DNA from: Chloroflexota bacterium
Lineage (GTDB): Bacteria > Chloroflexota > Dehalococcoidia > SZUA-161
DNA: 49,239 nt
Reading direction: 5' to 3'
Assembly (NCBI GenBank): GCA_021787935.1
Contig: JAJYLC010000005.1
Coordinates: 1 to 49,239 of the forward strand
Shown: piece by piece, positions 1 to 49,239 of the stretch
How positions within the stretch are numbered: the stretch's first letter is position 1
How the letters are laid out: each line of letters starts with the position of its first letter
Made by a program: the position numbers and the translations under genes
The notes under the pieces: generated by a model
The model's input: only the letters and a program-made list of their open reading frames with translations
Told to the model about the DNA's origin: nothing
Database searches by the model: none

Positions 1-1186
1 AGGCATTTACACCCTCCAGTTCCAGGTCCGTCCTCACACCGATGAACTCCATATCTATAAGCTGCTGCCGGGCTTTAGCTATTGTGGCCTTCACATCATC
101 CACGGTGACATCCCTCCCACCGAGGCCAATGACGAATCCGCTGATCCTGGGGGAAGCTGGCCGACCATGAAAAACGGACCTTAATTCGGTAGCGACCGGC
201 GAACTGCCGCCCAGTGAGAGCGCCTTCTCCATAACGACGATATTTTGGACCTCTTTCAACGCCTCATACAGAGCCTCTTTGGGGAAAGGACGATAGGTAA
301 TCAGCCGCAGCACCCCGACTTTCTCCCCCTTACTCCTCAGTTCATCCACTACATCCTTAATAGTCCCGGCCATAGACCCTAAAGCCACCACCACCGTGGA
401 GGCGTCATCGACGCGGTATTTCTCAAAGAGACCGCCTGAAGGGCGGCCAAAGGCGCGCTTGAACTCGCCGGCCACCTGCTCAATTATAGGAATAGATGCC
501 TCCATAGTGCGCTGAATCATGTACCGGGTTTCCAGATATTTGTCCGGCTCGGCAAAGGCGCCCATGGTATACGGATCGTCAGGGTCAAGGCGATACAAAG
601 GCCGGTAAGGCGGCAAAAATGCATCTGTATCTTCCTGAGTGGGGAGATCCACCACCTCAAAGGCATGGGGCAGCACGAAACCATCCACACAAACCATCAC
701 GGGTAGCATCACCCTATGGTCTTCAGCTATCCGGTAAGCCTGCATAACAAGGTCGCAGGCTTCCTGATTATTTTCAGCGTAAAGTTGAAGCCAACCACTG
801 TCCCTCATGCTCATCGAGTCCTGCTGGTCATTCCAAATATTAAGAGGCGCTGACACTGAGCGGTTGGCATTGACCATTACTATGGGAAGCCGCATACCGG
901 CGATATTGAAGACCACCTCACCCATATATAGAAGCCCCTGCGAGGAAGTTGCAGTAAAAACTCTAACGCCCGTAGCACTGGCACCCAAAACCAGGGATGC
1001 TGCTGAATGCTCGCCCTCCACATTGATAAATTCCGCATTCAGCTCACCCTCAGCTACCATTGAGGCAAGCTCTTCAACGATCAGTGTCTGGGGAGTTATA
1101 GGGTAGGCTGAGATTACCACTGGACGGCATAGCGTCACTGCCTCAGCTATAGCGCGGCAACCTTGAATCATTCTTCCCTTAAGCAT
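1..1186 (-). CDS. porA: 2-oxoacid:ferredoxin oxidoreductase alpha subunit (partial, runs off left edge)
   Basis: I translated this from the minus strand; it is open to the window edge, so about 395 residues of the N-terminal side are visible. It begins with ATG at 1186, 8 bases inside the end of the delta gene. The YPITPQT motif near residue 30, the downstream GEHSAA segment and the TSSQGLLYMGE stretch are typical of the thiamine-diphosphate-enzyme alpha chain that binds the 2-oxoacid. The enzyme as a whole oxidatively decarboxylates pyruvate or another 2-oxoacid to acyl-CoA and reduces ferredoxin, or runs in reverse for CO2 fixation. With separate gamma and delta genes upstream, it is the four-subunit archaeal/Thermotoga-type enzyme, and the beta subunit should lie just outside the window. 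Whether the substrate is pyruvate, 2-oxoisovalerate or 2-oxoglutarate cannot be told from the sequence. Confidence 0.9.
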   Translation of the reverse strand, partial: MLKGRMIQGCRAIAEAVTLCRPVVISAYPITPQTLIVEELASMVAEGELNAEFINVEGEHSAASLVLGASATGVRVFTATSSQGLLYMGEVVFNIAGMRLPIVMVNANRSVSAPLNIWNDQQDSMSMRDSGWLQLYAENNQEACDLVMQAYRIAEDHRVMLPVMVCVDGFVLPHAFEVVDLPTQEDTDAFLPPYRPLYRLDPDDPYTMGAFAEPDKYLETRYMIQRTMEASIPIIEQVAGEFKRAFGRPSGGLFEKYRVDDASTVVVALGSMAGTIKDVVDELRSKGEKVGVLRLITYRPFPKEALYEALKEVQNIVVMEKALSLGGSSPVATELRSVFHGRPASPRISGFVIGLGGRDVTVDDVKATIAKARQQLIDMEFIGVRTDLELEGVNA

Positions 1187-1451
1187 CTTCCTTCTCCTCC
1201 GGTACCATCTCGATATCATGAACTGGGCAAACATTGGCGCAGATGCCACAGCCTTTGCAGAAATCTTCATTAGAATAATAGGTTTTCTGTCCGGTGCCGA
1301 AGATACATCCTTCCGGGCAGCTCAGAGCGCATACGCCGCAGCCGATGCATTTCTTTTGTAGGAAATGCGGCTTGCCCGCCGTGCGCCAGGCCCCGGTTTT
1401 ATTGACACGGCTTCCACCCGGGCGTGTCACCGTTCCCAACGTAATCTTCAT
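1179..1451 (-). CDS. porD: 2-oxoacid:ferredoxin oxidoreductase delta subunit (2[4Fe-4S] ferredoxin)
   Basis: This 90-residue protein has two classical ferredoxin clusters, CIGCGVCALSCPEG around residues 36-49 and CKGCGICANVCPVHD around residues 65-79. It is the electron-wiring subunit of the four-subunit oxidoreductase and passes electrons from the thiamine-diphosphate centre to soluble ferredoxin. Its ATG overlaps the stop of the gamma gene by 4 bases and its stop lies 8 bases inside the alpha gene, so the three chains are almost certainly translationally coupled. The N-terminal stretch before the first cluster fits the delta-chain family. Confidence 0.92.
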   Translation of the reverse strand: MKITLGTVTRPGGSRVNKTGAWRTAGKPHFLQKKCIGCGVCALSCPEGCIFGTGQKTYYSNEDFCKGCGICANVCPVHDIEMVPEEKEDA

Positions 1452-2008
1452 GCGCCATTCCCCCTGTTCTTGACCTCATTGTAAGCCTCAATAAGCGCCT
1501 TCCAGTTGCTCTCCGCTGCCTTCCCCGAGAAACGAGACTTAATCGCCCTCTCCAGTGATTCCAGGCTGAGTTCACCAGTGATTGCAATGAAAGCGCCAAT
1601 TAAAGCAGTATTGACACGGTCGGCGCGACCCATAATCTGCTTGGCAATCCTCGCTGCATTTATAGTCACGACCCTGGCCTCAGTCTTGAGCCCCAGTTCG
1701 GAAGGTTTCTTGCCTGTATTTATGACAGCAAGCCCATCTGGTTTCAACCCCGCTACTACATCGTATCCTTTCATCAGAGTAGGGTCCTGCACAAGCACGT
1801 AGTCAGGTTTGTAAATCTGGCTGCGCACACGTATCGGTGTATTGCCGATACGCACAAAGGCATTCATGGGCGCTCCCATCCTCGCCGCTCCGAAGGTAGG
1901 AAACGACAGTGCATACTTGCCGTCCTCGAAGGCTGCATTAGCCAGGATAGTAGCAGTAGTGATCGCTCCCTGCCCCGCCCGTGCATGAACACGAATCTCT
2001 TTCATCAT
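1448..2008 (-). CDS. porG: 2-oxoacid:ferredoxin oxidoreductase gamma subunit
   Basis: This 186-residue protein starts with a glycine-rich RAGQGAITTATILANAA segment (about residues 10-27). That segment is the hallmark of the gamma domain, which binds CoA in the 2-oxoacid:acceptor oxidoreductase family. The length is normal for a free-standing gamma chain. It is the first gene of the gamma-delta-alpha(-beta) set and follows leuS by 48 bases on the same strand. Two consecutive ATG codons (2008 and 2005) are possible starts; a GGAGACAG-like ribosome site lies just upstream. I see no separate terminator between leuS and this gene, so read-through from leuS is plausible. Confidence 0.9.
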   Translation of the reverse strand: MMKEIRVHARAGQGAITTATILANAAFEDGKYALSFPTFGAARMGAPMNAFVRIGNTPIRVRSQIYKPDYVLVQDPTLMKGYDVVAGLKPDGLAVINTGKKPSELGLKTEARVVTINAARIAKQIMGRADRVNTALIGAFIAITGELSLESLERAIKSRFSGKAAESNWKALIEAYNEVKNRGNGA

Positions 2009-2056
2009 AAAGCACTGTCTCCATTTTTATTATAACCCCAATTCGGCTTAAATACT

Positions 2057-4510
2057 TCATTTCACCACAATGTTTACCAACCGCCCCGGTACGTAAATGA
2101 TATCCTTTATCTGTTTACCGTCGATATGAACCCGCACCCGCTCCCGGCTGAGCGCAAGCTCGCGGACCTCAGTCTCGGCGATAGAAACTGGGACATCCAC
2201 CCGGTCGCGAAGCTTGCCATTGACCTGAATTACCAGAGTGAACTGCTCCTCAACTACCATTTTCTCATCCCAGGATGGGAACGATTGATTGTGGATACTG
2301 TAGGAATGCCCTGTCCGCTCCCACAGCTCCTCTGCCAGATGCGGAACCGAGGGAGCAAGAAGGAGCAGCAACGTATCAATTGTCTCCTTCCAGGCATTGT
2401 GTACAATCGAGCGCTCCTCCTTTACCTTAGCCAGATAGTTGGTAAACTCCATAAGAGCGGCGATCATGGTATTGAAACGGAATTTCTCCAGGTCTTCGCT
2501 GACCTTCTTTATCGTTTTGTGAGTCCGTCGGCGCAACTCGTTCTCAATGGCTCCTTCAATAGGCGGCAAACTTTCGCTTTTTTGCTCGTCCAGCACCAGA
2601 TTCCAGGCCCGGTTGAGCCAGCGCCAGATCCCGCTGATGCCGCTATCATCCCAGCCCCCGCCCTGGTCCCAGGGACCGACGAACATGAGATAGGCACGAA
2701 CCGTATCCGAGCCCAACTTCGTTACATATTCGTCAGGGGTGACCACATTGCCGCGCGACTTGCTCATCTTGGCCCCAGCAAAGACGACAGTCCCCTGATT
2801 GAATAATCGAGTAAAAGGCTCATCGAATTTCACCAGACCCAGATCTCGAATAGCCTTGGTGAAGAAACGAGCGTAGAACAGATGCATAACGGCATGCTCG
2901 GCTCCACCTGTATACTGGTCTACAGGCATCCAGTAAGCGAGCTTTTTATCGTCGAAGGGGCCCTTATCATATCCGGGGCTCGTGTAACGCAGGTAGTACC
3001 AGTTCGAGCACATAAAGGTGTCCATGGTATCGGTCTCGCGTTGAGCATGGCCACCACATTTGGGACAAGTCGTATTCACAAACGATGCACAGTATTTAAG
3101 CGGTGATTCACCGGTAGGCTTGAACTCAGCGTCCTCTGGCAGCAGCACCGGCAGGTCTTTTTCAGGTACAGGAACAGTGCCGCATTTCGAGCAATAGACA
3201 ATAGGAATAGGCGCTCCCCAGTACCTCTGGCGTGAGATAAGCCAGTCGCGAAGTCGGTAGCTTATCGTGCGTATGCCGCAGCCTTTCTCCTCCATAAAAT
3301 CGGAAACAGCCTCTTTCCCCTGTTCGCTGGGCAGGCCATTGAACTGCCCGGAGTTCACCATGGTGCCTGCCTCGACATAGGCCTCTTTTAGCGGCTCTCC
3401 ACCCCATCCCGGAGGCGATATAACCACCTTTATGGGCAAGCCGAAATCCTGAGCGAATTCGAAATCGCGCTGGTCATGGGCAGGTACGCCCATCACCGCC
3501 CCCGTGCCATAGCTCAGGAGCACATAGTCAGCAATCCAGATAGGCACTCTCTCGCCATTGAGCTTATTGATAACATGGGAGCCGATAAAAACCCCCGTCT
3601 TCTCTTTCTCCGTGGACAGTCTCTCGATCTCCGTCTGGCCCCTGGTCCACTCAATATAATCGCGGACTTCGTCCTTGTGTTCACTGGTGGTGAGCTTGGC
3701 AACCAGAGGATGCTCCGGAGCAAGAACCATGAAAGTAACGCCGAATATAGTATCAGGGCGAGTAGTGAAGACTTTGATTTCTTTTTCGCTGACACCCTTC
3801 ACATCGAGCCCGAAGGATATCTCTACGCCAACGCTTTTGCCGATCCAGTTGCGCTGCATTGTCTTCACGCGCTCCGGCCATTCAATTCCAGAAAACTCGA
3901 GCAGTTCCTCAGCATACTTGGTTATCCGGAAAAACCACTGCTCCAGGTCTTTCCTTATTACCGGTGTGCCGCAGCGTTCGCAGACCCCTTCGCCCACGAC
4001 CTGCTCATTAGCCAGCACAGTCTTGCATTGAGGGCACCAGTTGGCCGGCGCCTTGGCTCGATAAGCCAGACCAGCCTCATATAACTTAAGGAAGAACCAT
4101 TCCGTCCACTTGTAGTATTCAGGGAGACAGGTAATTACTTCCCTGCTCCAATCATACATCGCGCCTATGCTCTTCAATTGGCGGCGCATGTTTTCGATAT
4201 TTCGCATAGTCCAGGTATGAGGATGGATGCCATGTTTGATAGCAGCGTTCTCCGCCGGAAGCCCGAAGGCATCGAAACCAATGGGATGCAGAACGTTGTA
4301 GCCTCTCATCCGTTTAAAACGAGCGTGAACATCTGAGGGGGCCATTGCATACCAGTGGCCGATGTGCAGGTCTCCTGAGGTATAGGGGAACATGGTCAGC
4401 GCGTACCACTTGGGACGCTTTGATGCCTCATGCGCCTCATAAACATGGTCAGCTTCCCATCGTAATTGCCACTTTTTCTCTATCTCTTGCGGGTTATATT
4501 TAGACGCCAT
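2057..4510 (-). CDS. leuS: leucyl-tRNA synthetase
   Basis: This 817-residue class I aminoacyl-tRNA synthetase charges tRNA-Leu with leucine in the cytoplasm. The HIGH signature is at residues 49-52 within SGDLHIGHWY and the KMSKS loop at 581-585. Between them lie the CP1 editing insertion and Zn-binding-like Cys pairs (WCPQC and CERCG near residues 160-185; YCSKC and CPKC further on). The C-terminal anticodon-binding region ends with the usual VQVNGKLRD motif. Length is in the normal bacterial range. It is the leftmost-reading partner of a divergent pair with the flavodoxin/ferredoxin gene at 4727. No T-box leader is evident in the 200-base gap upstream, unlike the trp operon in this window. 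Confidence 0.98.
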   Translation of the reverse strand: MASKYNPQEIEKKWQLRWEADHVYEAHEASKRPKWYALTMFPYTSGDLHIGHWYAMAPSDVHARFKRMRGYNVLHPIGFDAFGLPAENAAIKHGIHPHTWTMRNIENMRRQLKSIGAMYDWSREVITCLPEYYKWTEWFFLKLYEAGLAYRAKAPANWCPQCKTVLANEQVVGEGVCERCGTPVIRKDLEQWFFRITKYAEELLEFSGIEWPERVKTMQRNWIGKSVGVEISFGLDVKGVSEKEIKVFTTRPDTIFGVTFMVLAPEHPLVAKLTTSEHKDEVRDYIEWTRGQTEIERLSTEKEKTGVFIGSHVINKLNGERVPIWIADYVLLSYGTGAVMGVPAHDQRDFEFAQDFGLPIKVVISPPGWGGEPLKEAYVEAGTMVNSGQFNGLPSEQGKEAVSDFMEEKGCGIRTISYRLRDWLISRQRYWGAPIPIVYCSKCGTVPVPEKDLPVLLPEDAEFKPTGESPLKYCASFVNTTCPKCGGHAQRETDTMDTFMCSNWYYLRYTSPGYDKGPFDDKKLAYWMPVDQYTGGAEHAVMHLFYARFFTKAIRDLGLVKFDEPFTRLFNQGTVVFAGAKMSKSRGNVVTPDEYVTKLGSDTVRAYLMFVGPWDQGGGWDDSGISGIWRWLNRAWNLVLDEQKSESLPPIEGAIENELRRRTHKTIKKVSEDLEKFRFNTMIAALMEFTNYLAKVKEERSIVHNAWKETIDTLLLLLAPSVPHLAEELWERTGHSYSIHNQSFPSWDEKMVVEEQFTLVIQVNGKLRDRVDVPVSIAETEVRELALSRERVRVHIDGKQIKDIIYVPGRLVNIVVK

Positions 4511-4607
4511 AGCTTCAATCCCGTTAAATCATAACACAAAAAATTTGCCTCTGCTACTACAGAAAGAGTCGATGACATTCTCCTATAAGTTCCAAAGACT
4601 ATCTTGT

Positions 4608-4637
4608 TTGACGTCTTCTCTATCCGCGCCATATAAT
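4608..4637 (+). promoter_or_regulatory. sigma-70-type promoter for the flavodoxin/ferredoxin gene
   Basis: TTGACG at 4608-4613 and a perfect TATAAT at 4632-4637 are separated by 18 bases, close to the bacterial consensus. They point toward the gene at 4727 and would give a leader of roughly 80 bases. The gap from 4511 to 4726 holds nothing else I can name. Confidence 0.7.
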
Positions 4638-4726
4638 GTCACAAGCTATGCTGTATGTTTAAGAGTAATGTTGGGGTACTATAAGACTGAGAGTGGTAGT
4701 TCTGGTAACAAGGGCGGGTGGAAGCA

Positions 4727-5587
4727 ATGCCCAAGGGTTTGATAGTGTATTTTTCACAGGGCGGGACGACGGCGCGGGTAGCTGAAGCCATCGCCGCCGG
4801 GATGCGTGCTACCGAATGGCAGAGCACCTCGTGCAACATGAACGATAAGCAGCCGCCGGGCCTTGACGGTTACGACCTTCTGGGCATCGGTACCCCAACC
4901 TACTATTACCATGCACCCTTCAAAGTGATGGATTACGTGAATAGCTTGCCTCCCCTAAAGGGGCTTCCAACATTTGTCTTTGTGCTACATGGGACATACA
5001 TTGGTGATACGGGCAATGATATAAGACGACTCTTGTCCCGCAAAGGCGCACGAGCAGCAGGCTACTTTCACAGCTATGGGGCAGACTTCTACCTACCTTA
5101 CCTGAAGGAAGGCTATCTCTTTTCCCCGGACCACCCTACTGCCGAAGAATTGACCAAGGCGGAAAGGTTTGGTCGTGAAGCAGCGGGTCGTATTGGCAGG
5201 CAGGATTATACCGGAGCAAAAAGGGATCCCCCGCCGGCAGCTATCTACCGCCTGGAGCGATTTCTAACAAACCGTCAGCTGGCAAACCATATTTATAGCC
5301 GTCTGTTTAGAGTGGATGACAAAAAGTGCACAAGCTGTGGGCTTTGTATAGAACAATGTCCCACGGGAAACATTGTCGAGGGGAAGAAAGGAAGTCCGAC
5401 CTTCGGTCGCAAGTGCCTGCTATGTCTCAACTGCGAGATGCTGTGCCCCGAAGAGGCAATCATTTCGCCGGCGAGTTGGCCACTGTTTCGCCCCTTCATG
5501 ATATACAACGTGCGCCATGCATCGCGAGACCCTTCAATAGAGCATGTTCGAGTGAAACACAGTCAGGGACGTACCCAGCGCCTATAG
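4727..5587 (+). CDS. EFR1-type flavodoxin-ferredoxin fusion protein
   Basis: This protein of about 286 residues combines two electron-carrier modules. The N-terminal IVYFSQGGTTARVAEAI segment is a flavodoxin-type FMN phosphate loop, followed by a TPTYYYHAPFKVMDYV loop. The C-terminal part has two [4Fe-4S] clusters starting at Cys201 (CTSCGLCIEQCPTG, then CLLCLNCEMLCPEEA). This is the layout of the family named EFR1 ferredoxins. The partner proteins are unknown. I chose ATG at 4727 (MPKGLIVYFS) over the in-frame GTG at 4718 because the purine-rich AGGGCGGGTGGAAG sits at a sensible distance from it. It stands alone behind its own promoter, and nothing in the neighbours defines its pathway. Confidence 0.85.
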   Translation: MPKGLIVYFSQGGTTARVAEAIAAGMRATEWQSTSCNMNDKQPPGLDGYDLLGIGTPTYYYHAPFKVMDYVNSLPPLKGLPTFVFVLHGTYIGDTGNDIRRLLSRKGARAAGYFHSYGADFYLPYLKEGYLFSPDHPTAEELTKAERFGREAAGRIGRQDYTGAKRDPPPAAIYRLERFLTNRQLANHIYSRLFRVDDKKCTSCGLCIEQCPTGNIVEGKKGSPTFGRKCLLCLNCEMLCPEEAIISPASWPLFRPFMIYNVRHASRDPSIEHVRVKHSQGRTQRL

Positions 5588-5698
5588 GCCAAGACCTAAA
5601 AACGCTTAGCAGGATAGGTAGTAGGCTTTGCTGCTATTCCCAATAAGGCATAGATATGATATTATAGATAACTGTCGTTTTTTGCGGAATTAAGAGCA

Positions 5699-6235
5699 AT
5701 GTTTACCGTAAGCATACTTACTGTTAGCGACAAGGGTTCGCAGGGAAAACGCGAGGATAAAAGCGGCGAGACCATCAAAGAGATAATATCTCAAATGGAT
5801 GCTCGTGTTGTGGATTACGCCATCGTCCCTGACGAAAGGGATATCATCGCAAAGAAGCTGGCGGGATGGGCCGATAACGACAATGTCGATATTGTCATCA
5901 CCACAGGAGGGACTGGCCTGGCTCCACGCGATGTGACCCCTGAGGCCACACTCGGCGTAGTAGACAGGATCGCCCCGGGCTTCGCCGAGGCGATGAGAGC
6001 GGAGAGGCGCAAGAAAACTCCCCACGCTATGCTGAGCCGGGCGGTAGCTGGCATCCGCAAGAAGACACTTATCGTCAACCTGCCTGGTAGCCCCAAGGCA
6101 GTGCGAGAATGTCTGAAAGTGATAATGCCAGCCCTGCCCCATGCCGTTGAAACACTCAGGGGTGAAGCTTCGGAATGCGCTGAGACCCAGAAGGTGATTG
6201 AGGGAAAGGCTCGGGGGAAAGAGAAATGCGCATAG
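5699..6235 (+). CDS. moaB: MogA/MoaB-family molybdenum cofactor biosynthesis protein
   Basis: This 178-residue protein has the molybdopterin-binding fold. It shows [14 protein letters not shown] near residues 10-22 and the conserved [17 protein letters not shown] motif at about 68-84, including the GTG loop and the acidic residue that binds molybdopterin. Members adenylylate molybdopterin before molybdenum insertion. MogA and MoaB cannot be separated confidently here. Its stop overlaps the trmD start by 10 bases, so the two are co-translated although functionally unrelated. The C-terminal extension after residue 150 ([15 protein letters not shown]) is charged and may be disordered. Confidence 0.88.
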
Positions 6236-6969
6236 ACATTTTGACCCTGTTTCCCGGCATGTTCACCGGCCCCTTCGACGAGAGCATCGTCAAACGGGCT
6301 ATAGACAATGACATCGTCAACATAAAAATCCACAACCTGCGTGACTGGGGATTGGGCAAACACAAGATGGTCGATGATTATCCCTTCGGCGGCGGCTCCG
6401 GCATGGTGATGAAGATAGAACCCATATTTGAGGCTGTCGAGGCCATAAAAGCCCAGCAGGGCAGTGATTCTTCCGTTCCGGTCATCTTACTCACTCCCCA
6501 GGGAAGGGTTTTTAACCAGAAAATAGCCTTTGAACTAGCGAAGCTTGACCGGCTAATCATCCTTTGTGGACATTACGAAGGAATCGATGAGAGGGTCAGA
6601 GAGCACCTCGCCACCGACGAAATAAGCATCGGAGACTATGTTCTGACAGGGGGCGAACTGGCCGCGATGGTGATTATCGATGCTGTGGTAAGGTATTTAC
6701 CGGGCGTTCTGGGTTCTGAAGAATCGGCTGCGGAGGACTCTCACACAGCTGGGCTCCTGGAATACCCTCAATATACCCGGCCTCCGGCATATCGTGGCTG
6801 GGAGGTGCCTCAGGTGTTGTTGTCAGGCAACCATGCCCAGATTGCCAGGTGGCGCAGAGAGCAGTCGATCTTGCGTACCTTCATTCGGCGTCCCGATCTT
6901 TTTGAGAAAGCAAATCTCTCTCCAGCAGAGAGAAAAATGGCAGCAAATAGAGCGGTCAACCCGCTTTGA
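6226..6969 (+). CDS. trmD: tRNA (guanine-N1-)-methyltransferase
   Basis: This 247-residue SPOUT-fold methyltransferase puts a methyl group on N1 of G37, next to the anticodon of tRNAs reading CNN codons, and so prevents +1 frameshifting. The N-terminus [13 protein letters not shown], the [12 protein letters not shown] segment, the [11 protein letters not shown] loop and the trefoil-knot core [16 protein letters not shown] are all family signatures. Length is normal. It overlaps moaB by 10 bases and is followed by rplS after about 36 bases, the common trmD-rplS pairing. The rimM and rpsP genes that often precede trmD are not here. Confidence 0.98.
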
Positions 6970-7005
6970 TTAGATTATGCCAAGGCTAAATTCAGGAGAG
7001 TGGTG

Positions 7006-7365
7006 ATGGACATCAAAACTGTTGTTGAGACCAAAGTAAATGAGAATATTCCCAAGATAAATCCCGGCGATACCGTTAAAGTCAAGATGAAGATCATAGA
7101 GGGAGACCAGGAGCGGAGCCAGACTTTCGAAGGCGTGGCGATTCGAGTACGCCGGAGCGGTGCAGGAGCCAACTTCACCCTGAGAAAGGTATTCCATGGA
7201 GTGGGTGTAGAACGTACTTTCCCCTTCAATTCGCCGCGTCTCGAGAAGGTAGAAGTACTGCGGTACGGCAAAGTTCGCCGGGCAAAGCTACACTACCTGC
7301 GCCAACTCAGCGGTAAGATGGCCCGGCAAAAGGTAAAGTCGAAATCAAAGGATGAACTACGCTGA
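7006..7365 (+). CDS. rplS: 50S ribosomal protein L19
   Basis: This basic protein of about 119 residues is from the large ribosomal subunit and sits at the 30S-50S interface. The [27 protein letters not shown] segment and the [14 protein letters not shown] block match the L19 family. Two GTG codons (7000, 7003) precede ATG at 7006. I chose ATG because an AGGAG ribosome site at 6994-6998 sits 7 bases before it but only 1 base before the first GTG. The end overlaps priA by 14 bases. Confidence 0.97.
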
Positions 7366-9784
7366 GGTCGCTGTCGATTTCCCTCTGGCTCAACCGAGAA
7401 GCTTCAGCTACTCCATACCACACTATATCTCATTGAGCGTGGGGCATGCAGTTTGGGTGCCTTTCGGGCCTCGACTGGTTCAGGGCATTGTCCTGGCGCT
7501 CAGCGAGCAAGCCCAGGTCGAAGATACAAAGGAAATAGCTGAGGCTATCGGCCCTGATCCCATACTTTTCCCCCATCAAATCAAGCTGGCACAATGGATA
7601 GCTGAGCACTATCTATCCTCCTACTTCGATGCAGCAGCCCTGATGCTGCCGCCCGGATTCGAGCGCAGGGTGCTCACCTTCATTGAGCCTGCCCCCAATA
7701 CTTCGGAACTTGCCATATCTTCTCTGACCGAGCCACAACAGAAGCTGCTAGCCGTCCTTCGCAAGGAAGGAAAGCTTGAATTAAGGAAGCTCAAGAAGCT
7801 GCTAAAGAAAGAGAAAATCGATACCATCGTAGGGCAGCTTTTGCGTAAAGGCCTCATTGTCAGAACCGGGCAGACGGAGAAAGTCAAGATAAGCCCTCGG
7901 GTAGTGTCGTATCTGAGGCTGGCGATCTCCGGCGACAAGGCCCATGAACTGGTGGCCGACCTTGAACATAAGAGGGCATCTCAGCAGGCGAAACTGCTCA
8001 ATCTTCTGGCTTCGGAGCCCGGCCCTATCCCGCTTCCCGAAGTAAGACGAAAACTCAAATTCACATCTACTCAGTTGAAGGCCCTGACCAGCCAGGGTTT
8101 AATCAACATCGAGGAAGTCAGGGTACAGCGAGACCCTTTGGCTTATCGTACCTTCACCAAAACACCGCCCCTTACCCTGACCCGAGCCCAGGAGAAGTCG
8201 TGGCTTAAGATCAAATCTGAGATGGGTAATTCCAATACCTCCAAGGTGTTCCTTCTCCACGGCGTCACCGGCAGTGGCAAGACCGAGATATACCTCAGAG
8301 CACTGGCTCAAGCCATCTCACTGGGCAAAAAGACCATAGTCCTTGTCCCCGAGATTGCGCTCACACCGCAAACCATCGACCGCTTCGCATCGCGCTTTCC
8401 CAATAGAGTCGCTGTGCTTCACAGCAAACTATCCGCAGGCGAGCAATTCGATGAATGGCAGCGAATCAAGAATGGCGAGTTTGATGTAGTCATCGGCTCA
8501 AGGGGTGCGCTCTTCGCGCCGCAGCCGGACCTGGGGCTCATTATTATAGACGAAGAGCACGAATGGACTTATAAACAAGAGGAGCAGCAGCCCCGTTACC
8601 ACGCCAGAGATGTCGCTATCAAGCTGGCAGAGTCAACCAACTCGGTGGTAATTCTGGGAAGCGCCACCCCAGATGTCACCAGCTACTACCGGGCACAAAG
8701 AGGCGAGTTTCAACTGCTCGAGCTTCCTGAGAGGATAAGCTCAGGAGCACCGTCGCCCTTGCCCAAAGTCGAAGTCATAGACCTGCGGCGTGAGCTTAAG
8801 GAGGGAAACAGAAGCATCTTCAGCCGCTCTCTGGCCAAAGCCATTATCGATGCCCTGAATATGCGAGAGCAGGTCATATTATTCCTCAACCGCAGAGGAA
8901 CTTCAACCTTCGTCCAGTGCCGTGACTGCGGCTTCGTAATGCGATGCAAACGCTGCGACGTGGCGCTGACCTATCACGCTGCAGAGGACGAGTTGGTCTG
9001 CCACCGTTGTAACTACAGGACTACCCCCCCGGAGATATGTCCTAACTGCCAGAGCAGACGCATCAAATTCCTCGGTATCGGTACTCAGAAGGTTGAAGAG
9101 GAGGTCGCTAAAACATTTCCACAGGCAAGGCTACTCCGTTGGGACCGCGACGCCACTAGAGGTAAAAACGCCCATGAAAAGATAATGAATCGGTTTCTGG
9201 CGCATGAGGCAGATATACTCATTGGCACCCAGATGATAGCCAAGGGACTCGATATGCCCCTGGTAACCTTGGTTGGTGTAATCAACGCCGATATCGGGCT
9301 CTACTTTCCCGATTTCCACTCCAGCGAGCGCACCTTCCAAATACTGGCACAGGTAGCCGGCAGAGCTGGTAGGGGGAAGATGGGTGGCAAGGTTATCGTC
9401 CAGAGCTATACGCCGGAGCATTATGCCATAGCCGCTGCAGCGAAGCACGACTATGCCGGATTTTACCATCAAGAGGTCGTCTTCCGCCGACAGCAAGGCG
9501 ATCCTCCATTCAGCCGCCTGTCACGTCTGGTCTATATCCATACCAATGCGGCCCGCTGCCAGAAGGAGGCGGAGAGGATATACCGGCTTCTCGAACAAGA
9601 GAGAGCTTCTCAGGGGCTTCCGAACACTACCCTGATCGGGCCCTCCCCCGCTTTTGCCCAGCGGGTAAGAGGCAGGTTCCGCTACCAGATAATCATCCGC
9701 AGCCCCGACCCTATCCCCCTTCTTTACAATCTGCCTTTACCTCAAGGATGGTCAATAGATATCGACCCCGTAAGCCTGATTTAG
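7352..9784 (+). CDS. priA: primosomal replication-restart helicase PriA
   Basis: This 810-residue superfamily 2 DNA helicase reloads the replisome at stalled forks. In order it shows the N-terminal 3'-end-binding domain, Walker [10 protein letters not shown] at 304-312, Walker B DEEH at 400-403, a GSATPD motif, the two zinc-binding Cys clusters ([14 protein letters not shown], then CHRCNY and CPNC) and the C-terminal helicase lobe with a QVAGRAGR motif. Length is slightly above the family norm (about 730-800). It begins inside the end of rplS. It is followed by a short promoter-like gap before def, the usual Chloroflexi and Firmicutes neighbour. Confidence 0.97.
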
Positions 9785-9823
9785 GCTTTACAACACATGC
9801 TGGTTGGACTATAATCTGCCTAA

Positions 9824-9855
9824 TTGCAAAAAATTGCTCATATAATTCATATAAT
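9824..9855 (+). promoter_or_regulatory. candidate promoter for def
   Basis: Two perfect TATAAT hexamers lie at 9841-9846 and 9850-9855. A TTGCAA at 9824-9829 could serve as the -35 element, but the spacer to the second hexamer is 20 bases, longer than ideal. The position between priA and def makes a promoter reasonable; the exact elements are uncertain. Confidence 0.4.
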
Positions 9856-9876
9856 CTTGAAAGTAAGGGTTCATGC

Positions 9877-10380
9877 ATGGCGATTATGCCCGTAATCAAA
9901 ATGGATAACCCCGTGCTTCACCGGAAAGCGAAAAAAGTAAGGAAAATAGATAGCTCCATTCAGAAGCTCATCGACGATATGATCGATACTATGCACGACG
10001 TTGAAGGAGTGGGACTGGCCGCCCCCCAGGTCGGAGTCCCTCTGCAGGTAATTGTAATCCAAATGCCTGATGAAGAAGAGGTGATCACGCTCATCAACCC
10101 CGAGATATTGAAAAACTCGGAGGAGAGTGAAATGATGACAGAAGGCTGCCTCAGCTTGCCCGGTTACAGAGGCGAGGTGAAGCGCTTCACCTCGGTCACA
10201 GTGAAAGCACGCGATCGTGAGGGCAAGCTGATTCGGGTCAGGGGAGAGGGCCTCATGGCCCAAGCCCTCCAGCACGAGGTGGACCACATCAATGGCATAG
10301 TTTTCGTTGACCATCTGGATAGCATGGACAAGCTGGAGAAAACCAAGGAAGAGGATGAGGAAGAGGCAGGCAGCATCTAG
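9877..10380 (+). CDS. def: peptide deformylase
   Basis: This 167-residue metallohydrolase removes the formyl group from the initiator methionine of new proteins. All three motifs are present: GVGLAAP at 44-50, EGCLSLP at 89-95 (metal-binding Cys91) and HEVDH at 133-137 (two metal-binding His and the catalytic Glu). I chose ATG at 9877 because AAGGG at 9865-9869 precedes it by 7 bases; the open frame extends further upstream without conserved residues. The acidic C-terminal tail is common and probably unstructured. cca follows after 12 bases. Confidence 0.97.
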   Translation: MAIMPVIKMDNPVLHRKAKKVRKIDSSIQKLIDDMIDTMHDVEGVGLAAPQVGVPLQVIVIQMPDEEEVITLINPEILKNSEESEMMTEGCLSLPGYRGEVKRFTSVTVKARDREGKLIRVRGEGLMAQALQHEVDHINGIVFVDHLDSMDKLEKTKEEDEEEAGSI

Positions 10381-10392
10381 AAGAAATACTTA

Positions 10393-11892
10393 ATGACTAA
10401 TCTTGCTAAAGAGAGGCTGAAGATTTACGTCCCCGGGGAGGCAGCTTCACTCCTGGAAAAGCTAGGAGAGTTCCTTCGGCAGCGCAACATCAATTGCTAT
10501 GTTGTAGGCGGTTTTGTCCGCGATGGACTGATGGGGCGAACCAATAGCGACATCGACCTCGCAGTGGCCGGTGATGCCCTAGAAACCGCATCTGAAGTAG
10601 CCAGGGCTTTTAGCGCCAGGATGGTGCCTCTAGATGAGGTAAACCAGGTTGCCAGGGTAGTTTTCCTCCAGGCCGGCTACCAGTGGCATCTCGACTTTGC
10701 CACTATACGGGGCAGCATCGAGGAAGACCTCAGGCTCCGCGATTTCACCGTAAACGCTATCGCCGTAAAGCTGTCCGAAGCAAAGGGAAACTGGCCTCGA
10801 GTTGAAATTATCGACCCCTTGGGTGGATTTAGCGACCTGGGTCTGAAGATAGTGCGCGCGGTAAGCGATACGAGCTTCCGGCAGGACCCGGCGCGCCTTC
10901 TCAGAGCAGTTCGCCTCGCAGCTACGCTCGATTTCACTATTGAGCCTGATACCGAAGCGCTGATACAACGAGATAGTAGACTGATCACTAATGTGGCCGC
11001 TGAACGGCTTCGTGACGAGATAGGCTATATCCTCGAAACGCACAAGGCATATCAATCATTCCGCTATCTCGACCGGCTGGGCCTGCTCGCCCTTCTGATG
11101 CCTGAGCTAACCAGCTCCAGAGGGGTAACACAGCCCAAGGAGCATTTCTGGGACGTCTTCGAGCACTCACTGGAAACAGTTGCCTGCATAGAGCGGCTGC
11201 TTAGAGAGCAAGATAACAGCAAGGAAGACGAAATTATCTCCCAGGCACCCTGGTCGTCGGACCTCGCTGACTACTTCGGCCAGCGCAGCGCAGGGGGACG
11301 GACCAGAAAGGCTTTGTTGAAACTGGCGGCGCTGCTCCACGATATCGGCAAACCTGCTGCTAAAACAATAGAGCAAAGTGGGCGGATGCGCTTTCTGGGC
11401 CATGCCAAAGGTGGAGCGTCGATGGCAGTTCAAATCATGGAGCGGTTAAGGTTCAGCAACCGTGAGATAAAGATGGTGCAGTTGATGATAGAGCACCACC
11501 TGCGCCCGGGATATCTGCTGTCTGAAGACATGCCCTCACGCCGTGCCATTTATAGATATTTCAGAGACACTGTAGATGTAGGTATAGATACCCTGTTCCT
11601 CGGCCTTGCCGACCACCTGGCAGCTCGAGGGCCTACGCTCGACCTCGACCAGTGGCGCAAACATGTAGAGGTAACGCAATATATCCTCGCCAAATGGTTC
11701 GAGGGAAAAGCCACAGTCGCGCCACCAAAGTTGATAGATGGACACATTTTAATGGAGAAGTTGGGAATAAGCGCTGGCCCGCAAATCGGCCAATTGCTGG
11801 AGATGGTAAGAGAAGCACAGGCCGCAGGCGAGATAAATACCGCTGAAGAAGCACTCGACCTTGTAAGAAAGCATCTGGAGAATAATCAGTGA
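10393..11892 (+). CDS. cca: CCA-adding tRNA nucleotidyltransferase / poly(A) polymerase family with HD domain
   Basis: This 499-residue class II nucleotidyltransferase has the GGFVRDGLMGR and DIDLAV metal-binding motifs near residues 38-60, an RDFTVNAIA motif and an RRDPARLLRAVRLA-like neck. A C-terminal HD phosphohydrolase-type domain (HDIGKPAAK near residue 316) follows. It adds or repairs the 3' CCA of tRNAs. The tRNA-Thr in this window has no encoded CCA, so such an enzyme is needed. Some relatives are A-adding or poly(A) polymerases, and sequence alone does not settle which. The stop overlaps the GTG start of secD by 4 bases. Confidence 0.93.
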   Translation: MTNLAKERLKIYVPGEAASLLEKLGEFLRQRNINCYVVGGFVRDGLMGRTNSDIDLAVAGDALETASEVARAFSARMVPLDEVNQVARVVFLQAGYQWHLDFATIRGSIEEDLRLRDFTVNAIAVKLSEAKGNWPRVEIIDPLGGFSDLGLKIVRAVSDTSFRQDPARLLRAVRLAATLDFTIEPDTEALIQRDSRLITNVAAERLRDEIGYILETHKAYQSFRYLDRLGLLALLMPELTSSRGVTQPKEHFWDVFEHSLETVACIERLLREQDNSKEDEIISQAPWSSDLADYFGQRSAGGRTRKALLKLAALLHDIGKPAAKTIEQSGRMRFLGHAKGGASMAVQIMERLRFSNREIKMVQLMIEHHLRPGYLLSEDMPSRRAIYRYFRDTVDVGIDTLFLGLADHLAARGPTLDLDQWRKHVEVTQYILAKWFEGKATVAPPKLIDGHILMEKLGISAGPQIGQLLEMVREAQAAGEINTAEEALDLVRKHLENNQ

Positions 11893-13268
11893 ACCGCAGA
11901 AACCTCATTATACTTGCTTTTATCATCCTACTGGTCGCATTAGGCCTTGCGGAAGTGCTGGTCAAGAATTCGCCAAGCATAACAGGCGGCAATCCGGGTA
12001 ACAACACTCTGGGAATGAGGCTTGGCCTGGATCTCAGCGGCGGCACTCGCCTTGTCTATCAGGGCAACCTATCCCAGATCGGCAACGAGTCTGTTGCGGA
12101 TGCTATGCAGGGTGCTATACAAATCATCACCAGAAGAGTTGATGCTTATGGCGTTTCTGAGGCGACTATTCAAAAACTCGGCTCTAACGAAATCGTGGTG
12201 CAGCTTCCCGGTATTAGAGATGTGAATGCGGCAATTTCTCTCATCGGCACAACTGCACAACTAGACTTCAAGGAGATGGAGTACGACAGCAGTGGCAATC
12301 CAGTTCTGGATAGCAGCGGCAACCCCATATGGATACCGGCCACAGCAGTCAACAGCAGCGGCCAGGAGGTTCCTTTGACCGGCCAATACCTCAAAAACAA
12401 TGCCCAAGTCGTCTTTGCAGCGAATACTAACGCGCCTGAGGTAGCCTTTAATTTCAACAGCGAGGGGGCAAGTCTATTCTCACAGATCACGGGGCGTCTC
12501 ATCGGCAAGCCGCTGGGGATTTTCCTTGATAATCAACTCATCTCCAGTCCCACAGTTAAAGCTCAGATCGGTGCCAGCGGGGTTATTGACAATATTCCGC
12601 TGAATGAGGCGAAGACCCTGGTTATCCAGCTCAACGCAGGTGCCCTGCCGGTTCCCCTTATAGGGCCCATCGAGCAGACATCCGTAGACCCCACCCTGGG
12701 TGCTGATTCGATACACAAGAGCCTTATCGCCGGGATGGTGGGGGTTATCCTGGTCATAGTATTTATGGTGCTTTACTACCGCCTCCCCGGTGCACTGGCC
12801 AGCACCGCTTTAATAATCTACGGCATACTGATGCTGGCACTGTTCAAACTGATACCGGTGACGCTAACACTACCTGGCATCGCAGGTTTCATCCTGTCCC
12901 TCGGCATGGCGGTTGACGCCAATGTGCTCATTTTCGAGAGATTGAAGGAGGAGCTAAGGGCAGGACGAACCCTTGGTGTGGCGGTAGAAACAGGCTTCAA
13001 CCGTGCCTGGCCTGCTGTACGTGACACCCATGTCACCACCATTATCTCCTGCATTATCCTCTACTGGGTAGGAAGCGCCTTAGTGGAGCCTTCGATGCAA
13101 GGGTTTGCGCTCACTCTCGGCATTGGCGTGGCGCTTAGCCTGTTTAGCGCTGTGATAATCACCAGAACCTTTATACGTCTTCTTGTCGGGACAAACGTAG
13201 CAAATAACCTCCCTCTTTTTGGGGTGTCAAAACCTGAGCAGACATCAAATCCCAAGGAGCAAGGATAG
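11889..13268 (+). CDS. secD: protein translocase subunit SecD
   Basis: This 459-residue membrane protein of the SecDF complex uses the proton motive force to pull secreted proteins out of the SecYEG channel. It has one N-terminal helix and then the LGLDLSGGTRL motif near residue 45. A periplasmic domain of the short, non-enterobacterial type follows, then five C-terminal helices with the VDANVLIFERLKEE signature. A small insertion in the periplasmic part (about residues 135-160) carries two DSSGNP units, echoing the Asn-rich linker in SecF. The GTG start overlaps the cca stop. Confidence 0.96.
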   Translation: MNRRNLIILAFIILLVALGLAEVLVKNSPSITGGNPGNNTLGMRLGLDLSGGTRLVYQGNLSQIGNESVADAMQGAIQIITRRVDAYGVSEATIQKLGSNEIVVQLPGIRDVNAAISLIGTTAQLDFKEMEYDSSGNPVLDSSGNPIWIPATAVNSSGQEVPLTGQYLKNNAQVVFAANTNAPEVAFNFNSEGASLFSQITGRLIGKPLGIFLDNQLISSPTVKAQIGASGVIDNIPLNEAKTLVIQLNAGALPVPLIGPIEQTSVDPTLGADSIHKSLIAGMVGVILVIVFMVLYYRLPGALASTALIIYGILMLALFKLIPVTLTLPGIAGFILSLGMAVDANVLIFERLKEELRAGRTLGVAVETGFNRAWPAVRDTHVTTIISCIILYWVGSALVEPSMQGFALTLGIGVALSLFSAVIITRTFIRLLVGTNVANNLPLFGVSKPEQTSNPKEQG

Positions 13269-14495
13269 TTGTTAGACTTTGTAAGCAAAAGAAAATGGTT
13301 TTTCCTGCTATCAGGGCTCTTCATTGTCGCCGGCATCATTGCAATGATAGTATCCGGGCTTAATCTGGGCCTGGAATTCAGCAGCGGTACTACCATGACC
13401 CTGCTCTTCGAAAAACATGTCGCCGAGGCAGATCTAAGAAGCGCCTTTGCTAATCTGGGGTATTCCGATGCCATAATCCAGAGCAGCGCCCAGGATACTT
13501 TCTTACTCCAGGGCCTGGCGCTGTCCCCCCAGCAAACTCAGAGAGACCAAGAAGAGGCGCAATTAGCCGACAACCTCCAGACAAAATTTACTACGACTGT
13601 CAGGACTGTTGAATTCACCCCATTGGGAAATTCGACGTCAGGGAACAACACTATAGGAAACATTACTGTGGGAAATACCACGTCAGGCAACAACACATCA
13701 GGGAACACCACTCTTGCCCTTATATTCGGTAAACCCGTAGCGCCAAGCGATGTGAGTAGTGAACTTGCTACTCTCGGATATACAGGCGTAACTATACAGG
13801 AGACAAGCCTCGATACATACTTTGTGAGAACAAGAGCCATCTCTACGGCAGAGCAGGGACAGATAAAGCAATCTCTGGAGCAGAAATTCGGGCCTATGGA
13901 TTTTCTGGATTTCACCACTATATCTCCTGAGGTGTCGGGGCAGCGTGTCAAGTATAATATCTACGCCATAATAGCAGCTTCTGTGGCGATTCTGCTGTAT
14001 ATGGCCTGGGCCTTCCGCAAACTGCCCAATCCTTTCAAGTATGGAGCGTGTGCAATAGTGGCAGTCCTTCACGACGTCCTCATAATGCTGACGGTCTTCG
14101 CCATCTTTAGAATAGCAGTTGACTCTATGTTTATCATCGCAGTATTGACCATAGTTGGCTTCGGTGTGACTAATGTCATCGTGGTGTTCGACCGACTCCG
14201 AGAGAGCAACGTCATGGCAGGTCGCTTCGATCTCAGCACCAGGGTTAATCTGGGCATTACCGAGACCATAACCAGGTCGGTCAACACGAGCTTGACCGTA
14301 TTGTTTACCCTTTTTGCGCTCTTCGCCTTCGGCGGCTCGACCATCCACAACTTCATACTGGCGTTGATCGTTGGAGTCGTCGCCAGCACCTACAGCTCGC
14401 TGGCCATTGCCCCCCAACTGCTGGTATCATGGGAAAGCGGCGATTTCGGCAGGCTCTTTAGCTGGCTACCGATACGGCGTCAGCAAGCTAAGTAA
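13269..14495 (+). CDS. secF: protein translocase subunit SecF with duplicated extracytoplasmic domain
   Basis: This 408-residue partner of SecD is noticeably longer than the usual 290-330. The N-terminal helix (11-30) and LGLEFSSGT motif, and the C-terminal helices with VFDRLRE, are standard. The extra length is extracytoplasmic: residues about 42-119 and 148-221 are clearly related to each other (TLLFEKHV.. against ALIFGKPV.., NLGYSDAIIQ against TLGYTGVTIQ, DTFLLQ against DTYFVR). They are joined by a Gly-Asn-Thr-rich linker (120-148). The start is TTG at 13269, directly after the secD stop, with AGGAG at 13255-13259 nine bases upstream. Confidence 0.95.
   Translation: MLDFVSKRKWFFLLSGLFIVAGIIAMIVSGLNLGLEFSSGTTMTLLFEKHVAEADLRSAFANLGYSDAIIQSSAQDTFLLQGLALSPQQTQRDQEEAQLADNLQTKFTTTVRTVEFTPLGNSTSGNNTIGNITVGNTTSGNNTSGNTTLALIFGKPVAPSDVSSELATLGYTGVTIQETSLDTYFVRTRAISTAEQGQIKQSLEQKFGPMDFLDFTTISPEVSGQRVKYNIYAIIAASVAILLYMAWAFRKLPNPFKYGACAIVAVLHDVLIMLTVFAIFRIAVDSMFIIAVLTIVGFGVTNVIVVFDRLRESNVMAGRFDLSTRVNLGITETITRSVNTSLTVLFTLFALFAFGGSTIHNFILALIVGVVASTYSSLAIAPQLLVSWESGDFGRLFSWLPIRRQQAK
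13629..13712 (+). repeat. in-frame GN(T/S) linker repeats inside secF
   Basis: About 28 codons encode recurring units such as GNNT, GNIT, GNTTSGN and GNTT. They are in frame and sit exactly between the two copies of the duplicated domain, so this is a protein linker rather than a non-coding tandem repeat. Slipped-strand expansion is a plausible origin. Confidence 0.8.
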
Positions 14496-14541
14496 GCTTT
14501 CTATACTCCAAAAGTACCCCGAAAAACCTCGTAAAAACCTC

Positions 14542-14570
14542 TTGACAACATCTAGATGTTGTGTTACCTT
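14542..14570 (+). promoter_or_regulatory. nrdR-nrdJ promoter overlapped by an 18-bp palindrome
   Basis: TTGACA at 14542-14547 and TACCTT at 14565-14570 are 17 bases apart. A perfect palindrome at 14545-14562 (centre CTAG) covers part of the -35 box and most of the spacer. This is a natural position for an operator. Confidence 0.6.
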
Positions 14571-14579
14571 GATTCCGCA

Positions 14580-14595
14580 CCACAATATGTTGGGT
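14580..14595 (+). promoter_or_regulatory. NrdR-box-like site
   Basis: The 16 bases CCACAATATGTTGGGT match about 13 of 16 positions of the NrdR-box consensus as I remember it (ACACAATATATTGTGT-like). They lie just downstream of the -10 element and upstream of nrdR itself. Autoregulation of nrdR-nrdJ would be expected. Confidence 0.5.
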
Positions 14596-14610
14596 GGGTG
14601 AGGTATCTCT

Positions 14611-15150
14611 ATGAAGTGTCCTTTTTGCGGCTATATAGATTCCAAGGTTATCGATTCTCGCGATGTGAATGACACCATCCGCCGCCGCCGCGAATGTCTC
14701 GGCTGCAGGCTCAGGTTCACCACACACGAGAGGATACAAACCAGCAACCTGGTTATTATAAAAAAGGACCAGCGTCGTGAGGAGTTCAATCGGGAGAAGC
14801 TGACAACTGGTATTCGAAAGGCCTGCGAGAAACGCCCGCTGCCCACAGGAGCCGTTGAGAAGCTGGTAGATGAGGTTGAAAACGAGCTGCATAGCCTGGG
14901 CAAGGCCGAGATACCCAGCTCAGTGGTGGGAGAGATTGTGATGGAGAAATTGAAGGAGCTGGACCATATCGCTTATATTCGTTTCGCCAGCGTATACCGC
15001 GATTTCGCCGACATCACCAGCCTCAAGCGTGAGGTGGATACCCTCATCGCTGCTAAAGACATCGTCAGCCAGCTACCTCTCCTGCCCAAAGAGGAAGTAA
15101 GCGTTTCTGGTAGGAAGAAAAGGTCTGCTCCCTCAAGACGTCCCCGGTAA
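14611..15150 (+). CDS. nrdR: transcriptional repressor of ribonucleotide reductase genes NrdR
   Basis: This 179-residue regulator has an N-terminal zinc ribbon (CPFCG at 3-7 and CLGCRLRFTTHE at about 31-42) followed by an ATP-cone domain (residues about 49-135, KKDQRREEFNREKL and the RFASVYRDF motif). It senses ATP/dATP and represses ribonucleotide reductase genes. It directly precedes nrdJ with a 44-base gap, so target and regulator are co-transcribed. It is some 25 residues longer than typical because of a basic C-terminal tail rich in Arg, Lys and Ser. Confidence 0.97.
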   Translation: MKCPFCGYIDSKVIDSRDVNDTIRRRRECLGCRLRFTTHERIQTSNLVIIKKDQRREEFNREKLTTGIRKACEKRPLPTGAVEKLVDEVENELHSLGKAEIPSSVVGEIVMEKLKELDHIAYIRFASVYRDFADITSLKREVDTLIAAKDIVSQLPLLPKEEVSVSGRKKRSAPSRRPR

Positions 15151-15194
15151 ATCTCTCTATGGAATAATTATTGTATAAGAGCGGGGTAATTGTT

Positions 15195-17801
15195 ATGAGC
15201 AGCGATAATGGAAAGAACAATAAGGCAGAGCGACTTTTGCGCAATAAGATTGCTCGCACTATCTTCACCTACGCTGAATCTATGGGCATCTCAGACAGAG
15301 AGGTGATCGAGCAGCTAACTGACCAGGTCATTGACAGCCTGGAGCATGTACCTGCCCTGCCCGGCATGGAACACCTTGCCCCCATAACAAGAAGGCCAGT
15401 TCAAGATACGGAGATCCAATCCATGGTAAGAAGCATACTTGACCAGAGAAAAGTCGAAGAGGTTCCCACACCGCCGGAAAAAGAGAAGAAAAAGCCTGCT
15501 AAAGCAGCTAGAAAAATTCCTGTCATGATTACAGAAACTAAGAAGGAAAAATCAATAATATCGCCCAACGCGAGGGCTGTCCTCGAAAGAAGGTACTTGA
15601 TTAAGGATGAAAAAGGTCAGGTGGTCGAGAGCCCCGAGGATATGTTCCGCCGCGTGGCCCATCACATCGCCGCTACGGATTTGCTTTACAACCCCAAAGC
15701 CGATATCACAGAAAGAGAAGAGGAGTTCTACCAGGCGATGGTGAACATGGAGTTTTTGCCCAACTCGCCTACCTTAATGAACGCCGGGCGTGAGTTGGGA
15801 CAACTTTCGGCCTGCTTCGTCCTGCCCATAGACGACTCCATGAGCTCCATTTTCGACACCCTGAAATACACGGCACTCATCCACAAGAGCGGGGGCGGCA
15901 CCGGCTTCTCTTTCTCCCGACTGCGCCCTGAAGGAGACCTGGTAGGCTCTACCGGAGGCGTAGCCAGCGGCCCTGTATCTTTCATGAAAGCCTTTGACGC
16001 AGCCACAGAGCAAATCAAGCAGGGAGGCAAACGGCGCGGCGCCAACATGGCTATTCTCAACGTCGACCATCCCGACATATTGAAGTTCATCGCTGCTAAG
16101 GAGGACAACACATCCCTCACCAACTTTAATATTTCGGTGGCCATATCTGAGAAGTTCATGAAGGCCGTGGAGAGCGGCAGCGACTATGAACTCATAAATC
16201 CCCGCACCAGAAAAGTGGTGGACAAACAGAACTCCAAAGAGGTATTCGACCGCATAGTGGGCATGGCCTGGAAGAACGGAGACCCCGGCATTGTGTTCCT
16301 CGACCGGGTCAATAGAGACAACCCGACACCCAAACTCGGGATGGTCGAGAGCACTAATCCGTGCGGTGAACAGCCTCTCCTTCCTTACGAATCATGCAAC
16401 CTGGGCTCGATCAACCTGTCCAAGATGGTGAACAAAAACAATGGCGCCACTACTGTTGATTATGTAAAGTTAGAGAAATCGGTGAGAATGGCTGTCAGGT
16501 TCCTGGACAATGTCATAGATGTCAACAAGTTCCCTCTGCCCAAGATAGAAGAGATGACCAAGCTCACCAGGAAGATCGGCCTGGGTGTAATGGGGTTCGC
16601 CGACCTCCTCATCATGCTGGGGATACCCTATGATTCCGAGGAGGCACTTAAAACTGCCGAGCGCCTGATGAAATTCATCAGCGACAAAGCCACCGAGGCT
16701 TCTGCGGAGCTAGCTCAAGAAAGAAGCGTATTCCCTGCTTTCGAAGGCAGTATCTATGACAGGCCAGGCAGCCCCAGAGTGAGAAATGCCACCAGGACTA
16801 CCATTGCCCCTACCGGCACACTGAGCATAATCGCCGGATGTTCCAGCGGCATCGAGCCGCTGTTCGCCCTGAGCTACACCCGCACTATCCTTGAAGGCAC
16901 AAAGTTGACAGAGGTAAATCCCCTGTTTGAGGAGATAGCGAAGAGAGAGGGTTTCTATTCCAAAGAGCTGATGCAGGATGTAGCCCAGAAAGGGAAGATG
17001 ACGGATATAAAAGGCATCCCGGAAAAGATGAAGCGGCTGTTCGTCACCGCCCACGACATCACCCCGGAATGGCATGTCAGGATGCAGGCAGCCTTTCAGA
17101 GGCATACCGATAATGCCGTCTCCAAGACAGTCAACTTTCCTCACGACGCTACCAAAGAAGACGTGGCCCGGGTCTATATGCTGGCTTACAAAGAGGGCTG
17201 CAAGGGGATAACCATATACAGGGATAGGAGCCGCGAGAGTCAGGTCTTGAGCATCAGCAAGGCCAAAACCGACGATAAGGCAAAATCAACCGAGGAGGCC
17301 AAGCTTGTCCCTAGGGAACGGCCCAGTATCATCAGGGGGTTTACCGAGAAGGTCGCTACAGGATGCGGCAACCTCTATGTCACGGTGAATACCGATGAAC
17401 AGGGGAGGCTTTACGAGGTATTCTGTACCCTGGGTAAAACAGGCGGCTGTGCTTCGGCCCAGCTTGAGGCCATTGGCAGGCTGATTTCTACAGCGTTAAG
17501 GTCAGGAGTTGATATAGAATCCGTCATCAAGCAACTAAAGGGTATCAGGTGCCCATCCATTGCCTGGGATAAGGGGCATGCCACACTCTCCTGTGCCGAT
17601 GCTATCGCCGGGGTGCTGGAAAGACATAAGAGTAATAGCGGGACTGAATCCGGCACTAAAGCTGAGGCTAAAGGCAGCCCCAAAGCAGCGGTGCTATCCG
17701 CTGTCAGGAATCTGGCAGGGCAATGCCCGGAGTGTACCAACTTGCTCATTTACCAGGAAGGCTGCCTAGTCTGTCCCGCCTGCGGGTACACTAAGTGCTA
17801 G
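15195..17801 (+). CDS. nrdJ: adenosylcobalamin-dependent (class II) ribonucleotide reductase
   Basis: This 868-residue enzyme reduces ribonucleotides to deoxyribonucleotides using a B12-generated radical, so it needs no oxygen. Visible are Cys207 (LSACFVLP), the NPCGE catalytic loop at 388-392 (Asn388, Cys390, Glu392), the [24 protein letters not shown] block, a TSCPD-type domain ([13 protein letters not shown]) and a C-terminal Cys-rich tail ([18 protein letters not shown]). The tail probably serves redox relay or zinc binding. I chose ATG at 15195 (MSSDNGKNN) with GGGG upstream over the TTG at 15171. The N-terminal 100 residues lack an obvious ATP-cone. The obligate cobalamin need fits the B12 mutase elsewhere in the window. 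Confidence 0.96.
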
Positions 17802-17817
17802 CTGAGAGGAGGTAGAA

Positions 17818-18123
17818 ATGGACACTTTAGTTGCAAACAATTGGAGAGATGCTATTAGGAGACGTCTTCAATTTTTAGGGATAGGTTTAGGTCAAGCTGT
17901 TGAGCGTTTGTCAAATGTAGGAGGGGATACACGCTGGTTCAAGCTCTTCATGAACGAAACAACAGATGAAATTAAACGTGCATATATGGAAGACCTGGTG
18001 CTCGCTCTTGCACCAAACTGGAATGCACGAGGGCAAAGATTCACCCGCCAAAGTTTACAATACTTCAATGACGAGGAACTGCTTAATATTTTCTCTATTG
18101 ACCCGAAACAAACGGGAGATTAG
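17818..18123 (+). CDS. small protein of unknown function paired with an ImmA/IrrE protease
   Basis: I do not recognise this 101-residue protein. It has no membrane segment or metal motif. The N-terminal half has several helix-forming stretches (WRDAIRRRLQFLGIG, QAVERLSNV), and the C-terminal half reads TRQSLQYFNDEELLNIFSI. A very strong ribosome site (AGAGGAGGT) sits just before the ATG, and the protease gene follows after 9 bases, so the two form a unit. Genes before IrrE-type proteases are often regulators or antitoxins cleaved by them, and that role is inferred here only from position. Codon use is visibly more A/T-rich than in nrdJ, suggesting recent arrival. Confidence 0.7.
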   Translation: MDTLVANNWRDAIRRRLQFLGIGLGQAVERLSNVGGDTRWFKLFMNETTDEIKRAYMEDLVLALAPNWNARGQRFTRQSLQYFNDEELLNIFSIDPKQTGD

Positions 18124-18132
18124 AGCCAAGAA

Positions 18133-18936
18133 ATGACGGAATTGACAGAATCTGTTATCAAACAGGCCAGCGAACTGACGCGTCAGCTATTGGCATCCGA
18201 TAGAATTAAGCACGGAATACCGCCCATTTTTGCCGAGGATTATATGCCGCTAGTAGGTGTCAAAAACATTGTTAAAGTGGACTTGGGAGATTTGAGTGCA
18301 CTACTCTTGCCTGGGAAAGATGGTTATTCGATCAAACTGAACATCAACCATCACCCATTAAGACAGAACTTTTCTTGCGCCCACGAAATAGCCCACCTTC
18401 TCCTTGACAAAGCATTATATGAATCCATGCCGCATACTGCTGAGTTTCGTTCCGCCAAGGAATTAGATAACAAACTTAAAGAGAGATTGTGCGAACGGGT
18501 TGCCGCCGAGCTTCTGATGCCAGAGTCACTTTTCTCAGGATATCTTGAACAATGTGGGGTATCAGTAAACTCAATTCAACGTTTAGCCCACATTTTCTAC
18601 ACCTCTATTCCAGCTACCGCCAGACGAATTGCGGAATTGAGCCAAGAGCCCTGCATTGCACTATACTGGAAGCTAGTAAAACGACCTAGATGGAAACAAA
18701 TGAAGCCATGCCTTATTTGGTCTTCTGATTCGCAATATGATATACCTAAATTCATCTCCGTTAGCCCAAATTCAAGCATCTTCCAAGCCTTCCAAGCAGA
18801 TTCAATTATGAAAAAATTCGAGAGTTTTTCCCTCGGTAACATAGGACGGCCTTTCTACATAGAATCAGAAGGGTTTGGTCAGAAGCCACAAAGATATATA
18901 ATTTCCCTCGTATTTCCTCAAAGAAAAAGGACTTAG
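18133..18936 (+). CDS. ImmA/IrrE family metallo-endopeptidase
   Basis: This 267-residue protein has the zinc-protease signature HEIAH at residues 84-88 in FSCAHEIAHLLLD. The third-ligand-type helix ERVAAELLMPESLF follows about 80 residues on, as in ImmA of ICEBs1 and IrrE of Deinococcus. Such proteases cut a partner repressor or antitoxin in response to a signal. The C-terminal about 95 residues (from KRPRWKQMKP) resemble no domain I can name. The partner is probably the small gene immediately upstream. The pair interrupts the run from nrdJ to the radical SAM gene, and its codon use is A/T-rich, consistent with an inserted cassette. Confidence 0.88.
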   Translation: MTELTESVIKQASELTRQLLASDRIKHGIPPIFAEDYMPLVGVKNIVKVDLGDLSALLLPGKDGYSIKLNINHHPLRQNFSCAHEIAHLLLDKALYESMPHTAEFRSAKELDNKLKERLCERVAAELLMPESLFSGYLEQCGVSVNSIQRLAHIFYTSIPATARRIAELSQEPCIALYWKLVKRPRWKQMKPCLIWSSDSQYDIPKFISVSPNSSIFQAFQADSIMKKFESFSLGNIGRPFYIESEGFGQKPQRYIISLVFPQRKRT

Positions 18937-19026
18937 GCTGCACAACCTTGATAGATATAAGAGCAGCATGCATGGCAGCAAAAAATTCTGATTATTATTT
19001 GATTGAGTTAGCTTCTGAGGTTGAAT

Positions 19027-20667
19027 ATGTCTTGGCAAGCAGTTAAAGAGGCAAGGCAGAAACTCGAAGCAGAGCGTGGCACTATCTACAAGGACTGGGG
19101 CGGAAAGATACACATCGCCCTCATCTACCCTAATTCCTACTACCTGGGGATGTCCAACCTGGGCTTCCAGACTATCTACGGCCTGCTGAACAGCTACGAT
19201 AATATCGTCTGTGAGCGGTCCTTCTGGGAACCTAAAAGACCTGAACTAGAAACACTGATCAGCCTGGAATCGCAGCGGCCCCTCCCCGACTTCGATATCC
19301 TCGCTTTCTCTATCTCCTACGAACTGGACTATTTCAACGTGGTCCAAATACTCAAAGCCAGCGGCATCCCTTTGTTTACTGCTGACCGCGATGAAAGTCA
19401 TCCCCTGCTGGCCGCAGGAGGCCCCTGTATCACCGCCAACCCCATGCCCCTCTCCGAGATTTTCGACTGCTTTGCCATAGGAGAAGGAGAGCCCATCCTC
19501 CCTAGTTTTGTGGCTGCCTTAACGGAAGGCATCGAAGACAAGAAGGATGAACTGCTGAAAAAGCTGGCTTCGCTGCCTGGAGTGTACGTACCATCCCTCT
19601 ATAAAGGAAAACCGGTAAAACGGCAATGGCTGGCAGACCTAGATTCGGTAGCTACGACCTCGGTAATCCTGACCCATGATACCGAGCTGGGCAATATGCA
19701 CCTGGTCGAGATTGCCCGGGGCTGCGGCTGGGGCTGCCGCTTCTGCCTAGCCGGATTTCAGTTCCGTCCCTTCCGCTTCAGGCCTCTTGACAGTTTGCTG
19801 GCTCAAGCTGAGCAGGGATTGAAGTATACAAGTCGCATAGGGCTGCTGGCAGCCGCAGTTTCAGACCATCCCGAGATAGGCGAGCTTGCCTACAGGCTGC
19901 ACCGCATGGATGCCGAAATCTCCGTCAGCTCGCTGAGGATTCGCCCCTTCTCTGGGGCGCTGCTCAAGGCGCTTGCCAAAAGCGGGGCTCAGACCCTGTC
20001 TTTGGCACCCGAGGCAGGCTCAGAGAGGCTGCGGGAAGCGATTAACAAGTGCGTCGCGGATAATGACATCATCGACACAGTGGACAAGATTGCCAAGCAG
20101 GGAATAAGGCAGGTCAAGCTCTATTTCATGATAGGACTGCCTACCGAGACCGACGACGACATACATGAACTGGTCAAGTTGACGTTAGCTCTGAAGAAGC
20201 GAGTAGAAGGCACTATGACCCGTATCGCTATCACCGTGGAGCCTTTTGTACCCAAGGCGGGTACGCCGTTTCAATGGCTGGCAATGGCACCGGAGGATGT
20301 GCTCGACGAGCGTATGAATAGAATCAAAACCTCACTCTCTAGAAAAGGTGTCGACGTCAGAGCTGAGAGCGTAAGCTGGAGCCTGGTTCAGGGCGTGCTC
20401 TCCAGGGGCGACGCTAAACTGGGCGAAGTGCTGGCTAAAATGCAGCGCATCTCCCTGGCATCCTGGCGCAAAGCGCTGAATGAATGCAATCTGAGCGCCA
20501 GCCATTATGCACACCGCGAGCTGCCCCATAATATGCAGCTGCCCTGGAATGTCGTTGACTCGGGCATTAGTCCAGACTACCTCATGAAGGAATTGAGCAA
20601 AGCGCGTCATAGCATTGAATCCCAACCGTGCCCACCCTCAGAATGCCATAAATGCGGTGTATGTTGA
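19027..20667 (+). CDS. radical SAM protein of the uncharacterised TIGR03960-like family
   Basis: This protein has about 546 residues. The N-terminal 200 form a cobalamin-binding-like Rossmann region (IALIYPNSYYLGMSNLGFQ, FDILAFSISYEL, LLAAGGPCITANPMPLSEIFD). The radical SAM cluster is C233-x3-C237-x2-C240 in ARGCGWGCRFCLAG, which holds the [4Fe-4S] that cleaves S-adenosylmethionine. The extreme C-terminus has a further CPPSECHKCGVC motif. I chose ATG at 19027 because GAGG at 19017-19020 is well spaced. In many bacteria this family sits beside a DUF2344 (TIGR03936) partner; none is seen here. The reaction is unknown; tRNA or RNA modification is a common guess. Confidence 0.85.
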   Translation: MSWQAVKEARQKLEAERGTIYKDWGGKIHIALIYPNSYYLGMSNLGFQTIYGLLNSYDNIVCERSFWEPKRPELETLISLESQRPLPDFDILAFSISYELDYFNVVQILKASGIPLFTADRDESHPLLAAGGPCITANPMPLSEIFDCFAIGEGEPILPSFVAALTEGIEDKKDELLKKLASLPGVYVPSLYKGKPVKRQWLADLDSVATTSVILTHDTELGNMHLVEIARGCGWGCRFCLAGFQFRPFRFRPLDSLLAQAEQGLKYTSRIGLLAAAVSDHPEIGELAYRLHRMDAEISVSSLRIRPFSGALLKALAKSGAQTLSLAPEAGSERLREAINKCVADNDIIDTVDKIAKQGIRQVKLYFMIGLPTETDDDIHELVKLTLALKKRVEGTMTRIAITVEPFVPKAGTPFQWLAMAPEDVLDERMNRIKTSLSRKGVDVRAESVSWSLVQGVLSRGDAKLGEVLAKMQRISLASWRKALNECNLSASHYAHRELPHNMQLPWNVVDSGISPDYLMKELSKARHSIESQPCPPSECHKCGVC

Positions 20668-20720
20668 TGTCATTCTGACCCTGAAGGAAGTGAAGGGGAA
20701 GAATCTCACCTCATCATTTA
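20668..20720. repeat. dispersed intergenic repeat fragment
   Basis: The stretch just after the radical SAM stop reads like the TGTCATTCTGA ... GAAGAATCTC type of dispersed repeat common between genes in many bacterial genomes. It is related in style to the copies at 37985-38090. The rest of the gap to 20893 holds only a promoter-like site. Confidence 0.45.
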
Positions 20721-20816
20721 CTAATTAATCGACCAGTAGTGCTAAGATACTTGAGACATAGTAGGAACGCATAAGGGCACGGATTCAGTTCCACCGCTCC
20801 GCAAACACCCCACATC

Positions 20817-20825
20817 TGCTATACT
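20817..20825 (+). promoter_or_regulatory. extended -10 promoter candidate for yggS-proC-yggT
   Basis: TGC followed by TATACT (20820-20825) forms an extended -10 element about 70 bases before the yggS ATG. No good -35 box is seen. Confidence 0.4.
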
Positions 20826-20893
20826 ATTAATCAAAAACATTTTGTGCTGGGTAGATTGGAGCATCTGCTCCAATTGCCCTGTTGCAATGAAGC

Positions 20894-21556
20894 ATGGGTA
20901 TTGAGCAGAATATCAGTGAATTGAAAAATCGCATCGCCAGGGCCTGCGAGCATGCTGGGCGCTTTCCCGAAGATGTGACACTGGTTGCGGTGACCAAGAC
21001 TGTAGATGTCTCCGCTATCGAGGCTGCTTTCAACGCAGGCATCACACATTTCGGCGAGAGCAGGGTGCAGGAGGCTAAACCCAAGATAGAGGTGCTCCAA
21101 ATACTGAGGCCTGGCATTACCTGGCACATGATCGGCCATCTTCAGACTAACAAAGCCAAGACAGCAGCGGATATTTTTGATATAATCCATAGCATTGACT
21201 CGTTCAGGTTAGCGGAAACCCTGAACAATTGCAGCCAGAAGAAGCTGCCGGTCCTTATCCAGGTCAATATCTCAGCCGAGGCGACCAAGAGCGGTTTTCA
21301 GCTTTCTGAGTTCAATGAAGCAGTCAGACAAATCGGCAAGCTGTCTAATCTCGATGTCCAGGGGCTGATGACCATCGCGCCCTGGGTGGAGAACGCCGAA
21401 GAGGTGCGGCCCGTTTTCCGCCATCTCAGGCAACTGAGGGATGGGCTAGGACTGAAACACCTCTCCATGGGGATGAGCGATGACTTTGAGGTTGCTATCG
21501 AGGAAGGGGCAACACTGGTGAGAATAGGACGGGCTATCTTCGGGGACAGAAGCTGA
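20894..21556 (+). CDS. yggS: YggS/PLPBP family pyridoxal-phosphate homeostasis protein
   Basis: This 220-residue alanine-racemase-type TIM barrel binds pyridoxal phosphate and helps balance the B6 and amino-acid pools without a known catalytic activity. VAVTKTVD near residue 35 contains the PLP-linked lysine. FGESRVQEA, WHMIGHLQTNKAK and the C-terminal LSMGMSDDFEVAIEEGATLVRIGRAIFG are characteristic. It lies 16 bases upstream of proC; yggS-proC-yggT is a widely conserved arrangement. Confidence 0.95.
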   Translation: MGIEQNISELKNRIARACEHAGRFPEDVTLVAVTKTVDVSAIEAAFNAGITHFGESRVQEAKPKIEVLQILRPGITWHMIGHLQTNKAKTAADIFDIIHSIDSFRLAETLNNCSQKKLPVLIQVNISAEATKSGFQLSEFNEAVRQIGKLSNLDVQGLMTIAPWVENAEEVRPVFRHLRQLRDGLGLKHLSMGMSDDFEVAIEEGATLVRIGRAIFGDRS

Positions 21557-21572
21557 GCTTGAGGAGGGAATA

Positions 21573-22385
21573 ATGAAAGTCGCATTTATCGGGGCCGGAG
21601 TCATGGGTGAGGCCATGATTGCCGCCCTTCTCAGGCAAAGTACAACAAGCCCGGGCGAAGTCTCTGCTTATGATATCGATCAAGCACGCCTGATATTTAT
21701 AGAAAACAAGTATAAAGTCAACTGCGCCTCCGATATCACCAAAGCGGTCAGCGATTGCGATACCGTTGTGCTTTCTGTCAAACCCCAGGTTCTAGCCAAG
21801 GTCATGAATAATCTGAAAGGCGTGCTGAAAGAAGGACAATTAGTGCTCTCCATAATCGCCGGGGCGAGCACCGATACCATCGGCAAAGGTCTGCAACATG
21901 ACAAGGTGATCAGAGTGATGCCCAACACCCCGGCACAGGTTGGGCAGGGGATGAGCGTATGGACAGCCACCAGCGCCGTAAGCCAGGCCCAGAAAGAAAC
22001 GGCGCAAAAAATCCTCAGTGCCATGGGTAAGGAGCTATATATCTCCGAAGAGAAATATATCGATATGGCAACGGCCATAAGCGGCAGCGGGCCCGCCTAT
22101 ATCTTCCTCATCATGGAAGCGCTCACAGATGCAGCAGTGCATATAGGACTGCCCCGCAAGATGGCAGAGGAGTTGGTCTCACAAACCGTGCTCGGCTCAG
22201 CTTATATGAGTCGCGAAACCGGGAAACACCCCGCCGAGTTGAAAAACATGGTGACCTCGCCCGGGGGTACCACCGCAGAAGGACTGCTTTGCCTGGAAGA
22301 AGGCGGAGTCCGCGCCATCCTCGCTCAAGCAGTGATAGCTGCTTACGAGAAGGCACAACGCTTGGGAGGGCAGAGCAGCAAATGA
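21573..22385 (+). CDS. proC: pyrroline-5-carboxylate reductase
   Basis: This 270-residue NAD(P)H-dependent enzyme makes proline from pyrroline-5-carboxylate. The Rossmann motif GAGVMGEAM is at residues 6-14, VKPQVL follows near 70, and the C-terminal GSGPAYIFLIMEALTDAAVHIGLPR and SPGGTTAEGL blocks are diagnostic. It starts behind a strong GAGGAGGG ribosome site, and its stop overlaps the yggT ATG by 4 bases. Confidence 0.97.
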   Translation: MKVAFIGAGVMGEAMIAALLRQSTTSPGEVSAYDIDQARLIFIENKYKVNCASDITKAVSDCDTVVLSVKPQVLAKVMNNLKGVLKEGQLVLSIIAGASTDTIGKGLQHDKVIRVMPNTPAQVGQGMSVWTATSAVSQAQKETAQKILSAMGKELYISEEKYIDMATAISGSGPAYIFLIMEALTDAAVHIGLPRKMAEELVSQTVLGSAYMSRETGKHPAELKNMVTSPGGTTAEGLLCLEEGGVRAILAQAVIAAYEKAQRLGGQSSK

Positions 22386-22648
22386 GCACTTTCCTCTATG
22401 CAATCTACCTGCTTTGTCAGGTGCTCAGCTTCGCTGTCATCTGCACCGCCGTACTATCTTGGATAGTAATGGTCGCTCCCAGAAACAGAATGGTCATCAG
22501 TCTATATATGGTCTTCCGTCAGATAACCGACCCTATCCTGTTGCCACTGCGTAGAATTATACCTTTGATAGGCATGATGGATATAACACCGATAGTTGCC
22601 TTCATCATCCTCCAAATTATAGCCCAGGTCATTAGCGCTTACATGTAG
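22382..22648 (+). CDS. yggT: YggT family membrane protein
   Basis: This 88-residue protein has two hydrophobic segments, about residues 4-30 and 62-86, around the conserved RQITDPILLPLRRIIP loop. That is the YGGT domain. I start it at ATG 22382, which overlaps the proC stop (ATGA). The open frame extends further upstream but inside proC. Its role is poorly understood; links to osmotic tolerance and, in Gram-positives, cell division or membrane organisation are known for relatives. Confidence 0.92.
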   Translation: MSTFLYAIYLLCQVLSFAVICTAVLSWIVMVAPRNRMVISLYMVFRQITDPILLPLRRIIPLIGMMDITPIVAFIILQIIAQVISAYM

Positions 22649-22654
22649 TCCAGG

Positions 22655-24208
22655 CTAACGCTCCCAGACAACCTCTCCATTGATGATAGTCTTCTCTACG
22701 CGTATTCCTCTTAACTCCTCAGTCACAACTTTTGTTGGGTCAGCGCTCAAAACCACTAAATCAGCCGCCTTACCTACTTCAATGCTTCCCTTCAGTCGTT
22801 CCTCTAACGAGGCATAGGCTCCGGCGAGCGTATACATCTCCAACGCCTGCTCCGCAGATACAGTCTCTTTCGGGGAAAGAGACTGCCCGCTCTCAGCCTT
22901 TCGAGTAACAGCAGCATAAATCCCCATCAGGGGGTCACACGGCACTACCGGACAATCGGAGCTTGCCACCGGTTTAAGCCCGCTTTTTACAAAAGACCGG
23001 ATTCTATAAAGCCAGGGAAGCTGAGCCTCAGGCACATCACTCAAATATCGCTCCCCGCTGTAATAGATAAATGCCGGTTGAGTCACAACCAGGGCTTTTA
23101 CCGCCTTCAGACGCCACAGCAGTGACGGAGGACACACCGAACAATGCTCTACCCTGTGCCGGAGGTCGCCGCCTTTACGGGAGCGCCGCACACAGTTTTC
23201 CAGAGCAGTGGCAGCCGCCGCCACCGTACTCTCCTCAACGGCATGTATAGCGACCTGAAATCCAGCCCCGTGTGCCCGCAGCACGCCCTCATTCAACTCT
23301 TCCTGAGATAGATTGAGCTGGCCTCTCGTTTCATCCAGCGTAAACTTGACTGCGCCGAGCCTCAGTGCGATATCACCATAGCCATAGTGAAGACCCTGTT
23401 CTTCGAACTCATCCAAGGCATGCAGCCCGATCATCACAGAAACCCTAGGCGCAAGCTCTCCCCTCCGCTTGAGGCCGGTAAACATCTGCCACTGCTCGAA
23501 GCCGTTCCTCACCGTGGCATCCTGCACCGAAGTGATGCCTGAGGAGATAAGGCTTCTATTCACGAGCTTGACACCCTGCCTCACTTCTTCTTCACTCAGT
23601 GGAGGCACCACCTGCTCGTTAATAAAAGAGGTCATGCCGAAAAGAAGGCCGCTGGGTTGACCCGTATCCAATTCACGATCGATAAGCCCGCCCGGAGGGT
23701 CAGGCATATCTATAGTAATGCCGGCTAGTGAAAGTCCGAGGCTATTCAGCACGCAGGCATGCAAGGAACGATGAGTGAGCCTCACGGGATGATTAGGCGC
23801 TGCTAGGTCGAGGTCGTGGCGATTGGGATGCCGGTGCTCGGCCAGATAGAACTCATTGTATCCTGTGCCCTTTATCCATGTTCCTCGCGGAATGCGCTCC
23901 GCCTTTTCCCTGATATTTTCCTGGATATCCGAAATGGAAGCTACCGAAGAAGGGCTGCAATCGACGCTCAGTAAATTAGAGGCATAGGCCATGATGTGGA
24001 TATGGGCATCGTTGAAGCCGGGGATAACAGTCTTGCCCTCGCAGTCGATAAGCTTGCTGCGTCCTTTGAAAAGATCAAGGTCATCATCAGTGCCCACCCG
24101 GACTATTTTACCGTCTTTAGCTGCTACCAGCGTGGCCCTGGGCCTGCGCGGGTTCATGGTCAAAATATTAGCGTTATAGAGCACGAGAGCTGCCGCTTCT
24201 GTGCTCAA
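22655..24208 (-). CDS. YtcJ-like metal-dependent amidohydrolase
   Basis: This 517-residue amidohydrolase-superfamily protein has the metal-binding HxH in PGFNDAHIHI (His69, His71). Later His residues lie in FQVAIHAVEE and LRHRVEHCSV, and an Asp in PVASSDCPV. It is of the YtcJ/Exoenzyme-regulatory group, whose substrates are mostly unknown amides or cyclic ureides. The start is a TTG at 24208, because AGGAG sits 6 bases before it and no in-frame ATG is available until residue 18. It begins 3 bases after the mnmG stop and is co-transcribed with it, which says little about substrate. Confidence 0.88.
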   Translation of the reverse strand: MSTEAAALVLYNANILTMNPRRPRATLVAAKDGKIVRVGTDDDLDLFKGRSKLIDCEGKTVIPGFNDAHIHIMAYASNLLSVDCSPSSVASISDIQENIREKAERIPRGTWIKGTGYNEFYLAEHRHPNRHDLDLAAPNHPVRLTHRSLHACVLNSLGLSLAGITIDMPDPPGGLIDRELDTGQPSGLLFGMTSFINEQVVPPLSEEEVRQGVKLVNRSLISSGITSVQDATVRNGFEQWQMFTGLKRRGELAPRVSVMIGLHALDEFEEQGLHYGYGDIALRLGAVKFTLDETRGQLNLSQEELNEGVLRAHGAGFQVAIHAVEESTVAAAATALENCVRRSRKGGDLRHRVEHCSVCPPSLLWRLKAVKALVVTQPAFIYYSGERYLSDVPEAQLPWLYRIRSFVKSGLKPVASSDCPVVPCDPLMGIYAAVTRKAESGQSLSPKETVSAEQALEMYTLAGAYASLEERLKGSIEVGKAADLVVLSADPTKVVTEELRGIRVEKTIINGEVVWER

Positions 24209-24211
24209 ACA

Positions 24212-26149
24212 TCACTCCTTAGTCCTTGAGTTAGCGACAGATTTAATGGACTTTGTCTTCTCAAGGTGTACCAGGAGGATGGCGATGTCTGCCGGGGTTA
24301 CGCCGCTGATGCGTGAGGCCTGGCACAGTGTCGCGGGCTGGAAGCGCTTCAGCTTCTCGCGCGCCTCTTTGCGGAAACTGGTAATGCTGTCATAGTCGAA
24401 CCCCTGAGGAATGGCCTTCTCCTCCAGCCGCCATACCCTTTCCACTTCAGCCATCTGCCTTTCGATATAGCCCTGGTACTTCGTTTCAATCTCCACCTGC
24501 TCTACGCACTCGGGGTTCAGATGAGACTGCCCGAAGCCGATGTCAGTCAATATCCGGTAGTTGACCTCGGGACGGCGTAGGAACTCGAGGGCACTTATGC
24601 TGCGCTCCTGCGGTGGGAAATGATATTTACGCAGCAGGGAATTCAGTTCCTCCCCTGGAGAAAAATAAGCCTTGCCCAGCCGTTTCAGTTCGGTAGCGAT
24701 AGCCTTGCGCTTCTTTTCCACCTCGTTATAGCGCGTCTCTGAGATGAGTCCCAACTGATAGCCGATAGGTGTCAGTCTCAGGTCAGCGTTGTCTTGTCTC
24801 AGCAGAAGACGGTATTCGGCACGTGAGGTGAGCAGGCGATACGGCTCGGCGAGTTCAGTGGTTACCAGGTCATCTATCATGACACCTATGTACGCCTGGT
24901 CGCGGCGCAGGATGAGCGCGGGTTTGCCCTTGACCTTTAACGCGGCGTTGATACCTGCAATTAAGCCCTGCGCTGCCGCCTCCTCATAGCCCGAGGTACC
25001 GTTGATCTGTCCGGCGAAGAACAGACCCGGGACAAGCTTCGACTCCAGAGTAGCCGTGGTCTGGCTGGGCGGGACATAGTCATACTCAATGGCATAGCCT
25101 ACCCGCATCATACCAACATGCTCCAGAGCAGGTATGGTGCGCAGCATAGCCAGTTGCACATCCTCAGGCAGGCTGGTGTTAGCGCCCTGCACATATACCT
25201 CGTTGGTGTACCAGCCCTCAGGCTCCAGAAATAGGCCGTGCGTCTCCTTATCGGCGAAGCGGACTATCTTGTCCTCTATAGAAGGGCAGTAGCGGGGGCC
25301 AACACCTTTGATGAGCCCGGTGTACAAAGGCGCGCGGTGCAGATTAGCCCTTATTAGCTGATGCATCCTATCATTAGTGTAGACCAGATAGCAGGGAAGC
25401 TGCTGCCGCCATGTGATAGGCCTGCCCAAGGGGTAAATGGGATTCGGTGGAGATGAGAAAGGATGCTCCTGCGAAGGAGTGAAACTGAAATAAAGTGGCA
25501 CTTCGCTCCCCGGGTGAGGGATGGTTTTGCTGAAATCTATGGTCCTGGCGTTGATGCGCGGCGGGGTGCCTGTCTTCAATCGCCCCAGCGTGAAGCCCAG
25601 GTTGCGAAGGCTCTGAGACAGACCATAGGCGGCAAACTCACCTGCCCTGCCTGCAGGATAGGCGGTCTCGCCCACAATAACCCTGCCCGCCAGCGATGTC
25701 CCCGTAGTTACAACTACAGTCTTACCCTCATATATCCAGCCGATGTTAGTTTTAGCCTTCAGAACAGAACCAGCAACGGTTAATTCTTCGACCAGAGCCT
25801 GCTTGAGGTCAAGGTTCGGCTGCGTCTCCAGAGTGTGCTTCATAGTGAGGCCGTAGAGCTTCTTATCCGCCTGAGCGCGCAGCGCTTGAACGGCTGGCCC
25901 CTTGCCGGTGTTGAGCATCCTGATCTGGATAAAAGTCTTATCGGTATTGCGGGCCATCTCTCCGCCCAGCGCATCTATCTCTCTAACCAGATGGCCCTTG
26001 GCAGGGCCCCCAATCGAAGGGTTACAGGGCATCAGCGCCACATTATCCAGATTCATGCTGAGCAGAAGTGTGCTGCATCCCATCCTGGCTGCCGCCAGTG
26101 CCGCCTCACACCCCGCATGGCCTGCTCCGATAACTATAACGTCGTACAT
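24212..26149 (-). CDS. mnmG: tRNA uridine-34 carboxymethylaminomethyl modification enzyme, FAD subunit
   Basis: This 645-residue FAD protein (GidA) works with the GTPase MnmE to modify the wobble uridine of several tRNAs. The N-terminal dinucleotide-binding motif [18 protein letters not shown], the [22 protein letters not shown] block, [11 protein letters not shown] and [13 protein letters not shown] are all family signatures. Length is typical. The mnmE partner is not in the window. The gene reads leftward, divergent from the trp T-box leader. Confidence 0.97.
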
Positions 26150-26196
26150 TTTAATTAACTCTTCTTCCCTGCTTCTGAAATTCTAACATGTCACGG

Positions 26197-26225
26197 TTGA
26201 CAAAGCCAACATTATATGTTAAATT
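26197..26225 (+). promoter_or_regulatory. promoter of the trp operon
   Basis: TTGACA at 26197-26202 and TAAATT at 26220-26225 are 17 bases apart, immediately upstream of the T-box leader. Transcription would start near 26232. Confidence 0.65.
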
Positions 26226-26240
26226 ATCTTTTAATTAAAT

Positions 26241-26536
26241 AGGGAAAGGCTGAGAACAAGAGTAGTACGTTTCCTGCAAGGCTCAGAGAGCCGGGTTAAG
26301 GTGTGAGCCGGCGCCAGCGCAGAAGCGGAATGGGCTTGGGAGCTGCGAACTGAAATCATTCCGAGAGAATGAGAGTAAGCTTCGCCGGAGCGGGCACCGT
26401 TAACAGAGCCCAGGGTATCGCCCTCCCAGAAAAGGGCTGTACCCGAGAAGAGTGAGTTGTCGTTCCTTATTTCGGGAATTGATAGCTAATTAGGGTGGCA
26501 CCGCGGATTAAACCCCGTCCCTTGGACGGGGTTTTT
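26241..26536 (+). promoter_or_regulatory. T-box riboswitch (tRNA-Trp sensing) before trpE
   Basis: This stretch is a complete T-box leader. The specifier-loop 5' side has GAGTAGTACG at about 26259-26268, and the distal stem I has AGAGAG..GGTGTGAG at about 26285-26306. The specifier UGG is at 26331-26333, directly after GGAA and before a G and the CTTG strand that closes with CAAG at 26257-26260. The T-box core AGGGTGGCACCGCGG lies at 26492-26506. The terminator is a perfect 10-bp stem at 26511-26520/26524-26533 with a CTT loop and a following U run. Uncharged tRNA-Trp pairing with the UGG specifier and the T-box bulge would favour antitermination. This also accounts for the 411-base gap between mnmG and trpE. 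Confidence 0.95.
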
Positions 26537-26560
26537 AATTTGCCTTTTTAGGGTGAGGTT

Positions 26561-28105
26561 ATGGCAATCGAGTATTTACCCAATTTGGAGACGTTCAGAG
26601 GACTGGCGAAAGATGGCAACCTGGTTCCAGTGTTCCGGGAGCTATCCGCCGACCTAGATACCCCTGTCTCTGTGTTCCTCAAGCTGAAGCAAGAAGCGCC
26701 TACTTTTTTGCTAGAAAGCGTGGAGAGCGCCGAGAAGCTGGGGCGTTACTCCTTTATCGGCGTAGGGCACAACGTGGTGCTCAAAGCATCCGGCGACAAA
26801 GCAATCGTCTATAAAAATGGTGAAAGACAGAGGATCCGGCTCGATGAAGGCCGGGACTGCTTGCATTTGGTGCAGGAGATTCTGGCACAGCGTCAGGTGG
26901 TCAAAGTCGCGGGCTTGCCCCGCTTCTTCGGGGGCGCAGTCGGCTATGTCTCTTACGACATGGTGCGGCATTTCGAAAAGCTGCCCGAATGCACTGAAGA
27001 TGAACTCAACCTACCAGAATGCGTTTTCGTTTTCACCGACACCATGATTATCTTCGACCACGTGCAGCACAAGATGAAGATAGTAGCCAACAACTATGTA
27101 GACGGTCCTATCGAGAGTGTATACAAGCAGGCAATAGCCAAGATCGAGACTATAGTCAGCAGGCTTTCCAAAAAATCTTCGCTGGAATCAGACAGAGCTA
27201 ATGGAAAAACGACCTCTCTTCAGGATAGAGAGGTTGAGTCTAATTTCACGCAGGAAGAATACGAGGCAGCGGTGAGAGCCTGCAAAGAGTACATCTCTGC
27301 TGGCGACGCCTTCCAGGTAGTGTTATCACAGCGGCTGCGTCGCAAAACTAGCGCAAGGCCCTTCGACATTTATCGGGCTCTGCGTATGCTCAATCCTTCA
27401 CCATACCTGTTCTATCTCGATCTGGGAGGTTTTCAGCTTATCGGCTCCAGTCCCGAGATGCTGGTGAAGGTCGAGGATGGTATTGCCGATAGTTGCCCCC
27501 TCGCCGGCACCAGACCGAGGGGGACGAGCATCAAAGAGGATGAGTCTTTAAGCTCAGAGTTGCTCAAAGACCCCAAGGAGAAGGCAGAGCATGCTATGCT
27601 GGTAGACCTCGCCAGGAACGATTTAGGACGGGTCTGCGAATACGGTTCGGTAAAAGTAACCGAACTGATGAGTGTAGAAAAATATTCTCACGTCATGCAT
27701 ATAGTCTCAACAGTAGAGGGGAAACTGAAAGCAGGCGAAAACGCCTTCAGCCTGCTCAGGGCTGCCTTCCCTGCCGGCACGTTGAGCGGTGCTCCCAAGA
27801 TCAGGGCTATGGAGATTATAACCGAGTTGGAAGGACTGAAGCGCGGGCCTTACGGTGGGGCCGTGGGATATTTCAGCTACAGCGGCAATATGGACACCTG
27901 CATCACAATTCGCACTATCGTCATGGTAGGAAACACTGTTTATCTTCAGGCAGGCGCCGGCATAGTATACGATTCCGACCCGACCCGCGAATATCAGGAG
28001 ACCCTTAATAAATTGAAGGCGCTGGAGGGCGCGGTAGTTTTGGCAGAAGAAGAATCGGCCTACACTGAATCGGCGCTGAGCACAGGCAAGGAAAGAACAA
28101 TATGA
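26561..28105 (+). CDS. trpE: anthranilate synthase component I
   Basis: This 514-residue chorismate-utilising enzyme makes anthranilate from chorismate and ammonia or glutamine-derived ammonia. LLES at residues 50-53 matches the tryptophan feedback-binding motif. The C-terminal catalytic half contains GDAFQVVLSQR, NPSPYLFYLDLGG, IGSSPEMLV, LAGTRPRG and PAGTLSGAPKIRAMEII. Length is normal. It is the first gene after the T-box and overlaps trpD by 4 bases. The glutamine amidotransferase partner trpG is not in the operon. Confidence 0.96.
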   Translation: MAIEYLPNLETFRGLAKDGNLVPVFRELSADLDTPVSVFLKLKQEAPTFLLESVESAEKLGRYSFIGVGHNVVLKASGDKAIVYKNGERQRIRLDEGRDCLHLVQEILAQRQVVKVAGLPRFFGGAVGYVSYDMVRHFEKLPECTEDELNLPECVFVFTDTMIIFDHVQHKMKIVANNYVDGPIESVYKQAIAKIETIVSRLSKKSSLESDRANGKTTSLQDREVESNFTQEEYEAAVRACKEYISAGDAFQVVLSQRLRRKTSARPFDIYRALRMLNPSPYLFYLDLGGFQLIGSSPEMLVKVEDGIADSCPLAGTRPRGTSIKEDESLSSELLKDPKEKAEHAMLVDLARNDLGRVCEYGSVKVTELMSVEKYSHVMHIVSTVEGKLKAGENAFSLLRAAFPAGTLSGAPKIRAMEIITELEGLKRGPYGGAVGYFSYSGNMDTCITIRTIVMVGNTVYLQAGAGIVYDSDPTREYQETLNKLKALEGAVVLAEEESAYTESALSTGKERTI

Positions 28106-29124
28106 TTAAGGAATCACTTTCCAAAATCGTCTCGGGCAGCGACCTCTCCATGGCCGAAGCCAGAGAGGTCATGAGAGAAATTATGAGAGGAGAAGCCACT
28201 CATGCGCAGATCGGCTCCTTCCTCACCGCTTTGCGCATGAAAGGGGAAACCGCCGACGAGATCGCCGGCTGTGCCCAGGCGATGAGAGAAAGCGCCATAG
28301 CAGTTAAACCAAAACGAAATCAGTTGGTGGATACCTGCGGCACCGGCGGCGACAGCAGCGGCACCTTCAACATCTCAACCACAGTTGCCTTCGTAGCCTC
28401 AGGTGCCGGCCTTGCCGTAGCCAAGCACGGCAACCGTTCAGTCTCCAGCCGATGCGGCAGCGCTGACCTGCTGCAGGTTCTGGGCGTCAATTTGGAGCTG
28501 AGCCCGGAACAGGTAGCCTTGTGCATAGACGAGATAGGGATCGGGTTCCTGTTCGCCCCTAAGCTGCACCCGGCTATGAAACATGCCCTCGGTCCGCGAC
28601 AGGAAATCGGGCTGCGCACAATCTTTAACATATTGGGCCCATTGTGCAACCCGGCACAGGCCAAGAGGCAGCTCCTGGGAGTTTACGATGGCAACCTGAC
28701 GGAGTTGATGACAGAGGTGCTGCGTGCTCTCGGCTCTGAACACGCTTTAGTGGTGCATGGTGCCGACGGCCTCGACGAGCTATCAGTCACCGGGCGCAAC
28801 AAGGTCTCTCATCTTTATAACAACCATATCGAGAGCTATTACCTCACCCCAGAGGAACTGGGTTTGCCACAGGCAAAGCTGAGTGACCTTACTGGGGGCA
28901 CTAAGGAAGATAACGCCAAGATAACAAAAGAACTTCTAAAAGGGAAGCAGGGGCCTAAGAGAGACGTCGTCCTGTTAAACGCCGCCGCTGTGCTCATAGC
29001 CGGAGGCAAGGCAAGCGGCTTCAGCGAAGGCATGGCTCAAGCAGCGGAAGCTATCGACAATGGCAGCGCCCGGCGCAAGCTGGAACAGCTTGTCGAGTTC
29101 AGCAGAAGCTTCGAGCAAAGGTAA
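28102..29124 (+). CDS. trpD: anthranilate phosphoribosyltransferase
   Basis: This 340-residue enzyme transfers phosphoribose from PRPP to anthranilate. The PRPP and anthranilate signatures DTCGTGGDSSGTFNISTT (near residue 74), KHGNRSVSSRCGSADLL and GPLCNPA are all visible. It starts directly with the transferase helical domain, so it is not the TrpGD fusion seen in enterobacteria. Its ATG overlaps the trpE stop. Confidence 0.97.
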   Translation: MIKESLSKIVSGSDLSMAEAREVMREIMRGEATHAQIGSFLTALRMKGETADEIAGCAQAMRESAIAVKPKRNQLVDTCGTGGDSSGTFNISTTVAFVASGAGLAVAKHGNRSVSSRCGSADLLQVLGVNLELSPEQVALCIDEIGIGFLFAPKLHPAMKHALGPRQEIGLRTIFNILGPLCNPAQAKRQLLGVYDGNLTELMTEVLRALGSEHALVVHGADGLDELSVTGRNKVSHLYNNHIESYYLTPEELGLPQAKLSDLTGGTKEDNAKITKELLKGKQGPKRDVVLLNAAAVLIAGGKASGFSEGMAQAAEAIDNGSARRKLEQLVEFSRSFEQR

Positions 29125-29127
29125 AAA

Positions 29128-29931
29128 ATGTTTCTGGAACAAATAGTAAACTCAACCCGAAAGTCATTGGCACAGCATAAGGAAGAGACGCCACTGGCCA
29201 ACCTCGAAAGGGCCATCGCTTACCAGGCATCGCCGCGGGACTTTGCAGGCGCTCTGCGAGGAGATGACATCAAGCTTATAGCTGAGATAAAGCGGGCATC
29301 GCCATCGAAAGGGTTGCTATGCTCTAATCTAGCAGCATCTTCATTAGCGCATGTCTATGACGAAAGCGGCGCTGCTGCTATCTCCGTGTTGACGGAGCCA
29401 GACTACTTCCTGGGTAGCTTCGCCGACCTTGAGGCAGTTCGCATAGAAGTAGACCTGCCCTTGCTGTGCAAGGACTTCATCTTGGACAGCTATCAAATAT
29501 ACCAGGCGCGCGCTCATGGGGCTGATGCGGTGCTGCTAATCGCTGCTATCTTATCCCAACATGAGCTAAAGGCACTTCTAGAGACCGCTCACTCACTGGG
29601 GATGTCAGCACTGGTCGAGGTGCATAATAGAGAAGAGCTAGTGAAAGCTCTTAGAGTCTCACCAGGAATTATCGGCATAAACAACCGCAACCTAAAAGAC
29701 TTCAGCGTCAACCTGGAGACGACTGTTAAACTGCGCCCTCTTATTTCAGAGGATGTTCGGGTAGTAAGCGAAAGCGGCATCCATACTCGCGACGACGTAC
29801 TTAGATTGAAGCAGGCGGGAGTCAATGCCATTTTGGTGGGTGAGGCCCTGGTTACTAACCCCGACCCGGCTGCCAAAATCGCTGAGCTTTTAGGTACACA
29901 AGTCAGAATAAAAGGCACTATCAAGAAGTGA
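29128..29931 (+). CDS. trpC: indole-3-glycerol-phosphate synthase
   Basis: This 267-residue TIM barrel closes the indole ring of the tryptophan precursor. AEIKRASPSKG near residue 52, LCKDFILDSYQIYQARAHGADAVLLI, GINNRNLKDFSV and SESGIHTRDDV are diagnostic. It is monofunctional; TrpF is a separate gene whose GTG overlaps the trpC stop. Confidence 0.97.
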   Translation: MFLEQIVNSTRKSLAQHKEETPLANLERAIAYQASPRDFAGALRGDDIKLIAEIKRASPSKGLLCSNLAASSLAHVYDESGAAAISVLTEPDYFLGSFADLEAVRIEVDLPLLCKDFILDSYQIYQARAHGADAVLLIAAILSQHELKALLETAHSLGMSALVEVHNREELVKALRVSPGIIGINNRNLKDFSVNLETTVKLRPLISEDVRVVSESGIHTRDDVLRLKQAGVNAILVGEALVTNPDPAAKIAELLGTQVRIKGTIKK

Positions 29932-30572
29932 CAGAAACCATGGTCAAGGTTAAAATCTGCGGCATAACTAATCTGGACGATGCCCTAGCAGCAGTACAGT
30001 ATGGGGCGGATGCCCTGGGGTTCGTCTTTGCCAATAGCCCTCGCCAGGTAACTGCTGATACGGTCAAGAATATAGGCGAGAAACTTCCTCCGTTTGTATA
30101 TAAAGTAGGGGTTTTCGTCAACAGCAAACTTGCGGCCGTGAAGGAGACTATGTCATATTGCAACCTTGACCTGGCCCAACTCCACGGCGATGAAGGGCCT
30201 GAGTATTGTGCCGCTCTATTCCCGAAAGTGGTTAAAGTGTTTAGTTCTAATAATATGCCATCGCGAGCAGATATAATTAGTTATAAGGTGGCCGCATACA
30301 TGCTCGATATTGGCAAAGGTTCTGTATTCAATGAGGACGAGCAAGAGAAGCTCTGGCAGCTTGCCCGTCAGCTTGGAGATAATAGCCCTGTGATACTGGC
30401 TGGGGGCCTGAGCCCAGAGAACGTAGCCCGGGCAATAAAGATAGCCCGCCCCTACGCAGTTGATGTATCCAGCGGGGTGGAGTCAGAGCCCGGCAAGAAA
30501 GACCATAACAAAATGCGTGCCTTCATATCAGCGGCGAAATCGAGCGAACACGTTGGTACATATCGTATCTAG
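29928..30572 (+). CDS. trpF: phosphoribosylanthranilate isomerase
   Basis: This TIM barrel of about 210 residues carries out the Amadori rearrangement before indole-ring closure. [28 protein letters not shown] is the classical N-terminus with the catalytic Cys, AQLHGDE follows in the middle, and [11 protein letters not shown] and AVDVSSGVE come near the end. GTG at 29928 overlaps the trpC stop (GTGA); ATG at 29940 is the alternative start. Confidence 0.96.
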
Positions 30573-30583
30573 GAAACAAAAAC

Positions 30584-31786
30584 ATGGATAACAAATTTAA
30601 ACTACCGGATGAACAAGGTCATTTTGGACTATATGGCGGTAAATTCGTGCCTGAGACGCTGATGCCCGCTTTGAGCGAGCTTGAATCGGCTTATGCTCAA
30701 GCTTGCGCAGACCAGACTTTTCAGCAGCAATTTTACTCACTTTGCCGCGATTACGCTGGCCGTCCCACACCGCTTTACCATGCGCAAAAACTGTCACGCA
30801 AACTGGGAGGTGCGCAAATCCTGCTCAAACGGGAGGATTTGCTACATACAGGCGCCCATAAAATCAACAATGCACTGGGGCAGGGCCTGCTGGCTCTTAA
30901 GATGAGTAAGCACAGGATTATTGCGGAGACTGGCGCCGGTCAGCATGGCGTGGCCGCCGCCACTGTATGCGCCATGCTGGGATTGGAATGTGTTGTTTAC
31001 ATGGGCGAAGAAGATGTACAGCGTCAATCTCTGAATGTTTTCAGAATGAAATTGCTCGGCGCTCAGGTGCGTTCGATCTCCACAGGGAGCCGTACTCTTA
31101 AGGATGCCATCAATGAAGCTATCCGCGACTGGGTGACCAATGTGCGCACCACTCATTATCTGCTAGGCTCCGTCGTCGGGCCTCACCCCTACCCCATGAT
31201 AGTGCGCGATTTCCAGTCTATAATCGGTCGAGAGACCAAGGAGCAGATAATGGCATCTCACGGCAGGCTTCCCGACTATATAATTGCCTGCGTGGGCGGG
31301 GGCAGCAATGCCATCGGCATCTTCCACCCCTTCGTCAATGACTTGAGTGTAAAGTTCATAGGAGTAGAGGCAGCAGGCCGGGGCATGAGAAATGGCAGCC
31401 ATGCTGCCACCCTGGTCGCTGGCCGGCCCGGTGTGCTCCACGGAGCAAAATCATATCTGCTGCAGGACAAACATGGACAGATAAGCGATACGAAGAGCAT
31501 TGCACCCGGCCTGGATTATCCCGGGGTTGGTCCGGAGCACAGCTACTACAAGGATACAGGGCGAGCAACATATGTTGCTGTTACAGATGAAGAGGCGCTG
31601 GAGGGATTCCAGCTTCTTGCTACCACCGAGGGCATAATTCCTGCCCTGGAGTCAGCTCACGCCGTATATTACGCCGCCCAAATTGCACCTAAACTTCCTA
31701 CAGACAAGCTTATAGTAGCTAACATCTCAGGACGGGGGGACAAGGACATCTCTATTGCGGCGGAGGCGCTAGGGGTGAAACTATGA
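30584..31786 (+). CDS. trpB: tryptophan synthase beta chain (TrpB1)
   Basis: This 400-residue PLP enzyme condenses indole with serine. The N-terminal [19 protein letters not shown] and the PLP lysine in [12 protein letters not shown] are present, as are [10 protein letters not shown], the GGGSNAIG phosphate clamp and the [12 protein letters not shown] block. It pairs with trpA immediately downstream (ATGA overlap) to form the normal alpha2-beta2 complex. A second, diverged beta gene lies two genes on. Confidence 0.97.
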
Positions 31787-32610
31787 GCGATATTAAAGCC
31801 ACTTTCGCCAAGCCGGGTCATAAAGCGCTCATTACCTACCTCACTATAGGCTATCCTTCTATGGATACTGTGCTGGAGACAGTCCCCTTGTTAGCATCGT
31901 CGGGGTGCGACATTGTAGAGTTGGGTATACCGTTCTCGGACCCACTGGCTGACGGCACCACCATCCAGAGAGCCAGCCATCAGGCGCTGCAGCACGGGGT
32001 CACACCTGAGCTTTGTCTCAAAGTGGCTGGCAAGCTGAGGGTAAAGGTTGATATTCCACTGGTGTTTATGACATACTACAACCTTGTGTTTAACTACGGA
32101 CTGGATGCCTTTTGTAAAGATTGCGCCCGGGCGGGTGTCAGCGGGCTAATCATCCCAGACCTGCCTCCGGAGGAAGGAACAGAGCTGGAGAAAATTTCAT
32201 CACAAAATGGCATCGACCTTATCTACCTGCTGGCGCCCACCAGCACGGACGAGCGCATCGATTTGGTAGCAGCAAGGTCGCGTGGTTTCATCTATCTAGT
32301 CTCAATGACCGGTGTCACAGGTTCTCGTGATAAATTGCCCGAAGAGCTGGAAAGCTTTGTCTTGAGGGTACGGCAGAGAACCAGCCAGCCTCTCTGTGTT
32401 GGCTTCGGCATTTCCACTGCAGAGGAGGCAAAGCGCGTAGCCCAAATAGCCGATGGCGTTATCGTGGGCAGCCGTCTGATACAATTGCTCGAAGAGAAGG
32501 ATGCCCTATTGAAAGTACGCCCATTTGTCCAGAGCTTAAGGGACGCTCTGGACAACCGAGTCGAAGATAATAGTAAAAGCCGAGATACAAAAAGGAGGCC
32601 CACTATGTAG
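31783..32610 (+). CDS. trpA: tryptophan synthase alpha chain
   Basis: This 275-residue TIM barrel cleaves indole-3-glycerol phosphate to indole. The catalytic Glu46 and Asp57 lie in [14 protein letters not shown] with the same spacing as Glu49 and Asp60 of E. coli. PDLPPEEG and [13 protein letters not shown] complete the pattern. The ATG overlaps the trpB stop by 4 bases. Confidence 0.97.
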
Positions 32611-32663
32611 CGATCTAGTTAGCTTAAAGCTTTGGATAAACCCATAAAACGAACGGAGGGGAA

Positions 32664-34028
32664 ATGGACAAGCAAACCACAAAGATTCTACTGACTGAGA
32701 AAGAGATGCCAACTTCCTGGTACAACATTCAGGCCGACCTGCCTGAGCCACTGCCGCCATTGCGGCATCCACAGACCAAGGAGCCGACACGGCTTCCACC
32801 ACCAATTTACGCTGATGAACTCAACACACAGGAATTCAGCAAAGAGCGCTACATCGAGATACCGGAAGAGGTACAGGAAATCTACAAAATGTGGAGACCC
32901 ACACCCATGATTCGGGCTTTCAGACTGGAAAAAGCATTGGATACCCCGGCCCACATCTATTATAAATACGAAGGCGTAAGCCCTGCCGGCAGCCACAAGC
33001 TCAACACAGCCGTACCCCAGGCCTACTATACCAAAAAAGAGGGGATTAAACGCATAGCCACAGAGACCGGCGCAGGCCAGTGGGGCAGCGCTCTGGCTAT
33101 GGCCTGCCAGTTCTTCGGGCTGGAGTGCAAGGTCTATATGGTGAAGGTCAGCTACCACCAGAAGCCTTATCGCCGAGTACTTATGGAGACCTTTGGGGCT
33201 CAGGTAGTGGCCAGCCCTAGCCAGGACACGCAGATAGGGCGCAAGATTCTGGCAGAAGACCCGAACTCAACGGGCAGCCTGGGCATAGCTATCAGTGAGG
33301 CATGTGAGGATGCCTTCAGCCGCGAGGACACGCATTATTCCCTGGGGAGCGTGGTAAACCACGTGCTGCTTCACCAGACCGTTGTAGGACTGGAATCCAA
33401 GAAGCAGCTCGAGAAGATAGGCGTCTACCCCGACATCATCGTGGGCTGCATCGGCGGCGGCTCGAATTTTGGCGGCATGTTCCTGCCTTTTGTCAAGGAT
33501 AAGATCGAGAAGAAAAAACCCAAACTGCAAATCATAGCTGTAGAGCCCACAGCCTGCCCGACCGTCACCAAAGGCCTCTATGCCTGGGATTACGGCGACG
33601 TAGCCGGTATGGCCCCAATAGCCCTGATGTACACTCTGGGGCATTCCTTTGTGCCTCCTCCCGTACACGCAGGCGGCCTGCGCTACCATGGCATGGCACC
33701 AATCGTCTGCCACCTGCATAAACTGGGATTCATCGAGGCACGTGCCGTGAACCAGATACCAACCTTCCAGGCGGCAGTGCAATTCGCACGAGCAGAGGGT
33801 ATCGTACCGGCACCCGAGCCGGCTCACGCCATAAAAGTAGTTATCGACGAAGCCCTCAAGTGCAAACAGTCAGGCGAGAAGAAGAACATACTGCTCGCCC
33901 TGAGCGGACACGGGCACTTCGACCTGGGCGCTTACGAGAAATACCTCGCCGGTCAACTAGAGGACTATGAATATCCTAAAGAGAAAGTGGAAGAAGCCCT
34001 CAAGCAACTGCCCAAAATACCGGCGTAG
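32664..34028 (+). CDS. trpB2: TrpB2-type tryptophan synthase beta-like enzyme
   Basis: This 454-residue PLP enzyme is of the longer TrpB2 branch, recognised by the N-terminal extension ([16 protein letters not shown]), [16 protein letters not shown], the PLP lysine in [29 protein letters not shown] and [13 protein letters not shown]. TrpB2 proteins are found in archaea and some bacteria. They make tryptophan from free indole and serine, usually without tight TrpA binding. It lies 53 bases after trpA behind GGAGGGGA and is followed by the operon's hairpin. Confidence 0.95.
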
Positions 34029-34062
34029 GCGACTTGTTAGCTCAACTTGAGACCAGAGATTT

Positions 34063-34095
34063 ATAGGGGCGGGTTTAAAACCCGCCCCTATTCTT
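34063..34095 (+). terminator. hairpin terminator after the trp operon
   Basis: A long GC-rich stem pairs 34063-34073 with 34081-34091 (GGGGCGGG/CCCGCCCC core), has an A/T loop and is followed by a short TTCTT. It ends the trp operon. The same hairpin type is also a common dispersed repeat, so it may be both. Confidence 0.6.
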
Positions 34096-34101
34096 GAGGT
34101 C

Positions 34102-34221
34102 GTTTAACAACTGGAGATTGCAGAGGGGCAGAGCACCTTTGCCAGGGATTTGGAAATGTCCCCCAACCCTAAAAATCCCCCAAGATTGCGGGAATCAGGG
34201 GGTTGAAAAGAGTTGCTAAAC
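34102..34221. repeat. MITE-like element with imperfect terminal inverted repeats
   Basis: GTTTAACAACT at 34102-34112 and AGTTGCTAAAC at 34211-34221 are inverted copies with one mismatch. Between them is a CCCCC-GATT/AATC-GGGGG hairpin (34177-34202). No coding sequence fits inside. The size and layout suggest a small non-autonomous mobile element or structured repeat. Together with the hairpin upstream it fills the gap before meaB. Confidence 0.45.
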
Positions 34222-34319
34222 ATTCTTATCTCCTCGCATTGCGCTGAAGGGGCAAACGGTGCTAATATAGAACGTGGTTCAGGATACTTCAGATGGTACG
34301 CAACGAGGAGACCGGCATC

Positions 34320-35315
34320 ATGGAATTAGTTGAGAATATGCTTTGTGGCGGAGAACAAGCCCTGTCACGTCTCATTACCCTCGTGGAAATGGATGCCCCC
34401 GATGTGCCTCAGATAATGAAAATGATTCTTCCCCGAACAGGCAGAGCGTATAGCATAGGCATCACAGGCCCCCCCGGCAGTGGTAAAAGCACCCTGGTCG
34501 ACAGGTTGACCGCTATAGCCAGATGCAAAGGGCTATCAGTGGGAATAATAGCTGTTGACCCCACCAGCCCCTTCTCCGGAGGAGCGGTGCTCGGCGACCG
34601 CATAAGGATGCAACAGCACTATCTTGACGAGGGCGTCTTCATTCGCAGCATGGCAACCCGCGGCTGCCTCGGCGGGCTTCCCAGGGCCGCCCGGGCCGTG
34701 ATAAAGCTTATGGATGCCTTCGGCAAAGACCTTATCATAGTGGAGACCGTTGGAGTAGGACAGACCGAGCTGGACATCATGAAAATGGTGGATACCACTG
34801 TAGTAGTGCTCTTCCCCGGCGGTGGCGACGCCATACAGACCATGAAAGCAGGCCTGATGGAGATCGCCAACATCTTCGTAGTCAATAAAGCTGACCGGCC
34901 GGGGGCAGACCAACTGGTAATGGAGCTTGAGGCAATGCTCTCGCTAAACCCCAAGAACTCTTACTGGGAGGTGCCAGTTTTAGCTACCCAGGCAATCAAC
35001 AATGTAGGCATTGAGGAGCTATACGGAGAGATTGAAAGACATCACAGCGTCCTGGAGTCTACGGGACGGCTCTCCCAGCAGCGTCAGCAGCAGCGCAGAG
35101 CGGAGTTAATTCAAGCAATAGAGCAGGAGGTCAGCGAGCGGCTTTCCAGTCTGATGGAAAATGACGAGAACCTGGTAACGCTCTGTGAGAAAGTAGAAAA
35201 GGGCGAGTTGGACCCTTATTCAGCAGCTAGAGATATACTGAGCAATAGAGCCATGCTCCGAGGCTGGTTCGCCAAGCTGGAAAGCGAAGGTAAAGGAGAG
35301 GGCAAGAAGAAATAG
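34320..35315 (+). CDS. meaB: MeaB/ArgK-type G-protein chaperone of B12 acyl-CoA mutases
   Basis: This GTPase of about 331 residues protects and reloads adenosylcobalamin-dependent mutases. Walker A GPPGSGKS is at 50-57. Also visible are DPTSPFSGGAVLGDRIRM (metal and switch region), ETVGVGQTE, NKADRPGA and a C-terminal helical dimerisation arm. I chose ATG at 34320 (MELVENMLCG) with GAGGAG at 34305-34310. ATG at 34293 is also possible and would add 9 residues. It sits about 5 kb from the mutase operon and on the other strand. Confidence 0.95.
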   Translation: MELVENMLCGGEQALSRLITLVEMDAPDVPQIMKMILPRTGRAYSIGITGPPGSGKSTLVDRLTAIARCKGLSVGIIAVDPTSPFSGGAVLGDRIRMQQHYLDEGVFIRSMATRGCLGGLPRAARAVIKLMDAFGKDLIIVETVGVGQTELDIMKMVDTTVVVLFPGGGDAIQTMKAGLMEIANIFVVNKADRPGADQLVMELEAMLSLNPKNSYWEVPVLATQAINNVGIEELYGEIERHHSVLESTGRLSQQRQQQRRAELIQAIEQEVSERLSSLMENDENLVTLCEKVEKGELDPYSAARDILSNRAMLRGWFAKLESEGKGEGKKK

Positions 35316-35391
35316 CTTCGTCCCCGGGTGCATGTAATCCGACCTCATGGATGACTGCTACTCCTCACAGCTAGATAGCTAAATAACGAAA

Positions 35392-36222
35392 ATGTCACTA
35401 GAAAACTATGCTCTGCCAGCCCCGCAACCCTACTATTTAGAATATCCGGTAAAACACGCTCCCAGATATGGATACGGGAAGCCCCCTCATGCCAAGCTCT
35501 ACGAGATAATCAACAAGAACAGGACTTCATACAGGCATGCACTGGAAAGCTTTCTCCGGTTCAGAGACGACTTCCTGGGTATCGCCCTTGAGATAGCTCC
35601 CGAGTCCCCCGAACCATGCTGGTTTAATAGCTGGCTGGGGGCATTGGACTCGGCAACCCTGTTGTCGCTTCTCTGTTTGCATAACCCTGAAAGGTATTTC
35701 GAAATAGGGTCAGGCTTTTCCACAAAATTCGCCCGGAGGGCCATAATTAACCATAAACTGCGCACAAAGATAACCTCTATCGACCCCTATCCCAGAGCGG
35801 AAATAGACTCGATTTGCGATACTATCGTCCGCAAACCTCTGGAAGAAATAGATTTGAGCGTTTTCAATGCACTGGAATCGGGAGACATGCTTTTCGTGGA
35901 CGGTTCACACCACTGCTGCATGAACTCGGATGTCGCCGTCTTCTTCCTGGACATATTGCCTCGATTGCAAGCAGGGGTATTTGTGCAATTTCACGATATC
36001 TTTCTGCCCTACGATTACCCCACAGAGTGGAAAAACTACTACTCCGAACAATATTTGCTGGCGGTCTATCTACTGGCAGAGAGCAATAAGTGCGACATCA
36101 TTCTACCCAATGCCTTCATCACCCATGATGCGGAGCTGAGCAGCATACTTGCTCCCGTCTGGGATGCGACAAACACGCGTGAGCTCACTGAAGGGTTATC
36201 CTTCTGGATCAAGACAAAATAG
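35392..36222 (+). CDS. class I SAM-methyltransferase-like protein
   Basis: This 276-residue protein has the Rossmann-type motif YFEIGSGFSTKFARRAI (about residues 102-118), an acidic strand end ITSIDPYPRAEID and a FVDGSHHCCMNSDV loop, as in Methyltransf_24-type proteins. The substrate is unknown. Relatives occur in surface-polysaccharide loci, but no sugar gene is near here. No membrane segment is seen. Codon use is ordinary for the window. Confidence 0.75.
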   Translation: MSLENYALPAPQPYYLEYPVKHAPRYGYGKPPHAKLYEIINKNRTSYRHALESFLRFRDDFLGIALEIAPESPEPCWFNSWLGALDSATLLSLLCLHNPERYFEIGSGFSTKFARRAIINHKLRTKITSIDPYPRAEIDSICDTIVRKPLEEIDLSVFNALESGDMLFVDGSHHCCMNSDVAVFFLDILPRLQAGVFVQFHDIFLPYDYPTEWKNYYSEQYLLAVYLLAESNKCDIILPNAFITHDAELSSILAPVWDATNTRELTEGLSFWIKTK

Positions 36223-36233
36223 CTTGCTCTGAT

Positions 36234-36242
36234 TGTTATAAT
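36234..36242 (+). promoter_or_regulatory. extended -10 promoter candidate for the 45-residue membrane peptide
   Basis: TGT directly followed by TATAAT (36237-36242) forms an extended -10 element. It is about 40 bases before the ATG at 36283 and just past the methyltransferase stop. Confidence 0.45.
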
Positions 36243-36282
36243 CTAATAAGAACTAAAAAATAGGGCCTAGAGGACGGACGCT

Positions 36283-36420
36283 ATGGGCAAATGGATAATG
36301 TTGATAGTAACAGTCGGTGGCATGGGTTTCGTCATGCTGTTTGCAGGCAGAGCAGGGGCCTGGATTGAGAAAAAGGTCCAGGCATGGCAGCTTCGCCGGA
36401 AAAACGAGGAGCAAAAATAG
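36283..36420 (+). CDS. small single-pass membrane protein, 45 residues
   Basis: I read this from the sequence as MGKWIMLIVTVGGMGFVMLF followed by a basic and acidic tail ending KNEEQK. Residues 4-21 form one hydrophobic helix, and the following stretch (residues 23-45) is amphipathic and charged. AGAGGA at 36269-36274 is a good ribosome site 8 bases before the ATG, and an extended -10 lies upstream. It converges on pilT with only 18 bases between the stops. Function is unknown. Confidence 0.65.
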   Translation: MGKWIMLIVTVGGMGFVMLFAGRAGAWIEKKVQAWQLRRKNEEQK

Positions 36421-36438
36421 GAGGCTAACTCCCAATAA

Positions 36439-37548
36439 TCATCGGAGCAGCTCATTCAGCTTCGCTGGATTGCTGCTTTTCATCATAGCTTCTTCTTTAG
36501 TCACAACATTTGTTCTTATTAGCTCAGCCAGCGCTTGATCGAGAATCCGCTTCCCCTCTAACGAGCCGGCTTCCAGGTTAGCAGGTATTTCAAAGACCTT
36601 GCCTTCGCGGATGAGCCTTCTTATCCCGCTCGTAGCCAGCATTATTTCAAAAGCTGCTATCCGGCCTCCATCAATACGGGACAGGAGAACCTGCGACAGC
36701 ACTGCCTCTATCACCTGTGACAACTGTAATCTAACCTGTGGCTGCTGGGCAGCAGGGAAAATATCGATAATGCGGTCAACAGACTGTGCAGAATCGACTG
36801 TGTGCATAGTTCCCAGTACAAGATGCCCTGTTTCAGCCGCTGTTATGGCCGTACTGATCGTGGGCAAATCCCGCATCTCCCCGATTACAATCACATCAGG
36901 ATCATGGCGGAGAGCATGGACTAATGCAGTGTAAAAGGATTTGGTATCGTAACCCAGGTCTCGCTGCCGGATAATGCACTTATTGTTCCGGAACAAGAAT
37001 TCAATGGGGTCTTCAATAGTGATAACATTTCGCTTTTTCGTCTCGTTAAGATAATTGATCATAGCCGCCAGGGTAGTTGATTTGCCGCTGCCAGCCGCGC
37101 CTGTTACCAGGACAAGGCCTCTTGGCTTGACAATGAGGTCTTTGCAAACGCCAGGCAAACCAAGTTCATCAATAGTGGGGACCTTGAATGGTATGAGCCG
37201 GAAGGCGAGACTCATCGAACCTCGCTGTTGCAGAACGTTGACCCTGAATCGGGCAAGCCCTGGAATACTGTAGGCGAAATCTAGCTCTAATTCTCTGTGA
37301 AAAGCTGCTTTCTGCTCATCATTGGTAATTTGCTCAAATATAGCCTGGATATCCCTGGGGGCGAATTGAGGAAAGCCTTCCTGCGGCACTAGCTCACCTT
37401 CAATGCGAAGCACCGGCGGGCTGGGCACTGTGAGGTGCAAATCTGAAGCCCCCTTTTCCACCACCAGCTTGAGAAGCTCGTTTATCTGCACGTCAGTACC
37501 TGAAAAGGTCTTAATGTCGCTCACGGAGCAAATCTTTTGATCACGCAT
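36439..37548 (-). CDS. pilT: PilT-type secretion/twitching ATPase
   Basis: This 369-residue hexameric ATPase is of the type IV pilus retraction family. The N-terminal PAS-like region contains EKGASDLHLTVPSPPVLRIEG, and the Walker A motif GAAGSGKST is at 150-158. The Asp box, the GEMRD Walker B and the His box (GHLVLGTMHT) follow. Length is typical. It stands alone: no pilB, pilC, pilin or prepilin peptidase lies nearby, so it may act on a pilus encoded elsewhere or have another role. Confidence 0.9.
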   Translation of the reverse strand: MRDQKICSVSDIKTFSGTDVQINELLKLVVEKGASDLHLTVPSPPVLRIEGELVPQEGFPQFAPRDIQAIFEQITNDEQKAAFHRELELDFAYSIPGLARFRVNVLQQRGSMSLAFRLIPFKVPTIDELGLPGVCKDLIVKPRGLVLVTGAAGSGKSTTLAAMINYLNETKKRNVITIEDPIEFLFRNNKCIIRQRDLGYDTKSFYTALVHALRHDPDVIVIGEMRDLPTISTAITAAETGHLVLGTMHTVDSAQSVDRIIDIFPAAQQPQVRLQLSQVIEAVLSQVLLSRIDGGRIAAFEIMLATSGIRRLIREGKVFEIPANLEAGSLEGKRILDQALAELIRTNVVTKEEAMMKSSNPAKLNELLR

Positions 37549-37641
37549 ATCATCTCTCTTTTCTACAGCTTTGTATCAGAAACTGACTTAGTTTCTGAGT
37601 TCCCAAAGCGCAATCTTTTTCTAGTTGGGTAACGTATTAAT

Positions 37642-37842
37642 TCATTTCGCCCGGCCGGTCTTCGACTTCAGTTTATCCACCTGAGTTTGGCTGAAAAGCC
37701 GCCATCCCCGCCAGTCCCTGCTCGCAGGTTCGATAATGACACCTTCCTTCATCCAGCGAAAAAGCGTATTTCTGCTGATGCCGGTAATCCGGCAGACCTC
37801 AGCAGTTCTGTAATAACTACGCCCTTCCAAATTTACAGGCAT
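37642..37842 (-). CDS. small MerR/excisionase-type helix-turn-helix protein
   Basis: This 66-residue protein contains a winged-helix DNA-binding domain: YRTAEVCRITGISRNTLFRWMKEGVI (about residues 11-36) is the helix-turn-helix and GWRLFSQTQVDKL the wing and following helix. This is the whole N-terminal domain of a MerR regulator, or an excisionase-like protein, without an effector domain. It reads toward pilT with a 93-base gap. A cluster of GGTA/TACC motifs upstream may be its operator. Confidence 0.85.
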   Translation of the reverse strand: MPVNLEGRSYYRTAEVCRITGISRNTLFRWMKEGVIIEPASRDWRGWRLFSQTQVDKLKSKTGRAK

Positions 37843-37868
37843 ATCTGCTCACTCCCAGAAGAGCATTT

Positions 37869-37960
37869 GGTATATTAGGTATACCATACCGCAACTCTGG
37901 TAATCAGATAATCACCAGTTGGTACTTTCCTTGCATATACTTTGGTAACTTCTCAGTACC
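37869..37960. promoter_or_regulatory. GGTA/TACC-rich operator-like cluster
   Basis: GGTA or TACC occurs eight times in 92 bases. GGTATACC is a palindrome near 37878-37885, and CTGGT-N12-ACCAG spans 37897-37918. GGTA recurs at 37899, 37921 and 37944, about 22-23 bases (two helical turns) apart. This is just upstream of the small HTH gene and resembles multiple binding sites. Confidence 0.4.
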
Positions 37961-37984
37961 TCCAATTTCCGACCTCCTACTCAC

Positions 37985-38090
37985 ATGTCATCGCGACGTA
38001 GCGAAGCAATCTAACGCCCACCCACCTGTCATTGCGAGGCCATCCGAAGGAGGCCGCGGCAATCTCTCCACGCCCCTCGTACCGACAAGG
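37985..38090. repeat. two adjacent copies of a GTCATYGCGA...GCAATCT dispersed repeat
   Basis: TGTCATCGCGACGTAGCGAAGCAATCT and, 35-45 bases later, TGTCATTGCGAGG..GAGGCCGCGGCAATCTC are two versions of a repeat unit widespread between genes in many bacteria. They show the same GTCAT start and GCAATCT end. Confidence 0.6.
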
Positions 38091-38298
38091 AAATTGCAGA
38101 ATCTCGACTTATGTCATAAGGCTAATATTGCCTGAAATGTGATGAGAATTTAACTTTTTATTCTCTCGTTTTATGACTTCTTAATAGAAAATAGTCAGTA
38201 TTAGACAGGGACAAATGTAAGATTGAGTCACAGTATGAAATAGTGCGACACTAATGCTCATAACCCCTTAGTTCAAGATTTCATAGCGAGGTAACTTC

Positions 38299-39129
38299 AT
38301 GACTAAAAGAGTCGTCAGTTTTATACAACAAACCTGGTTCAGGGTACTGTTTATCGGACTCGTCCTGTTCGGGATTACAGACGCCGCCCTGCGCATCACA
38401 GAAAACCCCAACCTTGTGCCAACGGTAATCCTTCTCGGGGCTTTCCTCGTGCCTGTAACTTTCGTCATCTATTTATATCAGCGGTTCCACCACCGTGAGT
38501 TTCCCGTAAATTTACTGGCTGTGACATTCATGTTCGGTGGAGTAGTTGGCATTGTTATTGCAGCAGTCCTGGAGTGGGGAACACTGCGCACTCTAAGTCC
38601 AGTTTCCTTGCTGGGTGTCGGAGCAATTGAAGAAAGCGCCAAGCTGCTGTTTCCCGTCTTCATTTTTTTTCGCGGCAAATACCGTCATGAAGTTGACGGA
38701 ATCCTCATCGGCATAGCCTGCGGAATGGGTTTTGCCACCCTGGAGACTATGGGGTACAGTCTGGTCTCTCTTATTAATACTCATGGAAGCGTGGGGGCAC
38801 TGGATGGAACGCTGCTCGTCCGAAGCTTGCTATCCCCTGCCGGCCACGCTGCCTGGACGGGATATGTCTGTGCAGTGATCTGGTTGGAACGAGAAAGAGC
38901 GCGTCACCCTATCTTAAACGGGGCTGTTTTGAGCGCGTTCGTATTAGTGGTGTTACTTCATACCTCGTGGGACGTGTTTGGAAGCATAACCACGCAGACT
39001 TCAGTTTCACTGACTGTCATTCAGTATATAGGACTGACTGCGGTGGCCTTGATAAGTCTGGTACTGCTTACATGGAGAATAGGCCAGGCAGAAAAGGACA
39101 AGCAAATAAATGAGGAGCCGCTTGCTTGA
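38299..39129 (+). CDS. PrsW-like intramembrane protease
   Basis: This 276-residue polytopic membrane protein has about eight helices and the conserved motifs of the PrsW/CAAX-like intramembrane metalloproteases. These are EESAK with Glu111 and Glu112, FATLETMGY with Glu149, HAAWTG with His183 and LLHTSWD with His221 and Asp225. In Bacillus subtilis PrsW cuts an anti-sigma factor; no sigma/anti-sigma pair is seen here, so the substrate is open. GAGGT lies upstream of the ATG. Confidence 0.8.
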   Translation: MTKRVVSFIQQTWFRVLFIGLVLFGITDAALRITENPNLVPTVILLGAFLVPVTFVIYLYQRFHHREFPVNLLAVTFMFGGVVGIVIAAVLEWGTLRTLSPVSLLGVGAIEESAKLLFPVFIFFRGKYRHEVDGILIGIACGMGFATLETMGYSLVSLINTHGSVGALDGTLLVRSLLSPAGHAAWTGYVCAVIWLERERARHPILNGAVLSAFVLVVLLHTSWDVFGSITTQTSVSLTVIQYIGLTAVALISLVLLTWRIGQAEKDKQINEEPLA

Positions 39130-39165
39130 GTTATTATTCAGTCGCACAGTTAACAGTTGTTGATA

Positions 39166-39184
39166 AGCGGTTTCGTAAACCGCT
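39166..39184 (+). repeat. duplicate of the tRNA-Thr anticodon arm (hairpin)
   Basis: Eighteen bases (39166-39183) are identical to the anticodon arm of the tRNA gene at 39278-39295. With one more base they form a perfect 8-bp stem with a CGT loop. No T run follows, so it is not a usual terminator. Confidence 0.85.
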
Positions 39185-39233
39185 AAAAACCCGTCATTAG
39201 TCGGCGAGGACGTTAGCTATCCATTAGCTGTTA

Positions 39234-39242
39234 TGGTATAAT
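39234..39242 (+). promoter_or_regulatory. extended -10 promoter of tRNA-Thr
   Basis: TGG followed by a perfect TATAAT (39237-39242) lies 11 bases before the first base of the tRNA, giving a start only a few bases upstream of the mature end. The -35 side is weak (TTAGCT). Confidence 0.6.
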
Positions 39243-39253
39243 CAGCTTCGGTT

Positions 39254-39325
39254 GCCAGCGTAGCTCAGCGGCAGAGCAGCGGTTTCGTAAACCGCCGGTC
39301 GTCGGTTCAAGTCCGACCGCTGGCT
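39254..39325 (+). tRNA. tRNA-Thr (anticodon CGT)
   Basis: The 72 bases fold into a full cloverleaf. The acceptor stem is GCCAGCG/CGCTGGC, the D stem is GCTC/GAGC, and the anticodon stem GCGGT/ACCGC has the loop TTCGTAA, giving CGT. The variable loop is short, and the T stem GTCGG/CCGAC has the loop TTCAAGT. The discriminator base is T. No 3' CCA is encoded, so the CCA-adding enzyme is needed. Confidence 0.97.
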
Positions 39326-39373
39326 TTGTTTATTTCCACCCCCAATTACCCAGATAAATAACAATTAAAAGTT

Positions 39374-39400
39374 AAGCAGGTCAGCGAAGCTGACCTGCTT
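39374..39400 (-). terminator. terminator of the mutase operon
   Basis: A perfect 12-bp stem (39374-39385 with 39389-39400) with a 3-base loop is followed, on the minus strand, by AACTTTTAATT. It lies 30 bases past the stop of the last crotonase gene and could also stop transcription coming from the tRNA side. Confidence 0.75.
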
Positions 39401-39431
39401 ACTATCTTCCTATCTTGCGCCAACGACGCTA

Positions 39432-40229
39432 TTACTTACCCTTGAAATTCGGTTTTCTCTTCTCAAGGAAGGCTTTGGCTCCCTCTTCAGCATCCTCTGT
39501 CTTGAAGATGTCTGAGAAGAGATGAGCTTCGTTCTCTATGCCTGCCCTGACGCCCATCTCCATGGCGGCCTGGATGCTCTTCTTGGTAGAATCAAGCGCC
39601 ACAGCGCCTTTTGACATCAGCTTTTTCACCATGGCGTTGACTGCGTTCTCCAGCTCCGCCGGCGGCACCACCTGGTTGACCAAACCTATGCGATATGCCT
39701 CTTTAGCATCGATGGGGTCGCCAGTGAGGCACATCTCCATAGCCTTGCTTTTTCCCACCAAGCGGGTCAGCCTCACACTCCCCCCACCGCCGCACATAAT
39801 GCCCAGCTTAATCTCGGGCTGGCCGAATTGAGCGGTCTCCGAGGCTATCCTGATGTCGCACCCCAGGGCTATCTCCGAGCCCATGCCGAAGGCAATCCCG
39901 TTGACTGCAGCGATGACAGGCTGCGGCAGGTCCTCCAGCATATTGGGACTGAAGTACACCTTGTGGTCGTCAATGACCTTCCCGCCCTTTTGGGTTATCT
40001 CCACCCATCGGAATATCGTCTTGTCTATGTCTGCGCCAGCCATAAAGGCGCGGTCTCCTGCACCTGTCATGACCACCACTCTGACTTCCTTATCGCTGGC
40101 GATGCCCTTTACGGCTGCTTTAAGCTCGTCCGACATCGTCGGGTTAAAGGCGTTCAACACCTGAGGCCTGTTAAAGGTTATCTTGCAGACTCCCTCTTTT
40201 TTCTCTACGAGAATTGTTTCGTAAGCCAT
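39432..40229 (-). CDS. enoyl-CoA hydratase/isomerase family protein (crotonase 1)
   Basis: This 265-residue crotonase has the oxyanion-hole segments AFMAGADI and NGIAFGMGSE. Both catalytic glutamates of a hydratase are present, Glu119 in GMGSEIALGCDI and Glu139 in FGQPEIKLGI. It is therefore a plausible hydratase that adds water to a 2-enoyl-CoA. It is the last gene of the operon, 42 bases after the B12-binding subunit. Confidence 0.92.
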   Translation of the reverse strand: MAYETILVEKKEGVCKITFNRPQVLNAFNPTMSDELKAAVKGIASDKEVRVVVMTGAGDRAFMAGADIDKTIFRWVEITQKGGKVIDDHKVYFSPNMLEDLPQPVIAAVNGIAFGMGSEIALGCDIRIASETAQFGQPEIKLGIMCGGGGSVRLTRLVGKSKAMEMCLTGDPIDAKEAYRIGLVNQVVPPAELENAVNAMVKKLMSKGAVALDSTKKSIQAAMEMGVRAGIENEAHLFSDIFKTEDAEEGAKAFLEKRKPNFKGK

Positions 40230-40271
40230 CGCACTCTCCTTTTATAGTTCAGTTGCAGCCAACTTAGCTGC

Positions 40272-40679
40272 CTACTTCTTCTGCAGAGGCACCTCTGTTT
40301 TCACCAGCTCTATAAACTGATTCACGTCCGAACCGGCACCAAATATCGCTCTGACGCCCTGCTTCTTGAGCATCTCATGGTCTTCGTCCGGGATGACTCC
40401 TCCCAGGACGACCATCACGTGGTTCAATTTGTTCTTCTTCAACCCTTCCATCACCCTAGGAAGATGGGCTTCATAGGCGCTGGTGAAGAAGCTCATACCT
40501 ATAACATCCACGTCTTCCTGTATAGCCATCTTCACCACTTCTTCCGGCTGGCTGTAGCTGGCATAAACTACCTCAAAGCCTGCGTCCCGGCAGCGGGATG
40601 CAATCAGCCTCAAACCTCTGTCATGGATATCGATCCAGTGCTTCACCAGCAGAACCTTCGGCCTTCCATTCTTAGACAA
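40272..40679 (-). CDS. cobalamin-binding subunit of an acyl-CoA mutase
   Basis: This 135-residue Rossmann-like domain binds B12 base-off/His-on. The DxHxxG motif is D17-I-H19-D-R-G22, an SFF triad stands where SxL is usual (residues about 63-65), and LGGVIP supplies the Gly-Gly. In the usual methylmalonyl-CoA mutase this domain is fused to the large chain; here it is a separate gene, as in archaeal and isobutyryl-CoA mutases. It lies immediately downstream of the large-chain gene. Confidence 0.93.
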   Translation of the reverse strand: MSKNGRPKVLLVKHWIDIHDRGLRLIASRCRDAGFEVVYASYSQPEEVVKMAIQEDVDVIGMSFFTSAYEAHLPRVMEGLKKNKLNHVMVVLGGVIPDEDHEMLKKQGVRAIFGAGSDVNQFIELVKTEVPLQKK

Positions 40680-40721
40680 TTTCGTACCCCCCTTTCACAA
40701 AAGTAAGACGGGCTGTCGTCT

Positions 40722-42425
40722 CTAGAACTTCAGCATTACGTTGTACTCAGGCCCCCATCTCATCACTTTCCGCAGCGCCTTCGAGATCTCCCCCGCGGTG
40801 GCGTGCGCCTTAGCAGCCTCGATGCAGGCAGGCATCACATGGCCGTATTCGCCCGCCTTCAGCTTCTTGCAGGCCTCGACCACGCCGTTGAGCGCCGCGT
40901 CGGTCTTCGCCTGGTCTCTGCGCTTCTTGTATTCCTTGGTCCGCTCAATAGAAATCCTGGCGACCTCGGGGTCGGGCCTGAACGCTTTGACCTTGAGAGC
41001 TTCTTCAGTCTGATATTTGTTCCAACCCACTACTATTCTCTTGCCTTTATCTATCTCGTCCCTCCACTGATCACAGCCCCTTCTCAGTACCGTAGCCAGC
41101 ACTCCAGCCTTATGTGCTTTGACAAATCCCCCCGCATCGTCGATTTCCTTGAGGATTTTCTCCCCCTCTTCCTCCATCCGCTTGGTCAGCCACTCAACAT
41201 AGTAGGAGCCTGCTAACGGGTCGCCGACTCTGGTTATCCCTGTCTCATGTACCAGAATCTGCTGTATCCTCAGCGTCAGGATAGCAGACTCCTCGGTGGG
41301 GATGCCAATAGGCTCGTCGTAAGCCGGTATCTGCATTGCCGTCGTACCTGAAAGCGCTGCACCCAGAGCGTGGTAGGCGCTGCGAATGATATTGTTCAAC
41401 GGCTGCTGCTTGACCAGCTCGAAGCAAGAGGTGTTGGTATGCGTTCTCAGGTGCATGGCGGCTGGCTTCGTTGCACCGTATCTCTCTCGCGTAATCCTGG
41501 CCCAGAGCTTTCTCCAGGCCCTGAACATACAGATATACTCAAAGAAGTCATTGCACTGCGCTATCTGGAAACCTATGCCGGTCAGGAAATCGTCGGGATT
41601 CAGACCGGCAGCCTTGCATGAGTCTGCAACGGCTCTGGCGGTGCCAAGGCAGAAGCCCATCTGATGTATGGCATCGGCGCCGGTCTCCGATATTGCGTGT
41701 CCCTGTATATTCGTGTGGTTCCAGCGGGGGATATTCTTAACGCAGAAGTGTATATTTTCGGTGGCCAGTTTCAGTGCGTCCTCGGTTTCCCACATAAAAT
41801 TCGGAGCATACCAGGCGGTAAACACCCAGTTCATGGTGTTGCCGCGCAGGTTGCCCCTCAGCACACCTCTGTTCTCAGCGTAAGCTATATAGAGAGCGAA
41901 CATAGGGAGGGTGTCGCCATTTATGAGTATGATGTTGTTCTTAGCGATGTCTAACCCGTCAAGCATGCGGGCGAAATCGTCTAGAGTGTTGCAGGAAACC
42001 CCGTCTTTCCCGATATAGCCTTCGGCATCAGGCTCGTCGGGGTCAATTCCGAAGTAGCCGGGATAGTCCCATACCAGGTTGTAGCTCCTGGCTCCAAAGT
42101 AGCCCTCCATACCGGCCTTGGTCAGAGCATCCATTCTTTCTTTGGTGTGCTCGGGCAGACCGTATCCGTGCACCGGCTGGTTAACCCAGGGCTGGTACTG
42201 GTAGTGAATGGGATAGTTGCTTCTTATATACGGATAAGACCCTGGCATAGCAATGTCTTTGGCATAGTCGATGTCCTGGATGTCCAGCGGCGTGTAAACA
42301 GGCTTCAAAGGGATACCGGAGTTCGTCTTGGCTGCGAAATCCTTGCCCTGGTATATCTTGTTAATGGCTTCCTTCCATTGCTCCTGAAGCTTTTTAGCTT
42401 CCACTAAAGTCTTTTCATCAAACAT
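40722..42425 (-). CDS. divergent B12-dependent acyl-CoA mutase, large (TIM-barrel) subunit
   Basis: This 567-residue protein aligns along its length with the catalytic barrel of the methylmalonyl-CoA mutase family (for example GVSCNTLDDFARML, PRWNHTNIQGH, ETGADAIHQM, LRTHTNTS, GITRVGDPLAGSYYVEWLT). The substrate pocket is different. At the positions of Propionibacterium Arg207, Tyr243 and His244 it has Trp205, His243 and Ala244, by hand alignment anchored on PKWN/PRWN and EAGA/ETGA. The RPWTIRQYAGF block is replaced by YQPWVNQPVHGYGL with a longer lead-in. A carbon-skeleton rearrangement of some acyl-CoA is likely. Methylmalonyl-CoA and isobutyryl-CoA are both doubtful as substrates. Confidence 0.88.
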   Translation of the reverse strand: MFDEKTLVEAKKLQEQWKEAINKIYQGKDFAAKTNSGIPLKPVYTPLDIQDIDYAKDIAMPGSYPYIRSNYPIHYQYQPWVNQPVHGYGLPEHTKERMDALTKAGMEGYFGARSYNLVWDYPGYFGIDPDEPDAEGYIGKDGVSCNTLDDFARMLDGLDIAKNNIILINGDTLPMFALYIAYAENRGVLRGNLRGNTMNWVFTAWYAPNFMWETEDALKLATENIHFCVKNIPRWNHTNIQGHAISETGADAIHQMGFCLGTARAVADSCKAAGLNPDDFLTGIGFQIAQCNDFFEYICMFRAWRKLWARITRERYGATKPAAMHLRTHTNTSCFELVKQQPLNNIIRSAYHALGAALSGTTAMQIPAYDEPIGIPTEESAILTLRIQQILVHETGITRVGDPLAGSYYVEWLTKRMEEEGEKILKEIDDAGGFVKAHKAGVLATVLRRGCDQWRDEIDKGKRIVVGWNKYQTEEALKVKAFRPDPEVARISIERTKEYKKRRDQAKTDAALNGVVEACKKLKAGEYGHVMPACIEAAKAHATAGEISKALRKVMRWGPEYNVMLKF

Positions 42426-42451
42426 GTATACCTACCTCCTTTATTCTGCCA

Positions 42452-43216
42452 CTATCTACCTTTGAACTGCGGTTTCCGCTTCTCTTTGAAGGCCTTCATG
42501 CTCTCAGCAACATCCTCGCTGGAAAAGATAGTCGGCATCATGAGAACTGTCCAATCCCAGTCCTCATGGCACTTGCGGTTCAATACCCTCTTAATCATTC
42601 TCTGGGCCAGCGGTGCACCCTGCTTCATTCCTTCCGCTATCTTCATGACCTCCGGCATCAACTGGTCGTGGGGAACTACCTTGTTTATCAGTCCCACGGC
42701 CTTGGCCTCTTCGGCTGTGAAAGTGGCGCCGGTTAAAGTCATGTACGAAATGGTGCGCTTGCCAATGTGTTCGGCCCCTCGGAGCAGCGTCTCTATCGGT
42801 ATCTGGCCCCAGTTGACCTCCTTGGTGCCGAATTTAGCCTTATCGGAGGCAATAACAATATCGCAGGCAAGGGTTATACCTGTGCCGAAGCCAAATGCGT
42901 ACCCATTGACAGCCGCAATTACCGGTTTAGGCAGGTACTCGATATGCATAAAAGGCCGGGCCACGTTCTCGATGAATTCCACACCCTTGATGATTTTGTC
43001 GAACTCGAACTTCCCTACGTCAGCTCCTGCGCTGAAGGCGTCACCTTTGCCGGTGAGTATGACCACCCTGATACTGTCGTCCTTTTCGATATCAGTCAGA
43101 GCGTCATCGAGGTCTTTGAACACCTGCGGGCTGGCGGCGTTCAGCTTATCGGGACGATTGAAGTAGATGGTTGCTATACCGTCCTTCTTCTCAAGCAGTA
43201 TGGTCTCGAAGTTCAT
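42452..43216 (-). CDS. crotonase-fold protein lacking one hydratase glutamate (crotonase 2)
   Basis: This 254-residue crotonase has AFSAGADV and NGYAFGFGTG oxyanion-hole segments. At the position of the first catalytic glutamate (Glu119 of crotonase 1, Glu144 of rat enoyl-CoA hydratase) it has Gly113, while Glu133 in FGTKEVNWG matches the second. A further Glu142 lies nearby. A plain hydratase reaction is therefore unlikely; isomerase, hydrolase or C-C-cleaving roles are known in such crotonases. It lies between the CoA-transferase-like pair and the mutase. Confidence 0.88.
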   Translation of the reverse strand: MNFETILLEKKDGIATIYFNRPDKLNAASPQVFKDLDDALTDIEKDDSIRVVILTGKGDAFSAGADVGKFEFDKIIKGVEFIENVARPFMHIEYLPKPVIAAVNGYAFGFGTGITLACDIVIASDKAKFGTKEVNWGQIPIETLLRGAEHIGKRTISYMTLTGATFTAEEAKAVGLINKVVPHDQLMPEVMKIAEGMKQGAPLAQRMIKRVLNRKCHEDWDWTVLMMPTIFSSEDVAESMKAFKEKRKPQFKGR

Positions 43217-43264
43217 AAACTGTTCCCCTTTCTCCTTAAGTTAGTCATCAATTTCATAAGCTAT

Positions 43265-44122
43265 TTATGCGTAGCCGATAGCTTGCAACTCTTTATTCAG
43301 CATTTCCTTCAAATAACCTAATCTCTCCTTGCCAGGCTTGAAGTCGAAATTCAGTGTGCCGTAAGGGTCTACCTCCTCTCTTAGCAGCCTGACCTGTTCC
43401 TCTGTAGGTTTCTCAGTCTCAGGGATACTCGATGGGACTTCCAGTGGGAAGCCGGTGTTGCTGACCACATCCTCTGCTTTAACGCCCGGATGCAGGAAGT
43501 CTATCCTGAAGGGTTTGTCCCTCTCTTCTTTGGTCATGACGCAGAGATTAGTGATATAGCGTATAGGGCCGGGTCTATAGCCTGACTTGATTCGCTCCTG
43601 CGCTCCGATAAGGTATCTGGTGCCCGTTATCACATCGACCTTGGGAACGAAGGTCATCTTGGAATGCCCTGGGAAGTAGCCTATCATCTTGCGGTGCATC
43701 TTTATTACCTCGGGCGCACCGGCTCCGCCGGGTCCGCGCAGCTTCGGCCTATCATATTCCCCCACCACTGAAAGGTTGATATTACCGTATTGGTCTGCCT
43801 GAATACTCGATATAGCCTCGACGTCGCCTCTTCCCTTTAAGTGAACGGAGTTGAGGTCTTCCAGCATAGTCCACATAAGGGCAGATCCCCTTGTGGCGGA
43901 GGACTCAGCCCGGATAAACGAGAGTTGGAATGGCCTGAAATCGACTGCGGCGTAAGCGAGCAGGCAGCTATTCGGCGCGTGGGTAATCTTCGCCAGGATA
44001 TAGCTGGCATAGGCAAGCGGGGTAAACGAGCCCAGGACGACTACATCGCCATCTTCAATCTCTTTCGCCAGGGTGACGCACATCAACTCGCCGACGGTAT
44101 AGTCTTTAGCATACTGCTTCAT
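43265..44122 (-). CDS. class I CoA-transferase-fold beta subunit, catalytic Glu apparently absent
   Basis: This protein of about 285 residues starts at ATG 44122 (MKQYAKDYTV), overlapping the alpha stop by 4 bases with GGAGG upstream. The open frame runs further up, inside alpha. The glutaconate CoA-transferase beta fold is recognisable (GELMCVTLAKEIEDGDVVVLGS, SIQADQYGNINLS, GPGGAGAPEV). Where CoA-transferases carry the Glu that forms the acyl-CoA anhydride (FES/FEN context), this has LLAYAAVDFRP (about residues 54-64). That is what is reported for IpdB-type ring-cleaving hydrolases, but the comparison is from memory. Confidence 0.88.
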   Translation of the reverse strand: MKQYAKDYTVGELMCVTLAKEIEDGDVVVLGSFTPLAYASYILAKITHAPNSCLLAYAAVDFRPFQLSFIRAESSATRGSALMWTMLEDLNSVHLKGRGDVEAISSIQADQYGNINLSVVGEYDRPKLRGPGGAGAPEVIKMHRKMIGYFPGHSKMTFVPKVDVITGTRYLIGAQERIKSGYRPGPIRYITNLCVMTKEERDKPFRIDFLHPGVKAEDVVSNTGFPLEVPSSIPETEKPTEEQVRLLREEVDPYGTLNFDFKPGKERLGYLKEMLNKELQAIGYA

Positions 44123-45015
44123 AGGAACTTTACCTCCCTTGCTAGTCTGCGCAGGATAGACGCCTGGCGCATGCCACCGATAGCTTCCAGATATTCCCAC
44201 TCGGGCTTCATCACGTAATCCTGTACGTATTTTTTGAATGTCTCAGCGCTGGCTGCATATTCCATGTACTTCATGATGTGCCAGGCATCGAATACATAAT
44301 GAGGAGCGCACGACGTGGGATGGGCGCCGAGCGGAGCCTCTATAACCATGTCTACCTGGAATTTGGGCACCTTAGTCTTCTCAGGGTGCTTCCATATCTC
44401 TTCGCTGGGCACTACTTCCTCTACCGACACAATCCTCTTCTTCGCCGCCCTCATCATCTCGATGTCAGTTCCTGTCGTGCCTTCCATCTGGATATTTCCG
44501 GTTTTGTCAGCCCGCACCGCGTGAATAATGGCTACGTCAGGCACAATAGCGGCAGCTGCTATAAGCTCTTCTCCGGTGAAGGGACATTTTATGTTTTTAT
44601 AGAACTCGGGTCTGTATTTCACTAGGTCAGAGCCGAAGGGCCCGCGGTAGGGCAGGAACGGCACATTTCTTCCACCTGCCTCCAGGCCTATGATTACGGC
44701 CAGCCCCGTTATCTCGTCATAGGGCAACCCCTCCTTCTCAATCGCCCTGCGGAAGTTGGGAGCCAGACCAAACGCCTCCATGCTCACAAATGAAAACATC
44801 AGCCTTTTAAGGCAACCAGCCCCTATGAGCAGGTCGATATCTATGCTTCCCACGACAGTTATGGCTGTCAGGTCCTTGATTTTGGAGCGTATGATCTCGC
44901 GGATTATGGCCATTGGATGGCCGCCCAACCAGGAGCCTCCTATTGCCACTTTGTCCCCATCTTTGATGATTTTGGTGATGTCGCTCAGTTTCCCAACCTT
45001 GTTTTCAATGGGCAT
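44119..45015 (-). CDS. class I CoA-transferase-fold alpha subunit (IpdA-like)
   Basis: This 298-residue protein has KIIKDGDKVAIGGSWLGGHPMAIIREIIR at its N-terminus, then AIIHAVRADKTGNIQMEGTTG. That is the pattern of glutaconate CoA-transferase alpha and its relatives. The middle region EGLPYDEITGLAVIIGLEAGGRNVPFLP contains Glu101, a candidate for the acidic residue used by IpdA-type enzymes. It begins with GGAAGGGA before the ATG and is the first gene after a strong promoter. Confidence 0.88.
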   Translation of the reverse strand: MPIENKVGKLSDITKIIKDGDKVAIGGSWLGGHPMAIIREIIRSKIKDLTAITVVGSIDIDLLIGAGCLKRLMFSFVSMEAFGLAPNFRRAIEKEGLPYDEITGLAVIIGLEAGGRNVPFLPYRGPFGSDLVKYRPEFYKNIKCPFTGEELIAAAAIVPDVAIIHAVRADKTGNIQMEGTTGTDIEMMRAAKKRIVSVEEVVPSEEIWKHPEKTKVPKFQVDMVIEAPLGAHPTSCAPHYVFDAWHIMKYMEYAASAETFKKYVQDYVMKPEWEYLEAIGGMRQASILRRLAREVKFL

Positions 45016-45120
45016 ACATCCCTTCCTTTCATAATAGATTTGGCTTAGTGTTGGCAGAGTTTTTGCTTAGGAACATCGAGGATAGTACACACCTTTCAAG
45101 GGAAAAAGCAGGCTGTGAAA

Positions 45121-45155
45121 ATTTTAACAACGTCGAAGGCGACTGTCAACAGTCG
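45121..45155 (-). promoter_or_regulatory. promoter of the mutase operon with overlapping inverted repeat
   Basis: On the minus strand TTGACA (45149-45144) and TAAAAT (45126-45121) are 17 bases apart, nearly consensus. CGACTG-TCAA-CAGTCG (45140-45155) is a perfect inverted repeat covering the -35 box, an ideal repressor site. The leader to the alpha gene would be about 100 bases; I see no cobalamin riboswitch in it. Confidence 0.75.
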
Positions 45156-45158
45156 TGC

Positions 45159-46610
45159 TCATTCGCCGAGAATCATGCGGGCAGCGCGCAGCCCGGATAA
45201 TGCTACCGCGGGCACGCCGCCGCCGGGCATGGTCCAATGCCCTGCCAGATAGAGGTTGGGGATGGGAGTCTTTTGCTCCAGCCTTTTCATAAACATCTGC
45301 GGGGAGAAAGCCCATCCCATGGCCGCACCCCGCGTATTCAGGGTATACCTTTCATAGGTAAGAGGCGTAGCAGCATCCTGTACTACGATATGCTGTGAGA
45401 GGCCTGGAATGAGCTTCTCGGCCTTGGCAATAAGGTTCCTGGCGAACCTATCTTTCTCCTCCCGCCAGCTTTTACCCGCCAGATTGTAGGGCGCCATGGT
45501 CATAACAATGACAACATGCTTGCCTGGCGGCGCCAGGCTGGAATCAACCAGCGTAGGAATCGCGATTCCAAAGCAGGGTACGGCAAGCTCGCCTTTTAAT
45601 AGTCGATTCCACTCTTCCGTATTATCGTAGGCTTCATAAACTATGGTCTCCAGGGCATCGACACCTGTCGTCCTGGGATCAATATCAACACCCAGGTACA
45701 CATAGAATGCTGACAGGCTTATTTCGAGCCGGTTTAATGCTTTGACAAAATCTTGGGGCAGGTTCTCTTCGCCTACCAGGTTGAGGAACATGGTCCTGGC
45801 TGCTACATTTGACACGACTTGCGCTGCCCGAACCTGTTTCCCCTTTTTTGTTTCGATGCCCGCAGCTTTACCTTTCTCCAGAATAATCCTGTCCACAAAG
45901 GTCTTGTACTCTATCTCACCGCCATAGCCCTTTAGGGTTCTGACAAGGGTGTCCGGCACTGTTTGAATCCCTCCGAGTGGATAAAAATAGCCGCGAGTCT
46001 GCTCGGTGACCAGCAGGGCGGCATAATCTATTGCTGAGTTATTCCAGGGGGGATACCAGAGGTGCCAGTTGGCGTTAACGAGAGCTTTTAATTTTGCATC
46101 CTTAATGTGCTCATCGACCAGTTCCTGAAACGACCTCTCACTGTACTTCGTTAGTAAAGGTGATAATGTAGGTAGTTTTTTGATGTCTTCGTATACTGAT
46201 TTTATTATGTCAAATAAATTTGTTATCCCTTTGCTTTCCCCGGGAAACAGCTCTTTTAGCTTCCCGGGCAAGTCCCCCGCGTCCCTGCTACTGTCCAGCG
46301 TCAGGCCTGGGAAGATAAAACGCTGAAACTGCTCTTTGAGCTTGAATTCATTTTCTATTTCCAGAGCGGAGAGGACTCGCTGGAAAGCCCCGCTCTCCTT
46401 GCCTCCCGTCAGGTGCAGGACGCCCGCATCGAACCTGAAACCCTTTCTGGAGAATGAGGTGCAGCAGCCACCGGGAGTATGATGTTGCTCGAATACCTTG
46501 ACCTTCTTGCCTTTCTTCGACAGATAGGCTGCACAGGTCAACCCCCCAATCCCCGCCCCTATCACCACCACGTCGTATTCTTCATCGAAATGCCCGGTTT
46601 GTTTGGACAA
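45159..46610 (-). CDS. CrtI/phytoene-desaturase-like FAD oxidoreductase
   Basis: This 483-residue flavoprotein has the N-terminal FAD motif GAGIGG at 18-23 in VVVIGAGIGGLTCAAYLSKKG, then the HTPGGCCTSF segment and a C-terminal NLYLAGHWTMPGGGVPAVALSG FAD closing motif. It belongs to the carotenoid desaturase / retinol saturase / NAD(P)-FAD amine oxidase-like group, which dehydrogenates or reduces long hydrophobic polyenes and rings. No carotenoid synthesis genes are near. It follows the Old Yellow Enzyme gene by 23 bases and is probably co-transcribed with it. Confidence 0.88.
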   Translation of the reverse strand: MSKQTGHFDEEYDVVVIGAGIGGLTCAAYLSKKGKKVKVFEQHHTPGGCCTSFSRKGFRFDAGVLHLTGGKESGAFQRVLSALEIENEFKLKEQFQRFIFPGLTLDSSRDAGDLPGKLKELFPGESKGITNLFDIIKSVYEDIKKLPTLSPLLTKYSERSFQELVDEHIKDAKLKALVNANWHLWYPPWNNSAIDYAALLVTEQTRGYFYPLGGIQTVPDTLVRTLKGYGGEIEYKTFVDRIILEKGKAAGIETKKGKQVRAAQVVSNVAARTMFLNLVGEENLPQDFVKALNRLEISLSAFYVYLGVDIDPRTTGVDALETIVYEAYDNTEEWNRLLKGELAVPCFGIAIPTLVDSSLAPPGKHVVIVMTMAPYNLAGKSWREEKDRFARNLIAKAEKLIPGLSQHIVVQDAATPLTYERYTLNTRGAAMGWAFSPQMFMKRLEQKTPIPNLYLAGHWTMPGGGVPAVALSGLRAARMILGE

Positions 46611-46633
46611 TTCAGCTCCCTATTGGGCTTAGT

Positions 46634-48682
46634 CTAAATCTTTTGTCCGGTCAAAAATCCCGAAGCCATAGCCTCCATAAGCTTTCCGGGCTCGCTGCAA
46701 TCTCCCACAATATAAAACTCAGGAGCCTTTCCTTTCAGTTCCTGGGCGAGTCCGATATCAGGCGTTATCCCTACTTTTACCACCGTATCAGCCTCGATGA
46801 ACTCAGTCGAACCGGGGTAGCTTATCCGTGCCCCTTTGTCGGTCACCTCCGTTACTTTTGCCTCCTTGAACATCCTTGCCCCGGCCTCTTTTAGCTTTTT
46901 CAGGAACACCCACCTGTGGGTGAGCTCTATATCAGAGCCCAACCGCTTCGACTCCTCCACTATGGCTACTTTCTTTCCCTTGGCTGCCAGCGTCTCCGCA
47001 AGCTCACATCCTGCGAAGTTGCCCCCGACAACGACCACCCGCTTTCCGAAGGGGAAGTTGAATCTCAACAGCCACCTCAGAGCCGAGGGATTATATAGAT
47101 ATTTTACAAAGAGGGCAGCAAAGTAGGAGCCCGTCTTTTTCGGTAAACCGCCTTTCTTCATAGCGTGTCCGCTGAAAACAGCCTGCACGTCTCCTCTATC
47201 AAGTACGATGTCATTCCCACCGCCTGGCACTTCAAGCGGAGAAGGGGCGCCGCCCGCTGCCAGTACAATTGCATCCGGCTTCACTTCTTCCACCAGCGCA
47301 GGCGTGACTCTGGTATTTAACCTGACCTCAATGGAGAGCTTCCCGATTTCCCTCTTCATGTAGTCTAGGGCCGGTTTCATGCGCATATTGGTTATGGATG
47401 CCAGCAGCAGTGCTCCACCCAGCCTGGGATTCTGGTCGCAGAGAATGACCTCGTGGCCTCTACTCGATGCTATGCGTGCTGCCTCCATTCCACCCGGCCC
47501 CCCACCTACAACCAGCACCCTCTTGCTTCTGGCTGCTGGCTTCTCCACAGGATATTCTGCCTCCCTCCCCATTCTGGCGTTGACACTGCAATGGACGGGC
47601 GGGGTATCTACTCCCGAAATACAGCGACAGCAGTTTATGCAAGGCCTGATATCCTTGAGACGGCCCTCACGCGCCTTATTCGGCATCTCCGGGTCAGCAA
47701 CCGTTGCTCGCGCCATGTACACCAGGTCTGCCTTGCCTTCAGCCAGAACTCGCTCGGCTACTACAGGGTCCTGGATTTGCGTGCCCGCAGCCACTGGTAT
47801 ATTGACCGCTTTTTTCACTCCATCGGCGAGATAAACCCATGCCCCCTGCGGCACCCACGTCTGTATTATGGGAACAGAGGCATAGTGCCAGCCTGACATC
47901 ACATCTATTTCGGCTACCCCCGCTCCTTCCAGCATGCGGGCCATCTGCTTGGTATCCTCAAGGTCATACCCCTTGGGTTCCATCAAATCAACTCCGCTGA
48001 GCCTGCAAGTAACGGGATAGTCTTTGCCGGTCTTGGCCCGTATGTTTTCGATGATTTCCAGCAGGAACCGCATCCTGTTTTCCAGGCTGCCGCCGTATTG
48101 GTCTGTTCGTTTGTTGGTTATAGGAGACAGAAACTGCGATATCACGTAGCTCACCGAGGCTATAACCTCGACGGCATCGAAACCAGCCTGCTTGGCCCTT
48201 ATCGCTCCATCTCCGTAGGCCTCCACCATCTGGTGAATTTCGTCAATGGTGACGGCCTTAGGCATAGTTGGCTCGTAAGGCCCGCCCAGACGGAAGGCCG
48301 AGCCAGGATGCCCTGTGGGAGTTGTACCTGAAGGGCTTACATACTGTACCGGACCATCCCCGAATGCCCAACTGTAGCCCACACCCATCTGGGCATAGAC
48401 CTTCGCGCCGTTGGCATGGACCAAATCAACAAGCTCTTTAAGCCCGGGGATGAAACTATCGTGATATATCCCGTAAAGTGGGCCTTTCAACAACCTGGTG
48501 GCGGTACAGCTTAGCCCGATGAGCGCCACACCGCCTTTGGCTCGCTCAGCATAGCAGGCCTTCGTCTGCTCGCACACAGTGCCATCTTCAGAAAGGGCTA
48601 TGCCCATGGCAGTCAGCTTAATTCGGTTTTTCAGCTCCATGTTTCCGATTTTAATTGGCTCGAATAGCTTGGTGAATTTCAT
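46634..48682 (-). CDS. NADH:flavin oxidoreductase of the 2-enoate reductase / TMADH type
   Basis: This 682-residue, three-domain enzyme has an N-terminal Old Yellow Enzyme FMN barrel (LFEPIKIGNMELKNRI; ending near residue 345) and a [4Fe-4S] cluster C348-x2-C351-x2-C354-x10-C365. An FAD/NAD(P) half follows (VLVVGGGPGGMEAAR and a second VVVVGGNFAGCELAE). Relatives include 2,4-dienoyl-CoA reductase, 2-enoate reductase and trimethylamine dehydrogenase; the CxxCxxC spacing is nearer the last two. A role in reducing an unsaturated acid or CoA ester fits the neighbours. Substrate is unproven. Confidence 0.9.
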   Translation of the reverse strand: MKFTKLFEPIKIGNMELKNRIKLTAMGIALSEDGTVCEQTKACYAERAKGGVALIGLSCTATRLLKGPLYGIYHDSFIPGLKELVDLVHANGAKVYAQMGVGYSWAFGDGPVQYVSPSGTTPTGHPGSAFRLGGPYEPTMPKAVTIDEIHQMVEAYGDGAIRAKQAGFDAVEVIASVSYVISQFLSPITNKRTDQYGGSLENRMRFLLEIIENIRAKTGKDYPVTCRLSGVDLMEPKGYDLEDTKQMARMLEGAGVAEIDVMSGWHYASVPIIQTWVPQGAWVYLADGVKKAVNIPVAAGTQIQDPVVAERVLAEGKADLVYMARATVADPEMPNKAREGRLKDIRPCINCCRCISGVDTPPVHCSVNARMGREAEYPVEKPAARSKRVLVVGGGPGGMEAARIASSRGHEVILCDQNPRLGGALLLASITNMRMKPALDYMKREIGKLSIEVRLNTRVTPALVEEVKPDAIVLAAGGAPSPLEVPGGGNDIVLDRGDVQAVFSGHAMKKGGLPKKTGSYFAALFVKYLYNPSALRWLLRFNFPFGKRVVVVGGNFAGCELAETLAAKGKKVAIVEESKRLGSDIELTHRWVFLKKLKEAGARMFKEAKVTEVTDKGARISYPGSTEFIEADTVVKVGITPDIGLAQELKGKAPEFYIVGDCSEPGKLMEAMASGFLTGQKI

Positions 48683-48710
48683 CCCTGAGTCTCCTATCTA
48701 CTCACATAAC

Positions 48711-48740
48711 AATTTAATGCACCTTCTAGCGCGCTGTCAA
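48711..48740 (-). promoter_or_regulatory. promoter of the Old Yellow Enzyme gene
   Basis: On the minus strand TTGACA (48740-48735) and TAAATT (48716-48711) are 18 bases apart. Transcription would begin about 25 bases before the ATG at 48682. Confidence 0.6.
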
Positions 48741-48782
48741 ACCTCGCACAAGCTGTGAAACGATACACCACACTCGCAGCCG

Positions 48783-48811
48783 TTGACACTGGGAAGCTGA
48801 TACGGTACTAT
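48783..48811 (+). promoter_or_regulatory. promoter of the HMG-CoA-synthase-like gene
   Basis: TTGACA (48783-48788) and TACTAT (48806-48811) are 17 bases apart and point to the gene at 48940. The two divergent promoters of this gap are about 40 bases apart and could share a regulator. Confidence 0.6.
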
Positions 48812-48939
48812 TCTAACGGTTGGGTAATTGATGTGCTCAGCCGCAAAAGTGGAAGCAGGAGCATGGTGCCCCTGTCTTTTTGGTCATTCTAAGAAATAAA
48901 TTCTGCCCTCGTCCAGAGGGATTAGAGAGGACAGGTGCT

Positions 48940-49239
48940 ATGATAGGTATCACTTCATATGGAGCATACATTCCTTTGTTGCGTATAAATCGCAAGCTTA
49001 TTTCCTCTGCTACAGGATGGTTGGGTTCGGCAAGTGCCTTGCCCGGCGAGAAGGCGGTGGCAAATTACGATGAGGATAGCCTCACCATGGCTGTAGCTGC
49101 TGCCGTGGATTGTTTGAGAGGAATCGAGCGTGAAAAAGTAGACGAACTGTATTTCGCCACCACCACATCGCCATACAAGGAGAGGCAGGGGGCAGGTATA
49201 GTTTCCACAGCTCTTGACCTCCGTGCAGACATCAGGGCT
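48940..49239 (+). CDS. HMG-CoA synthase / 3-ketoacyl synthase III-like protein (partial, runs off right edge)
   Basis: The first 100 residues are visible, from MIGITSYGAYIPLLRINRKLI. SYGAYIP, NYDEDSLTMAVAAA, VDELYFATTTSPY and QGAGIVSTALDL are hallmarks of the HMG-CoA synthase / acyl-carrier-protein synthase III thiolase-fold group. The catalytic Cys lies beyond the edge. In Chloroflexi such proteins often pair with a thiolase and a DUF35 zinc protein, which would be just outside. It is divergent from the reductase operon. Confidence 0.85.
   Translation, partial: MIGITSYGAYIPLLRINRKLISSATGWLGSASALPGEKAVANYDEDSLTMAVAAAVDCLRGIEREKVDELYFATTTSPYKERQGAGIVSTALDLRADIRA

Follow-up and report, generated by a model that had tools for sequence, protein, structure and literature searches.

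A conserved six-gene cluster around an atypical B12-dependent mutase: a candidate operon for anaerobic acyl-CoA degradation in Dehalococcoidia

What could be the role of an operon in which a pair of CoA-transferase-fold proteins, two crotonases and a two-part B12-dependent mutase are encoded together, when three of the five activities lack their textbook residues, as the first-pass annotation had noted, and as holds here for CoAT-B (Glu54), crotonase 1 (E144) and the mutase (five positions)? The operon lies in a window of 49,239 nucleotides, the whole stretch of DNA analysed, from a Chloroflexota bacterium of the class Dehalococcoidia (contig JAJYLC010000005.1). Few B12-dependent acyl-CoA mutase reactions are known: MCM, ICM, ECM, HCM and the pivalyl-CoA type. 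No published work on this gene cluster was found in the open-access literature.

The six adjoining genes (minus strand, 45015-39432) are all intact, closely spaced and in the same direction; open reading frames and Pfam/NCBIfam assignments (CoA_trans twice, ECH_1 twice, MM_CoA_mutase and B12-binding) agree with the gene content first proposed. From promoter to terminator, the order is:

45121..45149, minus strand: sigma-70-type promoter TTGACA-17-TAAAAT, 11/12 to consensus, upstream of CoAT-A
44119..45015, minus strand: CoAT-A, CoA-transferase-fold subunit A, 298 aa (PF01144), Gly at the IpdA Glu105 position
43265..44122, minus strand: CoAT-B, CoA-transferase-fold subunit B, 285 aa (PF01144), LLAYAAVD, without a Glu54 equivalent
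42452..43216, minus strand: crotonase 1, 254 aa (ECH_1), Gly at E144 and Glu at E164
40722..42425, minus strand: MutL, large subunit of a B12-dependent mutase, 567 aa (PF01642), atypical clade
40272..40679, minus strand: MutS, cobalamin-binding small subunit, 135 aa, TTG start (PF02310; TIGR00640 above cut-off)
39432..40229, minus strand: crotonase 2, 265 aa (ECH_1; PRK05809-like), an ordinary enoyl-CoA hydratase of the short-chain type
39373..39401, minus strand: intrinsic terminator at the operon end, 13-bp stem with 7 GC pairs, and a T-run

The first two genes share an ATGA overlap. Both transcription signals claimed for the operon were recovered. The promoter was found again at 11/12 or 12/12 in L037, L012, L013, L014 and L015 and at 10/12 in L022, kept although the flanking DNA has diverged in all these genomes except the congeneric L037; no more than 1 in 2000 shuffles reached a score of 11/12. 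No cobalamin riboswitch was detected in the operon leader at the Rfam gathering threshold. Against a same-genus genome, dN/dS across the six genes is 0.015-0.091, a sign of strong purifying selection; the genes are therefore not decaying, and gene decay was rejected on this ground. Judged from sequence, the six genes are a real and conserved operon, predicted to be transcribed from a sigma-70 promoter.

The mutase is present in 9/9 sampled genomes of one GTDB family of Dehalococcoidia and in no other sampled Dehalococcoidia. All six genes remain linked, in the same order, across genera, which bears out the idea of a dedicated acyl-CoA operon, and the same genome holds elsewhere a second, paralogous CoAT-AB/crotonase/mutL/mutS cluster whose mutase is 69% identical. 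The expected joint occurrence in relatives holds within the family and breaks down in part outside it: in family f46 a comparable cluster has CoAT-AB and crotonase 1 and no mutase. These proteins can thus do without the mutase, which need not share a pathway step with them. In a Desulfovirgula relative (L021), the contig ends at the end of the mutase gene.

By its domains the mutase is a clear member of its superfamily, with PF01642, PF02310, TIGR00641 and TIGR00640 all above cut-off and a small subunit that keeps the DIHDRG (DxHxxG) motif. The large subunit, however, has V/M/P/H/A at Y89/Q197/R207/Y243/H244, together with a 6-residue insertion. It departs from methylmalonyl-CoA mutase (Y89/R207/H244) and from isobutyryl-CoA mutase (Phe at Y89, Gln at R207, H244 kept) with V/P/A at these sites, and from 2-hydroxyisobutyryl-CoA mutase with Val in place of both Ile90 and Asp117. 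The substrate-residue losses are present in every member of the clade (tree support 100/99 with G007, 100/100 without it), which is distinct in the tree from the genome's own MCM-like mutase with all residues (L004) and ICM-like mutase with the F/Q/H pattern (L003). Since a carboxylate-binding Arg is absent, a non-carboxylated substrate is suggested; and since the positions that touch the thioester (Q197, H244) and CoA (R82, R283) are altered as well, this substrate may be something other than a normal acyl-CoA. HcmA (4r3u) and the methylmalonyl- and isobutyryl-CoA mutases, which are the top Foldseek matches of the large-subunit model, share with the window protein the PF01642 domain and fold and a separate small B12 subunit with DxHxxG, and HcmA, like it, has an aliphatic residue at Y89. 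Yet identity to these enzymes is 28-32%, Q197, R207, Y243, H244 and R283 are all replaced, the Asp117 of HCM is missing and the 6-residue insertion is added. The AlphaFold model is poor (pLDDT 64.7, 13 sequences), adequate for the fold and not for the pocket, so no argument was built on the latter. Mutases without H244 form a wider group in Dehalococcoidia (the window clade, G007, G024, G197, G041, G059, G138, G279 and several members without the insertion). Within this radiation, and at somewhat less than an even chance in our estimate, MutLS could be the founder of a new reaction class of B12 carbon-skeleton mutases, acting on a non-carboxylated substrate that is bulky or branched and is possibly bound unlike a normal acyl-CoA, with a Glu-less, C-C-cleaving enzyme of the CoA-transferase fold as partner.

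The CoA-transferase-fold pair departs from its relatives too. IpdA Glu105, which we take to be a functional site of the IpdAB hydrolase, is replaced by Gly in all CoAT-A orthologues. At the site of GctB Glu54, the catalytic Glu of class I CoA-transferases, CoAT-B has Ala/Tyr, and no orthologue of the clade has Glu; the Cys56 of AibB is missing too. Overall scores to IpdAB, AibAB and glutaconate CoA-transferase are about equal: for CoAT-A all three lie at 115-120 bits with AibA marginally the top PDB match (120 vs 115); for CoAT-B, as a single sequence, GctB (96 bits) precedes AibB (66) and IpdB (59). Two non-transferases are known to differ at the Glu54 position, IpdAB with Gly (PMC5380842) and AibAB with Cys, where Ala is tolerated with activity so that Cys is not strictly needed (PMC7756340). 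This residue comparison supports the assignment of CoAT-AB as a putative non-transferase pair. With GctAB (1poi), the top PDB match of CoAT-B, it shares the fold and not the catalytic Glu; with AibA/AibB, the 3-methylglutaconyl-CoA decarboxylase (5mzw), it shares a heteromer without catalytic Glu and a Gly at the Glu105 site, and not Cys56.

Crotonase 1 had been described as Glu-lacking, which is half right: E144 is lost to Gly and E164 is retained, so that it lacks the E144 + E164 pair of enoyl-CoA hydratases. This pattern is constant across all f1 and f46 orthologues, as is its association with a Glu-less CoAT-B. In NCBIfam ranking, by family scores only, EchA19/short-chain enoyl-CoA hydratases come first and MenB is not among the best 25; the EchA20 hydrolase clusters with MenB (PMC5380842). 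Crotonase 2 has Glu at both positions.

The operon sits within a larger locus, with OYE and CrtI-like genes upstream and a divergent HMGS/PhlA-like::DUF35 gene:

45159..46610, minus strand: CrtI-like FAD oxidoreductase, upstream neighbour, conserved in L012, L013, L037 and L039
46634..48682, minus strand: OYE/BaiCD-type enoate reductase (FMN/Fe-S/FAD; PF00724; TIGR03997 below cut-off), also in L010/L037
48942..49239, plus strand: 5' end of an HMGS/PhlA-like::DUF35 fusion, cut off at the contig end
34293..35315, plus strand: putative G-protein chaperone of MeaB/ArgK type that would serve B12 mutases, named by eye from its translation; it lies 4 kb away from the operon, on the opposite strand

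The CrtI-like gene is probably a transcription unit apart from the six genes. Intact homologues of the fusion gene occur in L012/L037, and it probably carries on in contig C153 of the same genome, which starts inside the same gene. The genome holds no HMG-CoA reductase and the HMGS-like protein is without the nucleophilic Cys of HMGS, so that a mevalonate role for this gene and the thiolase neighbour was ruled out. HMGS-like::DUF35 and thiolase genes are conserved near the cluster in both family f1 and family f46. Other conserved neighbours of acyl-CoA-degradation type encode AbfD, 3-hydroxybutyryl-CoA dehydrogenase, SCP2-type thiolase, FAS1_DH/MaoC, SDR, acyl-CoA ligase and acyl-CoA dehydrogenase. 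AbfD is a clear 4-hydroxybutyryl-CoA dehydratase (564 bits to 1u8v, ligand motifs CxxxC/HxxxYxxC retained) which lies outside the six genes: it adjoins the cluster in several genera and not in the window's own genus, where the copy is on contig C13. When 20 mutases of each kind, atypical and canonical, were compared by their neighbourhoods, such neighbours were weakly enriched around the atypical ones, with crotonases at 11 vs 3 (nominal p 0.02) and CoAT-AB and HMGS-like genes each at 5 vs 0 (nominal p 0.05), all uncorrected for 12 tests and with some rows related. Most insertion-clade mutases beyond the window clade and G007 (L110, L112-L116) have no crotonase, CoAT-AB or HMGS-like neighbours, and a general cassette common to all atypical mutases is not claimed.

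We hold it an even chance that the six genes are a dedicated operon for anaerobic acyl-CoA degradation in a family-level lineage of Dehalococcoidia, with the mutase acting on a new, non-carboxylated candidate substrate. The observations cover which genes are present, how they form an operon, how they are conserved, which residues are lost and what lies nearby; we infer the chemical steps, their order and their catabolic direction. CoAT-A/B would not transfer CoA and would most likely cut a C-C bond of a beta-oxo or gamma-carboxy unsaturated acyl-CoA, either hydrolytically as IpdAB or by decarboxylation as AibAB; hydrolysis is not distinguishable from decarboxylation here, so the hydrolytic opening first proposed does not stand as stated. 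Crotonase 1, with an acid of the E164 type only, may shift a double bond (delta3/delta2 isomerase) or act as a hydratase/lyase. Once the MeaB chaperone has loaded it with cobalamin, MutL/S would shift the thioester-bearing carbon by radical chemistry and thereby relocate a branch that blocks beta-oxidation. Crotonase 2 would next hydrate a short enoyl-CoA. The route to acetyl-CoA would be completed by enzymes of the dehydrogenase, thiolase and 4-hydroxybutyryl-CoA dehydratase types, whose genes lie close by or in other parts of the genome. Weighing against a degradation operon are the mutase-free f46 cluster, the non-adjacent AbfD in the own genus, the altered CoA and thioester contacts, the Cys-less HMGS-like protein and the weak neighbour enrichment.

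Other readings give the same genes a different meaning. Perhaps a crotonase dehydrates an HMG-CoA-like compound, CoAT-AB decarboxylates the resulting 3-substituted glutaconyl-CoA to a dimethylacrylyl-type CoA, the OYE and CrtI-like enzymes reduce it and MutLS isomerises a branched acyl-CoA of pivalyl or isovaleryl type. The marginal AibA match, the Gly that CoAT-A has in common with AibA, the activity of AibB with Ala at Cys56 (PMC7756340) and the conserved HMGS-like and thiolase neighbours, free of a mevalonate role, agree with such a route; we regard it as possible but doubtful, since the HMGS-like protein lacks its nucleophile and HMG-CoA supply is not proven, AibB scores no better than GctB or IpdB, and crotonase 1 is without the E144 acid of textbook hydratases and dehydratases. 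DUF35 and SCP2-thiolase families are found in steroid side-chain cleavage too. They would suit the parallel to ipdAB and echA20 drawn at first pass, by which an alicyclic, steroid- or terpenoid-like ring is opened by hydrolysis through CoAT-AB and crotonase 1, with MutLS downstream. A Glu-less pair does adjoin a crotonase, and SDR, flavoenzyme and thiolase lie close by, which recalls the HIP module (PMC5380842). The parallel thus holds in part, and as stated it is not supported, given the missing Glu105 equivalent, a pair about equally distant from its three relatives with IpdB lowest for the single sequence, and a crotonase 1 that retains E164 and by family score ranks with EchA19/short-chain hydratases rather than MenB; a B12 mutase is added here as well. 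We consider ring opening unlikely.

A route from isobutyrate or valine is a further reading, in which a crotonase forms 3-hydroxyisobutyryl-CoA, MutLS converts it to 4-hydroxybutyryl-CoA, AbfD yields crotonyl-CoA, and crotonase 2, 3-hydroxybutyryl-CoA dehydrogenase and thiolase lead to acetyl-CoA. In its favour, all enzyme types from the mutase on are conserved near the cluster in several genera, crotonase 2 is short-chain-hydratase-like, and the mutase has Val at the HCM Ile90 position. Still, it gives no role to CoAT-AB, to crotonase 1 or to the HMGS-like gene, the genome already has its ICM-like mutase, and the loss of H244 and Q197 would be odd for so small a thioester, which makes this route improbable. 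That the genes are an ordinary methylmalonyl-CoA (propionate) operon, or decayed, is least to be expected: family models do label the large subunit methylmalonyl-CoA mutase, but the substrate residues are missing in all clade members, selection is strong, and the presence of separate, MCM-like and isobutyryl-type mutases makes ordinary propionate metabolism unlikely, as had been proposed. The propionate operon was rejected on the mutase residues and the complete MCM.

Our wider mutase survey suggests that the class Dehalococcoidia holds many such atypical mutases, which automatic annotation would likely label methylmalonyl-CoA mutase. Since the mutase has a fixed set of partner genes, purified enzymes offer a way to search for the substrate. 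A conserved operon around a mutase without the residues of the known mutases, in uncultured Dehalococcoidia, points to an undescribed step of anaerobic degradation.

The six minus-strand genes that the first-pass annotation had described were all present as stated, and the promoter and terminator it had claimed for them were likewise found:

45149-45121, minus strand: operon promoter, TTGACA-17-TAAAAT, score 11/12
45015-44119, minus strand: CoAT-A, first gene of the operon
44122-43265, minus strand: CoAT-B, ATGA overlap with CoAT-A
43216-42452, minus strand: crotonase 1
42425-40722, minus strand: B12 mutase large subunit (mutL)
40679-40272, minus strand: mutase small subunit (mutS)
40229-39432, minus strand: crotonase 2
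39401-39373, minus strand: operon terminator, 13-bp stem

The operon is real and conserved. The strongest evidence for its own promoter is the persistence of the same form 5′ of CoAT-A, with 17 bases between the boxes and a score of 11/12 or 12/12 in L037 (a same-genus genome), L012, L013, L014 and L015, and 10/12 in L022, with flanking DNA that has diverged in all these loci except the congeneric one; dinucleotide shuffles of each leader reached 11/12 in at most 1 of 2000. Across all six genes dN/dS was 0.015-0.091 against the same-genus genome; in more distant pairs dS is saturated. Gene order is conserved in L037, L039, L044 and L015, and L043 lacks crotonase 2. Scanning of GTDB species genomes gave 13 loci; Dehalococcoidia/Chloroflexota MAGs account for 12, and the remaining one, at 64% identity, is from a Desulfovirgula MAG. 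In MAG bin1158 (CP070819) the cluster lies in two separate places (L019 and L022) and its mutase halves overlap, which probably reflects a misassembly. Directly past the terminator, on the opposite strand, is a tRNA-Thr (CGT anticodon, 39254-39325), with a partial short copy (GCGGTTTCGTAAACCGC-like) at about 39166-39183; this tRNA and a PrsW gene occupy the position at which the same-genus genome carries, after the operon, a CobQ-like cobyric acid synthase gene (L037:16431-17951, named by eye).

The atypical mutase clade is real. MutL carries V, M, P, H and A at Y89, Q197, R207, Y243 and H244 (P. shermanii numbering), is also altered at R82, R283 and Q330, and has a 6-residue insertion; Y89 and H244 are studied active-site positions, since the methylmalonyl-CoA mutase (MCM) mutants Y89F and H244A are on record in the PDB. 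In the ML tree the clade (100/100) pairs at 100/99 with the mutase of G007, a genome of family f10, separate from 2-hydroxyisobutyryl-CoA mutase, MCM and isobutyryl-CoA mutase (ICM)-like proteins. The other mutases of the window's genome fall elsewhere (L004, Y/Q/R/Y/H, MCM; L003, F/Q/Q/Y/H, ICM-like), and most of 40 further Dehalococcoidia mutase loci show the MCM or ICM pattern. Among 294 sampled Dehalococcoidia genomes, the clade occurred in 9/9 of the window's family and, at the cut-off used, in 0/285 others; the next best matches in the Chloroflexota sample reached 37-38% identity. H244-less mutases occur in many Dehalococcoidia genomes (L070-L109), with the insertion in the window clade, L070, L082, L083, L084, L087, L088 and L099, and without it in L075, L076 and L078-L081. 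G007 by itself accounts for 12 mutase matches, of which roughly half or more are non-canonical and some adjoin thiolase157/HMGS-like::DUF35 genes (L118, L122). In the Desulfovirgula MAG (L021:2348-6329) the neighbourhood of the related mutase includes 2-hydroxyacyl-CoA-dehydratase-type subunits and BadF/BcrA-type activators.

A second cluster in the window's genome (contig C117) holds a fused CoAT-AB, a crotonase with both Glu retained, mutL (69%), mutS, a divergent second mutase pair and an acyl-CoA ligase; this type recurs in G094 (L018/L040) and, there without a listed crotonase, in L020. Outside the window's family, five genomes from two families carry CoAT-B orthologues (61-64% identity). 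In family f46, compared in the three genomes with a long enough contig (G052, G148, G192), CoAT-A, CoAT-B and crotonase 1 (59-61%) are grouped with HMGS-like::DUF35, PRK06157 thiolase, 3HBDH, a second crotonase, ACAD and SDR, without a mutase; the CoAT-AB, crotonase 1 and thiolase/HMGS-like module is thus older than the mutase or separable from it. In G007 the sister-clade mutase (~42% identity) and CoAT-AB share a strand, ~7 kb apart. That locus (L065:12372-18691) adjoins a BKACE enzyme, an acetophenone-carboxylase-like subunit and an acetoacetyl-CoA-synthetase-like gene (named by eye).

Around the operon, CrtI-like and OYE/BaiCD-type enzymes lie 5′, and a divergent HMGS-like::DUF35 fusion starts at 48942 and runs to the contig end (48942-49239). 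As the right end of this contig and the left end of C153 (L069:3-1296) are both inside an HMGS-like gene, the two contigs are probably adjacent and the gene probably continues on C153, where PRK06157 thiolase, SDR, AbfD2, FAS1_DH, acyl-CoA ligase and ACAD follow. The nearest relatives of the HMGS-like protein are PhlA and the archaeal thiolase/HMGS/DUF35 complex; it lacks the HMGS Cys, and HMG-CoA reductase was absent from the window's genome. In other genera AbfD (564 bits to 4-hydroxybutyryl-CoA dehydratase, ligand motifs present), 3HBDH and SDR lie 3′ of the operon. Elsewhere in the window, a T-box leader (111.8 bits, 26243-26525, plus strand) stands just 5′ of a trp cluster with anthranilate synthase from 26561 (named by eye), followed by two TrpB-type genes (30584-31786, 32664-34028).

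Crotonase 2 retains both E144 and E164; crotonase 1 has Gly and Glu there in all orthologues of the window's family and f46, a pattern known from delta3,delta2-enoyl-CoA isomerases and hydroxycinnamoyl-CoA hydratase/lyase. CoAT-A has Gly where IpdA chain 6coj, which we take to be the E105A mutant, has Ala. At the position of GctB Glu54, Glu is absent from CoAT-B in every orthologue and retained in a distant relative on contig C41 of the same genome. At this position IpdB carries Gly (PMC5380842) and AibB carries Cys56, where Ala is still active (PMC7756340). Judged by this key residue, CoAT-AB is not a CoA-transferase.

The gene set is of acyl-CoA degradation type. CoAT-AB would likely make a C-C cut, either hydrolytic or decarboxylative by sequence. 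The specific pathways listed as rivals are Aib-like decarboxylation, IpdAB/EchA20-like ring opening and an isobutyrate/valine route, each of which we consider improbable. The general reading, acyl-CoA degradation with a C-C cut by CoAT-AB and a non-carboxylated substrate for MutLS, has roughly an even chance of being right. Since DxHxxG and its domain are intact, MutLS should still perform cobalamin radical chemistry; from its residues, it cannot grip a carboxylate via R207 or the thioester via Q197/H244 in the known way, and with these lost it probably acts on a non-carboxylated substrate held in a different manner. Perhaps MutLS moves a branch so that beta-oxidation can proceed.
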